A DNA stretch of 64,000 bases from Corallococcus macrosporus DSM 14697 (GTDB lineage Bacteria > Myxococcota > Myxococcia > Myxococcales > Myxococcaceae), in assembly GCF_002305895.1 (NCBI RefSeq), contig NZ_CP022203.1:536501-600500 (forward strand). Direction: 5' to 3'. The notes below the pieces were generated by a model. That model ran no database searches and was not told the origin of the DNA. It was given only the letters and a program-made list of their open reading frames with translations. Within the stretch, counting starts at the first letter, position 1. The number at the start of each line of letters is the position of its first letter. This document shows, one piece after another, positions 1 to 64,000 of the stretch. The position numbers and the translations under genes are program-made.

Positions 1-830
1 GAGACGAAGCGCCCGTCCTCGCGCACCAGGTGGAAGCGGTGCGTGAAGCCCTGGGGGGCCTCTCCAGGGAAGTGGATGCGAATGGTCTCCTGGCCCTCCA
101 CGCGCCGCGGCCAGCCGCCGTGCGCGGCGTCGAAGTCCGCCTCGGCGCTCGCGCCGAGCACCTGCACGCGCAGCCCCAGGCGACGGGCGGTGTCGTCGAG
201 CTGATAGCGCTGCTTGGTGCGGACCAGGCGGGCCGTGGCGCCTCGGGGCGCGGCCTCACGGCGGTATTCCGCGGTGTAGGTGCCCACCCCGTCGCGCTGC
301 TCGGCGCTCCAGTGCGTCGAGCCGTCACCCGGCAGCACGAACTCGAAGCTCTCCAGGAGCGTGCTCACGAGGCGGCGGCTCGCGCCGCTCCAGCGCGGGG
401 AGAAGCCGAGGCCCGTGAAGCGGCACCGCGTGTCGACGCGCACGTAGAAGGGGCTGCCTTCCAGCTCCATCGCGTCCCCCTGCTCCTGGGAGAGCGCCTG
501 CTCCAGGTCCACGCCGCTCAGGGCCGCGCGCAGGAGCGCGGGGCGCCCCGGTTGCGTCTCCTCGACGACGACCCAGCTCAAGTGGCCCTGGAGGCGGTCC
601 TCCGCGCGGGGCGAAGGGACTCCGTCGAGCGTGGCGGTGGACGCGAACGAGAAGGCCGCGGTCTGCTGGCGCTCGAAGCGGCACTCGCTGACGCCTGAAG
701 AGGGCTGCTCGGGCTCCGTCGCGCCGCGCGTCGCCGGAGGGGACGCCCCCCGCGTCAGGTCCTCCCACGTCCCGGCCACGAGCCCCATCGCCGCGAGCCC
801 GGCCGCGATGCCCATCACCCGCCCCTTCAT
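1..830 (-). CDS. Secreted protein of unknown function (3' end outside window)
   Basis: I do not recognise this gene. The frame is open from an ATG at 830 to the window edge, giving about 276 visible residues and no stop. The ATG overlaps the stop of the upstream lipoprotein gene as ATGA, which indicates translational coupling and a two-gene unit. Residues 1-20 form a short basic then hydrophobic stretch that looks like a signal peptide or membrane anchor. The rest is charged, with few cysteines, and has no catalytic motif I can name. Third positions are strongly G/C as in neighbouring genes, so the frame is real. Because it is coupled to a surface lipoprotein it probably works in the envelope; that is inference. 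Confidence 0.75.
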   Translation of the reverse strand, partial: MKGRVMGIAAGLAAMGLVAGTWEDLTRGASPPATRGATEPEQPSSGVSECRFERQQTAAFSFASTATLDGVPSPRAEDRLQGHLSWVVVEETQPGRPALLRAALSGVDLEQALSQEQGDAMELEGSPFYVRVDTRCRFTGLGFSPRWSGASRRLVSTLLESFEFVLPGDGSTHWSAEQRDGVGTYTAEYRREAAPRGATARLVRTKQRYQLDDTARRLGLRVQVLGASAEADFDAAHGGWPRRVEGQETIRIHFPGEAPQGFTHRFHLVREDGRFV

Positions 831-2989
831 TCGAGCACCTCGGCGAAGTCCATGGAGCGGTCGAGCAGCGTCTGGGAGAAGCGCCGCGAGCTGAAGCTGA
901 AGAGGTGGACGCGCAGGGTGCGGCTGAAGCGGCGAATCCCGACGCGGCCGACGATGGACACGTCCCCGCGGATGAGCTGCATGCCGAGCTCCCAGTTGGC
1001 GTTGCCGAGCACCACCAGGTTCCCGTTGTCGAGCTGGCCGAAGGCGAGCGAGGCGGTGAGCGGGAAGTCGGTGTTGACGAGCTTGAGGTCGGCCACCACG
1101 GCGGCCTTGACGATGCGGACGTTGATGCCGCCCTCGATGGAGGCGGTGAAGTTGAACCCGGGGGTGATGGTGCGGGCAATGGCCCCGCACATGCCGAGCG
1201 CGTCCTCGCTCTGGAGAAGCTCCCCGCAGCGCGCCGGGTCGGTCGAGACGGAGAGGCTGTCATTCGTCGTCAGGCCGACCTCGCCGCCGAGGCTGATCTT
1301 GAACCCGACGCGCACGGGGCCGAAGCCGAAGCCGAGGCCCGGGAACGCGAACGACTTCGCCGCGGAGAACTCCTCCTCGTGCTCCATGCTGGGGGCGCTC
1401 TGGGCGAAGCTGTGGACGCGCTGGTTGAAGGCGTCCACGGTGATTTCGTAGCCCGTCTCCCCCGGGTCCACGCCGAGCGTGGCCTGCCCCACGGCGCGCG
1501 CGATGGTGACCGAGTAGGAGCGCCCGAGCTTGCCCTCGAGCTCGACCGCGCCCTCGATGCGGCTGGCGGCCCCGGCGCGGTCGAGCGTGTTCTGCGTCAG
1601 GAGCCGCACCCCGATGCTCATGCGGTTCGAGTTCCCGAGCTTGCGGGTGAACTCCTGGTTGAAGCCAATCGACGTCGCGGCGGAGGCGTCCGGCGTCTCG
1701 CGCACCAGGACGACCGGCAGGACGTGGCAGTCGCTCGTGTCCGCCTCGCCCTCGTTGCCCTCCTGCGCGAAGTCCGCCACGAAGCACCCCCTCACCGCGA
1801 AGTCGCTGACGTCCGCCCACGCGCCGCCCTCGCGCAGCGCGGCGCGCGTGTCTCCTTCGGCGAAGAGCTCATGGGCGAAGGTGTTCGCGGTGCCTGGCTG
1901 CAGGTGCTCGATGATGACCTCGTCGACGCGACCGGTCTCCGAGTCCAGGGCGCCCACGGTGAGCGGGAGCCAGTCGCGCTCCGTGCCCTCGGGCGCGATT
2001 GCGTACCGGAGCGTGGCGCGGCCGGGCATGGCCGTGAGGGCCCCGAGCTCCGACGGGTCCTGGCCGAACTGGAGGTCCTCGGTGATGCCCGGCGCGTCCG
2101 CCTCGAGCTCCGGCGGCACCTCTTCCGGCACCAGCCCGGAGATGTAGGGGTCGCGGCCGTTGACGACGAGCGTGGACTGCACCACGAGGCTGGGCGCGAG
2201 CTTCTCCTCGGTGGCGCCGGGGGCGACGTAGGGGAGGACGGCCACCGACGAGTCGGGCTCCATGGCCTCGTAGCGGACGTCGATGAGGTTGCCGCTCCCG
2301 TCGTTCGGGGTCGGCTCGATGTCGAAGGTGTAGACACAGCCGCGGCCGAGCTCCGGCGCCGAGGCGTCGGCGACGGTCCGGCACGCCTGGTTGGGCTCGG
2401 CGCCGCGGGCCGCTTCGGTGAAGGTGACCGCCGGGTAGTCGATGCCGGTGTCCGGCTCGTCGCCGTCGAAGGTGACGCGCAGGTTCACCGTCTTGTCGAC
2501 CAGCGCCGCGCACAGCGAGGTCGGCCAGATGAAGCCGGCGAAGCGCTGCTCCTGGCCGTCACCGACGAGGTCGACGTCGATGGCGCTGGAGGCGCACTCG
2601 ATGGGCTCCGCGGGGTTGGCGGGGTTGGCCTCGATGAAGCTGAAGCTGACGGCGACGTTGCGGGTGGCCGGCGCGTTCGGGGTGAGGCTCGTCGACGTGA
2701 TGCCGAACTGGATGGGCACGCGGTTGTTGACGAAGACGGGCTTGCTCAGGTCGTAGCGCACGTCGAGGTACGTCAGCCGCGCCTTCGTGAGGCACACGCC
2801 GTTGTCGGCGCTGTTGGGGCACACGGCCACGGGCGGCTCGCCCGCGTCGGGTGTCACGGGGGAGGGGTCGACGGGGTCCGTCCCGCCGCACGCGCCCGCG
2901 ACCAGGGCGAGGAGCGCGCCGAGGGCGCTGTTCCTCCGTCTGGAGTCGCGACGCGGGGTGGGGGACGGGGATTTCGCGGGGTGCTTCAT
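827..2989 (-). CDS. Large lipoprotein of unknown function
   Basis: A 720-residue protein with an N-terminal lipoprotein signal: a basic stretch (residues 1-20), a hydrophobic run, then the lipobox VAGAC with the modified cysteine near residue 34. It should therefore be anchored to a membrane. The start at 2989 is chosen because GGAGG lies 8 bases upstream and the signal peptide begins there; a longer in-frame extension to 3037 has no such support. The mature part begins with an Asp/Pro/Glu-rich linker and continues with beta-rich, cysteine-containing segments (CASS, CRTV, CFVADF, CGELL). I recognise no named domain. The 3' end overlaps the next gene by four bases, so the two are probably co-expressed. 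Confidence 0.85.
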   Translation of the reverse strand: MKHPAKSPSPTPRRDSRRRNSALGALLALVAGACGGTDPVDPSPVTPDAGEPPVAVCPNSADNGVCLTKARLTYLDVRYDLSKPVFVNNRVPIQFGITSTSLTPNAPATRNVAVSFSFIEANPANPAEPIECASSAIDVDLVGDGQEQRFAGFIWPTSLCAALVDKTVNLRVTFDGDEPDTGIDYPAVTFTEAARGAEPNQACRTVADASAPELGRGCVYTFDIEPTPNDGSGNLIDVRYEAMEPDSSVAVLPYVAPGATEEKLAPSLVVQSTLVVNGRDPYISGLVPEEVPPELEADAPGITEDLQFGQDPSELGALTAMPGRATLRYAIAPEGTERDWLPLTVGALDSETGRVDEVIIEHLQPGTANTFAHELFAEGDTRAALREGGAWADVSDFAVRGCFVADFAQEGNEGEADTSDCHVLPVVLVRETPDASAATSIGFNQEFTRKLGNSNRMSIGVRLLTQNTLDRAGAASRIEGAVELEGKLGRSYSVTIARAVGQATLGVDPGETGYEITVDAFNQRVHSFAQSAPSMEHEEEFSAAKSFAFPGLGFGFGPVRVGFKISLGGEVGLTTNDSLSVSTDPARCGELLQSEDALGMCGAIARTITPGFNFTASIEGGINVRIVKAAVVADLKLVNTDFPLTASLAFGQLDNGNLVVLGNANWELGMQLIRGDVSIVGRVGIRRFSRTLRVHLFSFSSRRFSQTLLDRSMDFAEVLE

Positions 2990-3169
2990 GCTGGACCTCC
3001 AAGTGGGTGCCGCGTGGGTCGGTCCGGGCCTAGGCAATGGCCGTACCAGCGCGCCGCGCGAGGGAGCCGGCGCCGTTCGCGGCCCTGCTTGTGGGGCGCG
3101 GCCTGTAGGGAGCTCCCGACACCCCTGGGGACGCAGCCGACACCCGGCCCTGTGGTAGCTTCACGCGCC

Positions 3170-4489
3170 ATGTCCAGCGGAACGACGCGCCCGGATCGCC
3201 CCGTGGGGCTCCCCATCCGCACGCTGACCATTGAAGTCCTGGGAGGCCCGGACGAGGGCCGCGCCCACACGGCGGACGGCGAGACGGTGACGGTGGGGAC
3301 GGCGGAGAGCAACGAGCTGCGCCTGGCGGACCCCACGGTGTCCCGGTACCACCTGGAGCTGTCGCGCAAGGGGGACCGCGTCGCCGTGGCGGACCTCGGC
3401 TCCACCAACGGCACGGCGGTGGGGCCCGTGCTCCTCGAGCGCGGCACGGTGGCGCCGGGGACGGTCCTCACGCTCGGGCGCACCTCGCTGCGGGTGGGGG
3501 ACGGGCCCACGCGCACGCTCTCCCTGCATGACTCCGGGGCCCTGGGGCCGCTGCGAGGCCAGAGCGCCCCGATGCGGCGGCTGATGGCGCAGATACTCCG
3601 GGCGGCCCGGACGGACGCCTCGGTGCTGCTCCAGGGCGAGTCCGGCACGGGCAAGGAGCTCATCGCCCGCGCCCTCCACGACGAGAGCCCGCGCGCGAAG
3701 AAGCCCTTCGTGACGCTGGACTGCGGGGTCATCTCGCCGGGGCTCGTCGCCAGCGAGCTGTTCGGCCACGAGCGCGGCGCCTTCACGGGGGCGGAGCGGC
3801 GCCACCTCGGCGTGTTCGAGCGGGCCCAGGGCGGCACGCTCTTCCTGGACGAGATTGGCGAGCTGTCCCCCGCGCTCCAGACGGCGCTGCTGGGCGTGCT
3901 GGAGCGGCGGCGCTTCCGGCGGCTCGGGGGGAGCGAGGAGCTGTCCGTGGACGTGCGCGTCATCAGCGCGACCCACCGGGACCTCCGCGCCGAGGTCAAC
4001 GCCAACACGTTCCGCCTGGACCTCTACTACCGGCTCGCGGTGGTGCGGCTGGAGGTCCCCCCGCTCCACCAGCGCGTGGAGGACATCCCCCTGCTGGTGG
4101 AGCACTTCCTGGGCGAGGCCGGGTACACCGGCCCGCTGTCGGCGCTGGTGCCCCCGCCCCTCATGGCCACGCTGCTGGCGCACCGCTGGCCGGGCAACGT
4201 GCGGGAGCTGCGCAACTACGCGGAGGCCATCCTCGCCATGGGAGAGCCCCCCGCCCTGGAGCAGGCCGCGGGAGGCCCTGGCGCGGCCCCGGCGTCAGCG
4301 CCCGCCGTGGCCCTGCCCCTGGAGCAGGGCTACCGCGAGGCCCGCCAGAAGGTGCTGGAGGACTTCGAGGTCCAGTTCCTCAAGGCGCTGATGGAGCGCG
4401 CGGGGACCAACGTGTCGCTGGCGGCGCGGCTGGCGCGGATGGACCGGAGCTACCTCATCGACCTGCTCCACCGGCACCACCTGCGCTGA
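3170..4489 (+). CDS. FHA domain-containing sigma-54-dependent transcriptional activator
   Basis: A 439-residue enhancer-binding protein that activates RNA polymerase carrying sigma-54. Residues 18-108 form an FHA domain (phosphothreonine-binding, with S58-R-x-H and GSTNGT), so it is likely controlled by a Ser/Thr kinase. Residues about 126-350 form the AAA+ module: Walker A GESGTGKE at 156-163, the sigma-54 contact loop GAFTGA at 203-208 and Walker B GGTLFLDE at 221-228. The last 35 residues form a Fis-type helix-turn-helix. The first ATG in register with the FHA fold (3170) is used; the frame stays open far upstream but that part is antisense to another gene. FHA activators of this build are typical of myxobacteria, and the nearby kinase at 6375 is a natural candidate partner, although that is not shown by sequence. 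Confidence 0.96.
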   Translation: MSSGTTRPDRPVGLPIRTLTIEVLGGPDEGRAHTADGETVTVGTAESNELRLADPTVSRYHLELSRKGDRVAVADLGSTNGTAVGPVLLERGTVAPGTVLTLGRTSLRVGDGPTRTLSLHDSGALGPLRGQSAPMRRLMAQILRAARTDASVLLQGESGTGKELIARALHDESPRAKKPFVTLDCGVISPGLVASELFGHERGAFTGAERRHLGVFERAQGGTLFLDEIGELSPALQTALLGVLERRRFRRLGGSEELSVDVRVISATHRDLRAEVNANTFRLDLYYRLAVVRLEVPPLHQRVEDIPLLVEHFLGEAGYTGPLSALVPPPLMATLLAHRWPGNVRELRNYAEAILAMGEPPALEQAAGGPGAAPASAPAVALPLEQGYREARQKVLEDFEVQFLKALMERAGTNVSLAARLARMDRSYLIDLLHRHHLR

Positions 4490-4492
4490 GGC

Positions 4493-5140
4493 TCAGGGCC
4501 GCCAGTGCAGGTCCCCCGAGGCGCAGACGCGCACGCCCTGGGCGCACTGCTCGGTGAGCGTGTCGAAGCCCAGGTACACGTCACCCTCGATGGCGTTGAG
4601 CTCCACGGGGCAGCTATAGGCGCACCCCACCAGCGCCTCCTCGCGCAGCGCCGCCAGGCCGCCGCCGCTGGCCGCGAGCTCGTCGCAGGACTGCAGCGTC
4701 GCCGTGGTGCGGACGATGATGAACTCCTCCGGCGCCTCGCTGGAGATGGAGGCGCCCGAGAGGCTGCGCAGCGCCTCGCGGACCGCCTCCCGCGCCTCTG
4801 CGCGAGGCAGGCCGGTGATGTCCGGCAGCGGGGCGGGGATGCACACGCGGTGCTCGGGCATCACCGCGCAGTCATGGTCCGCGCACCAGCTCACGAGCTG
4901 CCCCGAGCGGCACCCCGGCAGCCCCCCGAGCCGGACGAAGTCGATGACGAGCGAGGTGGGCACGTCCCCGCCCCCGGCGGGCGCCGCCCGCGAGAGCACG
5001 TAGGCGCCGTCATCCTCCCGGCACAGGAAGCCGTCCAGCCCCTCGCCCTCCGCGCCGAACGTGAGCCGCACCTGCCGCACCTCGTTACACCCGGTGAGCA
5101 GCGCCAGGGCCAGGAGCCCCTCGAGGATGCGTCGTCTCAA
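4493..5140 (-). CDS. Cysteine-rich lipoprotein of unknown function
   Basis: A 215-residue lipoprotein: arginines at the start, a hydrophobic run, and lipobox LLTGC near residue 18. The start is a TTG at 5140 that overlaps the stop of the upstream gene (TTGA), with GGAGG 7 bases before it; no ATG fits the signal peptide. The mature part has about ten cysteines (for example FLCRE, PGCRSG, CADHDC, RVCIP, VGCAYSC), suggesting disulphides in an exported domain. I recognise no family. It is the downstream partner of the PEGA-type protein at 5137 and lies end to end with the FHA activator, with only three bases between the converging genes. Confidence 0.8.
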   Translation of the reverse strand: MRRRILEGLLALALLTGCNEVRQVRLTFGAEGEGLDGFLCREDDGAYVLSRAAPAGGGDVPTSLVIDFVRLGGLPGCRSGQLVSWCADHDCAVMPEHRVCIPAPLPDITGLPRAEAREAVREALRSLSGASISSEAPEEFIIVRTTATLQSCDELAASGGGLAALREEALVGCAYSCPVELNAIEGDVYLGFDTLTEQCAQGVRVCASGDLHWRP

Positions 5141-6342
5141 AACCCCACCTCCGTTCGAACAGGCCGCTGCCAGAGCAGGGCGGTGGTGGCCGCGCCCGCG
5201 ATGACCGCGGCCACGCCCACGGCAATCCAGAAGTCCCGCCGCTGGTAGAGCGCCGGCGCGGGCTCGACGACCTGGCCCTGGATGAGCAAATCCCTCAAGA
5301 CGCCCTCCGCCGTCCCGTGGAGCTGCTTCGCCTCGCCCTGGCGCTCCGTCCGGGCCGCCGCGCGCCCCTGGAGGGCCAGCGCGCCCCGCAGCCGGTAGCC
5401 CTCGCGCTCGGCCTCGGCGGTGAGCAGCACCAGCCGCGGCGCCCGGAGCGCGGTGGACAGCAGGCTCAGCGAGCCCGCCGAGTCCAGGTTCGCCAGGGAC
5501 TCGCCGTAGTTCGCGGACCACTGGCCCGCGGCCAGCTCGGGCGAGGCGGGCAGCGTGGTGAAGGCCACGGCGAGCTCCGGGCCCCTGGCCGAGATGACCT
5601 GGACCGCGAACTGCCGCCCCTCCGCGTCGACGCGCACCACGTGTCGTCCTTCCAGGACCTCGAGTGAGCATGGCGCCATGCAGACTCCGGGCCTCCCATC
5701 CAGGGAGATGCGCGCGGGGCTGGAGTCGGCGGTGATGCGCAGCGTGGCGCGCCCCCGCGCCGCGCCCTGCTCCGCGCCCGCGACGAGCACGCGCCCCACC
5801 TCGGGCGGCAGCACGCCGATGTCCGCGGGCAGCTCCAGCCCGAGGACGCCCAGCTCCGCGGCCACCTGGAGGGCCGCCTCCTCGCGCCGCAGTCCCACCT
5901 GACAGGCGACCTGCCAGAGCAGCAAGCGGGCGGCGAGCGCGCGGTGTCCCTGGCTCAGCGTCCGGGACAGCACGCCCTCATCGCCGACCTGCTGGAGGCA
6001 GTCCGCGAACTCCGCGTGGATGTAGTGCCGCCGGGCCTCCTGCAGGTGCCGCTCGACCTCCAGGAGCTGGACGTCCCCCCCGGGCCGGGTGGTGGAGGCG
6101 GGGAGCTCGGCGAGGCGCAGCGTCACGGGGAGGCCTGGGGGCCGCTCCCGGGCCCACGACTGGACGGAGGCGCGCGCCTCGGGGGCCCCCACGACGAAGA
6201 GGGTGACCGAGGGGCGCGCGGCGGGGGGCTCGGTCGCGGACGAGGCGGCGCCCCAGAGCGCCAGGAGCAGCGGGGCGAGGCGGAAGCTCGGGGAGGAGGG
6301 CCACGCGCGGCGGCGGTATATTGAAGGTTGGGACTGACTCAC
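5137..6342 (-). CDS. PEGA-type exported protein with C-terminal membrane helix
   Basis: A 401-residue protein with an N-terminal signal peptide (about residues 1-36, ending in a small-residue cleavage region), a helical middle section resembling a repeat scaffold (about 90-190), and a PEGA-like beta domain (about 200-260) with ARISLDGRPGVCMAPCSLEVL and a following HVVRVDAEGR. A hydrophobic helix near 375-392 lies just before a short basic tail. The start is a GTG at 6342 with GGAGA upstream. PEGA modules usually occur on envelope proteins and kinase outer domains in this group. It starts back to back with the kinase gene at 6375, with 32 bases between starts, and is coupled to the lipoprotein downstream, so the three may form one sensing unit. 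Confidence 0.85.
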   Translation of the reverse strand: MSQSQPSIYRRRAWPSSPSFRLAPLLLALWGAASSATEPPAARPSVTLFVVGAPEARASVQSWARERPPGLPVTLRLAELPASTTRPGGDVQLLEVERHLQEARRHYIHAEFADCLQQVGDEGVLSRTLSQGHRALAARLLLWQVACQVGLRREEAALQVAAELGVLGLELPADIGVLPPEVGRVLVAGAEQGAARGRATLRITADSSPARISLDGRPGVCMAPCSLEVLEGRHVVRVDAEGRQFAVQVISARGPELAVAFTTLPASPELAAGQWSANYGESLANLDSAGSLSLLSTALRAPRLVLLTAEAEREGYRLRGALALQGRAAARTERQGEAKQLHGTAEGVLRDLLIQGQVVEPAPALYQRRDFWIAVGVAAVIAGAATTALLWQRPVRTEVGF

Positions 6343-6374
6343 CGGAGAGCGTCTCCAAGGTTTGGAGTGAGAGC

Positions 6375-8033
6375 GTGGAGTGGGGTGGCCGTTATCGACT
6401 GACGCGACAGCTCGCGCGAGGCGGGATGGGCGAGGTCTGGGAGGCGAGCGCGACGGGGGAGGGCGGGTTCGCGCGGCGGGTGGCCATCAAGCGGCTCACC
6501 GCCGAGCATGAGCAGAGCCCGTCGCAGGCGCGGATGTTCCTCGACGAGGCGCGCATCGCGAGCCGGCTGCACCACGCCAACATCCTGTCCATCCTCGACT
6601 ATGGCGTGGTGGAGGGCGTCCCGTACCAGGTGCTGGAGTACGTGGACGGCGTCGACGCGGAGCGGCTGCGGCAGCGCGGGCTGGAGGTGGGCGAGGACTT
6701 CCCGGTGGAGCTGGCGCTGCACGTTTGCGCCGAGGTAGCCCATGCGCTCCAGTATGCCCATGAGGCGAAGGATGGTGCGGGGCAGTCGCTGGAAATCGTC
6801 CATCGGGACGTGAGCCCCTCGAACATCCTGGTGTCGTGGACGGGGGACGTGAAGCTGGCGGACTTCGGCATCGCGCTGGCCAGGGACAGGCAGGAGCGGA
6901 CGCTGGCGGGGCTCACGAAGGGCAAGCCGGCGTACATGCCACCGGAGCAGGTGACGCGGGGCGAGCTGGATGGGCGCTCGGACCTCTTCGCGCTCGGGTG
7001 TGTGCTGCACGCGCTCCTGACGGGGCACAGCCCGCTGGCGGGCGAGGACCGGATGGCGGACCTGCTCGCGGGCAAGGAGCTGGCGCTGTCGGACGCGCTC
7101 CCCGCGGATGTCCGCGACCTCGTCGCGCGGGCCGTCCGGAGGGCGCGGCATCAGCGGTTCCAGAGCGCGGCGGCGTTCGCCGAGGCGGCCAGCGGGGCGC
7201 TCGCGGCCCGGAGCGGACGCGCCGGGCGCGCGCTGCTGTGCGATTGGATGGCGCGGGTCCGGGCGAAGGAGGAGGCGGCCAGGGCCAGGCCCGTCTCGGG
7301 GTGGGCCGGCTCCTTCCTGGAGGTGGAGCAGCTCCTGGGCGGAGTCGTGCCGGCGGCGGAGGAGGCAACGGCGGGCGGCGCCACGCCGCCACCTCGAAGC
7401 GAGCCGCGCGCCCCGCGCTGGCGGAAGTGGCCATGGCTCACCGTGCTCGCGCTGGGCGGGCTGGCTGTCGTGAGGCCCTGGAGGCTGGGGCAGGGAGACG
7501 CGCCGCCGCCCGTGGCGCGGTCCGTCTCCGCTCCTGAACCGGCGCCGCGCGCTCCGGAGGAGGTCGCCCTGGCAGAGCGCTCGCTGTCCGCTCCCGCGGA
7601 GGTGGCGGAGGAGGTCGCCCCGGCAGAGCGTTCGCTGTCCGCTCCAGCGGAGGTGGCGGAGGAGGTTGCCTCGGCAGAGCGTTCGCGGTCCGCTCCAACG
7701 CTGGCGCCGGTGACGCGCGCGGCTCCCCGAGCGCAGGAGCCGACCGCGAAGCGAGCGGAGGTCCGCGCTCCTCCGCGCCCGGCGCAGGTCGGCTCAGGGG
7801 CGCTGACGGTGGGAGGCGAGGGGGCCTTGCGCGCCGTGGTCATCATCGACGGCGAGCGCCGAGGCCACGCCCCGATGCTCATCGAGCTCCCCGTGGGCGA
7901 GCATGTCCTGGAGCTGAAGACGCCCGACGGCCACTGGATTGGTCCGAAGCGAATCCAGCTCACCGAGTTCCACACCCCCGCCGCCCCGCTGCGCTGGGTG
8001 GTTCCTGTGGCGCAGGGGGCTTCAGGCAAGTGA
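6375..8033 (+). CDS. Membrane Ser/Thr protein kinase with PEGA-like C-terminal domain
   Basis: A 552-residue eukaryotic-like kinase. It has the glycine loop GGMGEVW (17-23), the ATP lysine K39 in VAIK, the catalytic loop HRDVSPSN (143-150), DFG at 163-165 and YMPPEQ in the activation segment; the HRDxxPxN form is common in bacterial kinases. A probable transmembrane helix at about 352-367 is followed by an Ala/Pro/Glu linker containing an imperfect 19-residue repeat (SLSAPAEVAEEV and variants), then a PEGA-like module near 475-530. The GTG at 6375 is chosen because GGAG sits about 8 bases upstream; a TTG at 6321 in the same frame would overlap the divergent gene. It overlaps the next small gene by GTGA. 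Confidence 0.93.
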   Translation: MEWGGRYRLTRQLARGGMGEVWEASATGEGGFARRVAIKRLTAEHEQSPSQARMFLDEARIASRLHHANILSILDYGVVEGVPYQVLEYVDGVDAERLRQRGLEVGEDFPVELALHVCAEVAHALQYAHEAKDGAGQSLEIVHRDVSPSNILVSWTGDVKLADFGIALARDRQERTLAGLTKGKPAYMPPEQVTRGELDGRSDLFALGCVLHALLTGHSPLAGEDRMADLLAGKELALSDALPADVRDLVARAVRRARHQRFQSAAAFAEAASGALAARSGRAGRALLCDWMARVRAKEEAARARPVSGWAGSFLEVEQLLGGVVPAAEEATAGGATPPPRSEPRAPRWRKWPWLTVLALGGLAVVRPWRLGQGDAPPPVARSVSAPEPAPRAPEEVALAERSLSAPAEVAEEVAPAERSLSAPAEVAEEVASAERSRSAPTLAPVTRAAPRAQEPTAKRAEVRAPPRPAQVGSGALTVGGEGALRAVVIIDGERRGHAPMLIELPVGEHVLELKTPDGHWIGPKRIQLTEFHTPAAPLRWVVPVAQGASGK

Positions 8034-8353
8034 GGGGCGCATCGACACGTTCTCCTCATTCGCTGCCGCTGGACGCGAGGACGGTGGCGGGAAACAACCC
8101 GTTCGACCTCGACACGAGCGACACCTTCCGCTGTCCCCTCGGGCACACCGCAGGCCTCAATCAGATTTCGGAGTTGTACGTCGAGCGGCCTCGCCACGAC
8201 GGTGCTGACGTGTGGGTGACGGACAAGCTGTTCGGCGACCGGCGTGGCGAGTTGAGGCCAGAGCCGCGCCTGCTCATCTCCCCGCGTCTCCGGGATGCAC
8301 TCCAGGCGATGAACGCCCAGGGTTACGCGCTGGAGGCCGCCCACTTCGTGTGA
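8030..8353 (+). CDS. Small protein of unknown function coupled to kinase gene
   Basis: A 107-residue protein whose GTG start overlaps the stop of the kinase gene as GTGA. Third positions are G/C-rich in this frame and it stops just before a hairpin shared with the converging gene, so it is probably expressed. The middle carries CPLGH and the C-terminal half reads like LLISPRLRDALQAMN followed by a hydrophobic end. That layout reminds me of the C-terminal half of small Myxococcus paralogous proteins with two CXXCG motifs (TIGR02264), but the full double motif is absent, so the assignment is tentative. No signal peptide is evident, so it should be cytoplasmic. Confidence 0.55.
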   Translation: MRGASTRSPHSLPLDARTVAGNNPFDLDTSDTFRCPLGHTAGLNQISELYVERPRHDGADVWVTDKLFGDRRGELRPEPRLLISPRLRDALQAMNAQGYALEAAHFV

Positions 8354-8362
8354 ATGGGGCGG

Positions 8363-8380
8363 CCTCGCGCTGTGGCGAGG
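8363..8380. terminator. Bidirectional hairpin between converging genes
   Basis: A perfect 6-bp stem (CCTCGC/GCGAGG) with a 6-base loop fills the gap between the stops of the gene ending at 8353 and the gene ending at 8381. No T-tract follows on either strand, so it may act with Rho or only as a stabilising 3' end. Confidence 0.45.
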
Positions 8381-9358
8381 TCACTTCACCGCGTCGGCGT
8401 CCTGGGGCACCAGCGGGAGGGGCGCCTTCGCCGTCTGTTGCGCGGGGGTGGCCAGGATGGCCTCCACCGGTTCGTCGGGTCGCGAGGCGGGCTCCGGCTT
8501 CATCTGCGTGCACTCGGCCGCGTTCCGGACGCCAAGCCGCTTCTTGCCCGATGGCGAGCGCGGCTGATTCACCTTCGCCAGGGTGGCCGACGATGACAGC
8601 TCGCACATGGGCGGCGTGTCAGCGCCGGTGTCGATGACGGGCTTCATCACCTTCGGCGGTGGCGCCGTCGGGGTCCCCTTCGACGATGAGCTCCTCCGCG
8701 AGGAGGACGACACGTCCCCCCGGAGCGCCGCGTCGCTGCGCTGCGTGGCGTCCGTCCGCGTGTTCGCCAGCCCCTCGCTGCTGGAGGTGGAGGTGGCCGT
8801 CGCCACCGCCGAGGGCGCGGGCTTCTTCGCCGCCTCGCCCAGCGCCTCCGCGAGCAGGTTGTTGCTCTGGTGCATCTGGTCGCGCGCCCGCTCCATGCTG
8901 GCGTCGTGACGCGTGAGCTGCTCCGACATCGTGGCTTGATGCTGATGGCGTTCCTTCTCGATGCTCGCCTTCAGCGTGTCCCGCTCCCGCGCCACCTCTG
9001 ACAGCCGCTGCTCCAGCGCGCCCTTCTCCGTGTTCAGGATGTTCTCCGCCCGAGCCATGCAGGCGGAGAGGACCTGCTCCTCGGACTCCCGCTCGGGCAG
9101 GGCATCGCCCCGGTTCCACGCCATCATCGCGGTGCTCTGCCAGCGGTAGTCCGTGTGCATCACGCACTCCTGGACCAGCCGCGTGAGCCGGTCCTCGGAC
9201 CAGACGGGCACGGGCCGTGCGCAGGGCCCCACTTCCTCCTTGAGCGTGGAGGGAAAGGCCCGGGTCTGCTTCACCCAGCAACCGTCCCGCTGCTCCATCC
9301 GCACCGAGGTACACGCGCTCGCCACCATCGCGAGCGACACCGCAGCCACAAGCCTCAT
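8381..9358 (-). CDS. Coiled-coil lipoprotein of unknown function
   Basis: A 325-residue lipoprotein: the signal peptide starts at the ATG at 9358 (GGAGGG just upstream) and ends in lipobox VASAC. Residues about 100-180 have a heptad-like pattern rich in Glu, Arg, Gln and Leu (EQRLSEVARERDTLKASI), which suggests a coiled coil. The next 60 residues are a Ser/Thr-rich low-complexity linker, and the tail is Pro-rich. Four cysteines lie outside the coil. I know no function for it. Related layouts occur in myxobacterial envelope proteins, possibly as scaffolds or spacers. An in-frame extension to 9433 exists but would bury the signal peptide. Confidence 0.82.
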   Translation of the reverse strand: MRLVAAVSLAMVASACTSVRMEQRDGCWVKQTRAFPSTLKEEVGPCARPVPVWSEDRLTRLVQECVMHTDYRWQSTAMMAWNRGDALPERESEEQVLSACMARAENILNTEKGALEQRLSEVARERDTLKASIEKERHQHQATMSEQLTRHDASMERARDQMHQSNNLLAEALGEAAKKPAPSAVATATSTSSSEGLANTRTDATQRSDAALRGDVSSSSRRSSSSKGTPTAPPPKVMKPVIDTGADTPPMCELSSSATLAKVNQPRSPSGKKRLGVRNAAECTQMKPEPASRPDEPVEAILATPAQQTAKAPLPLVPQDADAVK

Positions 9359-9603
9359 GTCTCCCTCCGTCCCCAACGCCCACCGGCCCGTGCTTCTGTG
9401 CGGACGGTAGGGACGGCGCGGATTCGCGCCCACGGCCGTGAACCCTGGAGCCGCGTGGGAGTGTCCGGGGAGAGACCTTCACCGGCAGGCAGGCGAGCGC
9501 GGAGTCCTCCACCGCGCGTGTGCTGGCCAACGCTCCCGTCCGCGCGGGCGAAGCACCGTCACCTCCTCCACGCCTGCCCGGCCATCCTCCAGGGCGGCGC
9601 CGC

Positions 9604-10389
9604 TCAGCGCAGCAGCGCTTCCGTGTGGCTCAGCAGCTCCGGCCCGCCAGGCTGTCCGTGCCCGGGAACCACCACGCGCGCCTCGGGAAACCGCTGCCGC
9701 GTCCGTGCCAGGCTCGTGGGCCAGGCCGCCACGTCCGCGTCCTCCACGTTGCCCAGGTTCGTCGCGGCGCCGTCCTTCACGAAGCAGCCGCCGAACAACA
9801 CGCCGCTGTCCCGGTGCCACACGACGATGTTGTCCTTCGCGTGGCCCGCGCCAGGGAAGAAGAGCTCCAGGGAGCCCACCGTGCTCGACTCGGTGAACGT
9901 CTCCCAGGGGCCCTGTCGGCCCAGGGACGTGGCAATCCGCGCCGTCTCCGCGAGCCCACGAACGGGAATCCCATGGGGAACGAGCGCGGGCACGCCCCCG
10001 AGCCGATCCGCGTGGAAGTGCGTCACCACCGCCGCGCGGACCGGACGCCGAAGCGTGTCCCGGGCCCAGTCGAGCAGCAGCGCGCCCTGCCGTGCATCCC
10101 AGCCCGTGTCGACCAGCAAGGACGTCTCACCCTCCTCGATGATGAGCCCGTTGGTGGAGACACGGCCGAATGGCTCCAACGTCACCTCCGTGACGTGCAA
10201 CCAAACGCCAGGCGCGAGCTTCCGCACGCTCACGTCATCCGCCAGCACGTACGCGTCCGGCCCCTGGGGCTGCGCCTCCACGGGGAGGTTCCGCTCGACC
10301 GCCGCGGCCGGCGCGGTTCGGGTACAGGCGGTGCTCAGGGTGATGAGGAGCGCGCCGGCACAAGCCCAACGCGGGGGAGCAAGCATCAT
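9604..10389 (-). CDS. Subclass B1 metallo-beta-lactamase, lipoprotein
   Basis: A 261-residue zinc hydrolase of the MBL fold that would open beta-lactam rings. The full B1 ligand set is visible: H124-x-H126-x-D128 (THFHADRLGG), H183 (GAGHAKDN), C202 with the substrate-binding lysine K205 (GGCFVK) and H244 (PGHG). The Cys ligand and HxHxDR pattern separate B1 from B2 and B3 and from general MBL-fold hydrolases. The N-terminus is a lipoprotein signal with lipobox STAC (Cys22), so like NDM enzymes it is probably anchored in the membrane facing the periplasm. It begins with two adjacent ATG codons; GAGG lies 10 bases before the first. The gene appears monocistronic, and no mobile element is next to it. 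Activity on carbapenems is inferred from the family only. Confidence 0.93.
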   Translation of the reverse strand: MMLAPPRWACAGALLITLSTACTRTAPAAAVERNLPVEAQPQGPDAYVLADDVSVRKLAPGVWLHVTEVTLEPFGRVSTNGLIIEEGETSLLVDTGWDARQGALLLDWARDTLRRPVRAAVVTHFHADRLGGVPALVPHGIPVRGLAETARIATSLGRQGPWETFTESSTVGSLELFFPGAGHAKDNIVVWHRDSGVLFGGCFVKDGAATNLGNVEDADVAAWPTSLARTRQRFPEARVVVPGHGQPGGPELLSHTEALLR

Positions 10390-10442
10390 CGTCGAAAGGC
10401 CTCGGCAGCGTCGATGCCGCGTGGGAGTGGAGGGATTCTAGC

Positions 10443-10481
10443 GGCACACCGAGGCGGGCCTGCGGCCTGTCGCGGTGCGCC
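10443..10481 (-). terminator. Hairpin downstream of lipoprotein gene
   Basis: A near-perfect 9-bp inverted repeat (one mismatch) at 10443-10451 and 10473-10481 encloses a second GGCC/GGCC stem. It begins 15 bases after the stop of the lipoprotein gene at 10496 and precedes the beta-lactamase gene, so it is placed to separate the two transcripts. There is no clear T-tract. Confidence 0.4.
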
Positions 10482-10495
10482 CTGGTTGTACCGAA

Positions 10496-11029
10496 TCAGC
10501 GCGCCTCGGACAGATGGGAGGTGACGAGCCAGCCCTGGCCGTCGAATCGGTAGAGCCAGGTGGCATTCCCCTCGCCCCAATCGACCAGGCCCTGTCCCGG
10601 AGGCATGGACGCGTCCTTGGAGACGTAGCGCTGAAGGCAGCTCAGCTCGCGCGGCAGCGTCTGGACTTCCCGCGCGCTCCCGCCCCGCGTGAAGAGCACC
10701 CGCACCGGGACGGACTGGTTGCACGAGTAGCCCGCGCCCGGGAAGGCGTAGTCCTGCTCCCCGTCCTGGTCGAAGTCTCCTGGCACGCACGGCCAGCCGC
10801 TCTCTCGCAGGACCTCCAGGTCCACGCCGACCTCCTCGAGGTGGGGCGCGGCGTCTCCGACGGTGCCCTTGCACAGGCACCGGAAGTCCGCCTCCGTGTC
10901 GCATCCCTCATCCACGAGCGCCACCGCGACCCGTCGCGGCGTTGCCTCGCCACGGAGGGGCGCTTCCGCACACCCCACGAACACCGCCAGCACAAACGCC
11001 CCGATGCAGGTCCAACGCGACTGAATCAC
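10496..11029 (-). CDS. Small lipoprotein of unknown function
   Basis: A 177-residue lipoprotein with lipobox VFVGC about 18 residues from a GTG start at 11029; GGAGG lies 9 bases before that GTG, which fixes the start against longer options. The mature protein has seven cysteines and an acidic run DFDQDGEQDYAF that resembles a calcium-binding or FG-GAP-like loop of the kind seen in exported repeat proteins. Only one such loop is present, so the assignment is weak. It is a single gene with its own hairpin downstream. No enzyme motif is visible. Confidence 0.78.
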   Translation of the reverse strand: MIQSRWTCIGAFVLAVFVGCAEAPLRGEATPRRVAVALVDEGCDTEADFRCLCKGTVGDAAPHLEEVGVDLEVLRESGWPCVPGDFDQDGEQDYAFPGAGYSCNQSVPVRVLFTRGGSAREVQTLPRELSCLQRYVSKDASMPPGQGLVDWGEGNATWLYRFDGQGWLVTSHLSEAR

Positions 11030-11134
11030 GTGTTGATGCCTCCTGGGAGGGCGCCTGTGCAAGCCCCGTGCACACCTTGGAGTGGCCGGAGCGTGGCTCT
11101 CAGGCAACGAAGGCGCGGTCCAGGAGCCACGCGC

Positions 11135-11785
11135 TCAGCGCCGCTCCACCTCCCACCAGCCGAACCACATCGTCCGCTGCTCCGTGAGCTGCACCCAGCC
11201 GGGGGCATGCGCGTACGCGCGCGGGAGCAACCCCGCCGCCGTGACGGCCCGCGCGGTCTCCTCGAACGAGTACAGGTGCAGCGTCACCTCGGGCCCCGCC
11301 GTTTGAATCCGGGCCGAGGGCGCCTCGTGCCCCTCCAACCCCGGCCGCCGCTCCAGCACGGTGAAGAGCAGCCTGCCGCCCGGCTCCAGCGCGTCCGCGA
11401 GGTGCTTCAGCACGCGCGGCAGGTCGTCACAGAAGTCCAGGCAGCCGACGGCGAGCGCGACGCTGAAGCGCCCCCAGTCAGCGGGAACCGGCTGGTGGTA
11501 GCTGTGCACCTGCCACGCGCCTCCGGGCCGCGCCGAGCGGGCGAGCGCGAGCATCTCCTCGGAGAGGTCGGTGCCGACCACGTCGACGGCGGCGTCCAGT
11601 CCCCGGGTATGAAGCCCCGGCCCGCAGCCCACGTCGAGCACGCGGGCGCCGGGCGTCACCACCGCGGCGAGGAAGCGCTCCACCCGCTCCTCGTAGCGGT
11701 GCAGCGCGGGGAAGAGCGCCTCGTAGGCCGAGGCAATCTCCCCGTACACCTGCTTCACGCCCGCTTCCTGCTCATCCCGCGACAC
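11135..11785 (-). CDS. Class I SAM-dependent methyltransferase
   Basis: A 216-residue cytosolic enzyme with the Rossmann fold of class I methyltransferases. Motif I is VLDVGCGPG near residue 50, followed by an acidic residue at the end of beta-2 (VVGTDLSEEML) and a motif III-like stretch LEPGGRLLFTV near 135-145. The acceptor cannot be named: the C-terminal part (LHLYSFEETARAV) matches the general UbiE/Methyltransf_11-like group. It lies downstream of the glgX unit but is separated from it by a strong hairpin, so it is probably expressed alone or by read-through. Confidence 0.88.
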   Translation of the reverse strand: MSRDEQEAGVKQVYGEIASAYEALFPALHRYEERVERFLAAVVTPGARVLDVGCGPGLHTRGLDAAVDVVGTDLSEEMLALARSARPGGAWQVHSYHQPVPADWGRFSVALAVGCLDFCDDLPRVLKHLADALEPGGRLLFTVLERRPGLEGHEAPSARIQTAGPEVTLHLYSFEETARAVTAAGLLPRAYAHAPGWVQLTEQRTMWFGWWEVERR

Positions 11786-11811
11786 GGCGCCTCCGGCTCG
11801 TGCGGACGCCT

Positions 11812-11833
11812 CCGCCGAGGAGCGCCTCGGCGG
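11812..11833 (-). terminator. Hairpin terminating the glgX transcript
   Basis: A perfect 9-bp stem (CCGCCGAGG/CCTCGGCGG) closed by an AGCG tetraloop begins 26 bases after the glgX stop. It lies between glgX and the methyltransferase gene. It lacks a T-run, as is usual in this GC-rich sequence. Confidence 0.5.
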
Positions 11834-11858
11834 GGCACCCTAACATGCGGCGCCAGCC

Positions 11859-13985
11859 TCAGCCCGCGACCTGCCGGAACACCGCGAGCGAGCGGCCGAT
11901 GAGCTCGAACGTCTCGCCCTTCACCGGCTCGGGGCCCCGGCTGTCGTCGGCGGTGCAGAGCTCCAGCTCCCACCGCTGCCCCTGCGCGGCGGGCGGCACC
12001 TTGTACGTCACCGGCTCATGGTGCGCGTTGAGGAGAATCAGCAGCGCGTCGCCGAAGATGCGCTGCCCGCGCTCATCCGGCGTGGGGATGGCGTCTCCGC
12101 CCAGGAGGAACGCCAGCGAGCGCACGAAGGGCTTCTCCCAGTCCTCCGCCTTCATCTCCGTGCCATCCGGCCGGAACCACGTCAGGTCCTTGTGCTCGGA
12201 GTCCCACAGGTGCTGGCCCTTGAAGAAGCGGCGGCGCTGGAGCACCGGCTGCCGGTGACGGAACTGGATGAGCTTCTGGGTGAACTTCAGCAGCTTCTGC
12301 CGCCGCTCATCCAGGTTCCAGTCCACCCATGACAGCGCGTTGTCCTGGCAGTACGCGTTGTTGTTGCCCCCCTGCGTGCGGCCCATCTCGTCACCGGCGA
12401 CAATCATCGGGATGCCGGTGGACAGGAAGAGCGAGGCGAGCAGGTTGCGCTTCTGCCGCTCGCGCAGGGCGATGACGTCCGCGTTGTCCGTCTCGCCCTC
12501 CACGCCGCAGTTCCACGACTGGTTGTCATCCGCGCCGTCGCGGTTGTGCTCGCCGTTGGCCTCGTTGTGCTTGTGGCTGTACGTCACCAGGTCGTGCAGG
12601 GTGAAGCCGTCGTGCGCGGTGACGAAGTTGATGCTCGCCTGGGGCCGGCGGCGCGCCTCCGCGTACAGGTCCGCGTTGCCCGTCAGCCGGTAGCCCATCT
12701 CGCTGGCGAGGCTCTCATCCCCCTTCCAGAAGCGGCGCAGCGCGTCCCGGTACTTGCCGTTCCACTCACGCCAGGGCGGCGGGAAGCCGCCCACCTGGTA
12801 GCCGCCGAGCCCCACGTCCCAGGGCTCCGCGATGAGCTTCACGCGGCCGAGCACCGGGTCCTGGTGGATGATTTGGAACAGCGCCGCGTTCCGGTCGAAC
12901 GCGCCCTCGCCCGTGCGGCCCAGCACCGTGGCCAGGTCGAAGCGGAAGCCGTCCACGTGCATCTCCGTCACCCAGTAGCGGAGGCTGTCGATGATGAGCC
13001 GCGCCGCCTGCGGGTTGGAGGCGTTGACGCTGTTGCCGCACCCGGTGAAGTCCAGGTAGTGCCGCCCGTCCGGCATCAGCCAGTAGTAGCTCGCGTTGTC
13101 GATGCCCTTGAGCGACAGCGTGGGCCCCAGGTGGTTGCCCTCGCAGGTGTGGTTGTAGACGACGTCGAGGATGACCTCGATGCCCGCGGCGTGCAGGTCC
13201 CTCACCATCGCCTTGAACTCGGCGACGGCGGCGCCGGGCGTCTTGCGGCTGGCGTAGTACTGCTCCGGCGCGAAGTACCCCAGGGTGTTGTAGCCCCAGA
13301 AGTTGGACAGCTTCTTGTCGTCCAGGAACGAGTCGTCCGCGAAGGCGTGCACCGGCAGCAGCTCCACCGACGTCACGCCCAGCTTCTGCAGGTGCTCGAT
13401 GACGGGCGGGCAGGCCAGGCCCGCGTAGGTGCCGCGCAGGTGCTCGGGCACGCCGGGGTGGCGCATGGTGAGGCCGCGCACGTGGGCTTCGTACAGCACC
13501 GTCTTGCGCCAGCTCACGTCCGGGCGCCGGTCATTGCCCCAGTCGAAGTAGTCACTCACCACCACGGCCTTGGGCACGCCCGCCGCGCTGTCGCGCTCGT
13601 CCTTCGCCAGGTCCTGCTGCGCGTGGCCCAGCGGGTAGCCGAACACCGGCTGGCGCCAGTCCACCTCGCCGTGGAGCGCCTTGGCGTAGGGGTCCACCAG
13701 CAGCTTGTGGGGATTGCAGCGGTGGCCCTTGGCGGGCTCGTATGGGCCGTGGACGCGCAGGCCGTACAGCGCGCCCGGCTCCAGGCCCGGCACGTAGCCG
13801 TGGTGCACGAAGTCCGTGGACTCCGGCAGGTCGAACCGTTCGATTTCCCGCGTCGGGTCGGCGGGGTCGAAGAGGCAGACCTCCACCCGGGTCGCGACCT
13901 GGGAGTAGACGGCGAAGTTGACCCCTGAACCATCGAAGGTGGCGCCACGCGGCCAGGGCTTGCCCGGCCAGACTTCCCTACTCAT
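11859..13985 (-). CDS. glgX: Glycogen debranching enzyme GlgX
   Basis: A 708-residue GH13 enzyme that hydrolyses alpha-1,6 branches of limit glycogen. Residues 1-150 contain the CBM48 early-set domain, and the barrel follows. The four GH13 regions are visible: DVVYNH (274-279), GFRFDLATV with nucleophile D350, AEPWD with acid E387, and FVTAHD (454-459). Length and motif spacing match GlgX/TreX debranching enzymes (about 650-720 residues). The start at 13985 gives the usual N-terminus (MSREVWPGKPWPRGAT). It lies 66 bases downstream of a gene on the same strand and is likely co-transcribed with it. Its role is glycogen or trehalose carbon turnover, which in myxobacteria matters during starvation. 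Confidence 0.97.
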   Translation of the reverse strand: MSREVWPGKPWPRGATFDGSGVNFAVYSQVATRVEVCLFDPADPTREIERFDLPESTDFVHHGYVPGLEPGALYGLRVHGPYEPAKGHRCNPHKLLVDPYAKALHGEVDWRQPVFGYPLGHAQQDLAKDERDSAAGVPKAVVVSDYFDWGNDRRPDVSWRKTVLYEAHVRGLTMRHPGVPEHLRGTYAGLACPPVIEHLQKLGVTSVELLPVHAFADDSFLDDKKLSNFWGYNTLGYFAPEQYYASRKTPGAAVAEFKAMVRDLHAAGIEVILDVVYNHTCEGNHLGPTLSLKGIDNASYYWLMPDGRHYLDFTGCGNSVNASNPQAARLIIDSLRYWVTEMHVDGFRFDLATVLGRTGEGAFDRNAALFQIIHQDPVLGRVKLIAEPWDVGLGGYQVGGFPPPWREWNGKYRDALRRFWKGDESLASEMGYRLTGNADLYAEARRRPQASINFVTAHDGFTLHDLVTYSHKHNEANGEHNRDGADDNQSWNCGVEGETDNADVIALRERQKRNLLASLFLSTGIPMIVAGDEMGRTQGGNNNAYCQDNALSWVDWNLDERRQKLLKFTQKLIQFRHRQPVLQRRRFFKGQHLWDSEHKDLTWFRPDGTEMKAEDWEKPFVRSLAFLLGGDAIPTPDERGQRIFGDALLILLNAHHEPVTYKVPPAAQGQRWELELCTADDSRGPEPVKGETFELIGRSLAVFRQVAG

Positions 13986-14051
13986 TGCAGGCTCTCGATT
14001 CTGGAGGAAAAGCCCGCTCAATGTGGGATGGCCCCCGCGGGCTGGCAAGCG

Positions 14052-15323
14052 TCACGCGGCGGCGGCGTGGTCCAGTGAGCGCCAGGTCCCCAGCGCCCAG
14101 TCCTGCTCGTCCGGGTCGTCGAAGCTCACCACGCACAGGGCGCGGCGCTTGCCCGACGAGCACAGCGCCGTGAGGCGGCACTCGCCCGGCCCCACACGCA
14201 GGGAGGCCCGGCCGCTGACCCGCGCGCCGCGGTGCTCCAGGTCCATGGCCCGGCGCTCCATGAAGGTGGGCATGAAGCTGGCCGCGCCGCCGTCCTCCAG
14301 CGGGACGAAGCGCACGCTGCGCCGATGGTCCCGGGCCACCCAGGTGCCATCCTGGAGGTGCGCCTCCGCGAGCGAGCCCGGGATGCGAATCTCCCAGCCG
14401 GCCGGCAGCGCCACCTGCACCTCGCCACGCCGGTAGCCGATGGGCGGACCGCCGGGGACCTGGGACGCGCGCTGGTGGACCTCCTCGGCCAGCGTGCCCC
14501 CCACGCCCAGGTAGCCGAGCACCTCCTGCCACTCGCGCCACGGGTAGGGCAGGGACGGGTCCTCGCGCCAGGCCTGCTCCAGCAGGCGGGCCACGTCGCG
14601 CAAGCGCCGGCGTTCCTCCTCCAGCAGCGGCGGGCGCCAGACGACGTCCGTCCACAAGCGGCACCGCGCGCGGTCGAGCCGGGTGCGCGCGTCGATGCCC
14701 GGCGTCCACCAGGGGAACACGTCCATGCCGCGGCGCGGGTCCTCGAAGACGTCCAGCAGCCAGCGCGCGTCGCGGGGCCCCAGCGGCGTCAGCAGCGCGC
14801 CGGGATATTCGAAGGTGTGGCCGAAGCGCATGGACAGCGCGAAGCCGGATTCGCCGCGCAGCCGCATCCGCAGCACCTGGCCCACGGCCTCCTGGAGCGA
14901 CGCGAGCATGTGCACGTCCACCGGCCCCGCGTCCCCGGTGTGGAAGTAGCCGGTGGGGTCCCCCGCCTTCGCGGACGCGCGCCCACCCGCCCAGACGATG
15001 TCGAGCGCGTCGCCCAGGGCCCGCAGCGCATCACAGAGGAAGACGTGGTAGCCGGGGCCCGCGGCGGAGGTCTCCGCGGAGACGGACACGTGGGCGCCCG
15101 AGGTGGCCACCAGCGCCACCTCGCCCGCCGCGGGGTGGAGGCGCAGCCGGAGCGTGGGGGCGCCCAGCGGCCCGGTCCCCAGCTCGGCGCTTTCGAGCAG
15201 CTCGGCGTGGTGCGCCTGGAACCACTGGGACATCCGCTGAAGCCATGGGATGGGGCCCTCGGGAGGGGAGAACAGGTGCTCGCTTCCCCGTCGCCTGCCG
15301 GCCAATGACAGCTTCACGCTCAT
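14052..15323 (-). CDS. Protein of unknown function upstream of glgX
   Basis: A 423-residue protein with no signal peptide or membrane helix that I can see, so it is probably cytoplasmic. It is rich in Arg, Leu and Trp, with segments such as FRFGHTFEYPGALL-like text (SMRFGHTFEYPGALLTPLG), PWWTPGIDART and PYPWREWQEVLGYLG. I do not recognise a catalytic motif or family. Codon use is typical for the window. It is transcribed toward glgX with a 66-base gap and no hairpin, so the two probably form an operon and the protein may act in polysaccharide metabolism; that rests on position alone. Confidence 0.8.
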   Translation of the reverse strand: MSVKLSLAGRRRGSEHLFSPPEGPIPWLQRMSQWFQAHHAELLESAELGTGPLGAPTLRLRLHPAAGEVALVATSGAHVSVSAETSAAGPGYHVFLCDALRALGDALDIVWAGGRASAKAGDPTGYFHTGDAGPVDVHMLASLQEAVGQVLRMRLRGESGFALSMRFGHTFEYPGALLTPLGPRDARWLLDVFEDPRRGMDVFPWWTPGIDARTRLDRARCRLWTDVVWRPPLLEEERRRLRDVARLLEQAWREDPSLPYPWREWQEVLGYLGVGGTLAEEVHQRASQVPGGPPIGYRRGEVQVALPAGWEIRIPGSLAEAHLQDGTWVARDHRRSVRFVPLEDGGAASFMPTFMERRAMDLEHRGARVSGRASLRVGPGECRLTALCSSGKRRALCVVSFDDPDEQDWALGTWRSLDHAAAA

Positions 15324-15599
15324 CGCATCCCGTCCGAATTCTGAACCGCGCTACAGGTTCCGTTGACTATTTCAGCGTGGCTCTCCTCGAAGGTGCCACC
15401 GACGCGCAGTGGCGGCCCGCCCGTCCTCATCGTGGCCACGCACGGCAGGCATGGGTACGGCCACACGCCGGGCTGATGGCCCGCGCACGCGACCTGGGCG
15501 CATCGGCGTGAAGTCATAAGCATCCGTTCAGTCAGGCGGCCAGAGGCCAGGTGCCCATTGGGGAAAGGGCCCCCAGGTTTGAGAAGAAAGGAGGCCGCC

Positions 15600-15818
15600 A
15601 TGAGCAAGAAGGACGTGTTGCACATTCCACCCGAGGCCGTACCCACCGCGCCGGACCGGAACGCGGACACCGAGGACGAGCGGCGCACGCCGCGCGAAAG
15701 TCCACCCGCGTTGCAACCGGAGGGCGGTCCCGCCGGCACGCCAGGGACGGGGGGCAGCCAACGCATCATCGAGCCGGTGAAGACGCCGCAGCCGTACCCG
15801 GGCTTCAGCGTGACCTGA
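15600..15818 (+). CDS. Small disordered protein with PGTGG motif
   Basis: A 72-residue, Pro/Glu/Arg-rich protein predicted to be largely disordered. The start is well defined: an AAAGGAGG ribosome site lies 6 bases before the ATG at 15600, one of the best in the window, which suggests high expression. It carries GTPGTGGSQ near residues 48-56, the same PGTGG element seen in two lipoproteins nearby (16504 and 18014), and ends in YPGFSV. There is no signal peptide. Function unknown. A pair of strong hairpins follows the stop. Confidence 0.7.
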   Translation: MSKKDVLHIPPEAVPTAPDRNADTEDERRTPRESPPALQPEGGPAGTPGTGGSQRIIEPVKTPQPYPGFSVT

Positions 15819-15841
15819 GTCCGGCGTGTGACGACGAACGC

Positions 15842-15875
15842 GCGATGCCCACGGCGCGAGGTCCGTGGGCATCGC
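15842..15875. terminator. Strong hairpin, first of a tandem pair
   Basis: A perfect 13-bp stem (GCGATGCCCACGG and its complement) with an 8-base loop, 23 bases after the stop of the small gene ending at 15818. It can terminate the plus-strand transcript and, being symmetric, read-through from the other side. Confidence 0.65.
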
Positions 15876-15917
15876 CGTCACCCTGGAGTGAGGCTCGCGC
15901 GACGGCGCAAACGCGAC

Positions 15918-15947
15918 GATGCCCGCGGCGTGGAGGCCGCGGGCATC
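15918..15947. terminator. Strong hairpin, second of a tandem pair
   Basis: A perfect 12-bp stem (GATGCCCGCGGC and its complement) with a 6-base loop, 38 bases after the stop of the converging lipoprotein gene at 15986. Its stem closely resembles that of the hairpin at 15842, so the two look like duplicated copies. Confidence 0.65.
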
Positions 15948-15985
15948 ATCACCACCGCTGGGATTCCTTCAGGCCCGCGTCGGCA

Positions 15986-16504
15986 TCAGCGCGTCGAGCT
16001 GTTCTCCGGCAGCGGCGTGGGCGGCGTCAGCCGGTTGTCCGGGTCCGTCATGCCGCTGCCGCCGGTGCCCGGCTCCAGCGTGGCGTCGTCATCCACGTCC
16101 AGCTCATCGCTGTCGGCGGTGTCGAGCGGCTCGACGTCACCCGCGCCGCCCGTGCCCGGCTCGCTGCTCATGTCCGGGTCGAGGTTCGGGTCCACCTCCG
16201 TGCCGGTGCCACCGGTGCCGGGGGGCATCGTCGGGTCCGCGTTGGGGTCCACGCTGTTCGGGTCCATGGGGTCCGTCTCGGGCGTCAGCATCGGGTCATC
16301 CATGCCCGTGCCGCCCGTGCCGGGGGACATCGTGGTGTCCGTGTCGGTGGTGGTGCCGGTGTTCGGGTCGCTCATCGTGCCCGTGTCGGTGGTGTCCGTC
16401 GTTTCTCGGGCCGCCCCCGAGTCGGACTTACAGGCGGTGCCGAACGCGAGGGCACCGGCGGCGAGAGAGGCGAGGACGGCCTTCGTCTTGAGGAACTTCG
16501 TCAT
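15986..16504 (-). CDS. Acidic repeat lipoprotein with PGTGG motifs
   Basis: A 172-residue lipoprotein with a classic signal (MTKFLKTKA, then a hydrophobic run and lipobox GTAC). The start ATG at 16504 has GGAGAA 7 bases upstream. The mature part is low-complexity: Asp, Thr, Pro and Gly dominate, and the motif PGTGG followed by T, A or S and G occurs four times at intervals of roughly 25-30 residues (MSPGTGGTGM, MPPGTGGTGT, SEPGTGGAGD, LEPGTGGSGM). It is strongly acidic and almost certainly unfolded. Similar repeats occur in the lipoprotein at 17490 and the small protein at 15600. Function unknown; a surface spacer or divalent-cation binder is possible. Confidence 0.82.
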   Translation of the reverse strand: MTKFLKTKAVLASLAAGALAFGTACKSDSGAARETTDTTDTGTMSDPNTGTTTDTDTTMSPGTGGTGMDDPMLTPETDPMDPNSVDPNADPTMPPGTGGTGTEVDPNLDPDMSSEPGTGGAGDVEPLDTADSDELDVDDDATLEPGTGGSGMTDPDNRLTPPTPLPENSSTR

Positions 16505-16659
16505 GGTTCGTTCTCCGGTGGTTTGGTGTCTGCCTGCTGCTGGCCGGGAACGTGAGCAGCCGCTGAGCGGTCTGCTAGAGGCCCCTCCTGTGCTCGCCTG
16601 CTCTCCAGGCGGCGGCGGGAATGAAAGACGAAGGCGCCTTGCCTCCGAGGCGTTGTTCT

Positions 16660-17373
16660 TCAGGTGTCGCTGTTGGGGCCCTCCAGGCGCGGGCGGTCGT
16701 CTCCCCGCTTGCCCAGGGCACGTCGCTGGAGGGACTCGCGCCAGCGCGGCGTCAGCAGGGGACACGCGGCCAGCGCCGCGGCGGCCTCGGGGGCGTGGCC
16801 GTGCATGGCCTGGTTGGCGCAAGCGACGGTGAAGGCGGGGAAGGGGCGCTCCAGCAGCGTCACCGCGTCCCCCTCCTGGACACGGCCTTCCTCCAGCACG
16901 CGGTAGTACCAGCCGGTGCGGCCCGTCTGCTGAATCAGCAGCGACAGGTCGCGGCGTCCCCAGCGGCGCGCGGGCTTCCAACAGGGCTGGCGGGGCTGGG
17001 ACACCTGCACGCGCGCGTGGCCCACGCGCAGCACGTCCCCGATGCAGACGTCCGCCTCCGTGCCGTGGGAGAACACCCAGTTCTCACCGAAGGCCCCCGG
17101 GCCGATGTCCTCGCGCGAGAGGTGTTCGCGCCAGAAGTCGTAGTGCGTGGCGGGATAGGCGAAGACCGCCTTCTCCGGGCCGCCGTGGACCTTGCGGTCC
17201 GCCTGGCCGTCTCCGGCGAGCCCCGTCACGGACAGCCACACCGGGCCTGTCACTGGCGCCTTGAAGATGGCGCTGGTCCAGGGCCGCTCCAGCGGCGAGG
17301 CGGCCCCGGCCACGCCCAGCTCCCGGGGCAGGCCCACTCGCAGCGACAGCAGGCGCGTCACGGGGGTGTCCAT
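16660..17373 (-). CDS. MOSC domain protein, YiiM-like
   Basis: A 237-residue cytosolic protein with a MOSC domain (about residues 40-160) followed by a C-terminal helical extension, the layout of the YiiM group. Diagnostic stretches are GDGQADRKVHGGPEKAV, AFGENWV and SQPRQPCWK, the last holding the conserved cysteine thought to bind the sulphur of the molybdenum cofactor. YiiM-type proteins use molybdenum cofactor to reduce N-hydroxylated bases; the exact substrate here is not known. The ATG at 17373 gives the usual N-terminus but lacks a clear ribosome site, so the start is less certain. It sits between two PGTGG lipoprotein genes on the same strand. Confidence 0.9.
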   Translation of the reverse strand: MDTPVTRLLSLRVGLPRELGVAGAASPLERPWTSAIFKAPVTGPVWLSVTGLAGDGQADRKVHGGPEKAVFAYPATHYDFWREHLSREDIGPGAFGENWVFSHGTEADVCIGDVLRVGHARVQVSQPRQPCWKPARRWGRRDLSLLIQQTGRTGWYYRVLEEGRVQEGDAVTLLERPFPAFTVACANQAMHGHAPEAAAALAACPLLTPRWRESLQRRALGKRGDDRPRLEGPNSDT

Positions 17374-17415
17374 GGCCGCGGGACAAAGCAGGCGCGCGCG
17401 CCCCTGTCCAGCACG

Positions 17416-17439
17416 GCGGCGCCCCACCGGCGGCGCCGC
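17416..17439 (-). terminator. Hairpin after PGTGG lipoprotein gene
   Basis: An 8-bp perfect stem (GCGGCGCC/GGCGCCGC) with an 8-base loop lies between the stop of the lipoprotein gene at 17490 and the MOSC gene. It is placed to end the former's transcript. Confidence 0.4.
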
Positions 17440-17489
17440 GGGCCTCGCGGTGCCGGGTGGGGCGCGGCGTCAGGGCACCAGGGTGGCGC

Positions 17490-18014
17490 CTAGTAGCCCG
17501 TGCCCGCGTCGTTCAGGACGCCGGAGGGCGCGGGGACGGTGTTGGACGTCCCGGTGCCCGGCGTGGTGTCCAGACCGGGCGTCGTGACGCTGGGGCTGGG
17601 GAGGGTCCCCATGCCGGAGCCGCCCGTGCCCGCGTCCGCGCCGTAGGGCGTGGTGGTGCCCGGGACGGTGGACGTGCTGCCCTGCGCGCCCGTGTCGTAG
17701 GGCGTCGTGGTGCCGGAGCCGCCCGTGCCCGGCGTCGTCGTGGACGTGCCCGGGGGCAGGGTGTTGGGGTTCGTCGCCGGGGGCAACGTGTTGGGGTTCG
17801 TGTTCGTCGAGCCCGTCCGCGGGGTGGTGCCAGGGCCGCTGGTGCTCGGCGAGGTGTTGCCCGGCGCGGTGCCCGGCGTCACCGTCTGTCCGGTGGCCGG
17901 GTCCACCTGGGCCACCTGCACCGGGGCCTCCGTCGCGCTGCACGCGGTGGCCAACGCCAGGGTGCCCGCCAGTGCACCTGCCCACAGCCATCCCCGCTTC
18001 ATCTGCTTCGCCAT
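17490..18014 (-). CDS. Low-complexity lipoprotein rich in Thr, Pro and Gly
   Basis: A 174-residue lipoprotein with lipobox ATAC at about residue 25 of a clear signal peptide. The ATG at 18014 has GGAGGGAG 4 bases upstream. The mature protein consists almost entirely of Thr, Pro, Gly, Asn and Ser, with repeated TPGT, NPNTLPP and PGTGGSG elements; it has no secondary-structure signature and only the lipidated cysteine. It shares the PGTGG element with the lipoprotein at 15986, suggesting they are related by duplication or by expansion of the same repeat. Function unknown. It lies 31 bases downstream of the MMPL transporter gene on the same strand and could be its operon partner. Confidence 0.8.
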   Translation of the reverse strand: MAKQMKRGWLWAGALAGTLALATACSATEAPVQVAQVDPATGQTVTPGTAPGNTSPSTSGPGTTPRTGSTNTNPNTLPPATNPNTLPPGTSTTTPGTGGSGTTTPYDTGAQGSTSTVPGTTTPYGADAGTGGSGMGTLPSPSVTTPGLDTTPGTGTSNTVPAPSGVLNDAGTGY

Positions 18015-18045
18015 GTCGCTCCCTCCGTCGTGGGTGTTGTGTGTT

Positions 18046-20580
18046 TCAGCTTGCGTGCGTGGGCTCGCCGCGCCCCGAGTGCCGCGGCGGCTCCGGTTTC
18101 CGTGATTCCTTTCGGGCGGGGTGGCGCTTCAGCCTGCGCTCCGACAGCACCAGCAGCAGGGCCGGGAAGGCCACCAGCATGATGAGGAGGTTGGTGGCGA
18201 AGCCCAGATTGGCAAGTGCGCCAATGGAGTTGAGGCCCGGGTGGTCAGCGAGGAAGAGGGCGCCGAAGCCCATCGCGCTGGTGAGCAGGCCGCCGCAGAT
18301 GGCCTTCCCCGTCTCCGAATACACGGACACGAAGTCCTGGCCTGGTGACGACAGGCGCGTCAGCAGGTGCACCCCGGCGTCCACCGTCGTCCCGATGAGC
18401 ACCGGGATGACGAGGATGTTGAGGTAGTTGAAGTCCAGTCCCAGCAGCGGCATCAGCCCCAGCAGCGCGGCCAGGGACACCACGGTGGGCGCCATGCACA
18501 AGAGGGCGATGCGGAGCCCACCCAGCGTCAGCCACATGGCCAGCAGCACCGCCAGCGTGGTGCCTCCGAGGATGAGCGGCGCCTCGCGCGTCACCATGTC
18601 CAGGATGTCCGCCATCACCATGGACTCACCCGCCGCGGAGACGCGCGTGCCGTCCGGTGTCCCCGCGCCGCGAATCTCACGCGCCAGGGCGCGGACCGCC
18701 ATCCCGTCCGACTGGTCCACGGAGGGGTACACCATCACGAAACCGCCCGGTGCACCCTGTCTGCCCACGAACTGCTGACGCACGCTGGGAGGCAGGTCGT
18801 CACGGGTGAAGGGCGGCGAGGCCGCTTGCCGGCGCAGCGCGTCCACCTGCTCCCGCTGCCGCGGCTCCAGCCGCTCCTCGGGGACGCGCTCCAGCAGCCG
18901 GGAGATGTCCTGGAGCACCCGCTGCTTGCGGGGTTGCTCCGCCGGCACCAGCGAGGACAGCGAGGCCACGAAGTCGATGGTGGAGTCCTCGCCGCGCTCG
19001 CGCTGCCGCGCGTGGAGCCGCTCCACCATCGCCTGCTCTTCCTGGGGCGAGCCGGTGAGCACCACCACCGGCGTCTGGGAATAGCCGATGAGGCGGTTGA
19101 CCTCGCGGTCCAGCACGAAGGAGGGCAGGTCCTGGTCCTCCAGCGAGCCGAAGTCGAAGTCGAAGCGCACGCGCCCCGCCTGGCTCAGCAGCCCGAGCAG
19201 CACCACCGCGGACAGGACGGTGACGACGCGGCGGCGCCGCAGCAGCAGGTGGCCCATGGGGGAGCGCGCCGTGGTGACGGACGCGCGGCGGGGCGTCCAC
19301 CCCCAGCGCGAGGCCAGGCCCAGCATCGCCGGCAGCACCAGGACATACGCGGCGATGAGCACCACCATGCCCACGCCCGCAATGACGCCGAACTCGCGGA
19401 ACGCGCGGAAGCGCGAGGTGCCCAGCACGAAGAAGGTGAGCGCCGCCACCAGCGCGGAGACCAGCGCGGCGCCGCCGGTGTGCGTGAAGGCCGCGCGCGT
19501 GGCGGCCTCGGACGTGTGGCCCTCGCCGCGCAGGTGCAGGTAGCGCCCCAGCAGGTGGATGCCGTGCTCCAGGCCCAGGCCGCCCAGGATGGCGCCCAGG
19601 AAGCCCGTGAGGAGGTTGACCTCGCCGAAGACGAGCGCCACCAGGCCGTAGGTCCACGCGAGGCCCACGCCCACGGGCGTCAGCACCAGCCCCACGGCCA
19701 GCGCGCTGCGGAAGTGGAAGAGGAGGTAGAGCAGCATCAGCGACGTGGCCACCGCCGAGGCCACGCCGATGTCGCGCGCGATCTGCTTCTGCTGGTCCAG
19801 CTTCTTCTGGAAGGTGCCGGTGAGGTCCACCTGGAAGCCGGGGCCATACTGCGACAGGTCCTGCGCCGCGAGCAGCCCGCGCACCTCGTCCGTCACCTTG
19901 CGTGAGAAGCCCAGGTCCGCGGACGTGGTGTCCGGCTTGGCCAGCAGCACGATGCGGCGCTGCCGCTCGTCCAGGTAGTAGTCCCCCTCGCGAGTGGACA
20001 GCCGCTGCCCGGCGCCGCCCGCGTACTTCCGCTCCAGGTCGGAGAAGTCCAGGGACGGGGGCTCCTCTTCCACCAGGGGCACGTAGAGCGGGTTGGCCTG
20101 TTGCTGCTCCCATTGGAGGCGCGCCTCCAGGCGCCGGTGCACCTCCCGCAGGTCCTCCTCCGACAGGAAGTACAGGGCCCGGTCCCGGAAGAAGGCGCCG
20201 GGGCGCTGCGCCTCGACGAAGCGGATGCCGGGCAGCGCCTCCAGCTTGGGGGCCAGGTCATCCGCGAAGCGCTTCAGCGCCTCCGGGTCGGCGCCCTCGC
20301 CCACCACCGCCACCCAGCCGAGCGCGCCGAAGCGGCGCTCCAGCTCCCGCAAGTCCTGGACGCTCTCGAAGGAGGACGGCAGCAGGTCCACCAGGTTGGC
20401 GTTGAGGTGCAGCCCCCGCGCGAGGAAGCCACCCCCCATGGCCAACACCAGCGCCAGCAGCAGCGCCACCACCGGCCGCCGGTGGTGGTGCGCGGCCGCC
20501 GCGCCCAGCGCGCGCTCCACGCGCCCCATCCACCGCGGCTCGCCCGGAGGTGTCGTGTCGTTCGGATGCGGTTCCATCAT
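18046..20580 (-). CDS. MMPL/RND family transporter
   Basis: An 844-residue inner-membrane transporter of the RND superfamily. It has the expected plan: helix 1 (about 40-60), a first periplasmic loop (60-270), a cluster of helices (275-430), helix 7, a second loop (460-670) and a final helix cluster (675-830). Recognisable are the GLGLEHGIHLLGRY segment in the first cluster and VLIGTTVDAGVHLLTRL in the second, both characteristic of the MMPL/SSD group. Such proteins move lipids or other hydrophobic molecules with the proton gradient. Two adjacent ATG codons are at 20580 and 20577; the upstream frame extension has no ribosome site. It is transcribed away from a clear paralogue at 20977. Confidence 0.94.
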   Translation of the reverse strand: MMEPHPNDTTPPGEPRWMGRVERALGAAAAHHHRRPVVALLLALVLAMGGGFLARGLHLNANLVDLLPSSFESVQDLRELERRFGALGWVAVVGEGADPEALKRFADDLAPKLEALPGIRFVEAQRPGAFFRDRALYFLSEEDLREVHRRLEARLQWEQQQANPLYVPLVEEEPPSLDFSDLERKYAGGAGQRLSTREGDYYLDERQRRIVLLAKPDTTSADLGFSRKVTDEVRGLLAAQDLSQYGPGFQVDLTGTFQKKLDQQKQIARDIGVASAVATSLMLLYLLFHFRSALAVGLVLTPVGVGLAWTYGLVALVFGEVNLLTGFLGAILGGLGLEHGIHLLGRYLHLRGEGHTSEAATRAAFTHTGGAALVSALVAALTFFVLGTSRFRAFREFGVIAGVGMVVLIAAYVLVLPAMLGLASRWGWTPRRASVTTARSPMGHLLLRRRRVVTVLSAVVLLGLLSQAGRVRFDFDFGSLEDQDLPSFVLDREVNRLIGYSQTPVVVLTGSPQEEQAMVERLHARQRERGEDSTIDFVASLSSLVPAEQPRKQRVLQDISRLLERVPEERLEPRQREQVDALRRQAASPPFTRDDLPPSVRQQFVGRQGAPGGFVMVYPSVDQSDGMAVRALAREIRGAGTPDGTRVSAAGESMVMADILDMVTREAPLILGGTTLAVLLAMWLTLGGLRIALLCMAPTVVSLAALLGLMPLLGLDFNYLNILVIPVLIGTTVDAGVHLLTRLSSPGQDFVSVYSETGKAICGGLLTSAMGFGALFLADHPGLNSIGALANLGFATNLLIMLVAFPALLLVLSERRLKRHPARKESRKPEPPRHSGRGEPTHAS

Positions 20581-20976
20581 GGGCCTGCGGCCACCACCCG
20601 CGGCCCCGGCCCTCCCGGACGCGCGGAGGGCGGAGCGGCTTCCCCTCCCTCGTGTGCTCGCACGCGCGAGCCCGTGTCGCCGGGGAACGTGCCCACGGAG
20701 AGGGTGCGATGCAGGCGTCCACGTCTGCTTGTCCGCCCACCAGGTAGGGGCAGCCAACAGCACCCTGGGGCCGCCGTCCGCCCCGCCCCTCCCAGGGGGC
20801 CGCGGCCTGTCGGCTGTTCCAAGCGGACGAGCATCCGCTCGGAGGCCGCGTTAAACGAGGCAGGTAATTCGCAGCCTTACTTTCCGCCTCACGGCATAAA
20901 CGCGTTGACTCTCCCGTTAGCGCGTGCCCAAGGTGTCCGGCGATTCGGCCAGTCAACAGATGCAGGTGTCGCGAGC
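20581..20976. other. Intergenic region between divergent transporter genes
   Basis: This 396-base gap holds no gene I can support. It must contain both promoters. Near its right end the base composition drops, and a TTGACT hexamer is seen at 20905-20910 facing the rightward gene, but no good -10 element lies 16-18 bases after it, so no promoter is called. Confidence 0.5.
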
Positions 20977-23457
20977 ATGAGTGAGAAGCGTTGGTCGGAG
21001 CGGTTCGAGGGCGCCATGGGCCGCCTGGCGGTTCGGAACCACCGCAAGCCCGTCCAGGCGCTGCTCCTGGCCCTGGTGCTCACCGTGCTCGGCGCGTTCT
21101 TCGCCCGGACGCTGACGCTCAACGCGGACTTCGTGGGGCTGCTGCCGAAGAACTTCCCCAGCGTCCAGGACATCGAGAAGATGCGCAAGCGCTTCGGTGG
21201 CCAGGGCAACGTCGTCGTGGTGGGGATGGGCGCCGACCCGGAGGTGCTCAAGCGCTTCGCGGACGACCTGGCGCCCAGGCTCGCGGAGCTGTCGGAGATT
21301 CGCTACGTCTCCCACCAGCGGCCCCGCGCCTTCTTCGACGAGCACTCGCTCTATTACGTGGACGTCGAGGACCTGGAGACCATCCAGGAGCGCATCGACG
21401 CGCGCATCCTCTGGGAGAAGCAGCAGGCCAATCCGCTCTTCGTGTCGCTGGTGGATGAGGCACCGCCGTCGGTGGACTTCGCCGACATCGAGCAGAAGTA
21501 CACCGGCCGCGCCAACCAGCGCCTCTCCGGCCAGGGGGACCTCTATTACATCAACCCCACCGAGCGCATGGTGGTGCTGATGGCGAAGCCGCGGGGCAGC
21601 GCGGCGGACCTGGACTACTCGAAGAAGGTCGTGGGCCAGGTGGAGGACTTCCTGGCGAAGCAGGACCTGTCGAAGTACGGCCCGGGCTTCAAGACGGCCG
21701 TCACCGGCACCTTCAAGAAGAAGATTGACCAACAGCGCGTCATCGTCGCGGACCTGGCGAGCGCGTCCACGCTGGCCATGGTGTTGCTGGTGGCGTACCT
21801 GGCCTTCCACTTCCGCAGCGCGCTGTCGGTGGGCTTCACCATGGTGCCGGTGATGGCGGGCCTGGGGTGGACGTATGGCTTCGTGGGGCTGGCCTACGGA
21901 CAGGTGAACCTCCTGACGGGCTTCCTGGCGGCGGTGCTGGGCGGCCTGGGCGTGGAGCACGGCATCCACCTGCTGGGGCGCTACACGACGCTGCGCTCGG
22001 AGGGGATGAGCTCCGAGGAGGCGGTGGGGGAGTCCTTCCGGCACACCGGCTTCTCCGCGCTCATCGCGGCGCTGGTGGCGGCGCTCACCTTCCTCAGCCT
22101 GGCCATGTCGGAGTTCAGGGCGTTCCGCGAGTTCGGCATCATCGCCGCGGTGGGCATGCTGGTGAGCATCTTCTCCTACGTGGTGCTGCTGCCCGCGATG
22201 CTGGGGCTGGCCACGCGCCTGGGCTGGACGCCGCGGGTGCAGCAGGAGAGCGCCGCCGGGCCGCTGAGCCTGCTGGCCCGCTGGCTGCCGCGCTCCTACC
22301 GGGGCGTGGGCATCGTGGTGGGCGTGGCGGTGCTGGCGCTGGTGTCGCAGGCGTACCGCATCTCCTTCAACTACGACTCGCGCACGCTGGAGGACTACAA
22401 GCAGGCGTCGGCGGTGCTGGACCAGAAGGTGAATGACATCCTGGGCTACTCGCAGACGCCGGTGGTGGTGCTCACCGACTCGCGGGAGATGGAGCGCGAG
22501 GTGGTGCGGCAGCTCGAGGCGCGCAAGGCGGCGCGGGGCAAGGACTCCACCATCGACTTCGTGGGCGCGCTGGAGGACCTGGTCCCCAAGCGGCAGGACG
22601 AGAAGCAGGCCATCCTCCAGTCCATCCGCGCGAAGCTGGAGAAGCTGGACCCGGAGCGGCTGGCCGAGGACACGCGCAACACGCTGGTGCGCGCGCTGGA
22701 CATGGCCAAGGCGAAGCCCTTCACGCAGGACGCCCTGCCCCCCAGCGTGCGGCACCAGTTCGAGAGCCTGGATGGCAGCACGGGCGGCGTGGTGCTCGTC
22801 TACGCGGGCGGCATCAGCCTGTCGGACGGCGAGGGCACGCGGAAGTTCGCCAAGGAGGTGCGCGGCCTGCAGATGCCGGACGGCAGCCAGGTGTCCGCGG
22901 CGGGCGAGGCGCTCATCCTGGCGGACATCCTGGACATGGTGGCGCGCGAGGGCCCGCGCATCCTGGCCGCCGCGGTGTTGAGCGTGCTGGTGGCCATGTG
23001 GCTGACGCTGGGCAAGCTGCGCACCGCGCTCATCTGCATGCTGCCCACGCTGCTGTCCGTCGTCGGGCTGGTGGGGCTGATGTCGCTGCTGGGGCTCCAG
23101 TTCAACTACCTCAACATCATGGTGCTGCCGGTGCTGGTGGGCACCACCGTGGACGCGGGCGTGCACCTGGTGCAGCGGCTGGGCGAGCGCGGCGCGGACT
23201 TCGTCTCCGTGTACGCGGAGACGGGCCGGGCGATTACCGGCGGCCTGCTGACGAGCGCCATCGGCTTCGTCGCGCTCATCCTGGCCAAGCACCCCGGGCT
23301 CAACTCCATTGGGGACCTGGCCAACCTGGGCTTCGGCATCAACCTGGTCATCGTGCTGCTGGGCTTCCCGTCGCTGCTGCTGATGGTGGAGCGCTGGCGC
23401 CGCAAGCACAGCACGTCTCCGGAGGAGCAGACGGAGCAGCCCGCGCCCGAGGCGTGA
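20977..23457 (+). CDS. MMPL/RND family transporter, paralogue of the divergent gene
   Basis: An 826-residue transporter of the same family and plan as the one at 18046. The two share many segments in the same order: the first loop FADDLAPRLAEL with QRPRAFF, the helix-cluster motif GLGVEHGIHLLGRY, the second-loop GYSQTPVVVLT with ARGKDSTIDFV, and VLVGTTVDAGVHLVQRL near the C-terminus. It is thus a duplicated gene in inverted orientation. Its likely substrate is a lipid or hopanoid-like molecule. The ATG at 20977 is chosen from the start of the alignment with its paralogue; its ribosome site is weak. It ends with a Pro/Glu-rich tail. Confidence 0.94.
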   Translation: MSEKRWSERFEGAMGRLAVRNHRKPVQALLLALVLTVLGAFFARTLTLNADFVGLLPKNFPSVQDIEKMRKRFGGQGNVVVVGMGADPEVLKRFADDLAPRLAELSEIRYVSHQRPRAFFDEHSLYYVDVEDLETIQERIDARILWEKQQANPLFVSLVDEAPPSVDFADIEQKYTGRANQRLSGQGDLYYINPTERMVVLMAKPRGSAADLDYSKKVVGQVEDFLAKQDLSKYGPGFKTAVTGTFKKKIDQQRVIVADLASASTLAMVLLVAYLAFHFRSALSVGFTMVPVMAGLGWTYGFVGLAYGQVNLLTGFLAAVLGGLGVEHGIHLLGRYTTLRSEGMSSEEAVGESFRHTGFSALIAALVAALTFLSLAMSEFRAFREFGIIAAVGMLVSIFSYVVLLPAMLGLATRLGWTPRVQQESAAGPLSLLARWLPRSYRGVGIVVGVAVLALVSQAYRISFNYDSRTLEDYKQASAVLDQKVNDILGYSQTPVVVLTDSREMEREVVRQLEARKAARGKDSTIDFVGALEDLVPKRQDEKQAILQSIRAKLEKLDPERLAEDTRNTLVRALDMAKAKPFTQDALPPSVRHQFESLDGSTGGVVLVYAGGISLSDGEGTRKFAKEVRGLQMPDGSQVSAAGEALILADILDMVAREGPRILAAAVLSVLVAMWLTLGKLRTALICMLPTLLSVVGLVGLMSLLGLQFNYLNIMVLPVLVGTTVDAGVHLVQRLGERGADFVSVYAETGRAITGGLLTSAIGFVALILAKHPGLNSIGDLANLGFGINLVIVLLGFPSLLLMVERWRRKHSTSPEEQTEQPAPEA

Positions 23458-23553
23458 GGCCCGCTGGCCGGAGCCTGCTGGAACTTACGTCGAGGTGCGC
23501 CATGACGCGGCCATGGAGCCGGAGCGCCGCTGGTAGGCGCCGCGCCGCGCGTC

Positions 23554-24426
23554 TCAGCACCCGAGGACGGGGTAGTCCGCGGGGCGCAGGAGGAGGCGCC
23601 ACGCGTTGCCCTCGCGGAAGAGCAGCCCGGTGACGGCCTGGCCCTTGAGCCCCACGCGGACGAGGTACTGCGTGTCGCCGCCCACGCGCAGCGTGGCGAC
23701 CAGCGCCGTGGTGGCCTCGCCGTAGTCCGCGAAGCTGACGACCAGGGGCCGCCGGTCCACGTAGAGCAGGGAGGCGCCGGGCGTACCCTCCACGGCGAAG
23801 GGCGGCGCGCCCGGGTAGCACTCCAGCCGGGTGAAGGGGCCCTGCCGCTCCTGGGTGCAGGTGTCCAGCGGCACGCGGGGGTCGCCACGCTGGCCGCCGT
23901 GGTTCGTCTCCAGCGTCACATGCCCCTCCGGGCTGGTGTGCCACCGGTAACCCGGGACGGGGTAGCCCTCCGGCGTGAAGGGCCTGGCGCCCTCGTCCAC
24001 CGGCGTCTCGAAGGCGTCCGACGTCCACTGGCCAGGCACGGGGCGCTCCTGGGCCGTCCTGGGCGCCGGCAGGCTCACCGTGCCCGCGACGGTGCCGGCC
24101 AGCGCCACGAGCTGCTCGCCGAGGTCCGGCGCCCCGCTGGCCTGTGTGTAGACGCCCACGGTGTGGCAGACGGGCGGCAGCTCCGAGTCCTCGTCCCCCG
24201 TGCATACGGGCTCCGTCCCCTGGAAGCGGGCCACCGCCATGCCCTGGGTGCCGACCAGCGTCATGACCTGGAGCCGAGAGTCCACGTCCTCCGGGGCCTG
24301 CTCGCCCAGGACGACGCGGGTGGTGCGGCCAGAGACTGCTTCAATCTGGTACGGCGCGGTCCACCGCTCCTCGGCGGCGGCTCCAAACGAGGCCAGCGTG
24401 ACTCCCAGCACCATGGCGTAGCGCAT
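23554..24426 (-). CDS. Secreted protein of unknown function
   Basis: A 290-residue exported protein. The ATG at 24426 has AGGAGG 5 bases upstream and opens a signal peptide ending near AAA-EERW (residue 20). The mature part is beta-rich with six cysteines, including CTGDEDSELPPVC and CTQERQG, which probably form disulphides, and it ends on a cysteine. It has no lipobox, so it should be released in the periplasm or outside. I do not recognise a domain. It stands alone, converging with the transporter gene and divergent from the oxidoreductase gene. Confidence 0.82.
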   Translation of the reverse strand: MRYAMVLGVTLASFGAAAEERWTAPYQIEAVSGRTTRVVLGEQAPEDVDSRLQVMTLVGTQGMAVARFQGTEPVCTGDEDSELPPVCHTVGVYTQASGAPDLGEQLVALAGTVAGTVSLPAPRTAQERPVPGQWTSDAFETPVDEGARPFTPEGYPVPGYRWHTSPEGHVTLETNHGGQRGDPRVPLDTCTQERQGPFTRLECYPGAPPFAVEGTPGASLLYVDRRPLVVSFADYGEATTALVATLRVGGDTQYLVRVGLKGQAVTGLLFREGNAWRLLLRPADYPVLGC

Positions 24427-24609
24427 GACGTCCTCCTGATGGGCACCTGGGATAGCAACCGCTGTACCAGGGCCGGGGACGCCTGGATTGTGGCCGGGCA
24501 GCCACACCCGGCCCTTCGCCCGCGACGGCGCCGTGGACGCGCGAATCCGCCGATTCAGCGCGAAGCCGCGCCCTCCCAGGGACAGGGGCCGCCGGTTAGC
24601 ACTTCATCC

Positions 24610-25704
24610 ATGACGAAGCGGGCCGCACGCGATGCGAGGGCACTCGTGGCTGTGATGCCTTCTCACGAGGCGTGGACGCGGCGCGAGGCCCTGGCCCTGG
24701 CGGGGCTGGGGCTCGCCAGCGCCGTGCTGCCCCTGGGGTGCCGACACGCGATGGACTCGACGAGGACGGACGACATGGAGCGCAAGGACGTGAAGGACGT
24801 GGTGATTGTGGGCGGCGGCCCCGGAGGTCTGAGCGCGGCGCTGACGCTGGGCCGTGGCCGCAAGAAGGTCCTGGTCTGCGACGCGGGCACGCCCCGGAAC
24901 GCCGCGGCCGAGGAGGTGCACACCTACCTCACCCGGGATGGCACGCCGCCCCGGGAGTTCCGGCGCCTCGCCTGGGAGCAGATGCGCCCCTACGACGTGG
25001 AGTTGCGGGAGGCGCGGGTGCTGGACGTCGAGCGCGCGGGCGCGCTGTTCCGCGTGTCCCTGGAAGGGGGCGGCGTGGTGGAGGCGCGCCGGGTGCTGCT
25101 CGCCACGGGCATGGTGGACGTGATGCGCGAGCTGCCCGGCTACAGCGGCTTGTGGGGCAAGGCCATCTTCCAGTGCCCCTACTGCCACGGCTGGGAGATT
25201 CAGGACCGGGCCTGGGGCGTGCTGGCCGGCAACGAGATGACGCTCGACTTCGCGGTGATGCTGACGGGGTGGACCCGCGACCTGGTGGTGTTCACCGTGG
25301 ACGGCTTCGAGGCGCCCGCCGACAAGCGCGCGCTGCTGGAGAAGGCGGGCGTCCGGCTGGAGACGCGCGCCATTCGCGGCCTCATCGCGGACGGCGAGAA
25401 GCTCGCGGCGGTGGAGCTGGAGGACGGCACCCGGGTGCCCCGGGCGTTCCTCTTCGACCGTCCGCCCCAGCGGCAGACGTCGCTGGTGCAGCGGCTGGGG
25501 CTGGCGCTGGATGAGGAGGGCTTCGTGAAGCTGACAGGGCCGGGCCAGACCTCCGTCCCGGGCATCTACGCCGCGGGCGACCTGGGCACCCGGATGCAGG
25601 CGGCCATCGCGGCCGCGGGCGCGGGGATGATGGCGGCGGGCATGTTGAACCATGAGTTGAACATGGAACGGGCGGGCGCCGCGCATGGACCTGCTCACGG
25701 TTGA
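24610..25704 (+). CDS. Thioredoxin-reductase-like FAD oxidoreductase with possible Tat lipoprotein signal
   Basis: A two-dinucleotide-binding-domain flavoprotein. The FAD site is VVIVGGGPGGLSAAL, the redox pair is CPYC in a thioredoxin-reductase context (FQCPYCHGW), and the second FAD motif is GIYAAGDLGTRMQAAI near the C-terminus, so it should be a pyridine-nucleotide disulphide oxidoreductase of the TrxB-like group. The long form from 24610 (364 residues) includes a twin-arginine stretch TRREALALAGLGLA followed by LPLGC, which reads as a Tat signal with a lipobox. A start at 24655 would keep that signal; one at 24775 would give an ordinary cytosolic enzyme. No strong ribosome site decides between them. 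It overlaps the AraC gene, which may regulate it. Confidence 0.88.
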   Translation: MTKRAARDARALVAVMPSHEAWTRREALALAGLGLASAVLPLGCRHAMDSTRTDDMERKDVKDVVIVGGGPGGLSAALTLGRGRKKVLVCDAGTPRNAAAEEVHTYLTRDGTPPREFRRLAWEQMRPYDVELREARVLDVERAGALFRVSLEGGGVVEARRVLLATGMVDVMRELPGYSGLWGKAIFQCPYCHGWEIQDRAWGVLAGNEMTLDFAVMLTGWTRDLVVFTVDGFEAPADKRALLEKAGVRLETRAIRGLIADGEKLAAVELEDGTRVPRAFLFDRPPQRQTSLVQRLGLALDEEGFVKLTGPGQTSVPGIYAAGDLGTRMQAAIAAAGAGMMAAGMLNHELNMERAGAAHGPAHG

Positions 25705-26614
25705 GCCCGGCTGCATCGCTCGCTACGAAGGGGCGATGCCGTCCGAGCCACGACAGCCATCCTGGGGACCCGAGTCGTCGGCGCGCCGGGACTTCGAACA
25801 GGGACGCATGCCCATCTGGGCGGGGCGCTTTCATGTCCCGCCTCGCGCCGGGCGCGGCACTGCCGTGCACGCCTACGCGGTGGTGATGCTGGTGACGCGG
25901 GGCGAGTCGAAGATGCGGCACGCCGGGGACCTGGTGGTCCGGGCGGGAGACGTCCACCTGATTCCGCCCGGGGACGCGCATGGGGCCGGCGCCTCGAACG
26001 CGGAGGGGTGGGGCGTGGCCTTCCATCCGGATGCGCTGGGCGAGGACGGTGGGGCCGGCAGCCGCCTGGGGCCGCTGCTGCGGGTGCGCAAGGGCTGCCA
26101 CCCCGTGCTGCGGCCCACGCTGCCGCAGCGCCGCAGGCTGGCGCGGTGGATGCGCCTGCTGGCGGCGGAGGTGGCGCGGAACGAGCCGGGGCACGAGGAG
26201 GCCGCGCGTTCGCTGCTGCGGCTGGTCCTCATCGAACTGGAGCGCATGACGGCGGCCCAGGGGGGCACGAGCGAGCCGCCGTCCCTGGGGCTGAGCCGCA
26301 AGGCGCTCACCTACATCGAGACGCACTGCCTGGAGCCGCTGTCGCTGGCGCAGGTGGCGAAGGCGCTGGGGCGCTCCTCCGCGCACGTGGCGGGCGTGGT
26401 GCGCCAGGAGACGGGCCGCACGGTGGGGGAGTGGATTCTGGAGTGCCGGATGTCGGAGGCGCGCCGCCGCCTGCGCGGCACGGACGAGCGCGTGGACATC
26501 ATCGCGGAGCGGGTGGGCTACGCGGACGTGACGCACTTCATCCGCCAGTTCCGCCGCGTCCACGGGGTGACGCCGGCGGCGTGGCGGCGCAAGGCCACGG
26601 CCGGAGGGCCATGA
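25685..26614 (+). CDS. AraC family transcriptional regulator with cupin sensor domain
   Basis: A 309-residue regulator. The N-terminal half is cupin-like (about 45-125: MRHAGDLVVRAGDVHLIPPG), expected to bind a small ligand. The C-terminal 100 residues hold the two helix-turn-helix motifs of AraC proteins (LSLAQVAKALGRSSAHV and the signature VDIIAERVGYADVTHFIRQF). The start at 25685 overlaps the oxidoreductase gene by 20 bases; a second ATG at 25736, with GGGG just before it, is an alternative that would remove 17 residues. The overlap suggests co-transcription and that the enzyme is a target, which is inference. Confidence 0.93.
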   Translation: MDLLTVEPGCIARYEGAMPSEPRQPSWGPESSARRDFEQGRMPIWAGRFHVPPRAGRGTAVHAYAVVMLVTRGESKMRHAGDLVVRAGDVHLIPPGDAHGAGASNAEGWGVAFHPDALGEDGGAGSRLGPLLRVRKGCHPVLRPTLPQRRRLARWMRLLAAEVARNEPGHEEAARSLLRLVLIELERMTAAQGGTSEPPSLGLSRKALTYIETHCLEPLSLAQVAKALGRSSAHVAGVVRQETGRTVGEWILECRMSEARRRLRGTDERVDIIAERVGYADVTHFIRQFRRVHGVTPAAWRRKATAGGP

Positions 26615-26737
26615 GGCGCCTCGGGGACGCGCGGTTGAGGGTGCCCAGCGGTGCGGGGGTGAAGTAAGGGTTCTCCCTGGAGGCAGGGGCGGCAGGCCGC
26701 CGCTGTGCTCCTTCGAGCCCGGAGTCGAGGGAGAGCC

Positions 26738-28138
26738 ATGAAGAAGGGGTTGCTCATCGCCGTTGGCGCAGCCGTGGTGCTGCTGGTGTTCATGTTCGTC
26801 GCTGGTGAGCGGCCGAAGGTGCAGCCGGCGTCCAGCAGCGGAGGCCCTGCGCTGGACCTGTCGGGGCTCGACCCGGCCCGGGTCTCCGGGCTGGAGCTGT
26901 CGGGCGCCCGCCGCGCCACGTTGCAGCGGGACGGCGATGGGTGGACGGTGGCGGAGCCCGGGGCGCCCGAGAGCCGCTTCGCGGCGGACGGGGAGATGGT
27001 GAAGGGGGCGCTGGAGGCCCTGACGCGGGTATCCGGCGCGAAGTTCGTCACCCGCGACGTCGACCGGCTGTCCGAGTACTGGCTCAATGACGGCGGGCGG
27101 GCGCTGAAGGTCCGCATCGTCCAGGAGGGCCGTCCTCCCATGGAGCTGGTGCTCGGGAGGGAGGGGGCCTCCAATGGTGGGACGTACGTGCGCAACGCGG
27201 CCAGCACGGAGGTCTTCGAGCACCCCGTGCGGTTGGGGTGGTTGTGGCGCAAGCGCGTCATGGACTGGCGGGACGCCCGGCTGGTGCGGGTGGCGCTCGG
27301 GGACCTCACCGCGCTGGTGTTCCGCGTGGGGGAGGACGCGCCGGTGACGGTGACGTCGACGGGGACGCCCGGAGGCTGGCGGCTCGCGGAGGGCACGCAG
27401 GTGCCGGAGGGCTTCCGGTTCAGCGCGCTGGTGGCCGACCAGGTCGCGCGGGACTTGCTGGAGCTGGAGCTGCAGGACGTGCTCATCGGGGAGGCCGCCG
27501 CGCAAGCCGCGCGGGAGCTTGCCCAGGCCCACGACTCGGTGGAGGCGCGCCTCGAGTCGGGGAGGTCGGTGGTGCTGCGGCTGGGCCGGGCGGCGGCGTC
27601 GGAGGACACCGTGGCCGCCCAGGTGGAGGGGGATTCACGGGTGTACGCGGTGTCGGCGGTGTCGGCGTCGCAGGTGCGCAAGCGGCTGGGGGACTTGCGC
27701 GACCTGCGCCTGCTGCGGTTCGCGTTGGAGAAGGTGGACCGGTTGAGCATCCAGGCCGGTGAGGCGCAGGTGGTGGTGGCGAAGGAGGGGCAGGGGTGGA
27801 CGCTGCTCGAGCCGAAGGCGCCGCCGGAGTCCTTCCGGTTCGATGGGACGCAGGTGGAGGCGCAGCTCGTCTGGCTTCAGCAGCTCGAGGCCGCGCGGCT
27901 GCTCGACGCGTCGGTGCAGGACGCGGAGGCGGGCCTGTCACCCCCCGTCACCTCCGTGGAGGTGCGCGAGGAGGGCGGCGCGGTGCAGACGCTGCGGCTG
28001 GGGAACGAGGTGCCCAACGCGGCCACAGGTCGCAAGGAGGTGTACGCGCGAGGCTCGCTCGACGCCTTCACCTATGCCGTGGAGGACCGGGCCCGCGCGT
28101 GGCTGGCGCGGGGGCACGCGCTCTTCAGCGCGCCGTGA
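26738..28138 (+). CDS. DUF4340 domain-containing exported protein
   Basis: A 466-residue protein anchored by one N-terminal membrane helix (residues 4-24, MKKGLLIAVGAAVVLLVF) and otherwise outside the cytoplasm. It shows a repeated beta-rich module of the DUF4340 type, twice in tandem: a WTVAEPGAPESRF unit early and a WTLLEPKAPPESF unit late, each followed by a segment ending in a KF/RFAL-type beta strand. DUF4340 proteins are often encoded with gliding- or exopolysaccharide-related ABC genes in other bacteria, but no such genes are next to this one. GAGGGAGA lies 3-4 bases from the ATG at 26738. Likely monocistronic. Confidence 0.88.
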   Translation: MKKGLLIAVGAAVVLLVFMFVAGERPKVQPASSSGGPALDLSGLDPARVSGLELSGARRATLQRDGDGWTVAEPGAPESRFAADGEMVKGALEALTRVSGAKFVTRDVDRLSEYWLNDGGRALKVRIVQEGRPPMELVLGREGASNGGTYVRNAASTEVFEHPVRLGWLWRKRVMDWRDARLVRVALGDLTALVFRVGEDAPVTVTSTGTPGGWRLAEGTQVPEGFRFSALVADQVARDLLELELQDVLIGEAAAQAARELAQAHDSVEARLESGRSVVLRLGRAAASEDTVAAQVEGDSRVYAVSAVSASQVRKRLGDLRDLRLLRFALEKVDRLSIQAGEAQVVVAKEGQGWTLLEPKAPPESFRFDGTQVEAQLVWLQQLEAARLLDASVQDAEAGLSPPVTSVEVREEGGAVQTLRLGNEVPNAATGRKEVYARGSLDAFTYAVEDRARAWLARGHALFSAP

Positions 28139-28178
28139 TGGTGGCGTTCGCAGGCGGGTTCGCGGTGAGGGCTGGTCG

Positions 28179-28607
28179 TTAGAGCTCGCTCAGAATCCGC
28201 CCATGCCCATCGATGGCATAGGTCGCGCCCGCATCCATGATGGGCGCGCCGAGCTCGATGCCGCATCGGGAAAGTCTGGGAAGGAAGCTGATGAAGTAGA
28301 GCTGGTCGTGCTGCTTCAGCACGGTGACATCGTAGGTGCTTCGCTTCGAAAGGCACTGTGCCAGCTCCTCGGTGCGGGCTTCGGCTTTGGCGTCGGGAGG
28401 TAGGAAGTCGTTCATGGCGACTTCAAGGGCGGCCATTGCCGGGCCGTCCAGGTGCGTTCCCTGCTCCATGGCGTCAGGAAACGTGACCTTCGCTGCCTCT
28501 TCCGGGGGCGCTCGCTCGGCCTTGGGGACCTTGTAGTAGCCAAACAGGGCGCAGCCGTTCAGCAGGCTCGAGCAGGCCAGGAGCACGACCAGCGGGAACG
28601 GTTTCAT
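28179..28607 (-). CDS. Small lipoprotein, possible partner of JAB-like lipoprotein
   Basis: A 142-residue lipoprotein (lipobox LNGC near residue 22) encoded 13 bases downstream of the JAB-like gene on the same strand. The mature part is helical then beta, with two later cysteines (AQCLSK, SRCGIEL) and a C-terminal DAGATYAIDGHGRILSEL typical of an exported single-domain protein. Codons use more A and T in third positions than in surrounding genes, as does the upstream gene, which suggests both came in together. If the upstream gene is a toxin, this could be its immunity protein; only position and size support that. Confidence 0.75.
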   Translation of the reverse strand: MKPFPLVVLLACSSLLNGCALFGYYKVPKAERAPPEEAAKVTFPDAMEQGTHLDGPAMAALEVAMNDFLPPDAKAEARTEELAQCLSKRSTYDVTVLKQHDQLYFISFLPRLSRCGIELGAPIMDAGATYAIDGHGRILSEL

Positions 28608-28620
28608 GAGGTCATTCCCA

Positions 28621-29295
28621 TCATTCGACGTACCAGCCCATGCCCTCGAACATCCGGATGTTTCCTCTATCGTCGTACACGTGGCCAATGGGAACCCATT
28701 GGCCGCCACGGAGCGCGGCGACGACCCGAGTCGCATAGTTGAAGCTGTACGCGGTGCAGGGCGCGTCGCCCCGCTTGTGGAAGACGTAGAGCTCGCGCTG
28801 AAGAACGCGGCCTGAACGTGGGGACACCGCACGCGTGGGATGCCAGTTGCCGCTCAGGTCCGCCGCGGAAAAACGCGGGTTGTGTGGATGCGTGTGGTCG
28901 CCGCCCGTGATGATGGCGTTCACTCGCTCCGGGTCGTTGAGGAGTTCAGGCATCGAGCACGTCTTGGCCTCGCGAGTATCTGCCCGGTCCCTGAAGTCGG
29001 AGAGGTAGCTCAGGTAGAACGCATCCTCGTCAGGTGCGTAGTAGTTGAGCGCGCAGTACTCGGAGCCCGCCGGACCTGCCGAGGCGCCGCCCTGCCGGGT
29101 CATGATGTCGCAGCCCGCGGCGGCGAGTTCCTCTGTCGTCTTGAACGGCCCGGCGAGAGGTCCGTCGACCTGAAGCCGGCCGTTCTCAAGCCGCCTGACT
29201 CGGACGTTGGGGTTCGTTCCGCAGCCTGGCGCGGCTGCGCAAAGGGTTATCAAGACAGTCCATGCCAACGTCGTGGATGGGGGCCCTCTGGGCAT
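28621..29295 (-). CDS. Lipoprotein with JAB/DUF4329-like metalloprotease motif
   Basis: A 224-residue exported protein: signal peptide with lipobox APGC (about residue 25), then a domain of about 170 residues. Around residues 128-145 it carries GGDHTHPHNPRFSAADLSG, which matches the H-x-H-P-x(n)-S-x2-D zinc signature of JAB/MPN+ peptidases and of DUF4329, a JAB-like domain often found at the ends of bacterial toxins. Six cysteines could form disulphides. The ATG at 29295 has AGGA 8 bases upstream. It is followed by a small lipoprotein gene with only a 13-base gap. Enzyme activity and toxin role are inference from the motif; the motif itself is plainly visible. Confidence 0.78.
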   Translation of the reverse strand: MPRGPPSTTLAWTVLITLCAAAPGCGTNPNVRVRRLENGRLQVDGPLAGPFKTTEELAAAGCDIMTRQGGASAGPAGSEYCALNYYAPDEDAFYLSYLSDFRDRADTREAKTCSMPELLNDPERVNAIITGGDHTHPHNPRFSAADLSGNWHPTRAVSPRSGRVLQRELYVFHKRGDAPCTAYSFNYATRVVAALRGGQWVPIGHVYDDRGNIRMFEGMGWYVE

Positions 29296-29305
29296 GGCTT
29301 GCGTC

Positions 29306-29887
29306 CTACGCCGCGCGCTCCGCCGCCCGGGCCCGCCACGCGGTGACGAAGTCCGCGAGCCCGTTCAACTGCCGGTCATTCAGCGTGGACTGCCACCGCG
29401 CCTGTCGCAGCTCGCGGTACGCGGCCGGCGCCTCCCAGCCCCGGGCCACCATCACCGCCAGCCCCACCAGCGGGCCCCGGCCCACGCCGTGCTCGCAGTG
29501 CGTATACAGCGTGCCGCCCTGCTCCAGCCGGGGCAGCGCCCACGCCACGCCGCGCATCAGCTGCTCCACCGACGGCGGGTAGCGGTCCGTCACCGGCAGG
29601 TTCAACAGCTCGATGCCCAGCGCCTTCAGCGCCTCCGCGTCGTCACAGCGCTCGCCGCGCACGTCAATCACGGCGGTGATGCCGCGCGCCTTCAGCTCCG
29701 CGTACCGCGAGCGAGGCACCGCGCCACCCACGTACAGCCAGTCATTCACCCGCGACACGTTCAGCCCACGCCCCGGCAGCTTCGTGGTCCACTCCACGCA
29801 GCGCGCCACCGAGCGCAGCACCTGCTTGCGCACCCAGCCGCGCACCCCCGGCACGTGGTGCACCTCCCGCAACAACGCAAGACTCAC
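29306..29887 (-). CDS. Dual-specificity phosphatase, probable phosphatidylinositol-phosphate phosphatase
   Basis: A 193-residue phosphatase of the cysteine-dependent dual-specificity class. The P-loop HCEHGVGRG (H130, nucleophile C131, R137) fits the HCx5R signature, and D101 in VTDRYPP is placed as the general acid. The N-terminal third is basic and may lie on the membrane surface. It is the last gene of a five-gene overlapping operon for inositol lipids; its ATG overlaps the stop of the gene before it (ATGA). In bacteria that make phosphatidylinositol from inositol-1-phosphate, the product phosphatidylinositol phosphate needs a phosphatase, and this is the obvious candidate, by analogy with PTPMT1-type lipid phosphatases. 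A protein-phosphatase role is the alternative. Confidence 0.88.
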   Translation of the reverse strand: MSLALLREVHHVPGVRGWVRKQVLRSVARCVEWTTKLPGRGLNVSRVNDWLYVGGAVPRSRYAELKARGITAVIDVRGERCDDAEALKALGIELLNLPVTDRYPPSVEQLMRGVAWALPRLEQGGTLYTHCEHGVGRGPLVGLAVMVARGWEAPAAYRELRQARWQSTLNDRQLNGLADFVTAWRARAAERAA

Positions 29888-30882
29888 AGGTCGCCCTCGA
29901 GCGTCACTTCCATCAACCCCGTCACCGGCGCCTTGCCCTCACGCTCCAACACCGCCCGGTGCAGGTACGTCACCGGCGAGCCCACCACCGAGCGCACCAG
30001 GCTGCCCAGCACGGCGCCCAGGTCCTCCACCGGCGCGCTGCGTTGCAGCAGCGACGTGGAGCGCAGCACCATGGCGGAGGCGCCACCCGCGAACAGCTCC
30101 ACCTTCCACGCGCTCTTCTCCTTCACGCCCTCGCGCGCCAGCGTGAAGTGCTCCAGCGGGCGGGCCTTGGCGCCCTCCTCCCACGCGTACACGGGGCCGT
30201 ATTCGCCGTCCTGGCCCTCGCGCGCCAGCAGCACCAGCTTCTCGTCGCCGCGCAGCGCCCGGAAGCGCACCCACCGCTTGGCCAGCTTCGCGGGCGCGAT
30301 GGTGGTCCGCGTGTGGTCAGCGTACCCGCCCCCCGTGTAGACGACGTCCTCGCCCCTGGGCCGCTGCACCGTGGCCTTCAGCGGGCTGAACGCCAGCGTC
30401 ACCTCGTGGTGGTAGCGGTCCTTGCCCACCTCCACCTCGGAGCCCTCCCGGGCCTGGGGCATCATGGGCGCGGCGTACTCCAGCAGCACCCGCCCGCCAT
30501 CCAGGGGGACCTCCACGCGCGTGGCCCCTTGCGCAGAGCGGGCCGAGCACGGCCCCATCTTCAGCGTGGCCGTCTTCGCGTCGTAGCCCCAGTCGCGCGA
30601 CTTGACCTTCGTCTGCGCCGACCAGGCCTTCTGCCCCGGCGTCAGCACCGTGGTCCGGCACAGCCCGATGCGCGAGCCGGGCCCGATGTTCGTCACCGTG
30701 AGCTGCGCGAAGATGAAGGTGCCGTCGTCCAGGTCCCCGATGAAGGAGAAGTTCTCCCCGTAGGTGTCACTGGGAGAGACCTTCGGCTCCAGCACCGCGC
30801 CCGCCGCCGCCACGGAGGGCAGCGCGAGCGCGGCGGCCAGGGCCAACCCCTTCAGCCCCTGGAGGCGCCCTTCACGCCGCAT
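29884..30882 (-). CDS. Exported AttH/CrtC/Svf1-like lipocalin-fold protein
   Basis: A 332-residue protein with a signal peptide (residues 1-27) and no lipobox. Two features recall the tandem-lipocalin family that includes AttH, CrtC-type hydratases and yeast Svf1: an early DDGTFIFAQLTVTNIG (52-67) and a mid-protein GGGYADH...P...W (184-204), which corresponds to the G-x-G-Y-x-D-H-x-P-x-W signature of that family. Svf1 has been reported to bind ceramide in yeast. It overlaps the PI-phosphate synthase/GtrA gene by 11 bases and the phosphatase gene by 4, in an operon for inositol lipids, so a role in binding or carrying the lipid product outside the inner membrane is a reasonable guess. The fold call is from motifs only. 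The ATG at 30882 is the first that opens the signal peptide. Confidence 0.8.
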   Translation of the reverse strand: MRREGRLQGLKGLALAAALALPSVAAAGAVLEPKVSPSDTYGENFSFIGDLDDGTFIFAQLTVTNIGPGSRIGLCRTTVLTPGQKAWSAQTKVKSRDWGYDAKTATLKMGPCSARSAQGATRVEVPLDGGRVLLEYAAPMMPQAREGSEVEVGKDRYHHEVTLAFSPLKATVQRPRGEDVVYTGGGYADHTRTTIAPAKLAKRWVRFRALRGDEKLVLLAREGQDGEYGPVYAWEEGAKARPLEHFTLAREGVKEKSAWKVELFAGGASAMVLRSTSLLQRSAPVEDLGAVLGSLVRSVVGSPVTYLHRAVLEREGKAPVTGLMEVTLEGDL

Positions 30883-32122
30883 GGGGACGCTGCTCCATGA
30901 GCGCGTCCTCGGAGGCCGCCGCGTCCTTGTTGAAGACGTAGTCCCGCTGCAGCGGCAGGTTCCACGCGAAGTACACCACGCCGCGCACCACCCACCACCC
31001 CAGCGCATAGGCGAGCTGCGGGTGCAGCGTCAGCAGCGCCACGCCGCCCGCGTTGAGCAGCGCGCTGGTGCCGCTCACCACCGAGTAGCGCGCGAGCTGC
31101 CGCGCCACCGCGCCGTTGCTCTTGAAGGTGAACACGCGGTTGAGGGAGTAGTTCACCACCGCGCCCAGGCCGCAGCCCAGCACCGTGGCCCAGGCGGGCA
31201 GCAGGCCCACCCACTCCACCAGCGCCAGCACCAGCGCGAAGTCCACCGCCGTGGCCACCGCGCCCGCCAGGGCGTTGAGCCCGATGATGGCCTTGCCGGA
31301 GCGCGCCTCCTGCCGCTTGGGCGCCAGCGCCTTCACCAGGTTGCGGAAGCGGGAGAGCGCCGTGACGTTGCTCATGACGGCCACGAAGACGAGCCCCACC
31401 ACCGCCAGCCAGTGCATGGGGTGCTTCTCCTCGGGCCAGAAGACGGCCTCCAGGATGGGGGACAGCGCCGTGCCCGCGCCCATGAAGAGCACCCGCTCCA
31501 GCCGCTGCATGGCGCCGTCGCGCACGTTGACGCCCAGGCCCTCGCCCTTGGCGCGCACGTAGGGCACCAGCGACGAGCCGAGCAGCGCCATCAGCGCGGG
31601 CAGCAGCACCCACGTGTCCCGGTAGTACCAGGCCAGGCCCATGAGCATCGCCGAGTCCACGTACCGGTCCAGCACGGAGTCCAGCGCCGCGCCCGCGGGG
31701 TTGGCCTCCTTGCGCTCGCGGGCGATGCGCCCGTCCATCACGTCCAGGATGCCCGCGAAGAGGAAGAGCCAGCCGCCCAGCGCGAAGCGGCCCGCGGCCA
31801 CCGCCACGCCGGAGGAGATGCCCAGCAGGCCCGACAGCATGGACAGCGCGTTGGCCGGGAGGCCCGAGCGCAGAATCACCGCCCACAGGGGCTGGATGAC
31901 CCAGAAGAAGTAGTGCCGCAGGAAGTAGCCCACCAGCCCGGTGTTGCCGCGCTTGAGCGTCTCCTCGTCGCGGGGGATGCCCTTGAAGGCGCAGCGGACA
32001 CAGAAGAGGAGCAGCCCGCCAATGAAGTACGCACAGGCGACGATGGCCGGTGCCAGCGCCGTCCAGATGCGGGCGGACGGAGACAGGTTTCCGGTCAACC
32101 ACGCCATCAGGTTCTCAAGCAC
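30872..32122 (-). CDS. CDP-alcohol phosphatidyltransferase fused to GtrA-like domain, probable PI-phosphate synthase
   Basis: A 416-residue membrane protein of two parts. Residues about 75-250 form a CDP-alcohol phosphatidyltransferase with the complete eight-residue catalytic signature: D127, D130, G131, A134, R135, G144, D148 and D152. Residues about 280-405 form four helices of the GtrA type, with NYSLNRVFTFKSN, a family normally proposed to flip lipid-linked sugars. With inositol-1-phosphate synthase at the head of the same operon, the most likely reaction is CDP-diacylglycerol plus inositol phosphate to phosphatidylinositol phosphate, as in mycobacterial PgsA1. The GtrA half may flip the product. 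It overlaps the PAP2 gene by 8 bases and the lipocalin-like gene by 11. Confidence 0.93.
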   Translation of the reverse strand: MLENLMAWLTGNLSPSARIWTALAPAIVACAYFIGGLLLFCVRCAFKGIPRDEETLKRGNTGLVGYFLRHYFFWVIQPLWAVILRSGLPANALSMLSGLLGISSGVAVAAGRFALGGWLFLFAGILDVMDGRIARERKEANPAGAALDSVLDRYVDSAMLMGLAWYYRDTWVLLPALMALLGSSLVPYVRAKGEGLGVNVRDGAMQRLERVLFMGAGTALSPILEAVFWPEEKHPMHWLAVVGLVFVAVMSNVTALSRFRNLVKALAPKRQEARSGKAIIGLNALAGAVATAVDFALVLALVEWVGLLPAWATVLGCGLGAVVNYSLNRVFTFKSNGAVARQLARYSVVSGTSALLNAGGVALLTLHPQLAYALGWWVVRGVVYFAWNLPLQRDYVFNKDAAASEDALMEQRPHAA

Positions 32123-33018
32123 GGGTGTCTCCTCTTGTAGTCAACGGCACGGCCCAGGGTGCGGAGGCCGTCATGCGGGCGTAGACGCTTTCGACCGCCA
32201 GATATGCAACCGCCGCCACGCCCAGGCCCGCGAGCACGTCCAGGACGTAGTGGTGCGTCAGGTATACGGCGGAGAAGGCGACGAGCAACGCGAACAGCCC
32301 GGTGGCGATGCGCCACGCCCAGCCGCGCGACCACACGAACAGCATCACCAGGAAGGGGTAGGCCGCGTGGAGTGAAGGCATGGCCCCGAACACGTTGGTG
32401 CTGCGCGCGTAGAAGCTCGCAAAATAGCGGATCCCCAGCAGTTCGTCGAAACGGGCGGTCCCCGCGGGGTTGGGGGGTGCGGCCAGGTCGGCCGGTCCGG
32501 GGCCGTACTGGAGCACGTACCAGGGCGGCGCGGCCGGGTAGAGCACGTAGATGACGACGCCCATGGCGTTGGCCACCAGGAAGCCCCAGCAGAGCCGCTC
32601 GAAGAGGGAGTCCTTCTTCACGAAGAAGAAGAGGGCCAGCACGAAGACCTCGTACAGATACGCCGCGTAGGCGAACCCGCACAGCAGGTCCAGGGCCGTG
32701 TTGAAGCGCGTGGCCCACCAGTCCGGCCAGTGGGTGCCGCCGGGCGCCGGGAACAACTGGCGCTCCAGCTCCCACAAGTCACCCGTGTGGATGGGGCCCC
32801 GCAGGAACAGCCAGAGTCCCTGGCTGTCCAGCAGCATCCCGGTCAGCCACAGCGCGAGCCCACCGCGGAGGAAGCGCTGGAGGCGGGGGCCCGCCCAGGC
32901 CACCCCCAACAGCAGCGCGTCCACCGCGGCGTGGTCCCACCGCAGCCGGCCGGTGGCGTACACCAGCGTCAGGTGGCTCGCCGCCAGGGCGGTGGAGAGC
33001 CACGTGAGCGCGGTGACC

Positions 33019-33041
<23 letters not shown>
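32115..33041 (-). CDS. PAP2/Aur1-like membrane phosphotransferase, possible inositol phosphorylceramide synthase
   Basis: A 308-residue membrane protein with about six helices and the PAP2_3 catalytic pattern: PAAPPWY (169-175), MPSLHAAYP (221-229) and HHYVLDVLAG (263-272), where the two histidines and aspartate form the phosphate-transfer site. This arrangement is that of the Aur1/inositol phosphorylceramide synthase branch rather than of soluble acid phosphatases. In that branch the enzyme moves phosphoinositol from phosphatidylinositol to ceramide; a lipid-phosphate phosphatase is the alternative. It overlaps the inositol-1-phosphate synthase gene by 23 bases, and the next gene overlaps it by 8, so all are translated from one message. 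Myxobacteria are known to make ceramides, which supports the first reading. Confidence 0.88.
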
Positions 33042-34353
<1,312 letters not shown>

Positions 34354-34399
34354 CGTGGTGTTCCTTCGTTAGACGAATCCGAGTCGGCCGTATGCGGGT

Positions 34400-34412
34400 C
34401 GGTACGATACCG
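34400..34412. promoter_or_regulatory. Palindrome in the ino1 leader, possible operator
   Basis: CGGTA CGA TACCG is a perfect 5-bp inverted repeat lying about 50 bases upstream of the ino1 start and downstream of the candidate promoter. It could be a repressor site or an RNA stem; the sequence alone does not tell. Confidence 0.35.
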
Positions 34413-34445
34413 GTCGTGCATGCGGAAAATCTCGAAAGCGGATGG

Positions 34446-34474
34446 TTGATACTCTAAAGCGTTCGGCACTTCAA
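34446..34474 (-). promoter_or_regulatory. Candidate sigma-70-type promoter for the ino1 operon
   Basis: On the minus strand TTGAAG (34474-34469) and TATCAA (34451-34446) are separated by exactly 17 bases; each matches the consensus in four of six positions. Transcription would begin near 34439 and give a leader of about 85 bases before ino1. Confidence 0.4.
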
Positions 34475-34733
34475 CGTCATGAGCGTCGCGGCTCTTACCA
34501 CCCGAAGGGGCCGCACTCATGGATCAGGCCAGCCCCAGGTACAAGGCAGGGCGATCGACGCTGTCAGAGAAACACCAGGTCGTCAGAAGGACGACATCCA
34601 CGGCACACTCCTCGGACGGGTTTGACATGGGTATGTGTAGACCCATCCCCTATGAGGGATGAAGCAGGTGTGGGTGGGACAGGAGGGGGCGGAGCCACGG
34701 CGAGGCGCCGTCCCTCCTTTATATAGAGCCCAT

Positions 34734-34750
34734 CCGGCGGGCCCCGCCGG
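34734..34750 (-). terminator. Hairpin after the flavin-binding protein gene
   Basis: A 7-bp stem CCGGCGG/CCGCCGG with a 3-base loop lies directly after the stop at 34752 on the minus strand, followed by the A/T-rich CTATATAAA. This is a reasonable intrinsic terminator for this genome. Confidence 0.55.
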
Positions 34751-34751
34751 C

Positions 34752-35279
34752 TCAGTGGGTCAGCGGGGCGCTGTCGTCCAGGTCGAGCTTCTGGTGGTCG
34801 CCCGGCGCGTAGGGCTGCCCGGTGAGGGCGGCCTTCATCATGCCGGCGAACTGGACCATGCGGCTGCTGGGCGTGTCCCAGTACTCGGCCTTCTCCACGC
34901 GGACGCAGAGCAGGGCGAGCTCGGGGTCGTCCAGGCCGTTGGGGAACCAGGCCTTGAGGGTGGGGTTCCACAGCTCGCGGGCCTTCTCCTTGTCGAGCAC
35001 GAGCCGGCAGCGGCCGCTCACGGAGACGTAGCGGTCCCTGGCGGGGTCCGAGTACGCGAGGTTGACGTGGTGGTCGTGCGTCACCTCGTCCACCTTGGGT
35101 GAGTGTTCGCGGGTGAAGAACCAGAGCTCTCCGTCGAAGTCCCGGTCGTGCGTCCACATGGGGCGGCTGCGCAGGCTGCCGTCCGCCTCCACGGTGGTCA
35201 TCATCGCGACCTTGATGCCCTTGATGAGGTCATCGAAGTGCTCGGTGACATCTTGGGTGTCTTTCTTCTTCCTGGCCAT
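34752..35279 (-). CDS. Pyridoxamine 5'-phosphate oxidase-like FMN-binding stress protein
   Basis: A 175-residue cytosolic protein of the split-barrel FMN-binding family, in the subgroup of general stress protein 26. Typical segments are MTTVEADGSLRSRPMW, ELWFFTREHSPKVDE, VNLAYSDPARDRYVSVSG and EYWDTPSSRMVQFAG in the expected order. Members bind FMN or F420-type cofactors, and few have a known substrate; PLP synthesis is unlikely because the substrate residues of true PdxH are not evident. The ATG at 35279 has AAGGGAGG 5 bases upstream. It is a single gene with its own hairpin. Confidence 0.92.
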   Translation of the reverse strand: MARKKKDTQDVTEHFDDLIKGIKVAMMTTVEADGSLRSRPMWTHDRDFDGELWFFTREHSPKVDEVTHDHHVNLAYSDPARDRYVSVSGRCRLVLDKEKARELWNPTLKAWFPNGLDDPELALLCVRVEKAEYWDTPSSRMVQFAGMMKAALTGQPYAPGDHQKLDLDDSAPLTH

Positions 35280-35403
35280 CGCTGCCTCCCTTGGGAGCAC
35301 AAGGTAGGTCGCGCGGAGGCCGGCGGGCACACGGCGGTGGGTTGTCCGCCGCCAGGGCAGGCGGGCGTGTGGTAGGTGGCCGGGCAGGAAAGCGAGGGTT
35401 CGG

Positions 35404-35898
35404 ATGCTGAAGACGGCGTGGAACGAGTGGAGCCTCAAGGCGCTGCAACTGGAGACGGCGGTGCTGGCGCTGGAGGAGATCGACCTGCCCGAGGAGCTGC
35501 ACGCGCTCCAGGAGGCGGCGGAGGAGAAGCTGCTGGCGCTGGCGCGTGCGTGGAAGGCGCGTCAGCCGCCGCGCGAGCCGCGCGAGTGGGAGCGGCAGAC
35601 GCTGCCCGAAGGCATGCCCCGCGACGAAGAGCTCAAGGATTTGGTGGAGGGCTTCAAGGAGGACGGCAAGTCGTGGACGCTGCTGCGCGCCACCAGCGAC
35701 CTCAAGGAGGTGGTGGAGACGGTGGTGTCGGAGGGCCGCGCGTGCATGGCCGCCGGCGGCGAGTACTACCTGGGCCAGTGGGACGCGAAGGAGTCCGTGC
35801 TGGAGGTGGGCCGCGACGACGACGCGGACGAGCCCGGCACGGGCCTGGTGCTGGAGCCCACGGGCGAGCTCCAGTACACGCCGGACCCGGAGCTGTAG
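35404..35898 (+). CDS. Conserved-looking cytosolic protein of unknown function
   Basis: A 164-residue acidic protein without signal peptide or membrane helix. The first 50 residues are helical and Leu/Ala/Glu-rich (LQLETAVLALEEIDLPEEL), the rest alternates short strands, ending with a very acidic DDDADEPGTG and a YTPDPEL tail. Third codon positions are almost all G or C, confirming the frame. I recognise no family. It stands between two genes read in the other direction, so it has its own promoter. Confidence 0.75.
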   Translation: MLKTAWNEWSLKALQLETAVLALEEIDLPEELHALQEAAEEKLLALARAWKARQPPREPREWERQTLPEGMPRDEELKDLVEGFKEDGKSWTLLRATSDLKEVVETVVSEGRACMAAGGEYYLGQWDAKESVLEVGRDDDADEPGTGLVLEPTGELQYTPDPEL

Positions 35899-35905
35899 CC
35901 GCCGC

Positions 35906-36898
35906 TCAGCCCTCCAGCGCCTTCACGATGCGGGCGCGGAGCTTCTCGTCGGGCAGCCGGCCGAAGCCCGCGCGCACGTTGTCGGCGGCGTGCGAGGGTT
36001 TGCTGGTGGCGGGCAGCGGGCAGTGGACCGCCGGGTGTCCCAGGATGAACTTGAGGAACACCTGGGCCCAGCTCGTGCAGTCGATGTCCGCGGCCCAGTC
36101 CGGCAGGGGCCGGCCGCGCACGCGCTCGAAGAGGGTGCCGCTGGCGAAGGGCTGCATGACGAGCACCGCCACGCCGTGCTCGGCGGCGGCGGGCAGCAGG
36201 CGCTTCTCCGCGTCTCGCTCCAGCACCGAGTAGGGGAGCTGGACGAAGTCCGGCTTCTCCTCGCGGATGATGCGCTCCAGGTCGCCGAAGGCGCTGCGGG
36301 CGTAGTGGGTGACGCCGAGGTAGCGGATGGCGCCGCGGGCCTTCCAGTCGCGCAGGGTGGCGAGCTGCGTGCGCCAGTCCACCAGGTTGTGAATCTGCAT
36401 CAGGTCCATGCGGCCCTGGCCCATGCGCCGGAGGGACTCGCGCATCTGCGCGATGCCGTCCTCCTTGCCGGTGGTCCACACCTTGGTGGCGAGGAAGGGC
36501 GTCTTCGTCTCGCCCAGCTTCTGGAGCAGCTCGCCCACCACGGACTCCGCGCGCCCGTACATGGGCGAGGAGTCGATGAGGCGCGCGCCCGAGTCGAGGA
36601 AGGTGCGGAGCACGTCGAGCAGCGGCGCCCGCTCGTCGGCGCTGGCGTCGAAGGTCTGCCAGGTGCCAAGGCCGATGACGGGCAGCGCCTCGCCGGTGCG
36701 GGGGATGGGACGGGTGCGCATGGCGTCTCCTCTGCCGCGTGAGGGCGCGGCGGTCTTCTCCGGGGGCGAGGCCCGAGGGGCCTGCTTCGCGGGCTGCGCG
36801 GCGGCGAGGCCAGGCAGCAGCAGGCCCCCCAGGGTCGCGGTGAGCACGTCCCGGCGGGACGGTGGCTGCGGACGGTGGGCCGGGGCGCGGGAGGACAT
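35906..36898 (-). CDS. Aldo/keto reductase with Tat signal peptide
   Basis: A 330-residue NADP-dependent reductase of the AKR fold, exported folded. Residues 15-36 hold the twin-arginine signal (PSRRDVLTATLGG...) that ends in AAAQP. The catalytic tetrad is visible: the Asp and Tyr in IDSSPMYGRAE, the Lys in LATKVW and the His in MQIHNL. Periplasmic AKRs with Tat signals are common in myxobacteria and planctomycetes; the substrate is unknown. The ATG at 36898 opens the signal peptide; a later ATG would give a cytosolic enzyme (MRTRPIPRTG), but the upstream arginine pair and hydrophobic run are too well formed to be chance. Confidence 0.92.
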   Translation of the reverse strand: MSSRAPAHRPQPPSRRDVLTATLGGLLLPGLAAAQPAKQAPRASPPEKTAAPSRGRGDAMRTRPIPRTGEALPVIGLGTWQTFDASADERAPLLDVLRTFLDSGARLIDSSPMYGRAESVVGELLQKLGETKTPFLATKVWTTGKEDGIAQMRESLRRMGQGRMDLMQIHNLVDWRTQLATLRDWKARGAIRYLGVTHYARSAFGDLERIIREEKPDFVQLPYSVLERDAEKRLLPAAAEHGVAVLVMQPFASGTLFERVRGRPLPDWAADIDCTSWAQVFLKFILGHPAVHCPLPATSKPSHAADNVRAGFGRLPDEKLRARIVKALEG

Positions 36899-37097
36899 GG
36901 CGCGGCATGTTAGCGGCTCGGCGGTGGGCGCTCGCGGGCGGCGGCCGCGCTGAAGTGGACAGGTGACAGTTCCTCGTGGCGCCGGTGTTCCCTTGCACGA
37001 GCGGGACGCGGATGCCTCCCGACGACTTCTTCTGGCCTGGATGCCCGCGCGAGGCGGGCCGGGCCGCTCTTCGAAACAGCCCAGGAAGGTCCAGGCG

Positions 37098-38612
37098 ATG
37101 AATCGCAAGGTCTCGGTGTGCGCGGGGATGATGGTGGCGGTGGCGGCGTTCTCGGCTTCGGCCGAGGAGGCGGCGGAGGAGACCTCTGTCGATGGGCCGG
37201 GCGTGCCGCGGGAGCTGTCCGTGCCGCCCCTGGTGGCCGTGGCGGAGCAGCCGGTGGTTCACACGGGAGCGCCGTCGAAGGGCGCGGCCACGGGCGCTGA
37301 CGCGAAGGCCGACGCCACGGTGGCCAACACGTCCCCGCGGAGCGCGGAGCCGTCGGCCTCCACGGCGGACGCGGCCGTGGGCGGTGAGGTCCGCGCCGCC
37401 GCGTCCGCGCAGGACCCGGCCGGGACGAAGGCGGAGGCGGACGAGGTCCACATCCCGTTCAGCCTCACGCTGGTGCCGGGGCTGAGCACGTCGGGCTTCC
37501 ATACGGGCAACGTGGTCAACAACGTGTCCATTGGCCTCGTGACGACGCATGCGAAGCGGGTGGATGGCGTGGCGATGTCCCTGGCCGGCAACTGGGTGGG
37601 GGACGGCGGGCTGAGCGGCGCGCAGCTCACGGTGGGCGTCAACGTGTCTCGCGGCCCGGTGAACGGCTCGCAGTTCTCGGTGGGCGCCAACATCGCGGGC
37701 ACGAGCCTGCTGGGCCTCCAGTCCACGGTGGGCGTCAACGTGGTGCGCGGAGACGCGGAGGGCGCGCAGCTCGCCGTGGGCGGCAACATCGCGTCGGGCG
37801 CGGTGAACGGCGCGCAGCTCGGCGTGGGCGTCAACATCGCGGGGAAGGGGTTGGTGGGCGCGCAGCTCGGCGTGGGCGCCAACATCGCGTCGGGGCGGGT
37901 GCACGGGCTCCAGGCCGCCGCGGGCCTCAACGTGGCGGGGCAGATGACGGGCCTCCAGATGTCCTCGGGCGTCAGCTACGCGCGGGAGCTCTCCGGCGCG
38001 CAGCTCTCCATCATCAACGTGGGCGGCGTGGTGGACGGCGCGCAGGTGGGCATCGTCAACATCGCCAGCAGCGTGTCCGGCGCGCAGGTGGGCATCCTCA
38101 ACATGGCCCGCGAGCTGGACGGCGAAGCGGTGGGCATCCTCAGCCTCGTCGGCGGCGGCCAGGCGCGCCTGCAGGCCTGGGCCAGTGACGTGGCGCTCAC
38201 CAACGTGGGCGTGAAGCTGGGCGGCCGCCACATCTACTCGCTGTTCACGGTGGGCTACAGCCCCGCCATCGACGAGGACCGCCGCCGCTTCGTCATGGGC
38301 GCGGGCCTGGGGGGCCACATCCCCGTGGGCCGCTTCTTCGTCGACCTCGACGCGGTGGGCAGCACCATCCACACGAAGCGGCTCTTCGAGGACTCGCACC
38401 ACATCCTGGCGCAGCTCCGGCTGACGGCGGGCTGGCAGGTGGCGAAGCACTTCGCGGTGTTCGGTGGTGTCAGCGCCAACACGCTCGTCACCTGGGATGG
38501 CAGCGACCGGTGGGAGGAGCTGGGCATCGGGCCCCAGTGGCGCAGCGTCTCGGACGAGGGCCGCACCACCGTGCGCATGTGGCCGGGCCTGCTCGCCGGT
38601 GTGCAGATTTGA
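37098..38612 (+). CDS. Surface-repeat protein, LA_2272-like
   Basis: A 504-residue exported protein. It has a signal peptide (residues 1-22), then a Pro/Ala/Thr-rich linker (about 25-110), then a domain of about twelve repeats (about 165-355) with the pattern G-A-Q-L-x-V-G-x-N-[IV], including GAQLGVGVNIA, GAQLGVGANIA, GAQVGIVNIAS and GAQVGILNMAR, each about 16-20 residues long. This is the repeat of the LA_2272 surface-repeat family first named in Leptospira, and it suggests a beta-helix or barrel-like solenoid. The C-terminal 130 residues look like outer-membrane beta strands (FTVGYSPAI, GAGLGGHIPVGRFFVDLDAVG). GGAAGG lies 8 bases before the ATG. Function unknown, probably at the cell surface. 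Confidence 0.88.
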   Translation: MNRKVSVCAGMMVAVAAFSASAEEAAEETSVDGPGVPRELSVPPLVAVAEQPVVHTGAPSKGAATGADAKADATVANTSPRSAEPSASTADAAVGGEVRAAASAQDPAGTKAEADEVHIPFSLTLVPGLSTSGFHTGNVVNNVSIGLVTTHAKRVDGVAMSLAGNWVGDGGLSGAQLTVGVNVSRGPVNGSQFSVGANIAGTSLLGLQSTVGVNVVRGDAEGAQLAVGGNIASGAVNGAQLGVGVNIAGKGLVGAQLGVGANIASGRVHGLQAAAGLNVAGQMTGLQMSSGVSYARELSGAQLSIINVGGVVDGAQVGIVNIASSVSGAQVGILNMARELDGEAVGILSLVGGGQARLQAWASDVALTNVGVKLGGRHIYSLFTVGYSPAIDEDRRRFVMGAGLGGHIPVGRFFVDLDAVGSTIHTKRLFEDSHHILAQLRLTAGWQVAKHFAVFGGVSANTLVTWDGSDRWEELGIGPQWRSVSDEGRTTVRMWPGLLAGVQI

Positions 38613-38670
38613 GGGCGCTCCCCATCTTCCTCCCAGGCGCCGCGCCTGAACGCGGGGCCAGGGGGAAGGC

Positions 38671-39681
38671 ATGGACGGCGGCATGCGCGCGATGGTGCTG
38701 CGGGAGACAGGGCACCCGCTGCGGGAGGTGCGGCTGCCCATCCCCCGCCCGGGTCCGGAGGAGCTGCTGCTCCGCGTGCGCGCCTGCGCCGTCTGCCGCA
38801 CCGACCTGCACGTCGTGGACGGTGAGCTGCCCGAGCCCAAGCTGCCGCTGGTGCCCGGCCACGAAATCGTGGCCACCGTGGAGGCGGCGGGCGAGCGGGC
38901 GACGGCCATCCCCGTGGGCACGCGAGTCGGCGTCCCCTGGCTCGGCTGGAGCTGTGGCCGCTGCCGCTTCTGTCTGAACGGCCAGGAGAACCTCTGCGAG
39001 CAGGCGCGCTTCACCGGCTACCAGCTCGATGGGGGCTACGCGGAGTACACGGTGGCGCACCAGCGCTTCTGCTTCCCGTTGCCGCCCGAGTACTCCGACG
39101 TCCACGCCGCGCCATTGATGTGCGCCGGGCTCATCGGCTTCCGCGGCCTCCGGCTGGCGGGCGCGGAGCGGCGCTTGTTGGGGCTCTATGGTTTTGGCGC
39201 GGCGGCGCACCTGCTCATCCAGGTCATCCGCCACCAGGGCCGCCGCGCCTTCGCCTTCACCCGTCCCGGGGACGTGGAGGGCCAGCGGTTCGCGCGGGAG
39301 CTGGGCGCGGAGTGGGCGGGGGGCTCGGACACCCCGCCACCGGAGCGTCTGGACGCGGCCATCCTCTTCGCGCCGGTGGGCGCACTGGTGCCCACCGCGC
39401 TCCAGGCGGTGGACAGGGCGGGCGTGGTGGTGTGCGGCGGCATCCACATGAGCGACATCCCCTCCTTCCCCTATGCGCTGCTGTGGGAGGAGCGGGTGGT
39501 GCGCTCGGTGGCGAACCTCACCCGCGCGGACGCGGTGGACTTCCTCGCGCTCGCGCCCCGGGTGCCGGTGCGCACGCAGGTGCAGACCTTCCCCCTGTCC
39601 GCCGCCAACGAAGCGCTCACCGCGCTGCGACGCGGCCAGGTGCGCGGCGCGGCCGTGCTCGACCTCGCGGCGCCGGTGTGA
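38671..39681 (+). CDS. Zinc-dependent alcohol dehydrogenase
   Basis: A 336-residue MDR-family enzyme. Catalytic zinc ligands are in ACAVCRTDLHV and the GHE motif (PGHEIVATVE), and the structural zinc is held by the four cysteines of CGRCRFCLNGQENLC. The nucleotide fold is YGFGAAAHLLIQVI, slightly different from the usual GxGxxG. It belongs to the AdhA/YahK-type group, oxidising short alcohols or reducing aldehydes with NAD(P)H. Two ATGs (38671 and 38683) are possible; GGAAGG just before the first supports it. It appears to be a separate gene that follows the surface-repeat gene by 58 bases. Confidence 0.94.
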   Translation: MDGGMRAMVLRETGHPLREVRLPIPRPGPEELLLRVRACAVCRTDLHVVDGELPEPKLPLVPGHEIVATVEAAGERATAIPVGTRVGVPWLGWSCGRCRFCLNGQENLCEQARFTGYQLDGGYAEYTVAHQRFCFPLPPEYSDVHAAPLMCAGLIGFRGLRLAGAERRLLGLYGFGAAAHLLIQVIRHQGRRAFAFTRPGDVEGQRFARELGAEWAGGSDTPPPERLDAAILFAPVGALVPTALQAVDRAGVVVCGGIHMSDIPSFPYALLWEERVVRSVANLTRADAVDFLALAPRVPVRTQVQTFPLSAANEALTALRRGQVRGAAVLDLAAPV

Positions 39682-39899
39682 GCAAGGCGCGGGGCGAGCC
39701 CTCGCCCACCGCCCCGGTCAGATGGGGCGATTCGCCACGCAGAGACTGCGGCGGTGTCCCATTCCGCCGCAAACGCGGCGTGTGGCCTCCCTGTGCATGC
39801 ATGGAATTTCGCGCACCTGGCGGGCTGGCCGCGCAAATGCATTCGGAATCCAGGGCAACCCGATGCCCCTCCGCGGGGCACCACCACGTGAGGCGGACG

Positions 39900-40235
39900 A
39901 TGAACCGAGCGCTGCAAATCACCTATCGGGGCATGGAGACGAGCGAGGCCTTGAGCGAGTACATCCGCGACCACGCCGGCAAGCTGGAGCAGTTCTACGA
40001 CGGCATCGTGGGGTGCCACGTGGTGGTGGAGGAGCCGCACCGGCACAAGCAGCACGGCCGGCATTTCCACGTGCGCGTGGATGTGAGTGTGCCGGGGAGG
40101 AACATCGTCGCCACGCGGGACCCGCAGGGCCGCACCTCCCACGAGGACGCCTACCAGGCCGTCACCGACGCGTTCGACGCCGCCAGACGCCAGCTCCAAC
40201 ACTACGCGGACGCGCTCCACACGCACCACCGGTGA
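39900..40235 (+). CDS. hpf: Ribosome hibernation promoting factor HPF/RaiA family
   Basis: A 111-residue protein that binds the decoding centre of idle ribosomes and stabilises them in starvation. The sequence covers the beta-alpha-beta-beta-beta-alpha domain of the short HPF/RaiA type: YRGMETSEALSEYIRDHAGKLEQF, then VVEEPHRHKQHGRHFHVRVDVSVPG and a final helix DAFDAARRQLQHYAD, but no C-terminal dimerisation domain. It is unusually rich in histidine. It lies in a region without other genes on its left (218 bases) and before the two-component cluster, so it may be a stress-response output gene. The first ATG of the domain is used. Confidence 0.93.
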   Translation: MNRALQITYRGMETSEALSEYIRDHAGKLEQFYDGIVGCHVVVEEPHRHKQHGRHFHVRVDVSVPGRNIVATRDPQGRTSHEDAYQAVTDAFDAARRQLQHYADALHTHHR

Positions 40236-40372
40236 CGGGGTCCGCGGCGCACCACTTCATTCCCATCACAGACATCCAGCAGGGCGGTCGCGCCGCGCAC
40301 CTGCCGAACATTTGCCATACAAACCCATGACAGACCTGGGGGGCTGAGCGCTATCGTGTGGCTTGTCACGCC

Positions 40373-40534
40373 ATGAAAGCCCAGCGCCTCCAGGTGCTGC
40401 GGGTCGACGCCGAGGCTCCCCACCTCGTCACCACCGCCGCCGTCCACTCGACAGCCTCAGTTGCCCCGCCCGCCACGGCTCCGCGTGCGCGGCGTCCTCG
40501 CGGACCCCGGGCACATGCGGAGGCTTCGCGATGA
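40373..40534 (+). CDS. Possible 53-residue basic peptide
   Basis: A short open frame beginning at the ATG at 40373 and ending at the TGA at 40532-40534, which overlaps the ATG of the next small gene (ATGA). The second half is Ala/Pro/Arg-rich with no hydrophobic segment. The stop-start overlap, and the same arrangement at the next junction, are the main support. There is no clear ribosome site and no known homologous motif, so it could also be an untranslated leader. Confidence 0.3.
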   Translation: MKAQRLQVLRVDAEAPHLVTTAAVHSTASVAPPATAPRARRPRGPRAHAEASR

Positions 40535-40695
40535 GGCATCCGGCGCGCAAGCGGGCGTGGTGGGTGTTGACGGGCGTCGTCTGGCTGGGGGGCGTCATGG
40601 CGGGTTCGCTCGCCATGGCCCGCTACGCGCCCACGCGAGCCGGGCACGCCGTGTCTGGCTGCGAGCTGGAAGCGCCTCGGGGGCGCGCGCCGTGA
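40531..40695 (+). CDS. Small single-pass membrane protein coupled to histidine kinase
   Basis: A 54-residue protein with a good ribosome site (GGAGG 8 bases before the ATG at 40531). Residues 8-30 form one hydrophobic helix between basic ends, and its C-terminal half contains a single cysteine. It overlaps the histidine kinase start by GTGA, so its translation probably drives that of the kinase. Its function may be to bind or stabilise the kinase's membrane domain; this is inference from the overlap. No family is recognised. Confidence 0.55.
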   Translation: MRHPARKRAWWVLTGVVWLGGVMAGSLAMARYAPTRAGHAVSGCELEAPRGRAP

Positions 40696-42092
40696 GCGCG
40701 GCCCGGGAGGAAGTCACCGGCACGCCCCTGGCGCTCAAGGAGCGCGCCGCGCGGCTGTTCCGTGAGCACCTGGGCGCGGTGCGCGTCCGCACGGACCGGC
40801 TCTTCGCGGGGCTGATGCTGGGCCAGTGGGTGGTGGGCCTCGTCATCGCGCTGGTCGGCCCGTCGGGCAGCTCCGCGCACCTCCAGGCGGCCCTGCTGGT
40901 GGGCACGCTGCTCAGCGCCGTCCCCATGGGGATGGCGCGCTGGCGTCCGGGCTCCACGCCCACCCGGCACGTGGTGGCCGTGTGCCAGGCGCTCTGGTCC
41001 TCGCTGCTCATCTTCCTGACGGACGGCCGGGTGGAGACGCACTTCCACATCTTCGGCTCGCTGGCCTTCCTGGCGCTGTACCGCGACCCGTGGGTGCTGC
41101 TCACCGCGAGCATCACCACCGTCGTGGACCACGTGCTGCGCGGCACCATGTGGTCGCACTCGTTCTACGGGGGGCTTCCACCGGAGCTGTGGCGCTTCGT
41201 GGAGCACGCCTTCTGGGTGGCCTTCATCGACGTGGTGCTGGTGTATTCGTGCCGGGGCATGCTGCGCGAGCTGCGCGAGGTGGCGGTGCGCCGCGCGGAG
41301 CTGGAGCTGGCCCGCGAGCGCGAGCACGCGAAGGCCCGCGAGCTGGACCGCGCCCTGCGCGAGCTCAGCGGCTTCCAGGAGCACCTCATCCGCGTGGAGA
41401 AGCTGGCCGCGGTGGGGCAGCTCGCCGCCAGCGTGGGGCACGAGCTGCGCAACCCGCTGGCCGCGGTGCGCAACTCCCACGCCTATCTCTCCCGGAAGCT
41501 CACGAAGGACCCAGCGGGGGCCGCGGATGACCCACGGGTTCCCCAGTTCCTGGGGCTGATGGAGCGCGAGCTGAACGCGTGCGCGAAGATCATCTCCGAC
41601 CTGCTCGACTTCGCCCGCGAGCGTCCGCCCGCGCTCCAGCCGTGTCCGCTGCGCCCCCTGGTGGACGAGGCCATTGGCGTGGTGCCGCAGCGGGAGGGCG
41701 TCCGAATCGTCAATGGCGTCCCGGAGTCCTTGCCGGTGCCGAACCTGGACAAGGAGCAGTTCCGCCAGGTCCTGGTGAACCTGGTGCAGAACGCGGTGGA
41801 GGCGATGCCCGTGGGGCGCAATGGAGAGGTTTCAGTGATGGCGGAAGGTGGGGACGCGCAGCCCTGGTGCATCCGGGTCGTGGATGACGGCGCGGGGATT
41901 CCTCCGGAGGTGCTGCCCAAGATTTTCGAGCCGCTCTTCACGACGAAGACGCGAGGCACCGGCTTGGGACTGGCCATTGTCGCCAACATGGTGCAACGTC
42001 ATGGCGGCACAATCTCTGTGCGCAGCGAAGCGGAGCGGGGTAGTGAGTTCCTCATCGAGCTCCCCGCGGCAGCGGCGGCCCAGGCCGCATGA
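40692..42092 (+). CDS. Membrane sensor histidine kinase
   Basis: A 466-residue kinase. The first 190 residues contain five or six transmembrane helices with THFHIFGSLAFLALYRDPW between two of them, an integral membrane sensor of unknown ligand. A short coiled linker (190-240) follows. The phosphorylated histidine is H250 in VGHELRNPLAAVRN, and the ATPase domain has the N-box NLVQNAVEAM, the G1 box DDGAGIP, the F-box FEPLFTTKT and GTGLGLAIV. Its product gene overlaps the tandem-receiver gene by ATGA. The likely pathway is transfer to one of the receivers downstream. The GTG at 40692 is chosen for its overlap with the small upstream gene. Confidence 0.94.
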   Translation: MSAAREEVTGTPLALKERAARLFREHLGAVRVRTDRLFAGLMLGQWVVGLVIALVGPSGSSAHLQAALLVGTLLSAVPMGMARWRPGSTPTRHVVAVCQALWSSLLIFLTDGRVETHFHIFGSLAFLALYRDPWVLLTASITTVVDHVLRGTMWSHSFYGGLPPELWRFVEHAFWVAFIDVVLVYSCRGMLRELREVAVRRAELELAREREHAKARELDRALRELSGFQEHLIRVEKLAAVGQLAASVGHELRNPLAAVRNSHAYLSRKLTKDPAGAADDPRVPQFLGLMERELNACAKIISDLLDFARERPPALQPCPLRPLVDEAIGVVPQREGVRIVNGVPESLPVPNLDKEQFRQVLVNLVQNAVEAMPVGRNGEVSVMAEGGDAQPWCIRVVDDGAGIPPEVLPKIFEPLFTTKTRGTGLGLAIVANMVQRHGGTISVRSEAERGSEFLIELPAAAAAQAA

Positions 42093-42856
42093 TGGAGGAC
42101 GTCGCAGTGGCCCCCGCGCGCATCCTGCTGGTTGACGACGAGGAGTCGCTCCGCATCACCCTTGCCGCGAACCTGGAGCTGGAGGGCCACACGGTCCTCG
42201 AGGCGGCCAACGGTGAGGAGGCCCTGCGCCTCCTGGAGCAGCAATCCGTGGACGTGGTGCTCACGGACATCCGCATGCCCGGCCTGCACGGCGTGGAGCT
42301 CCTGCGCCGCATCAAGCAGGAGCGCCCCGACATGCCGGTGGTGCTGATGACGGCCTTCACGGCGGAGGAGCTGGTGGATGACGCGCTCGCCGAGGGCGCC
42401 TTCACCGTGCTGCCCAAGCCCTTCGACGTGGCGCACGCGCTGGACACGGTGCTGCGCGCGGCGGCGGCGCCCCAGGTCCTGGTGGTGGATGACACCGAGC
42501 AGGTGGCGCGCGGCATGGTGCGCGCGCTGAGCACGGTGGGGCTGCGCGCGCGCGCCGTGTACAGCGGCGAGGAGGCGTTGGCCTCGCTGCGCTCCGGGGA
42601 GTACGACGTCTGCGTGCTGGACCTGGTGATGCCGGAGATGAGCGGGCCGGAGCTGGTGTCCAAGGTGCGCGCGGCGAACCTGTCCGTCGCCATCATCGCC
42701 GTGTCCGGCCACGTGGTGCCGGAGATGCTGCGCCGGGTGGCGGCGCAGGGCGCGGTGGTGTGCATGACCAAGCCGGTACCGTTGCGCGAGCTGGTGCAGG
42801 CGATTGCACGGGTGCGAGGCCGGCCTCAACAAGGGCCGCAAGGCGCGAGGATTTGA
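42089..42856 (+). CDS. Response regulator with two receiver domains
   Basis: A 255-residue protein made of two receiver domains and nothing else. The first has the acidic pair VDDEE and phosphorylation site D60 (VLTDIRMPG); the second has VDDTE and D178 (VLDLVMPEM), each with the conserved lysine near its end (LPKPFD and MTKPVP). No DNA-binding, HPt or enzyme domain is present, so it is a signal carrier or a sink in a relay. It overlaps the kinase gene by ATGA and is followed 4 bases later by a second kinase gene. Both phosphate sites look intact. Confidence 0.93.
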   Translation: MMEDVAVAPARILLVDDEESLRITLAANLELEGHTVLEAANGEEALRLLEQQSVDVVLTDIRMPGLHGVELLRRIKQERPDMPVVLMTAFTAEELVDDALAEGAFTVLPKPFDVAHALDTVLRAAAAPQVLVVDDTEQVARGMVRALSTVGLRARAVYSGEEALASLRSGEYDVCVLDLVMPEMSGPELVSKVRAANLSVAIIAVSGHVVPEMLRRVAAQGAVVCMTKPVPLRELVQAIARVRGRPQQGPQGARI

Positions 42857-42859
42857 CCC

Positions 42860-43588
42860 ATGGCAGGCAGAGACCTCCAGGCGCGTGAGCGGGCGGCGGT
42901 GGCGGACGTGGTGGCCTCCACCCTGCGGCATGACCTGCGCAACAAGCTGGCCAGCATCCGCAACGCCTCGTTCTACTTGATGCGGCAGGTGAAGAAGACG
43001 GACCTCTGGAGCGCGGACCCGCGCGTGGAGACCTTCTTCCAGCTCATCGAGAAGGAGCTGACGTCCGCGGAGGAGGTGCTCTCCAAGCGGGCGCCGCCGC
43101 CCTCCGGTGGCACGCGTCCAAGGTGCGACGCCCGCGAGGGCGTGGAGCGCGCGCTCGCCGAGGCCCAGCTTCCGCCCTCCGTGGAGGTGGTGAGGGACCT
43201 GAAGGCGCGGGGCGGCGTGCCGCTGGAGGTGGAGGACCTGGCGCTGCTGGTGCGCTGCCTCGTGGACAACGCGCTGGAGGCCATGCCGCGCGGTGGAACG
43301 CTCACGGTGCACACGCGCGACACCGACGGCGGCGTGTGCCTGCGGGTGGAGGACACCGGAGAGGGCCTGGCGCCGGAGGCGTACTCGCGGGCCCTGGAGC
43401 CCTTCTTCACCACGCGGCCCCACCACGCCGGGCTGGGGCTGAGCATCGTCCACCGGACGGCCGTGCGGCATGGCTGGCAGCTCGACCTGGGCGCGGCTCC
43501 CTCGGGCGGCACCTACGTGGAAATCCTCTTCGCGGGGCTGGAGGCCGGGGGCCCTGTCCGGAATGACGTGACTCGGGGGAGCAAGTGA
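42860..43588 (+). CDS. Soluble histidine kinase without sensor domain
   Basis: A 242-residue kinase core. H24 in LRHDLRNKLASIRN is the expected phospho-histidine, in a shortened HisKA region, and the ATPase part has CLVDNALEAM, EDTGEGL and LEPFFTT with GLGLSIV. It lacks any membrane, PAS or GAF segment, so it must receive its signal through a partner, most simply the tandem receiver encoded directly upstream. The D in place of E after the histidine is seen in some kinases. It ends one base into the next gene. Confidence 0.92.
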   Translation: MAGRDLQARERAAVADVVASTLRHDLRNKLASIRNASFYLMRQVKKTDLWSADPRVETFFQLIEKELTSAEEVLSKRAPPPSGGTRPRCDAREGVERALAEAQLPPSVEVVRDLKARGGVPLEVEDLALLVRCLVDNALEAMPRGGTLTVHTRDTDGGVCLRVEDTGEGLAPEAYSRALEPFFTTRPHHAGLGLSIVHRTAVRHGWQLDLGAAPSGGTYVEILFAGLEAGGPVRNDVTRGSK

Positions 43589-43968
43589 TGGAGACGAACT
43601 GGACCTTCGGGCGTTGCCTGCTGCTCGTGGAAGACGACCCTTCCAACCGGATGACGCTGTCCGCGCTCCTGGAGGACGCGGGCTTCGCGGTCGTCACGGC
43701 GGGCTCCTATTCGGAGGCGGCGGGATTATTGAACCGGCCTCGCGCGTATGACGCCGTGCTGTTGGACCAGAGCCTCGGCGACGGCTTTGGGACGGGGTTG
43801 ATTCCGCTGGTGCGCCACCACATGCCGAAGACCAAGGTCGTCTTCGTCACCGGTCATGACGGGAAAATAGACATGCCGGTGGACGCCGTCTTCCGCAAGG
43901 GCGGCCACTTCGACGACCTGCTCGCCTTCCTTTTCAAGTTGCTGCCCCAGCGCCCGCTGGGGGCCTGA
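43588..43968 (+). CDS. Single-domain response regulator
   Basis: A 126-residue receiver: acidic pair VEDDP, phosphorylation site D60 (VLLDQSLGDG) and the conserved lysine in FRKGG. It has no output domain. The ATG at 43588 has GGGGAG 6 bases upstream and overlaps the kinase stop by one base (TGATG); a GTG one codon earlier is also possible. It completes a four-gene phosphorelay-like set. The site after the aspartate (QSLGDG) departs from the usual MPxM/DG pattern, so its partner contacts may be specific. Confidence 0.9.
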   Translation: METNWTFGRCLLLVEDDPSNRMTLSALLEDAGFAVVTAGSYSEAAGLLNRPRAYDAVLLDQSLGDGFGTGLIPLVRHHMPKTKVVFVTGHDGKIDMPVDAVFRKGGHFDDLLAFLFKLLPQRPLGA

Positions 43969-43983
43969 ACGCGAGGTTCCAGA

Positions 43984-45387
43984 ATGCTGCTCCCTTCCGT
44001 TTCCGAGCGCTCCGCTCTCACCCGACGGCGGGAGCAGCTGGCGAAGGCCCTGGGGAGCGCACCCGCGCTGCTGGCGTCGAGCCGCCCCCGCCCGCGCAAC
44101 TACGCCGCCGACCAGTTCCCCTTTCGCGCGTCGAGCCACTTCCTCTACCTCTTCGGGCTCGCGGCGCCGGACGGCGTGGGCCTGTACGACGGCCAGGGCT
44201 GGACGCTGTACCTGCCCGAGCCCGGCCCCGACGACGCGCTGTGGGACGGCGAGGTGCCCGGCTTCGCTGAAATCGCGGAGCGGACGGGCTGCGCCGTGCG
44301 CTCGCGCGCCGAGCTGCCCGCGGCGCTGAAGGGCCGCGAGGTGGCGACGCTGCCCACGCCGGACCTGGAGACGTGCCTGGACGTGGCCGGGCTGCTGGGC
44401 CGCGAGGTGCGCCCCGGCCATCTGGCGGCGGTGGACGTGCCGCTGGCGGACGCGATGATTGCGCTGCGCCTGCGCCATGACGACGCCGCGCAGGCGCAGC
44501 TCCGTCAGGCCGCGGAGGTCACGGTGCCGGCGCACCTGGCGGGCATGCGCGCGACGAGGCCGGGCGTGCTGGAGGCGGTGGTGCGCGCCGCGATGGAGTC
44601 AGCGTTCGTCTCGCGCGACGTGCGCCCGGCGTACCAGCCCATCGTCACCGTGCACGGCGAGGTGCTGCACAACCTGCGCTATGACCACACGCTGGCCGAA
44701 GGGGACCTGCTGCTGGCGGACGTGGGCGGTGAGAGCCCGGCCGGCTTCGCCTGCGACGTGACGCGCACGTGGCCGGTGACGGGGCGCTTCAGCACCACGC
44801 AGCGCGAGCTGTACGACGTGGTGCTGCGCATGCAGCAGGCCAGCATCGCCGCGGTGCGGCCGGGGACGCGCTACCGGGACGTGCACCTGGCCGCGCACCG
44901 GGAGCTGGCGCGCGGGCTGGTGGCGCTGGGCATCCTCCGCGGCGACCCGGAGGAGCTGGTGGTGGACGGCGTCACCGCGCTCTTCTTCCCGCACGGCGTG
45001 GGTCACCTGCTGGGCCTGGACGTGCATGACATGGAGGATCTGGGAGACCGGGCGGGCTACGCGCCGGGGCGCACGCGCTCTCCGGAGTTCGGCCACCGCT
45101 CGCTGCGGCTGGACCGGGACTTGGAGCCCGGCATGGCGGTGACGATTGAGCCGGGCCTGTACCAGGTGCCCGCCATCCTCGCCGACGCGCGGCTGATGGC
45201 GCGCGCGAAGGACCGGCTCCAGCGAGACGTGCTCGCGCGCTACGCGGACGTGCGCGGCATCCGCATCGAGGACGACGTGCTCGTCACGCCCGAGGGCAAC
45301 GAGGTGCTCACCGCCGCCATCCCGAAGGAGGCCGCGGACATCGAGGCCGTCATGACCAGCTCTGCGCGTCCAGGTCCGGGAAGGTGA
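43984..45387 (+). CDS. M24 family metallopeptidase, aminopeptidase P type
   Basis: A 467-residue peptidase that removes N-terminal residues before proline. The first 170 residues match the aminopeptidase P N-terminal domain (FPFRASSHFLYLFGL), and the rest the pita-bread fold. Metal ligands are visible: DVGGE...CDVTRTW for the two aspartates, GHLLGLDVHD for the histidine, TIEPGLY and GIRIEDDVLVT for the two glutamates. This set marks it as an active Xaa-Pro-type enzyme rather than a pseudo-peptidase. The start at 43984 is the first ATG. Its 3' end overlaps the converging gene by 38 bases. Confidence 0.94.
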   Translation: MLLPSVSERSALTRRREQLAKALGSAPALLASSRPRPRNYAADQFPFRASSHFLYLFGLAAPDGVGLYDGQGWTLYLPEPGPDDALWDGEVPGFAEIAERTGCAVRSRAELPAALKGREVATLPTPDLETCLDVAGLLGREVRPGHLAAVDVPLADAMIALRLRHDDAAQAQLRQAAEVTVPAHLAGMRATRPGVLEAVVRAAMESAFVSRDVRPAYQPIVTVHGEVLHNLRYDHTLAEGDLLLADVGGESPAGFACDVTRTWPVTGRFSTTQRELYDVVLRMQQASIAAVRPGTRYRDVHLAAHRELARGLVALGILRGDPEELVVDGVTALFFPHGVGHLLGLDVHDMEDLGDRAGYAPGRTRSPEFGHRSLRLDRDLEPGMAVTIEPGLYQVPAILADARLMARAKDRLQRDVLARYADVRGIRIEDDVLVTPEGNEVLTAAIPKEAADIEAVMTSSARPGPGR

Positions 45388-45931
45388 CCTGGCACTGGCC
45401 AGGGTTCACCCCGTCCTCGCGCGCGTAGCCCTTCGCGTTGAGGGTGCCCTCGCGCGTGCTCCCATCCGGGAGCGTCACGACGTAGCGCGCGTGGGGGACG
45501 GGCTTGCCCTCCTCGTCCTTCAGCTCGATGGCCAGCCACGTCTGTTCCTCCACCGGGGCTTCCTCTTCAGTCGCCAGCGGGGGCTCTGGCCAGGGTGTGG
45601 GCAGGAGCGTCGGGCGCTCCACCGCGAGGGCCACCAGCTCGCCATCCAGGAAGGCCTCGGTGAGCCGCTGCTGGAGGCGTTGCTCGTAGCGGCTGCGCTC
45701 CAGACCGGACAGTCCCAGCGGGCGGCTGCCACCCAATGCTTCGTACATCGCGTACAGCGTGTGCGCGGCGGGCGTCGTCAGCCAGCGCTTCAGGGACGCG
45801 CTGACGAACACGTCGGGCACCGGTGCGTGCTTCGGCTTCAACCGCTCCAGGTCGACGGACGGTACGACGAGCCAGTCTTCGCCCTGAGCCGGCAGTCTCC
45901 ACCGGCGCGCACCATGCAAAAGCGGCGTCAT
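45350..45931 (-). CDS. Protein with carboxypeptidase-like tail, possibly secretion-associated
   Basis: A 193-residue protein with no signal peptide. The C-terminal 65 residues (TWLAIELKDEEGKPVP...YVVTLPDGSTREGTLN...GVNPGQCQVTFPDLD) match the small beta-sandwich tail commonly found at the end of type VI secretion spike proteins and related adaptors. The N-terminal 120 residues have a helical core (LYAMYEALGG, ERSRYEQRLQQRLTEAF) of unknown function. The ATG at 45931 has GGGGAGG 5 bases upstream. No other secretion gene is in the window, so it may be an orphan adaptor or effector chaperone. It overlaps the peptidase gene tail to tail. Confidence 0.8.
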   Translation of the reverse strand: MTPLLHGARRWRLPAQGEDWLVVPSVDLERLKPKHAPVPDVFVSASLKRWLTTPAAHTLYAMYEALGGSRPLGLSGLERSRYEQRLQQRLTEAFLDGELVALAVERPTLLPTPWPEPPLATEEEAPVEEQTWLAIELKDEEGKPVPHARYVVTLPDGSTREGTLNAKGYAREDGVNPGQCQVTFPDLDAQSWS

Positions 45932-46058
45932 GATGGCCTCCCCCACCTCGGAGTGTACCAACAGGCACGCTCAGGGAAGGGGAGGGGCCGCGCGGCGCTC
46001 GGCACCGCGCAGCCGGGTGTGGGGTGTGGAACGTCCCCGTGGGACGGGAGGGCAGCGG

Positions 46059-46544
46059 CTACGGCTGCTGCTGCGGCGCGGGCGCGACCGGGCTGCTGAA
46101 CGCGAACACCATCTTCCACTGCCCGTCGCGGCGCTGCCACACGTCGGTGAAGTAGACGGCGTCGGTGGCCTCGGTGCCATCCGTCATCTTCAGGCCGCTG
46201 CGCTGGAGGCCCGCAATCACCGCCGTGTCGCCGTAGAGGTACGTGCGCATGCCTTCGGCCTCGACGGAGGTCAGCTCGCCAGGAATCTGCGCGATGCTCT
46301 CGATGAACGCATCACGGTTCGCCTCCGTGCCATCCGCGCCCCGGTAGATGAAGTCCTCCGCGGTGAGCGATTTGATGGTCTCCAAATCTTTCGTCTGGAT
46401 CGCGCGCATCACGCGGACCGAGAGCTCGGTCAGGGTGCGCGTGTCTTCGGCGGAAGAGGTGCTCATGGGTGTCTGACTCCGGGTGGAAACATGGCCGCAC
46501 GCGCAGACGGCCAGCAGGGTGGATACAAGGATTATTCGGGACAT
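46059..46544 (-). CDS. SnoaL/NTF2-like exported protein, probable lipoprotein
   Basis: A 161-residue protein with a signal peptide whose cysteine (LLAVCACG) could be lipidated, although the -2 cysteine makes the lipobox unusual. The mature part is one NTF2-like cone domain: helix LTELSVRVMRAIQTKDLETI, strand FIYRGADG, then IPGELTSVEAEGMRTYLYGDTAVI and the final strand VYFTDVWQRRDGQWKMVF typical of DUF4440/SnoaL proteins. Such domains bind small hydrophobic ligands or act as simple enzymes. Start at 46544 is chosen for the signal peptide; its ribosome site is poor. Confidence 0.85.
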   Translation of the reverse strand: MSRIILVSTLLAVCACGHVSTRSQTPMSTSSAEDTRTLTELSVRVMRAIQTKDLETIKSLTAEDFIYRGADGTEANRDAFIESIAQIPGELTSVEAEGMRTYLYGDTAVIAGLQRSGLKMTDGTEATDAVYFTDVWQRRDGQWKMVFAFSSPVAPAPQQQP

Positions 46545-46796
46545 GGGGTGTCGTGAGTACAACGCGCACGAGAGCGTGCGGAATGAATCTCCGAAGCGCG
46601 AAGTTGCGGGGCCGCGTGCGCCATCCTCCGTGAGCTGACCGGGCGAAGCAGTAGTGGACAGGCGCGGTGTCTCCTGAAGGCACAGCGTTCGAGGACGGAC
46701 ATTGGGGGGTGGCGCGGCGAGGACCGGTTCCTACGTTGCACGCCCTGTCGAAGCAGTCAGGGCCGGTGGGTGTGCAGCGCGGGCGAGGGAGGGCGT

Positions 46797-48257
46797 GTGG
46801 ACGAGCTTCTTTCCGGAGCTGAGGGACAGTTTCGTACGCAGGGTGCGCTGGCGCCGCGAGAGCCCGCGAGCGTGCGGGAGGCGCTCGCTGGAGACCTGGA
46901 CGCGTATCTCGACCGCGAGCTGCTCGAGTCGCCCGAAGGAGACGCGGCCCCCGCGCCCGTGGCGGAGGTCTCCGAGAGCATGCGCGCGCTGCTCGCGCTG
47001 GCGGAGGCGGAGACGGCATGGATGGAGCTCATGCCGCCGTCGCCCTCGCACGCCCTGGACGCGCTGCCTGAACCCGCGGTGGAGATCCCCGAGTGGATGC
47101 GCACGTCACCTGGCGCGAAGACGGTGACGTCCCTGGGCGCCTTGTTGCCGCCGCATGCGGAGGATGTGCTGGCGCGTGCGCCAGAGGCGCCCTTGTGGGG
47201 TGATGCGCCGACGCGTGCGCATTGGGAATCAGCGCCGTGGGACGGTGTTCGCGCGAGCGCTCCCGCGCCGGACCGCGTCGCGGGAAGGCATCTCGGTGTC
47301 GTGGTGGGCGCGGCCGTGGGCGCGCTGACGGCGGGCCTGCTCCTGGTCGCGGGCCTCTACCTGCGCGGAGACACCGTGGGTGCGCAGGTGCGCGCCGCGC
47401 GCGTCGACGACGCCATCCGGCGCACGGCGGAGGGCTCCGGCCCAGGCGCGGCCGTGAGCAGCCTCGCGCCGATGTCCCAGGCGCCGTCGCCGATTCTCTC
47501 CAGCCAGCCTCAGCCCGTGACGCCAGCGGTGGGCGGCGTGCAGGTTTCGGCGCAGGGGAGCCTTCAGGACGCGGCCCAGGGGCTGCGGGCCAACGCGCCT
47601 GCCTCCACGCCCGTGCGAAGCGCGGGCGCGCCCGTGGCGGAGTCGCTCGCGGTGGCGAGCCCCGCGCCCCTCAAGCGCAAGGCGCCCGTGAAGGTGGCCG
47701 AGGCCTTGCCCGCCACGCCGCCCGCGCCCGTGGAGCTCGCCTTCGGTGACGCCGAAGCGGACGGCGCGGACGCCCATGAAGGCGTGGCGTCTTCCCCGGG
47801 CGACGTCGTGGCGGAGGCCGTGGAGGAGGAGGACACGGCGGAGAAGGGGCCGTACTCGGACCTCGACGAGGACTTCGCGCGCGAGCTGGGCTTCACCGAG
47901 GACGCGGAGGCCACGCGGGCCGAGGAGCCCGCGCGCACCGTCTATGTCCCGCCCGCCATTGACGTGAAGGAGCACCTCACGCCGGACGACGTGAAGCAGG
48001 TGGTGGTGACGAACCAGCCCGCCATCACCGCGTGTGTCCGTTCACACGCGGCGGGGACGCCGATGGAGGCCGGTGGCCGCTTCGTGGTGCAGTGGTCGGT
48101 GCTGCCGGGCGGTGACACGCTCAACGTGTCCATGGACACCGCCGCGCTGCGCGGCACGCCGCTGTCGCGCTGCATCGAGGACGTGGTGCGCCGCTGGAAG
48201 TTCCCGGTGCACCAGGTGCGCATGCAGGAGCCCATCCGCTTCCCCTTCATCTTCTGA
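46797..48257 (+). CDS. Membrane protein with AgmX/PglI-type C-terminal domain
   Basis: A 486-residue protein with a cytoplasmic N-terminus (about 165 residues, acidic, with helical VREALAGDLDAYLDREL), one transmembrane helix (about 170-192) and a long Ala/Pro-rich periplasmic linker. The last 95 residues form the TonB-like fold of the myxobacterial AgmX/PglI tail: ITACVRSHAAG, GGRFVVQWSVLPGGD and LSRCIEDVVRRWKFPV, with the two conserved cysteines. Such tails are found on proteins of gliding motility and sporulation in Myxococcus. Start GTG at 46797 is chosen because GAGG lies 8 bases before it. Function unknown; a transmembrane link between cytoplasm and envelope is likely. Confidence 0.85.
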   Translation: MDELLSGAEGQFRTQGALAPREPASVREALAGDLDAYLDRELLESPEGDAAPAPVAEVSESMRALLALAEAETAWMELMPPSPSHALDALPEPAVEIPEWMRTSPGAKTVTSLGALLPPHAEDVLARAPEAPLWGDAPTRAHWESAPWDGVRASAPAPDRVAGRHLGVVVGAAVGALTAGLLLVAGLYLRGDTVGAQVRAARVDDAIRRTAEGSGPGAAVSSLAPMSQAPSPILSSQPQPVTPAVGGVQVSAQGSLQDAAQGLRANAPASTPVRSAGAPVAESLAVASPAPLKRKAPVKVAEALPATPPAPVELAFGDAEADGADAHEGVASSPGDVVAEAVEEEDTAEKGPYSDLDEDFARELGFTEDAEATRAEEPARTVYVPPAIDVKEHLTPDDVKQVVVTNQPAITACVRSHAAGTPMEAGGRFVVQWSVLPGGDTLNVSMDTAALRGTPLSRCIEDVVRRWKFPVHQVRMQEPIRFPFIF

Positions 48258-48296
48258 GGCGCGGGCCGGCTCCCGGCTCCTATGCTTCCTCCTGGA

Positions 48297-48599
48297 ATGT
48301 CAGCGCCGCCCGAGCCCACGGAGTTGCTCGTCTGCCACCGCTGCCTCGTGCGGCTGGAGGCCAGCGCGGGAGGCGTGGACCTGCCGCGCCGCCTGCGCGA
48401 GGCCCTGGCGGCCCGGGGCCTCACGGAGCACACCCTCGTGGTGGCCTCGGGATGCCTGGGAGAGTGTCCCCGGGGCCGCGTGAGTGTGCTGGTGCTCCCG
48501 GGCAGCGGCGCCGGGGCGCACCTGCGGCTCATCGACCCCGCGAAGGACGGCGAGGACCTGGCCGAGCACGTCGCGTCCCCGCGAGCTGCGCGGCCTTGA
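48297..48599 (+). CDS. Small ferredoxin-like protein with four cysteines
   Basis: A 100-residue cytosolic protein with cysteines arranged as CHRC near residue 15 and CLGEC near residue 55, the spacing of thioredoxin-like [2Fe-2S] ferredoxins. The fold fits: an early helix DLPRRLREALAARGL, strand LVVASG and strand RVSVLVLPGSG. It may carry electrons or simply bind zinc. Two ATGs are possible (48282 and 48297); neither has a good ribosome site. Its last 71 bases overlap the end of pdxA on the other strand, so the two messages are antisense there. Confidence 0.75.
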   Translation: MSAPPEPTELLVCHRCLVRLEASAGGVDLPRRLREALAARGLTEHTLVVASGCLGECPRGRVSVLVLPGSGAGAHLRLIDPAKDGEDLAEHVASPRAARP

Positions 48600-49545
48600 G
48601 CAGCGCCTCCACCATGGGAACGCAGCTCGCCTCACCCCTGCCGGCGATGGCGTAGGCCGTGCCGTGGTCGGGCGACGTGCGCGGCACGGGCAGGCCCAGC
48701 GTCACATTCACGGTGCGCTCGAAGTCCAGCGCCTTGGCGGGGATGAGGCCCTGGTCGTGGTACATGGCCAGCACCGCGTCGTAGCGCGCGCCCACTTCGT
48801 CGGGCTTCGCGAAGAGCCCGTCCGCGGGGAGGGGGCCGTGCGCGTCCACCCGGCCCGCGCGGGCCTTGCGGATGGCGGGGCCAATCACCTCCACCTCCTC
48901 GCGCCCCAGGAGGCCCCCTTCGCCCGCGTGCGGGTTGAGCCCCAGCACCGCGATGCGCGGCTTGCGGCCCACCACCGGCTCCAGGCTCCGCGACAGCAGC
49001 TTGAGCCGCGCCGTCAGCCCGTCCACGGTGAGCAGCCGCGGCAGGTCCGCCAGCGGCACGTGGTTGGTGGCCAGCGCCACGCGCACGCGGGGCCCGTCCA
49101 TCAACATCATCACCTCCACGCCGAAGGCCTCCGCCAGCACCTCGGTGTGGCCCATGAAGGGGATGCCCGCGCGGGAAATCTGCTCCTTCGACACCGGCGC
49201 GGTGCACAGCGCGTCCACGTGGCCGGCCCGCATCGCGTCGATGGCCGCCGTCACGAAGGCGTACTGCGCGCGTCCGCCCTCGCGCGAGGGCTTGCCGGGC
49301 ACGCGGTCTTTCTCCGCGAGCCGCGTCACCTCCACCACGGTGGGGCCTTCCACGCGGCCCAAGGTGGCGGGCGCCACGCGCGCGTAGCGGCGGAACGCGG
49401 GGAAGCGCTCCAGCGTGGGCCCGTCCCCGAAGAGGACGGGGACGAGCACCTTGCGCACCGAGGGCTTCATCAGGGCCGCGGCCGTCACCTCCGGCCCGAT
49501 GCCCGACACGTCCCCCAGGGAGATTCCGACGAGCGGAAGGTCCAC
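48529..49545 (-). CDS. pdxA: 4-hydroxythreonine-4-phosphate dehydrogenase PdxA
   Basis: A 338-residue enzyme of pyridoxal-phosphate synthesis that oxidises and decarboxylates 4-phospho-hydroxythreonine. The family segments are present: GISLGDVSGIGPEV at the start, CTAPVSKE, MGHTEVLAEAF, LGLNPHAGEGG and AMYHDQGLIPAKAL, in which the histidines are the zinc ligands. The C-terminal 15 residues are basic and non-homologous. It lies 5 bases after a SurA-type chaperone gene on the same strand, the surA-pdxA order also found in E. coli, so the arrangement is probably ancient. Confidence 0.96.
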   Translation of the reverse strand: MDLPLVGISLGDVSGIGPEVTAAALMKPSVRKVLVPVLFGDGPTLERFPAFRRYARVAPATLGRVEGPTVVEVTRLAEKDRVPGKPSREGGRAQYAFVTAAIDAMRAGHVDALCTAPVSKEQISRAGIPFMGHTEVLAEAFGVEVMMLMDGPRVRVALATNHVPLADLPRLLTVDGLTARLKLLSRSLEPVVGRKPRIAVLGLNPHAGEGGLLGREEVEVIGPAIRKARAGRVDAHGPLPADGLFAKPDEVGARYDAVLAMYHDQGLIPAKALDFERTVNVTLGLPVPRTSPDHGTAYAIAGRGEASCVPMVEALLKAAQLAGTRRARPGPRRPSRGR

Positions 49546-49550
49546 GGCGG

Positions 49551-50519
49551 CTACAGCTTCACGTCCACGTTGGCCTTCTGCCGCAGCTCCTGCACGTACT
49601 GGTCGAGGAACTTCTCCGTCTTCTCCTGGAGCAGCTTGCCCTCCAGCTTGGAGCGCATCTCCTCGTAGGAGGCGGTGGCCACCTGGCGGCGCTCCTCCAC
49701 CTTCAGCACGTGCCAGCCGAAGTTGGTGCGCACCGGCTCGCTGACGCCGCCCTCGGGCAGGCCGAACGCGGCCTTCTCGAAGGCGGGCACCATGACGCCG
49801 CGCTTGAACCAGCCCAGGTCGCCGCCGTCCGCCGCGCTGGGGCCCTCGCTGCGGGCGCGGGCCAGCGAGGCGAAGTCCATGCCTGGCCGGCGCGCCTCCG
49901 CGGCGATGGCCTCCGCCCGCTTCTTGGCGGTCTCCACCTGCTCGGCCGTGGCCTTGGCGTCCACCTGCACCAGGATGTGGCGCGCGTGGACCTCCGAGTC
50001 CCCGCTCTCCAGGCGCGTGTACTGCGTGTAGGCGGCCTTGAGGTCCTCCTCGGTGATCTTCACCTGGGGGCCCACCTTCATGCGCAGCAGCCGGTCGCGC
50101 AGGATGCGCTTGCGCATCATGTCCCGGTAGGTGGCCATGGTGAGGCCCTCTCCCAGCAGGAGCTGCTCGAACTGCGCGGGGTCGGTGATGTTGTTCTGCC
50201 GGCGCACGTCCGCCACCAGCTCATCCACCTCCGACTCGCTGGCGGTGATGCCGAGCTGCGCGATCTCCGCCTCCATCAGCTTCTCGCCGATGAGGGTGTC
50301 CAGCGCCGTCTTCATCAGCGCCAGCCGCTGCTCGCCGCGCTTGCGCGGGTCCGGGTCGTTGACGCGGGCCATCTCCGGCGCCGCGCGCATCTGCACCTCG
50401 GACAGCGCGATGATGTCGCGGTTCACCACCGCGGCCACCTTGTCCACCAGCTCCGCGTGCGCCTCGCCGCCGCTGCCCAGGAGCGCCACCGCCGCGATTG
50501 CCGCCACCAGCTTCTTCAT
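49551..50519 (-). CDS. SurA-type periplasmic peptidyl-prolyl isomerase
   Basis: A 322-residue chaperone. The signal peptide (residues 1-22, ending HA) is followed by a SurA N-terminal domain (LVDKVAAVVNRDIIALSEVQ) and one parvulin domain (about 175-275: VHARHILVQVD, ADGGDLGWFKRG, VSEPVRTNFGWHVLKVEER). It assists folding of outer-membrane proteins. E. coli SurA has two parvulin domains; one is usual in deltaproteobacteria. Start ATG at 50519 is preferred to one at 50528 from spacing to GAAGG. It sits between the PPIase lipoprotein gene and pdxA, probably one operon. Confidence 0.93.
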   Translation of the reverse strand: MKKLVAAIAAVALLGSGGEAHAELVDKVAAVVNRDIIALSEVQMRAAPEMARVNDPDPRKRGEQRLALMKTALDTLIGEKLMEAEIAQLGITASESEVDELVADVRRQNNITDPAQFEQLLLGEGLTMATYRDMMRKRILRDRLLRMKVGPQVKITEEDLKAAYTQYTRLESGDSEVHARHILVQVDAKATAEQVETAKKRAEAIAAEARRPGMDFASLARARSEGPSAADGGDLGWFKRGVMVPAFEKAAFGLPEGGVSEPVRTNFGWHVLKVEERRQVATASYEEMRSKLEGKLLQEKTEKFLDQYVQELRQKANVDVKL

Positions 50520-50583
50520 TCCTGCCATCCTTCCGTACCACCCCGGGCGCGTCCAACCGCCGCCCCGGTCTTCGAATTCGCCG

Positions 50584-51582
50584 TCACTCCGCCGCCGCCT
50601 GCTGGGGCTCCGGACGCCCGCGGATGGCCTGCAGCGTGGCCTCGTTCACCTGGACCTGCGCCTTCTGCCGCAGCTCCTGCTCGAACGCCTCCTGCGCCTG
50701 CGACCGCTTCTGCTCCAGCAGCTTGCTCTCCACCAGCGCCCGCACCTCCGAGAACTCCCGCTTGCGCGCCGGCTTGCGCTCCAGCACGCGGAACAGGTGG
50801 AAGCCGTACTCGGTGGACACCACGTCCGAAACCTGCCCCACCCCCAGCTTGAATACCACCTCGTCGAAGGCCGGCGGCATCTGCCCCCGGGGGAAGAACC
50901 CCAGGTCGCCCCCCAACTTGGCGTCCGCGCTGAGCGAGTACCTGCGCGCCAGGTCCGCGAACTTCTTGCCGGACTTGAGCTGGGATTGCAGCCGCCGTGC
51001 CTCGTCCAGGCCCTTCACCACGAGCTGGGCGGCGTGCACCTGCTCGGGCTCGTGGAAGTCCTTCTCATGCGCGGTGTACCAGGCGCGCAGCTCCTCCTCC
51101 GTCACGGCCACGCGCGAATAGACGTGGCTGGCGAACAGCTTCTCGATGGTCAGCCGGCTCGCCTCCCGCGAGCGCAGCTCCGCCATGGAGAGCTGCCCCT
51201 GGGCCAGCACCTCGTTGAAGTTGCCCGCCGGATAGTCCCCCGACAGCCGCAGCACCCCCCGGTCCACCTCCTCTGGCGTGACGGTGACGTTGTGCTTGCG
51301 CGCCTCCTGGAGCAGCAGCATCCGGTGGATGTACGTGTCGAGGAGCGCCCGCTTGAAGGGCTCCACGTCCTCCAGGGTGCGCTGGGACACGTCCGACAGG
51401 GCCAGCTCGCGCCACAGCTCCTGCTCGAAGTCCGCCCGGCTGAGCACCTCGCCGTTGACGCTGGCCACCACCAGGGACTCCGGCGTCTCCGTCACGGGCT
51501 TGGTGCAGGCGGGCAGGCCCAGCCCCGCGGCCAGCGCGAGGACGAGTGGGACCAGGAAGGCGCGGGTGGGAGAAAGGCGCAT
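50584..51582 (-). CDS. Lipoprotein peptidyl-prolyl isomerase, PrsA/parvulin type
   Basis: A 332-residue chaperone anchored by a lipid (lipobox LPAC at about residue 26). It starts like a SurA N-terminal domain (VASVNGEVLSRADFEQEL) and contains one parvulin domain (about 190-285: VHAAQLVVKGLDEA, GGDLGFFPRGQMPPAFDEVVF, STEYGFHLFRVLERKP), ending in a helix EQKRSQAQEAFEQELRQK. It is a paralogue of the SurA-type gene 64 bases downstream, so the two may act as an anchored and a soluble version. The ATG at 51582 opens the signal peptide. Confidence 0.93.
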   Translation of the reverse strand: MRLSPTRAFLVPLVLALAAGLGLPACTKPVTETPESLVVASVNGEVLSRADFEQELWRELALSDVSQRTLEDVEPFKRALLDTYIHRMLLLQEARKHNVTVTPEEVDRGVLRLSGDYPAGNFNEVLAQGQLSMAELRSREASRLTIEKLFASHVYSRVAVTEEELRAWYTAHEKDFHEPEQVHAAQLVVKGLDEARRLQSQLKSGKKFADLARRYSLSADAKLGGDLGFFPRGQMPPAFDEVVFKLGVGQVSDVVSTEYGFHLFRVLERKPARKREFSEVRALVESKLLEQKRSQAQEAFEQELRQKAQVQVNEATLQAIRGRPEPQQAAAE

Positions 51583-51688
51583 GCGCGGGGCCTCGTGAGG
51601 GGGAGGGCTCCAGGGTGGCAAGCCGTCAGTCATGGCGCGAGGCCCGTTCCGGTAGCACGCCGGGCAGGGCCGGACAACCTCACCGGGC

Positions 51689-52744
51689 CTACGGCTGCGT
51701 CGCGTGTGCGGAGAGGAACGCCTCCACCAGGGGGAAGATTTCGTCCGGGGCGCGGCGGCCCAGCACCAGGTCCGCGTGCCCGTAGTCTGCCCCGAAGCCG
51801 TGGGCCTTGCCGGCCACCAGCATCTTCACCGGCCCGCCCAGGTACTCCTTGGCGCGGGCCACCGCCATGGGTGGCGCCAGCAGGTCCTTGCTGCCCGCCA
51901 GCAGCAGGAAGGGGATGCTCACCCGGGACAGGGCGTCGCGGTAGTCGAACTCGCCGTTGTACGACGTGAAGCGGTTGGTGGTGATCCACCGGGCGAACTG
52001 GCGGCCCACGCCGCCGGCGATGTCCGCGGGCACGTTGGCCAGCGCCCGCCGCACCACCTCCGTCTCCATGTTCTCCGCCAGCATCATGTAGCGGCTCATG
52101 GGCCCCGGCGGCGCGCCGAACAGGGCGATGCTGGTGACGCGGCTGGTGGGGATGATGCGCAGCTTCAGCACCGGCTCCACCTTCTGGATGAAGGTGCGCA
52201 GGCCCGGCTGCACCGCGAAGGTGAAGGGGCTGCCCAGCGTCACGGCCGCCCGCACGGGCGCCTGCGGCGTCTTCGCCAGGTGGGCGTAGAGCATCAGCCC
52301 GCCCTTGGAATGACCGACCCAGAGCACTTCCTTCGCACCTGTGGACAAGACGGTACGCACGGCGGTGCGCACGTCGTGCTCGGCCTGGTCGTCGAAGTTG
52401 AAATCCAGGCAGTCGCCCGCCAGCCCCCGGCCCCGCAGCTCCAGCACCCACGCCTCGAAGCCGGAGCGGGCCAGGTAGCGGGCCAGGCTGTACTGCTCGT
52501 CGAAGTCCAGGTGGAAGCGGTTGGCCCCCAGCCCGTGACAGAGGATGACGGGCTGGGCGAAGCGCTTCTCGCCTCGGGGGTGGTAGCGCCCCAGGGCGAT
52601 GGAGGCCCCGTCGTCCGTGGGCACCCGGTACAGCTCATCCGGGCGGAAGCTGAGCGTCAGCGGACGCTCCTTCCCGCGCGTCATCGTCCGCGAAAAGAGG
52701 TCCGCCATCCGTCCCAGCCGCGCCACCTGTCGACGAGTCACCAC
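51689..52744 (-). CDS. Alpha/beta hydrolase
   Basis: A 351-residue cytosolic hydrolase. It has the oxyanion segment VILCHGLGANRFHLD, the nucleophile S in WVGHSKGG, a likely acid D in LAGSKDLLAPP and the catalytic histidine in AGKAHGFGADYGHAD. A lid region lies between the nucleophile and acid (TSIALFGAPPGPMSRYMM). The substrate is probably a lipid or ester; the large N-terminal insertion resembles lysophospholipase or acyl-transferase relatives. The GTG at 52744 has weak support; an ATG at 52708 is a reasonable alternative. It is transcribed alone. Confidence 0.9.
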   Translation of the reverse strand: MVTRRQVARLGRMADLFSRTMTRGKERPLTLSFRPDELYRVPTDDGASIALGRYHPRGEKRFAQPVILCHGLGANRFHLDFDEQYSLARYLARSGFEAWVLELRGRGLAGDCLDFNFDDQAEHDVRTAVRTVLSTGAKEVLWVGHSKGGLMLYAHLAKTPQAPVRAAVTLGSPFTFAVQPGLRTFIQKVEPVLKLRIIPTSRVTSIALFGAPPGPMSRYMMLAENMETEVVRRALANVPADIAGGVGRQFARWITTNRFTSYNGEFDYRDALSRVSIPFLLLAGSKDLLAPPMAVARAKEYLGGPVKMLVAGKAHGFGADYGHADLVLGRRAPDEIFPLVEAFLSAHATQP

Positions 52745-52852
52745 CCCAGTCTAAGCCGGACCCCGGGGCCATGCCGTGTTCATTGGTGAGCAGCCCCCTG
52801 CTCGGCAGGGCTGTTGCAGGGAGATGTAGGCAACGACTCGGAGGACGTGGCA

Positions 52853-53155
52853 ATGCGGCGGAGACAGGATTGGAAGGAAATGTGGTCCTCCCTCATCGCC
52901 ACCGTTTTTCCCACGGATACCCTTCTGGCGGCCCTTCGGAAGATGGAGCGGCACCAGGTGCGGTTGTTGGGCGTGGTGGGGGAGGGGGGAGGGTTGTTGG
53001 GGTTGGTCAGCGAGGAGCACCTCCTCGCGGCCTGGAGGGGGGACCCGTTGGCGCCCGTGTCGTGTGTCATGGCGCGGGCGGGGGAGCCCGGGGCGCGGCG
53101 TTCACCCCCGCGGCGGTTGCGGCTGCACGCGGGGCGGCCGCGCGACGTGCACTGA
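52853..53155 (+). CDS. Single CBS-domain protein
   Basis: A 100-residue protein with one CBS module (about residues 15-65: [39 protein letters not shown]). CBS domains usually pair and bind nucleotides, so it probably works as a dimer or on a partner. The ATG at 52853 has GGAGG 9 bases upstream, which decides against longer starts. The basic C-terminal tail ([19 protein letters not shown]) may contact nucleic acid or membrane. Its gene is followed closely by the GIY-YIG gene. Confidence 0.7.
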
Positions 53156-53180
53156 GGAGACGGCGGTCCACGAGGGCGGT

Positions 53181-53456
53181 ATGGTGCGGCGCGCCGTGCC
53201 GGACGAATCGCCCTCGTGGACTGTCTACATCCTGCGGTGCCGTGACGGCACGCTGTACACCGGCGCCACCAACAACCTGGAGCGCCGGCTGGCCACCCAC
53301 GGCCGGGGCCGCGGGGCGGCGTACACGCGGGCGCGGCTGCCCGTGACGCTGGTGTGGAGCGAGGCCGCGGGGGACCGGGGCGCGGCGCTGCGGCGGGAGG
53401 CGGCCATCAAGCGGCTGTCGCGCGCGGAGAAGCTGCGCATGGTGCGGCGCGCCTGA
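53181..53456 (+). CDS. GIY-YIG endonuclease family protein
   Basis: A 91-residue protein consisting of a GIY-YIG domain of the small YhbQ/UPF0213 type: [18 protein letters not shown] holds the GIY and YIG-equivalent strands, R in LERRLATH the catalytic arginine, and E in RREAAIKRL the metal glutamate. It cuts or processes structured DNA in related proteins; in bacteria its role is unclear. Start ATG at 53181 has GAGG upstream. It lies 25 bases after the CBS gene, so the two may share a message. Confidence 0.93.
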
Positions 53457-53554
53457 GCGCCAGGGTGGGCGCAGGGCGCTGCCACGCCAGTGGGGCAATA
53501 CCTCTCCTCCCGCTGGCGCGTTACTCTGGCGTCACCTTCCGCGAGGGCCGGTCC

Positions 53555-53938
53555 ATGTCTCACTCCTACTCGAAAGTCTTCGGAGCATTGGCGCTGTTGG
53601 GGCTCGCGGTGTCCTGCCGGGCCAACAGCCCGCCCATGGTCTCCACGGGGCCTCGGCCCTCGCCGCAGGTCGTGAGCGCCGGGGGCGAGGTCTCCTTCGT
53701 CTTCGAGGTGGAGGACCCGGACGGGGACGCCATGTCCTTCGAGTGGCGTCAGATGCCCGAGCAGCCCGCGGGCCGCTTCAGCGACCCGGCCGCGCGCAAC
53801 CCCACCTGGGTGGCGCCCGACGTGTCGGACACCACGACCTTCGCCTTCCTGGTCATCGTGGAGGACAGCGAGGGGGATGCCATCGTGGCCCAGGGGCCCG
53901 GCGTCATCGTCCACGCGGCGGCGTCCCAGGCGCCCTGA
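53555..53938 (+). CDS. Lipoprotein with Ig/PKD-like domain
   Basis: A 127-residue lipoprotein (lipobox AVSC near residue 20) with one beta-sandwich domain of the K319L/PKD kind: PSPQVVSAGGEVSFVFEVEDPDGD, FEWRQMPEQPAG, then PTWVAPDVSDTTTFAFLVIVEDSEGD. The DPDGD and EDSEGD loops are the repeated calcium-loop-like turns of this family. Such single domains act as adhesion or scaffold modules. GAGGG lies about 10 bases from the ATG at 53555. Isolated gene; function unknown. Confidence 0.85.
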   Translation: MSHSYSKVFGALALLGLAVSCRANSPPMVSTGPRPSPQVVSAGGEVSFVFEVEDPDGDAMSFEWRQMPEQPAGRFSDPAARNPTWVAPDVSDTTTFAFLVIVEDSEGDAIVAQGPGVIVHAAASQAP

Positions 53939-53957
53939 CGCGCTCGCGGGCCGCGCG

Positions 53958-54272
53958 TCAGGGGGTGGCGCGCGGCTCGGTGGGCGGCGGCGTCTGGCGG
54001 GCCTGCCCCCGGGCCCGCTGGTGCGTCCACCGGAGGAAGAGCACGCCCAGCACGAGGAACACGGCGGCGCCCACGCCCCCGCCGATGCCCTGGTACGAAA
54101 TCAGGTCCGCGGACGTCTGGCGGATGACCTCGGGCAGGTTGCACATCGTCTGGGTGGCGTAGGGCGTCTCGTTGTTCCATCCCAGGTAGTTGGGCACCAG
54201 CCAGGAGGCCACCACGATGCCCAGCAGGGCGCCCGCGAGGATGAAGTTGAGCAGCGTCTTGGCGGCGTTCAT
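53958..54272 (-). CDS. Two-helix membrane protein of unknown function
   Basis: A 104-residue integral membrane protein. Residues 5-27 and about 62-83 are hydrophobic helices separated by a polar loop with NNETPYATQTMCNLPEV, which would lie outside. The C-terminal tail is Arg/Gln/Pro-rich. GAGG lies 9 bases before the ATG at 54272. It is divergent from the small membrane gene at 54362. No family recognised. Confidence 0.7.
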   Translation of the reverse strand: MNAAKTLLNFILAGALLGIVVASWLVPNYLGWNNETPYATQTMCNLPEVIRQTSADLISYQGIGGGVGAAVFLVLGVLFLRWTHQRARGQARQTPPPTEPRATP

Positions 54273-54361
54273 CGGCAGGCACCTCGGCTGGTTGACGTCG
54301 GGGCGTGCTTAATATGGGCACGCCTGCGCCGCAAAGCGTGGAACGTGTTAAGGGAACGGGC

Positions 54362-54643
54362 GTGCCGCTGCTCCCGCTCGCCATCCTGTTCGCCGCGCTC
54401 GCGCTGGGCTGCGCCGCCACCCTGCTCGTCCACGCCTTCCGGCGGAGTGTGGGCACGGGGGTGATGGTGCTGCTGATTCCCTGCTACATGCTCTTCTACG
54501 CCTTCAGCCAGTTCGAGCACCGGCGCAAGGGCCTCATCGTCGCGGGCTTCATGGCCAGCACGGTGCTGGCCGCCGTGTTCCTGGGGATGGGCCTGCACAG
54601 CCTGTCGGCGCTGACCTCCCGCCCGCCGCCCACGGGCTTCTGA
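54362..54643 (+). CDS. Small membrane protein with three helices
   Basis: A 93-residue membrane protein with helices at about residues 4-24, 31-50 and 60-80, separated by short loops (HAFRRS, FEHRRK). Start GTG at 54362 is chosen because AAGGGA lies 6 bases upstream; an ATG at 54314 in the same frame would add 16 polar residues. It is encoded just before another membrane protein gene on the same strand (16 bases). The function is unknown. Confidence 0.65.
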   Translation: MPLLPLAILFAALALGCAATLLVHAFRRSVGTGVMVLLIPCYMLFYAFSQFEHRRKGLIVAGFMASTVLAAVFLGMGLHSLSALTSRPPPTGF

Positions 54644-54659
54644 CGGCGGCGCGCCCGGC

Positions 54660-55097
54660 GTGGAGGGCCGCGTGCGGACACCTGCTGGCGCCGTCTGTGC
54701 CACCCACCCGGACGTGGCCGCGGTGGCCACCTGCGCGCGCTGCGGCACCTTCCTGTGTGGTGACTGCCTGGAGCTGGCGGGCGAGACGCCCTACTGCGCC
54801 CCCTGCGTGGGGGTGCTGCGCCGGGAGGCGCGGCCGTCGCGGGTGATTCAGGTGGCGCTGGCGCTCAACGTGGCGGGCCTGGCGTGCCTGCCGTGCTCGC
54901 TGGCGCTGCCGCTGCCCACGCTGGTGGCGGGGCTGGCCGGGGTGGTGCTGGGCCTGCGGGAGCTGCGGCGCATCGCCCGGGGCGAGGGCGCCGCGCGCGG
55001 GCGGACGCAGGCCCAGGTGACGGCGGCGCTCGGGTGGCTGAACCTGGCGCTGGCCTCGGGCTGGCTCGCCGTCGTGCTCTGGCGCTTCGGGCCCTGA
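54660..55097 (+). CDS. Zinc-ribbon/B-box membrane protein with DUF4190-like helices
   Basis: A 145-residue protein. Residues 12-50 hold a B-box-like zinc finger (CATHPD, CARCGTFLCGDC, CAPC), with six or seven metal-binding residues in the expected spacing. The rest forms three hydrophobic helices with the DUF4190 pattern LAGVVLGLRELRRIARGEG between helices. In other bacteria this combination occurs in small regulators of unknown role. Start GTG at 54660 gives the shortest lead to the first cysteine. It probably shares a transcript with the membrane gene upstream. Confidence 0.75.
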   Translation: MEGRVRTPAGAVCATHPDVAAVATCARCGTFLCGDCLELAGETPYCAPCVGVLRREARPSRVIQVALALNVAGLACLPCSLALPLPTLVAGLAGVVLGLRELRRIARGEGAARGRTQAQVTAALGWLNLALASGWLAVVLWRFGP

Positions 55098-55116
55098 GGG
55101 GCCGCGCGCCCGGGGC

Positions 55117-55809
55117 TCACACGCCGCGCTCGTTCGGGTCCCACATGTACTTGTGCATCTGGAGCTGGAAGCGCACGGCGAGCCTGTCCTCGATGACCCA
55201 TTCGGCCAGCTCACGCGGGTGGAGCTTGTCGAACACGGTGGAGAACAGGGTGCCGTAGGGCTTCTGGAGGAGCTGGTGCTCGGCGATGAGCGCCTTGGCC
55301 CAGTCGTAGTCCTCGCGCGAGCCGATGACGAACTTCAGCTCGTCGTTGGCGTTCATCGACGTGAAGTTGCGGTAGTCGTTGCGCAGGTGCTCGCCCGAGG
55401 AGGGCGTCTTCATGTCGACGATTTTGTGCACCGCGGGCGGCACCAGCCGCACGTCGATGGCGCCGCTCGTCTCCAGCAGCACCTTGAAGCCCGCGTCGAG
55501 CAGCGCCTCCATCAGCGGGTAGACGCCGGGCTGGAGCAGGGGCTCGCCGCCGGTGACCTCCACCATGGGCGTGCGCATGGCCCGCACCTCGTTGACGATG
55601 TCCGGGATTTTCCGGCGCGCGCCGCCGTGGAAGGCGAACTCGCTGTCGCAATACGTGCAGCGCAGGTGGCAGCCCGTGAGGCGGACGAAGGCGCACAGCA
55701 GCCCGGCGTGGGAGGACTCACCCTGGACGCTGAGGTAGATTTCCTTCACCACCACGGAGTCCGCGGAAGGGACGCGTCGGGGCTCGATGTGTGGGCGCGC
55801 TGCGGGCAT
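55117..55809 (-). CDS. queE: 7-carboxy-7-deazaguanine synthase QueE
   Basis: A 230-residue radical-SAM enzyme of queuosine synthesis that contracts the pterin ring to 7-carboxy-7-deazaguanine. The cluster cysteines are C47, C51 and C54 in CHLRCTYC, followed by VEVTGGEPLLQ and the C-terminal FQLQMHKYMWDP typical of the enzyme. The start ATG at 55809 gives an N-terminus a little longer than usual. The N-terminal YLSVQGESSHAG is the QueE signature of the substrate loop. No other queuosine gene is within the window. Confidence 0.95.
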   Translation of the reverse strand: MPAARPHIEPRRVPSADSVVVKEIYLSVQGESSHAGLLCAFVRLTGCHLRCTYCDSEFAFHGGARRKIPDIVNEVRAMRTPMVEVTGGEPLLQPGVYPLMEALLDAGFKVLLETSGAIDVRLVPPAVHKIVDMKTPSSGEHLRNDYRNFTSMNANDELKFVIGSREDYDWAKALIAEHQLLQKPYGTLFSTVFDKLHPRELAEWVIEDRLAVRFQLQMHKYMWDPNERGV

Positions 55810-55962
55810 GGCTTCGTCGCTCGTCGGGGGGAGGGGCGCTTCAACCCCAACCTGCCGCGCCAGGTCAAGCGCGGAACCCTCAGCGGGCCTTTAACCGCGC
55901 GGGCGGTGTCCGGCATTCCTCCCGTGTGGCGCAGGCGAGGGCCCGCTGGCTCGCCCGGGGTG

Positions 55963-56796
55963 TCAGGGGGCGGCGGTGCCCTTCACGCGCGCGACGAAGG
56001 CGTCGATGAGCTGCCGCGCGATGCTGAGCCTCGGCGGGATGCGCGGCAGGTCGTCCGGGCCGAACCAGTGGGCCTCGGAGATTTCCTTGCGGTCCACGGT
56101 GATGTCGCCGCCCGCGTACTCGGCGGTGAAGCCCACCATCAGCGAGCGGCCGAAGGGCCACGGCTGCGAGCCGAAGTAGCGGATGTTCTTCACGTCGATG
56201 CCGACCTCCTCCTTCACCTCGCGCGCCACGCACTCCTCCAGCGACTCGCCCGGCTCCACGAAGCCGGCGAGCGTGCTGAACATGGGCTCGGGGAACTGGG
56301 CGTTGTGGGCCAGCAGCATCGTGTCGCCGCGGGTGATGAGGACGATGATGGCGGGGGCGAGGCGAGGGTAGAAGGGCGTCTTGTCCACCGGGCAGCGGCG
56401 GGCGCGCTCACCGGGGACGAGCTGCGTGGGCTGGCCGCAGCGGCCGCAGAAGCGGTGGGTGAAGTCCCATTCGACGATGGCGAGCGCGCGCCCCGCCACG
56501 GCGAAGCGGGCGTCATCCACGCGCTTGTAGAGCGAGCGGGCGACGACGACCTTGTAGCCCTCCGGGGGGACGAAGTCCGGGGTGAACCCCGCCGCGTAGC
56601 AGTCCACGCCGTCCAGCGTCCCCAGGTAGTGCGCGGCGGCGGCGAGCTCCGGGAAGGTCGCGCCGGTGGGGATGGAGACGCCGTCCGCGTGCTCCTGGAC
56701 GAGCAGGTCCATGCCCCGGGCGAGGAAGAGCAGGGCGCCCTCGCGCGGCCGGTCGGGCGGGGTGTGGTCGGGGACGAAGCGAGGGGCGGAGTTCAC
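55963..56796 (-). CDS. nudC: NAD(+) diphosphatase NudC
   Basis: A 277-residue Nudix hydrolase that cleaves NADH or NAD caps of RNA. The zinc ribbon is CGRC (117-120) with a third cysteine C135; the position of the usual fourth cysteine is aspartate (D138), so the zinc site is altered. The Nudix box is GFVEPGESLEECVAREVKEEVGI-type text at 178-200, with all four key residues, and SQPWPFGRS (210-218) is the NudC signature that binds the nicotinamide side. Start ATG at 56796 is standard. The enzyme is cytosolic; no partner genes are next to it. Confidence 0.95.
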   Translation of the reverse strand: MNSAPRFVPDHTPPDRPREGALLFLARGMDLLVQEHADGVSIPTGATFPELAAAAHYLGTLDGVDCYAAGFTPDFVPPEGYKVVVARSLYKRVDDARFAVAGRALAIVEWDFTHRFCGRCGQPTQLVPGERARRCPVDKTPFYPRLAPAIIVLITRGDTMLLAHNAQFPEPMFSTLAGFVEPGESLEECVAREVKEEVGIDVKNIRYFGSQPWPFGRSLMVGFTAEYAGGDITVDRKEISEAHWFGPDDLPRIPPRLSIARQLIDAFVARVKGTAAP

Positions 56797-56845
56797 GGGG
56801 CCACACTAACGGGGCCGGGCCGGGTGTGCAGGCGTTGCGTGCGCT

Positions 56846-57232
56846 TCAGGCGTCCTTCTGGATGAGCTCCACCTTGTAGCCGTCCGGGTCCTCGACGAAG
56901 GCGATGACGGTGGTGCCGTGCTTCATGGGGCCGGGCTCGCGGACCACCTTTCCGCCGGCCTGCCGGATGGCCTCGCACGTCCCATGGATGTCGCTGACGC
57001 CCAGGGCGATGTGGCCGTAGGCCGTGCCGAGCTCGTACTTCTCCACGCCCCAGTTGTGCGTGAGCTCCAGGGCGGGGTGGGTGTCCTCCGGGCCGAAGCC
57101 CACGAAGGCCAGGGTGAACTTGCCGTCGGGGTAGTCGTGACGGCGCAGCAACTTCATGCCGATGACCCGGGTGTAGAAGTCCAGCGAGCGCTCGAGGTCG
57201 CCGACGCGGAGCATGGTGTGCAGGATTCGCAT
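56846..57232 (-). CDS. gloA: Lactoylglutathione lyase (glyoxalase I)
   Basis: A 128-residue metal enzyme that isomerises methylglyoxal-glutathione adducts. The four metal ligands H5, E56, H74 and E122 are all present at positions identical to E. coli GloA. Segments [38 protein letters not shown] and [12 protein letters not shown] are characteristic. The ATG at 57232 is the only sensible start. It is a single gene. Confidence 0.97.
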
Positions 57233-57296
57233 GCGGACTTCATAACCGCATCATCGCGTCGCGTCATGCGTCCCCGCCGCCCGGTGCCCCGGGGAC

Positions 57297-59624
57297 TCAG
57301 GGCTTCGCCTCCGACTGTGCCTTGGGCGGCACGGTGAGTGTTCCCACCTCGACATGGGAGGACTTCAGCGGCGCGCCGTCCGCGCCGCGCAGGCCGATGC
57401 GCGAGCCGTCACCCCCGGCGTGCCACAGCCCCACCTGGACCTTCCGCTTGCCGGCGTCCCAGTCCTTCGTGGACACGGAGAAGGCGTCGCGCAGGAGCGT
57501 GTCACGCGGGGCCTCGGCGAAGAAGAAGGTGCCGCCCAGCACCGGGTGGTCCGCGTTCTTCCGCTTGCTGCCCGGCGGGCCGGGGAGGTGGACGAAGACG
57601 CCCGCGGAGCGGGGCACCGGCCCGGTGACGCGCCAGTAGAGGACGAAGTGGAGCAGGCCCTCCGCGTCCGGCGCCGGGGGGACTTCCGCGCCCACCAGCT
57701 CCACCGGCACGGCGAACTTCGCGCCCAGGGACTTCGCGCCGGGAGGCAGCGCCGCCACGATGATGGGCGAGCCGTCCGCGTTGAGCGGCACCGCGCGCGC
57801 CACCGGCTCCGTGGAGGTGGCCAGCAGCGCGCCCCACACCACCAGCGGCACCGTGGCCACGCCGACGGACGCGGGCCCCAGGCGCCCACGCAGCCGCCAG
57901 GCCACGAAGCTCAGGCCCAGCCACGCGAGCGCGGAGACCAGCGCGCCGCCCAGGCCGGAGCGTGGCAGGAAGCGCAGCACCACGCGGTGCGTCCCCGGCG
58001 CCACGCGCACGCCGAGCAGGCCGTCCCGGGACACCACCTCACCCTCCGACGACTTCCAGCCCGGGTGCCAGTTCTGGTTCACCAGCAGCACCGTGGGCCG
58101 CGCGGCCGTCACGTCCACCGTGACGCGGTTGGGCGTCCACTCCACGCGGCGCGCGGTGCCCGCGGAGGCGTCCTCCAGGTACTCCTCCTGGGGCAGGTCG
58201 CCGCGCAGGCGCTCCGACATGGGCACCGGCCACGCCTCGCCGCAGGCGATGGAGCCCCGGTTGAGCGCCAGGAAGTAGCCCTGCGCCCAGCGGTTGCCGC
58301 GGGCCTGCGCGAAGGGGCGCTCGGCCTCCTCGGGGACGGGGCCGGGCGAGGGCACCAACTGCGACCAGCGGCTGAGCCGGTCGAAGGCGCGTACCTGGAA
58401 GCCCCAGCCCACGGCCTGAACGACGCAGGCCACCAGCGCCGCGGTGGGCCACCACGACGCGGAGGTCCGCGCGGGCGGCACGCGCCACACGCGCACCAGC
58501 AGCACGGCGAACCCCAGCGCCACCAGCTCCGCGAGGAAGAAGCCGGCGGGCACGAGGAAGCGCTCCGGGTAGCGCAGCGTTCCGAAGATGGGCAGCAGCC
58601 GCAGCGCGCCGAACAGCGAGGGCACCGCGGCGTACCCCGCCGCCATCCACACGCACAGCGCCGCCAGCACCGCCGGGTACAGCGCGCGGCGCCACGCCCA
58701 CGCGGCCAGCGGAATCAGCGCGAGCACCGCGGGCGCGAGGAAGAAGGTGCCCGGGTCGCTGTAGCCGGAGCGCGCCGGGAGCTGGAGCAACATACGCGCC
58801 AGCTCCTCCGCGGAGTTGCCCGGCGTGCCCGCCATGATGCGCGGCGCCGAGCGCATGGTCTCCACCAGCGGCCACAGCCGGAACGCGCAGGCGCCCAGGG
58901 TGAACACGGCGGTGGCGCCCAGGGCCCACAGCGCGGCCTTGCGCCGGGGCGCCGCGCGCAGGCCGTACAGCGTGCGTCCGGCCTCCAGCGCGACGAAGAG
59001 GGCGCCCATGGGAACGGGGTACGTGCCGCCGAAGCCCAGCAGCACCGCGAAGGTGCCGGCCACCACCGCGGCGCCGCGCAGGCTGCCCTCCGCCGCGCGG
59101 CGCGTTCCCCACAGCAGCCAGGGCAGCAGCAGGAAGCCCGCGAAGTTGAGCCAGCCAACGGACCACGACAGCGCGGTGAAGCCTGCCAGGCCGAAGAGCG
59201 GGGCCGCCGCGAGCGCGCCCAACGCGGAGCCCACGCGCCGCCGCGCGTAGCGGAAGAAGCCCTCCATGCCGAGCACGAGGAAGGCCCACAGCAGCACCGG
59301 CTCCGCCGTCCGCGCGCCCAGCAGCGTGGACGCCAGCAGCGTGGGGGACGCCACCCGCGTCTGCGGACTTCCCAGCGCGTACTGCCCGCCGCAGGCCCAC
59401 GGGTTCCACAGCGGGAGCTGCCCGTAGTGCGTCACCGTGCGCGTCCCCGCGTCCTCGTACGAGTGCAGCAGGTGCGCGTCGCGGAAGTCGTTCATGCCTC
59501 CGGCCTGCTGGAGCGGGCGCCAGGCGGCGGCCAGCGCGAGCGCGGCGAAGAGGGCCAGCCGCAGGCTGGTGAGGGTGGCGGCGCGGTGGGCGAAGCGGAG
59601 CAGCCTGCGGGGAGGAGGCATCAT
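57297..59624 (-). CDS. Large polytopic membrane protein, glycosyltransferase-C/YfhO-like
   Basis: A 775-residue integral membrane protein. The first 500 residues hold about 11-12 hydrophobic helices with the extracytoplasmic loop NDFRDAHLLHSYEDAG near the N-terminus, an acidic motif in the place where GT-C glycosyltransferases and YfhO-type proteins have theirs. The later part contains a lone soluble domain (about 500-590, with PTVLLVNQNWHPGWKS, typical of YfhO), two more helices and a C-terminal beta domain. The NWHPGW motif is the best evidence for the YfhO family, which transfers or attaches sugars to envelope polymers. Start: two ATGs at 59624 and 59621. Confidence 0.82.
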   Translation of the reverse strand: MMPPPRRLLRFAHRAATLTSLRLALFAALALAAAWRPLQQAGGMNDFRDAHLLHSYEDAGTRTVTHYGQLPLWNPWACGGQYALGSPQTRVASPTLLASTLLGARTAEPVLLWAFLVLGMEGFFRYARRRVGSALGALAAAPLFGLAGFTALSWSVGWLNFAGFLLLPWLLWGTRRAAEGSLRGAAVVAGTFAVLLGFGGTYPVPMGALFVALEAGRTLYGLRAAPRRKAALWALGATAVFTLGACAFRLWPLVETMRSAPRIMAGTPGNSAEELARMLLQLPARSGYSDPGTFFLAPAVLALIPLAAWAWRRALYPAVLAALCVWMAAGYAAVPSLFGALRLLPIFGTLRYPERFLVPAGFFLAELVALGFAVLLVRVWRVPPARTSASWWPTAALVACVVQAVGWGFQVRAFDRLSRWSQLVPSPGPVPEEAERPFAQARGNRWAQGYFLALNRGSIACGEAWPVPMSERLRGDLPQEEYLEDASAGTARRVEWTPNRVTVDVTAARPTVLLVNQNWHPGWKSSEGEVVSRDGLLGVRVAPGTHRVVLRFLPRSGLGGALVSALAWLGLSFVAWRLRGRLGPASVGVATVPLVVWGALLATSTEPVARAVPLNADGSPIIVAALPPGAKSLGAKFAVPVELVGAEVPPAPDAEGLLHFVLYWRVTGPVPRSAGVFVHLPGPPGSKRKNADHPVLGGTFFFAEAPRDTLLRDAFSVSTKDWDAGKRKVQVGLWHAGGDGSRIGLRGADGAPLKSSHVEVGTLTVPPKAQSEAKP

Positions 59625-59643
59625 GGGCGGAGGGCGCCGGAGC

Positions 59644-60036
59644 TCAATCGTAGAAGGGGCGGGGCTTGCAGGGGCTGGCGGTGGCCTTGCGCGGGGGCCG
59701 CACGGGCTGGGCGTGCAGCTCCTCGTCGATGGCGCGCAGGACGTCCGTCACCGGCACGCGGCGGCGGCGGGCCTCGTCCAGCGCCCACTGGCGTTCGGAG
59801 GCGCCGAAGTCATCGTCCTGGGACCAGCGGTCACCGGGAAAGGACTGGCGCGACTTGCGGCGCCACTCCGGCTCCTGGTTCGCGGCGGCGCGGCCTACCC
59901 GTTTGCGCTCGGCCGCGTTCAGGGTGTGTTCGCGCGGCGGCAGCTCGGCCGTGGAGGCGCGCACCACCGCGGTGGCGCCGCACAGCGCGAAAGCCAGCCA
60001 GCCGACCTGTGCCGTTCGACGCCACCGAGCACCCAT
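59644..60036 (-). CDS. Secreted basic protein of unknown function
   Basis: A 130-residue protein with a signal peptide (residues 1-27) and a mature part that is highly basic and polar (ERKRVGRAAANQEPEWRRKSRQSF), with a central helix and a Pro/Lys-rich tail ending YD. It has no lipobox or metal motif. It is on the same strand as the large membrane protein gene and 19 bases upstream, so the two are probably co-transcribed. Function unknown. Confidence 0.7.
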   Translation of the reverse strand: MGARWRRTAQVGWLAFALCGATAVVRASTAELPPREHTLNAAERKRVGRAAANQEPEWRRKSRQSFPGDRWSQDDDFGASERQWALDEARRRRVPVTDVLRAIDEELHAQPVRPPRKATASPCKPRPFYD

Positions 60037-60055
60037 GAGGGCGCTCTACTCCAAT

Positions 60056-61246
60056 TCAGCCCCGGTCGTCCTCATCCGCGTCGACGTCCAGGCCATGCGG
60101 ATCAGCGAGCACCCGGCGCGCCCGCTCCATCAGCTCCACCACGATTTGTCCGGCGGGCAGCACGCTCTCGATGCGCGCCATGCTGGCGCCGCTGGCGGGC
60201 ATGGCCATCTCCTCCAGGTCGCCCTCGGTGTCGGGGGTGGGGACGAAGGCGCTGTGCCGTGGCACGTCGACAGGGGTGCCGCCGCCGGGGATGCCCGGGA
60301 ACAGCACGGTGGTGCCCACGCGCTCCGGCGTCGCCATGGGCATGGGCGCGCGGCCCTCGCGCCCCGTCCACTCGCGCACGACGCGGTTGCGCAGCACGCG
60401 CATGCGGTGGCCCGGCCACTCCAGGCCGAAGAGCGCGGTGACGCCCGTGTCCCCCGCGTCCCCGTCGACGATGCGCTGCTTGTAGGCCGGGTGGGCGTGC
60501 GCTTCCACGGAGGCCACCATGCGCGTGCCCACCCAGACGCCGTCCGCGCCATGGAAGAGGGCGCGCGCCGCGCTGAGCCCGTCGGCGATGCCGCCCGCGG
60601 CCAGCACCGGCACCGTGTCCGTCAGCGCGCGCAGCTCGCGCACCAGCGCCAGGGTGGGCGTGGTGCTCTGGTTGAGGCCGGACGCCTGCCGGCCCTGCGC
60701 GATGAGCCCGTCCACGCCGAGCGACAGGGCCAGCCGGGCCACCTCACCCGAGGGCGCCTGGACCCAGACCCGGCTGCCCGCCGCCCGCAGCGCCGCCACC
60801 CACTCCGAGGGCGGAAGGCCGCCTTGGAAGGAGACGATGGGCACGCGCCGGGCGATGCACGTCTCGATGTGCTCGCGCGTGGTGGCGTGCCGGCCGTCCC
60901 GCGGGGCCATGAGGAAGTTCACGCCGAAGGGGCGCCGCGTGCCTGCCTGGATGGTTTGCAGCCGGACATCCAGGATGTCCGCCGGTTCCGGCGCGGCGCC
61001 GAGCATGCCCACGCCGCCCGCCTCTGACACGGCGATGACCAGCGGTGGCAGCGCCACGTAGGGCATGCCATCGCTGACGAACGGATAGTTCACCCCCAGC
61101 TCGCGCGTCAGCCGCGTGTGCAGGGTGTTGTCTTCCAGGACGTAAATCGGAGGCCGCCGGGGCTCTGGACTCGAGTCACTGCGCTCGTCGTCGGGCTCGG
61201 CTTCACGGGAAGAGGGCGGGGAACGTCCGTCATTCGCTCCGTTCAT
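60056..61246 (-). CDS. YrpB/nitronate monooxygenase-like flavin oxidoreductase
   Basis: A 396-residue TIM-barrel FMN enzyme of the 2-nitropropane dioxygenase family. Segments are GVNYPFVSDGMPYV at the start, AVSEAGGVGMLG, FGVNFL, IVSFQGG, VDGLIAQG, VLAAGGIADG and GADGVWVGTRMV in barrel order. It oxidises nitronates or reduces quinone-like acceptors; the exact substrate is unknown. The first 35 residues are a polar Ser/Glu-rich lead. GGAGA 4 bases before the ATG at 61246 decides the start. It lies 19 bases upstream of the secreted protein gene on the same strand. Confidence 0.93.
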   Translation of the reverse strand: MNGANDGRSPPSSREAEPDDERSDSSPEPRRPPIYVLEDNTLHTRLTRELGVNYPFVSDGMPYVALPPLVIAVSEAGGVGMLGAAPEPADILDVRLQTIQAGTRRPFGVNFLMAPRDGRHATTREHIETCIARRVPIVSFQGGLPPSEWVAALRAAGSRVWVQAPSGEVARLALSLGVDGLIAQGRQASGLNQSTTPTLALVRELRALTDTVPVLAAGGIADGLSAARALFHGADGVWVGTRMVASVEAHAHPAYKQRIVDGDAGDTGVTALFGLEWPGHRMRVLRNRVVREWTGREGRAPMPMATPERVGTTVLFPGIPGGGTPVDVPRHSAFVPTPDTEGDLEEMAMPASGASMARIESVLPAGQIVVELMERARRVLADPHGLDVDADEDDRG

Positions 61247-61489
61247 CGGGTCTCCTGAAGCTGGCGGGCTCTTCGGCTTCTCCAAGGTTACCAGCAACCC
61301 GCTCGACCTAGAGGCGGGGAGCGGAAGAGGGCCTTCCAAGTTGGTTGCAGGGTAACAGCCGCGCGCGGGGCCTGGCGCGTCGGCGCTGACGCCTCTCCGT
61401 GGACCGAGCAGGGCCGATGCTCGGCATCCTACAGGCGAGGGCCGCGGAGGTTGCCGCACTCAGAGCCAACTTGTTAGGTTGGCCAGACT

Positions 61490-62437
61490 ATGCGCACTCT
61501 CCCCGTTTTCGGGTATGGCCTGATCGCTGTCCTCGTGGTGTCATCAGCCGCTCAGGCCCGCGACGAGCGCGACAAGCCCGCTGTGCGCGCCATCATGCTC
61601 TCCGAGCACCCAGCAAACGGCACCCACTCCGTCTACGTGAAGGGGCAGGTCGTCACGACACTGCGGTTCGAGCAGACTGTAGACCCGAGCAAGACGAAGA
61701 TGATGGGTTGGGAGGGGCGGCTTGAACCGTTGGTAGTGGCTCGCAACAAGGTCATCCTTGAGCCCATTCGTGACCTCCACCGGGATGAGGGCATTCCCCT
61801 GGTCGTGACGCTGATTGATGGGACCGAGATTCCGTTCCTCGTGAAGCCCCCGTGGCGCAAGAGCGACGGAGGGTGGCCGCCGATTCTCGACCAGCAGGTC
61901 GACGTGTTCAAAAATCGGGAGAGCTATGCGTCCATGTACGCGGCCCTGATGGACGCGCTCAAGAAGAACGACACGCTCACAGAAGAGAATGAGCGCTACC
62001 GCAAGGAAGAGAACTCAGTCGATCACGCCCTCGCGACGTTGCTTGCCAACGGGGAGGTCAAGAAGACACCGTTTCGCCGCAAGAGGTACTGGCGCGCGAA
62101 AAACGAGGACATGGACATGAAGGTGGAACTGTTCGAGGGCCCCGGGAAGGCGGCGGTCGTCATCCACCTGAAGAACACCGACTACGGCCAGCCATGGGCA
62201 TTTGATGGCGCCTACCTGACTCGCGATTTCACCAGCTACACGGCTCGCCCCTTTGCGCTTCGCATGGACCGAGGCGAGATCGCGCACGGTCAGTCGGGAA
62301 AGATCGCGGTTGTGGCTGACAAGAGCGCCTTCGAGACAGGGGGTGGACAGCTCGCTGATCTCTTCCTACAGATCTTCCGGGGGGATGGGCTCCTACAGGT
62401 CGCGGTGGCGATGGATCACACCCTCGTTCGGCAGTAG
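61490..62437 (+). CDS. DUF2381 family exported protein
   Basis: A 315-residue protein with a signal peptide (residues 1-23, ending AQA) and the layout of the Myxococcus paralogous family TIGR02268/DUF2381: an N-terminal beta domain (YVKGQVVTTLRFEQTVD ... GTEIPFLV), a charged central helix (TLTEENERYRKEENSVDHAL) and a C-terminal beta domain (VIHLKNTDYGQPW, GEIAHGQSGKIAVV). Members are usually encoded beside a lipoprotein and a Ser/Thr kinase. Here the lipoprotein gene follows directly, but no kinase is seen before the window ends. Codons use more A/T in third positions than the surrounding genes, which suggests it was acquired. Confidence 0.9.
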   Translation: MRTLPVFGYGLIAVLVVSSAAQARDERDKPAVRAIMLSEHPANGTHSVYVKGQVVTTLRFEQTVDPSKTKMMGWEGRLEPLVVARNKVILEPIRDLHRDEGIPLVVTLIDGTEIPFLVKPPWRKSDGGWPPILDQQVDVFKNRESYASMYAALMDALKKNDTLTEENERYRKEENSVDHALATLLANGEVKKTPFRRKRYWRAKNEDMDMKVELFEGPGKAAVVIHLKNTDYGQPWAFDGAYLTRDFTSYTARPFALRMDRGEIAHGQSGKIAVVADKSAFETGGGQLADLFLQIFRGDGLLQVAVAMDHTLVRQ

Positions 62438-62448
62438 AAGTGCCGTTC

Positions 62449-62940
62449 ATGCACACGATCAAAGCGCTGCTGCTCGGCTCCATCGTCCTGCTCACCACGT
62501 CTTCCGGCTGCGCTACAACCGGCGGCGTGGCACTCCGTCCGGACGGCACGCCGGGGCCGCAGGAGTGCTCGGCGAAGGCGCTCGAAGTCATGCGGTATTT
62601 GAAGCTGCATGTTGGCGATTCCGCGTGGGTGGACCTTGATGCGAACCAACTCGACGCAAGGCGCATCACGCTCTACGACGGACCTATCGAGAGCATCCTG
62701 GACGAGGAGTTTGGGACGCTCGAGTCGACGACCCGCTTGTACGGACAGGTCTGGACGAGCGGCCCACAGGTCGTCATTCGGTGGTACGAGGCCCACCCGC
62801 CGGACAGCGAGAAGGTTCCCCTCTGCGCGGTAGCCCGGCTCAGCCGTGACCAGATGCGGAAGCTGCCCGAGTCGAAGCCCGGGATGGCCATTCTCGAAGG
62901 CTCCAAGGCAGCAGCCTACATTGTCGATGCGTTCCGTTGA
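62449..62940 (+). CDS. Lipoprotein paired with DUF2381 protein
   Basis: A 163-residue lipoprotein (lipobox SSGC near residue 21) encoded 11 bases after the DUF2381 gene. The mature part is alpha/beta with ALEVMRYLKLHVGDSAWVDLD, TTRLYGQVWTSGPQ and CAVARLSRDQMRKLP, ending in a helix VDAFR. A GTG at 62440 is an alternative start. In Myxococcus, this type of small lipoprotein is repeatedly found with DUF2381 proteins, and the pair is thought to sense cell-envelope state. Codon use is like that of its partner, unlike the core genes. Confidence 0.82.
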   Translation: MHTIKALLLGSIVLLTTSSGCATTGGVALRPDGTPGPQECSAKALEVMRYLKLHVGDSAWVDLDANQLDARRITLYDGPIESILDEEFGTLESTTRLYGQVWTSGPQVVIRWYEAHPPDSEKVPLCAVARLSRDQMRKLPESKPGMAILEGSKAAAYIVDAFR

Positions 62941-62956
62941 CGCGCTCGGTTGGCTG

Positions 62957-62973
62957 GCCGCGCCCTTCGCGGC
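62957..62973 (+). terminator. Hairpin after the DUF2381-lipoprotein pair
   Basis: A 6-bp stem GCCGCG/CGCGGC with a 5-base loop starts 17 bases after the stop at 62940. Short, and without a T-tract. Confidence 0.35.
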
Positions 62974-63110
62974 TGCTACTGCCTGAGCTGCTTCGTGCAC
63001 GGTGGGCATGACCGGGGCGCGTGCGTTGCGGCTTGAGCGGCACCCCTTTCGGTCGTGTCCCTATAAGTGTGTAGATGGCGAGGAGGAACGACCGGGAAAG
63101 AGGGAAGCCT

Positions 63111-63193
63111 CCTCGGTGAAACCAACCGAGATGGTCTCCCCCTGGCAGGGGAGCCGAGGACTTCCCTGTCGTGGACGATACCGAGTTCGAATC
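63111..63193 (+). ncRNA. Candidate structured RNA or attachment-site remnant
   Basis: Three copies of CCGAG preceded by A or G lie at 63126-63130, 63154-63158 and 63181-63185, and each can pair with the single CTCGG at 63112-63116, so three stems exclude one another. A separate perfect stem CTCCCC/GGGGAG (63136-63141 and 63148-63153) lies between. The right end, GTTCGAATCC (from 63185), is the T-loop consensus of tRNA, but its flanking stem does not pair. No rRNA or known riboswitch pattern is recognised. The strand is uncertain. Confidence 0.3.
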
Positions 63194-63231
63194 CCCCGTG
63201 CACGAGCGCGCCACGCGCCCCATGGCGGCAC

Positions 63232-63457
63232 AGCCGCGTGGAAGTCGCCGCAGCCCGCGCCGATCTCCCACGCGGAGACCTCGAATTCCCCCGTGAGGTC
63301 GGTGCGATAGCCGGTGAGGACGTGGTGCAGCTCGTGGAAGCGCGCCGCGCGCTTGCGAGCCTCGGTGTTGGGGAGCGGGAAGGGGAGGGGGCCGAGCTTG
63401 AAGTCGACAGCCGCTCTCGTCGAAGTAGCGTCGCAGCGCCGTGGCCATGGTCTCCAT
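63232..63457 (-). pseudogene. Broken Coq4-like gene
   Basis: Starting from an ATG at 63457 with GAGGGAG upstream, the frame reads METMATALRRYFDESG and then loses sense. The next frame picks up at VDFKLGPLPFPLPN and reads RFHELHHVLTGYRTDLTGE and FEVSAWEIGAGCGDFHAA, a segment resembling Coq4-type proteins with the HxxxH-like HELHH motif. So there is a frameshift near 63410, and similarity stops abruptly at about 63232, just before the structured stretch. The gene is truncated and should make no product. The family call rests on the HELHH...TGY segment only. Confidence 0.55.
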
Positions 63458-63684
63458 CGCGTGGACTCCCTCGCAGCGGGCGCAGCTGCCCCGCGGGTTC
63501 GCAAGGAGTCTGACGCGGAGACCTCCGTGCCGCACGTCGCGTCCGAGGAGAGGCATCAGGCCCGGCGATGGCCGCGGGGCCGGCGCTCATGCTCCGGCCC
63601 GCGGGTGTGCCTGGGCTTCAGGCGGGACGCCGTGTGTACGACCGCGTGAACGGCGGCACCGGGTGCGAGCTCCCAGCTCGGAAC

Positions 63685-63727
63685 AGCAAGGCCGGCCATG
63701 GGGACGTACCCCACGACCGGCCTTGCT
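63685..63727 (-). terminator. Strong hairpin after the right-edge gene
   Basis: A perfect 11-bp stem (AGCAAGGCCGG/CCGGCCTTGCT) encloses a second GGGG/CCCC stem. It lies 21 bases after the stop at 63749 on the minus strand and is the best intrinsic terminator shape in the window. Confidence 0.65.
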
Positions 63728-63748
63728 CCTCGGCGGGTCGACGCGGTC

Positions 63749-64000
63749 CTACAGCAGGGGCACGCGCTTGAGCCTGAAGGGCGAGGGGCTCTCGCTCATT
63801 GTGAAGTAGCTCGCGCCGTTGGCCTCGTACTCGAGCGCCTCACCCTGGCCCTCGGTGGTGTCGGTCAGCGTGACGGGCGTCGCGAAGACGGCCGACTCGA
63901 AGCCAAGTCCCGGCGTCGCACGGAACTCGTAGACAGTGCGGTAGGTGCGAAGGAGGAAGCGATCCGCGCATGGGTGGATCGCCGCCGCGGTCGCGGCCGA
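63749..64000 (-). CDS. C-terminal part of an exported beta-propeller-like protein (5' end outside window)
   Basis: The minus strand is open from the window edge to a TAG at 63749, giving the last 83 residues. The text DRFLLRTYRTVYEF, then EGQGEALEYEANG and YFTMSESPSPFRLKRV at the end resembles the last blade of secreted six- or seven-bladed propeller proteins, where an LRTYxxxYxW strand is followed by PQGEAIAY. Codon use is ordinary for the genome. The rest of the gene is beyond the window, so no domain call is firm. Confidence 0.7.
   Translation of the reverse strand, partial: SAATAAAIHPCADRFLLRTYRTVYEFRATPGLGFESAVFATPVTLTDTTEGQGEALEYEANGASYFTMSESPSPFRLKRVPLL

Follow-up and report, generated by a model that had tools for sequence, protein, structure and literature searches.

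Is the metallo-beta-lactamase (MBL) gene at 9604-10389 a long-standing part of its myxobacterial chromosome or a recent arrival, and does its product serve as a defence against beta-lactams? The window, by which we mean the whole 64,000-nucleotide stretch of DNA that was analyzed, carries this gene on the minus strand as an open reading frame (ORF) that begins with ATG and encodes 261 amino acids. A long open frame also runs along the opposite (plus) strand of the same stretch, and homologues were found for the minus frame only. The gene occurs as a single copy in the 8,973,512-base contig, which is the single contig holding the window. A scan for promoters and terminators found none, the sigma-70 consensus being a weak test at 71% GC. 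The match of this ORF to its family lies far beyond chance, which confirms it as a subclass B1 MBL gene. We are almost certain that it is a native, vertically inherited chromosomal member of the MYX family, whose product would be exported, probably as a lipoprotein, carry two zinc ions, hydrolyse beta-lactams, carbapenems among them, and protect its host. The gene and its principal features are:

9604-10389, minus strand: blaMYX, encoding a MYX-family subclass B1 metallo-beta-lactamase of 261 aa (NCBIfam NF047964 match, ORF)
10324-10389, minus strand: N-terminal signal peptide and putative lipoprotein Cys (residue 22, at LSTAC followed by T), with Thr at +2 and Ala at +7 (read directly)
10003-10020, minus strand: H116-x-H118-x-D120-R121 motif (HFHADR, residues 124-129; alignment with VIM, NDM, IMP, DIM and AFM)
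9841-9843, minus strand: zinc ligand H196 (residue 183; alignment)
9775-9786, minus strand: zinc ligand C221 (residue 202) and substrate-binding K224 (residue 205) (alignment)
9658-9660, minus strand: zinc ligand H263 (residue 244; alignment)

We assigned the protein to its family with hmmscan against NCBIfam. The blaMYX model, which has 261 positions and a curated cut-off of 520 bits, matched at 567.2 bits (E=3.9e-171), with residues 1-261 lying on profile positions 1-261. The general NCBIfam subclass B1 model also scored above its cut-off of 200 (246.1 bits, E=3e-73). The next best models after blaMYX were PYX (NF047975, 377 bits) and COR (NF047974, 315 bits), and both scores fell under the cut-offs of those families (473 and 450, respectively). 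FIM-1 was the best PDB match (E=2e-51), ahead of many chains of VIM, CfiA and NDM. Because more than 100 solved homologues are present in the PDB, we take the B1 fold of the MBL as fixed.

Alignment of the MBL with VIM, NDM, IMP, DIM and AFM was used to number the ligands. The zinc ligands H116, H118, D120, H196, C221 and H263 correspond to residues 124, 126, 128, 183, 202 and 244, and R121, K224 and N233 are all kept as residues 129, 205 and 214. With the Zn1 ligands (H116/H118/H196) and the Zn2 ligands (D120/C221/H263) all present, the enzyme falls in subclass B1. A sequence-only reading of this DNA had named that subclass and reported six zinc ligands and the substrate lysine. The alignment agrees on the ligands and the lysine (K224 is residue 205), and the HMM score, the ligands and a B1-versus-B3 tree agree on the subclass. 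Subclass B3 (HxHxDH) was rejected, as position 121 of the MBL is Arg rather than His and position 221 is Cys. None of the genome's B3 HMM matches falls at the MBL locus, and a PF13354 search found no class A beta-lactamase in the genome.

The full-length match to blaMYX above its cut-off means that the family is not new. MYX-1 (gene G12, group B1-1) from Myxococcus xanthus was found in RefSeq bacteria and, when expressed in E. coli, was Carba NP positive for imipenem hydrolysis (Berglund et al. 2017, PMC5637372). The name MYX derives from Myxococcus xanthus, according to a 2023 nomenclature paper (PMC10740994). Since MYX-1 was assayed in 2017, the hydrolysis experiment proposed along with the sequence-only reading had already been done for a family member. 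We base MYX membership on two things, the NCBIfam model and the 87-90% identity shared with orthologues from Myxococcus genomes that are named or of the same genus; the named orthologues are those of M. xanthus AM003, M. sp. CA023 and M. vastator. The window protein has in common with MYX-1 and its family the full-length match above the curated cut-off, the genus, the length class and the ligands, and differs from these orthologues at about 10-13% of residues. It is an ordinary representative of a chromosomal family that was already known and named. The earlier description of the gene as a candidate environmental relative of clinical B1 enzymes is right about the relationship but not about a new candidate, given the named MYX family and the published activity of one member. 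The gene adds one more chromosomal member to the known environmental reservoir of B1 carbapenemases. Its main use is as background when myxobacterial resistance genes are interpreted, and it brings no new threat or mechanism. What our analysis adds is small: a two-gene linkage, a single loss, a +7 alanine that fits a published matrix-sorting rule, and an apparently mislabelled 'Comamonas' genome.

A B1 gene scoring above the family cut-off is present in 23 of the 27 genomes of the same genus (Myxococcus) and in 59 of the 195 genomes of the phylum, and Corallococcus has a diverged form of the MBL (51-53% identity). The close relatives share the gene order glgX - methyltransferase - MBL - hypothetical lipoprotein, and parts of it persist through the genus. 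The last gene of this series lies in the window as follows:

8381-9358, minus strand: uncharacterised predicted lipoprotein of 325 aa, with its ATG at 9358, downstream of the MBL (ORF, synteny)

This predicted lipoprotein had no Pfam or NCBIfam match. Its gene adjoins the MBL gene in every MBL-bearing genome of the genus (23/23) and is absent from the four that have no MBL; outside the genus, its relatives occur away from the MBL.

In the four MBL-lacking genomes (G008, G009, G014 and G015; loci L115-L118), the conserved flanks are separated by ~40 bases, compared with ~2.3 kb holding exactly both genes in a relative, G011. glgX is likewise missing at this locus in the four. A tree of the methyltransferase gene places them in one clade (100/100), which groups with two MBL-bearing genomes when rooted at the midpoint (98/96). 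These data point to a clean deletion of both genes as a single loss in one Myxococcus clade. The two genes may cooperate, or they may simply have been deleted together. All four B1-lacking genomes of the genus carry a subclass B3 MBL elsewhere in the genome, compared with a full-length B3 enzyme in 5 of the 23 B1-bearing genomes. Mutual replacement of B1 and B3 was rejected, because the four B1-lacking genomes are one clade and so represent one event.

Where would the enzyme act? The signal peptide suggests that the MBL would be exported through the inner membrane and is probably a lipoprotein. The lipobox rule is L(-3)-[AST](-2)-[GA](-1)-C(+1) (PMC3222651). The S-T-A-C of the MBL fits this rule at -2, -1 and +1 and has Ser instead of Leu at -3, whereas the L-S-G-C of NDM has Leu there. 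The sequence-only reading had likened the two lipoboxes, which overstates the likeness, as they differ at -3. Lipidation is uncertain, since Ser suits position -3 of a lipobox poorly. Nearly all relatives from the genus retain the Cys together with a small residue at -1, and usually have a small residue at -3 as well, which favours lipidation and makes the signal less NDM-like. Lipidation of the window MBL is thus plausible from its sequence. The mature protein has Thr at +2, where inner-membrane lipoproteins have Lys. Sorting to the extracellular matrix goes with Ala at +7 in M. xanthus (7/10 matrix lipoproteins), and for FibA this residue is essential (PMC3222651). Eight of the nine distinct sequences in the MYX clade carry Ala at +7 when the alignment is read by eye, which is weak evidence because the linker is alanine-rich. 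It would be a long shot that enzymes of the MYX clade go to the matrix and, together with the always-adjacent lipoprotein gene, provide a shared swarm-level shield against beta-lactams.

In B1 enzymes, two zincs activate a hydroxide for ring opening, and Lys224 and Asn233 position the substrate. By homology to these enzymes, the window MBL would bind two zinc ions, one through H116/H118/H196 and the other through D120/C221/H263, and a zinc-activated hydroxide would open the beta-lactam ring. Lys224 and Asn233 would place the carboxylate and carbonyl of the substrate. From this analogy we infer that the MBL hydrolyses beta-lactams, carbapenems among them, and its substrate range is predicted in the same way. 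The most likely role of the MBL is defence, in which it would protect the myxobacterium from the beta-lactams of soil competitors. Alternatively, the main job of this B1-fold enzyme might lie outside defence, for example on another lactam or a cell-wall intermediate, and the hydrolysis of beta-lactams would be secondary. Several features would suit such a job: the gene sits on the chromosome, it is widespread in a predator, its linkage to the gene of an uncharacterised lipoprotein is tight, and no BlaI/BlaR-type regulator was found among the adjacent genes scanned. However, all catalytic and substrate-binding residues of clinical B1 enzymes are kept, imipenem is hydrolysed by the family member MYX-1, and the MBL was lost from a whole clade without anything taking its place at the site. 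A main function outside defence is therefore very unlikely. That loss also indicates that the MBL is dispensable.

GC at codon positions 1/2/3 of the MBL gene is 0.73/0.53/0.87, and the third-position value (GC3) is in line with the 0.84-0.95 of the seven genes around it. Codon use had been described as normal, and GC by codon position indeed matches that of the neighbouring genes. The nine MYX sequences cluster together (100/99) in a tree of 49 B1 rows, nested among other Myxococcus and Myxococcaceae B1 enzymes, and the mobile enzymes VIM, NDM/AFM and IMP/DIM stand apart on long branches. When six B3 enzymes of the phylum were used as the outgroup, B1 and B3 split at 100/100. This comparison with known B1 enzymes, suggested earlier as a check, places the window MBL on the B1 side and inside the MYX clade, the latter also at 100/100. 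These data show that the MBL in Myxococcus is an old, mostly inherited trait that was lost in one clade.

The window MBL has the subclass B1 fold and ligands in common with VIM, FIM and NDM. Judged by sequence identity, it has no special kinship to NDM (33% in the alignment), and VIM, the nearest mobile enzyme tested, is closer at 38%. At position 121 NDM carries Lys and the window MBL Arg, and the lipobox of NDM is the canonical LSGC, that of the window MBL STAC; VIM and NDM are plasmid-borne, whereas the window MBL is chromosomal. A tblastn search of 72,556 plasmids matched 2,710 records, in none of which identity to the MBL reached 60%; the annotated ones among the matches listed were VIM, AFM, NDM, DIM and IMP. 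The phage records searched held no MBL match. We found no sign that the MBL gene has been mobilised. The myxobacterial genes and the clinical enzymes are related, but the former are neither the source nor the immediate donors of the latter. That the gene is a recently acquired resistance gene has next to no chance of being correct: nothing in the genus speaks for it and Myxococcaceae outside the genus do carry relatives at other loci, whereas GC3 is host-like, synteny is conserved through the genus, the gene tree puts the Myxococcus rows together, and plasmid copies (at the 60% identity level) and phage copies are absent. We reject recent transfer on synteny, GC3 and the lack of plasmid or phage copies, and the earlier view of the gene as native and chromosomal stands.

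One database record could mislead, as it might suggest that the MBL had been transferred to Comamonas. This record (locus L005, BNCN01000008.1) is labelled 'Comamonas sp. KCTC 72670' and encodes glgX, the methyltransferase and the MBL at 95%, 88% and 82% identity, respectively. Such a transfer was rejected because the contig is Myxococcus-like in gene order and protein identity. The coordinates of this locus recur in a same-genus genome, G024. The 'Comamonas' genome looks like a mislabelled Myxococcus genome.

Two further observations concern other parts of the window. A divergent pair is formed by the genes for a Ser/Thr protein kinase (6321-8033, plus strand) and a PEGA-domain protein (5137-6342, minus strand). 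An ORF at 15986-16981 (minus strand) encodes a predicted lipoprotein of low complexity, rich in Asp, Thr and Pro, in which PGTGGTG-like motifs recur.
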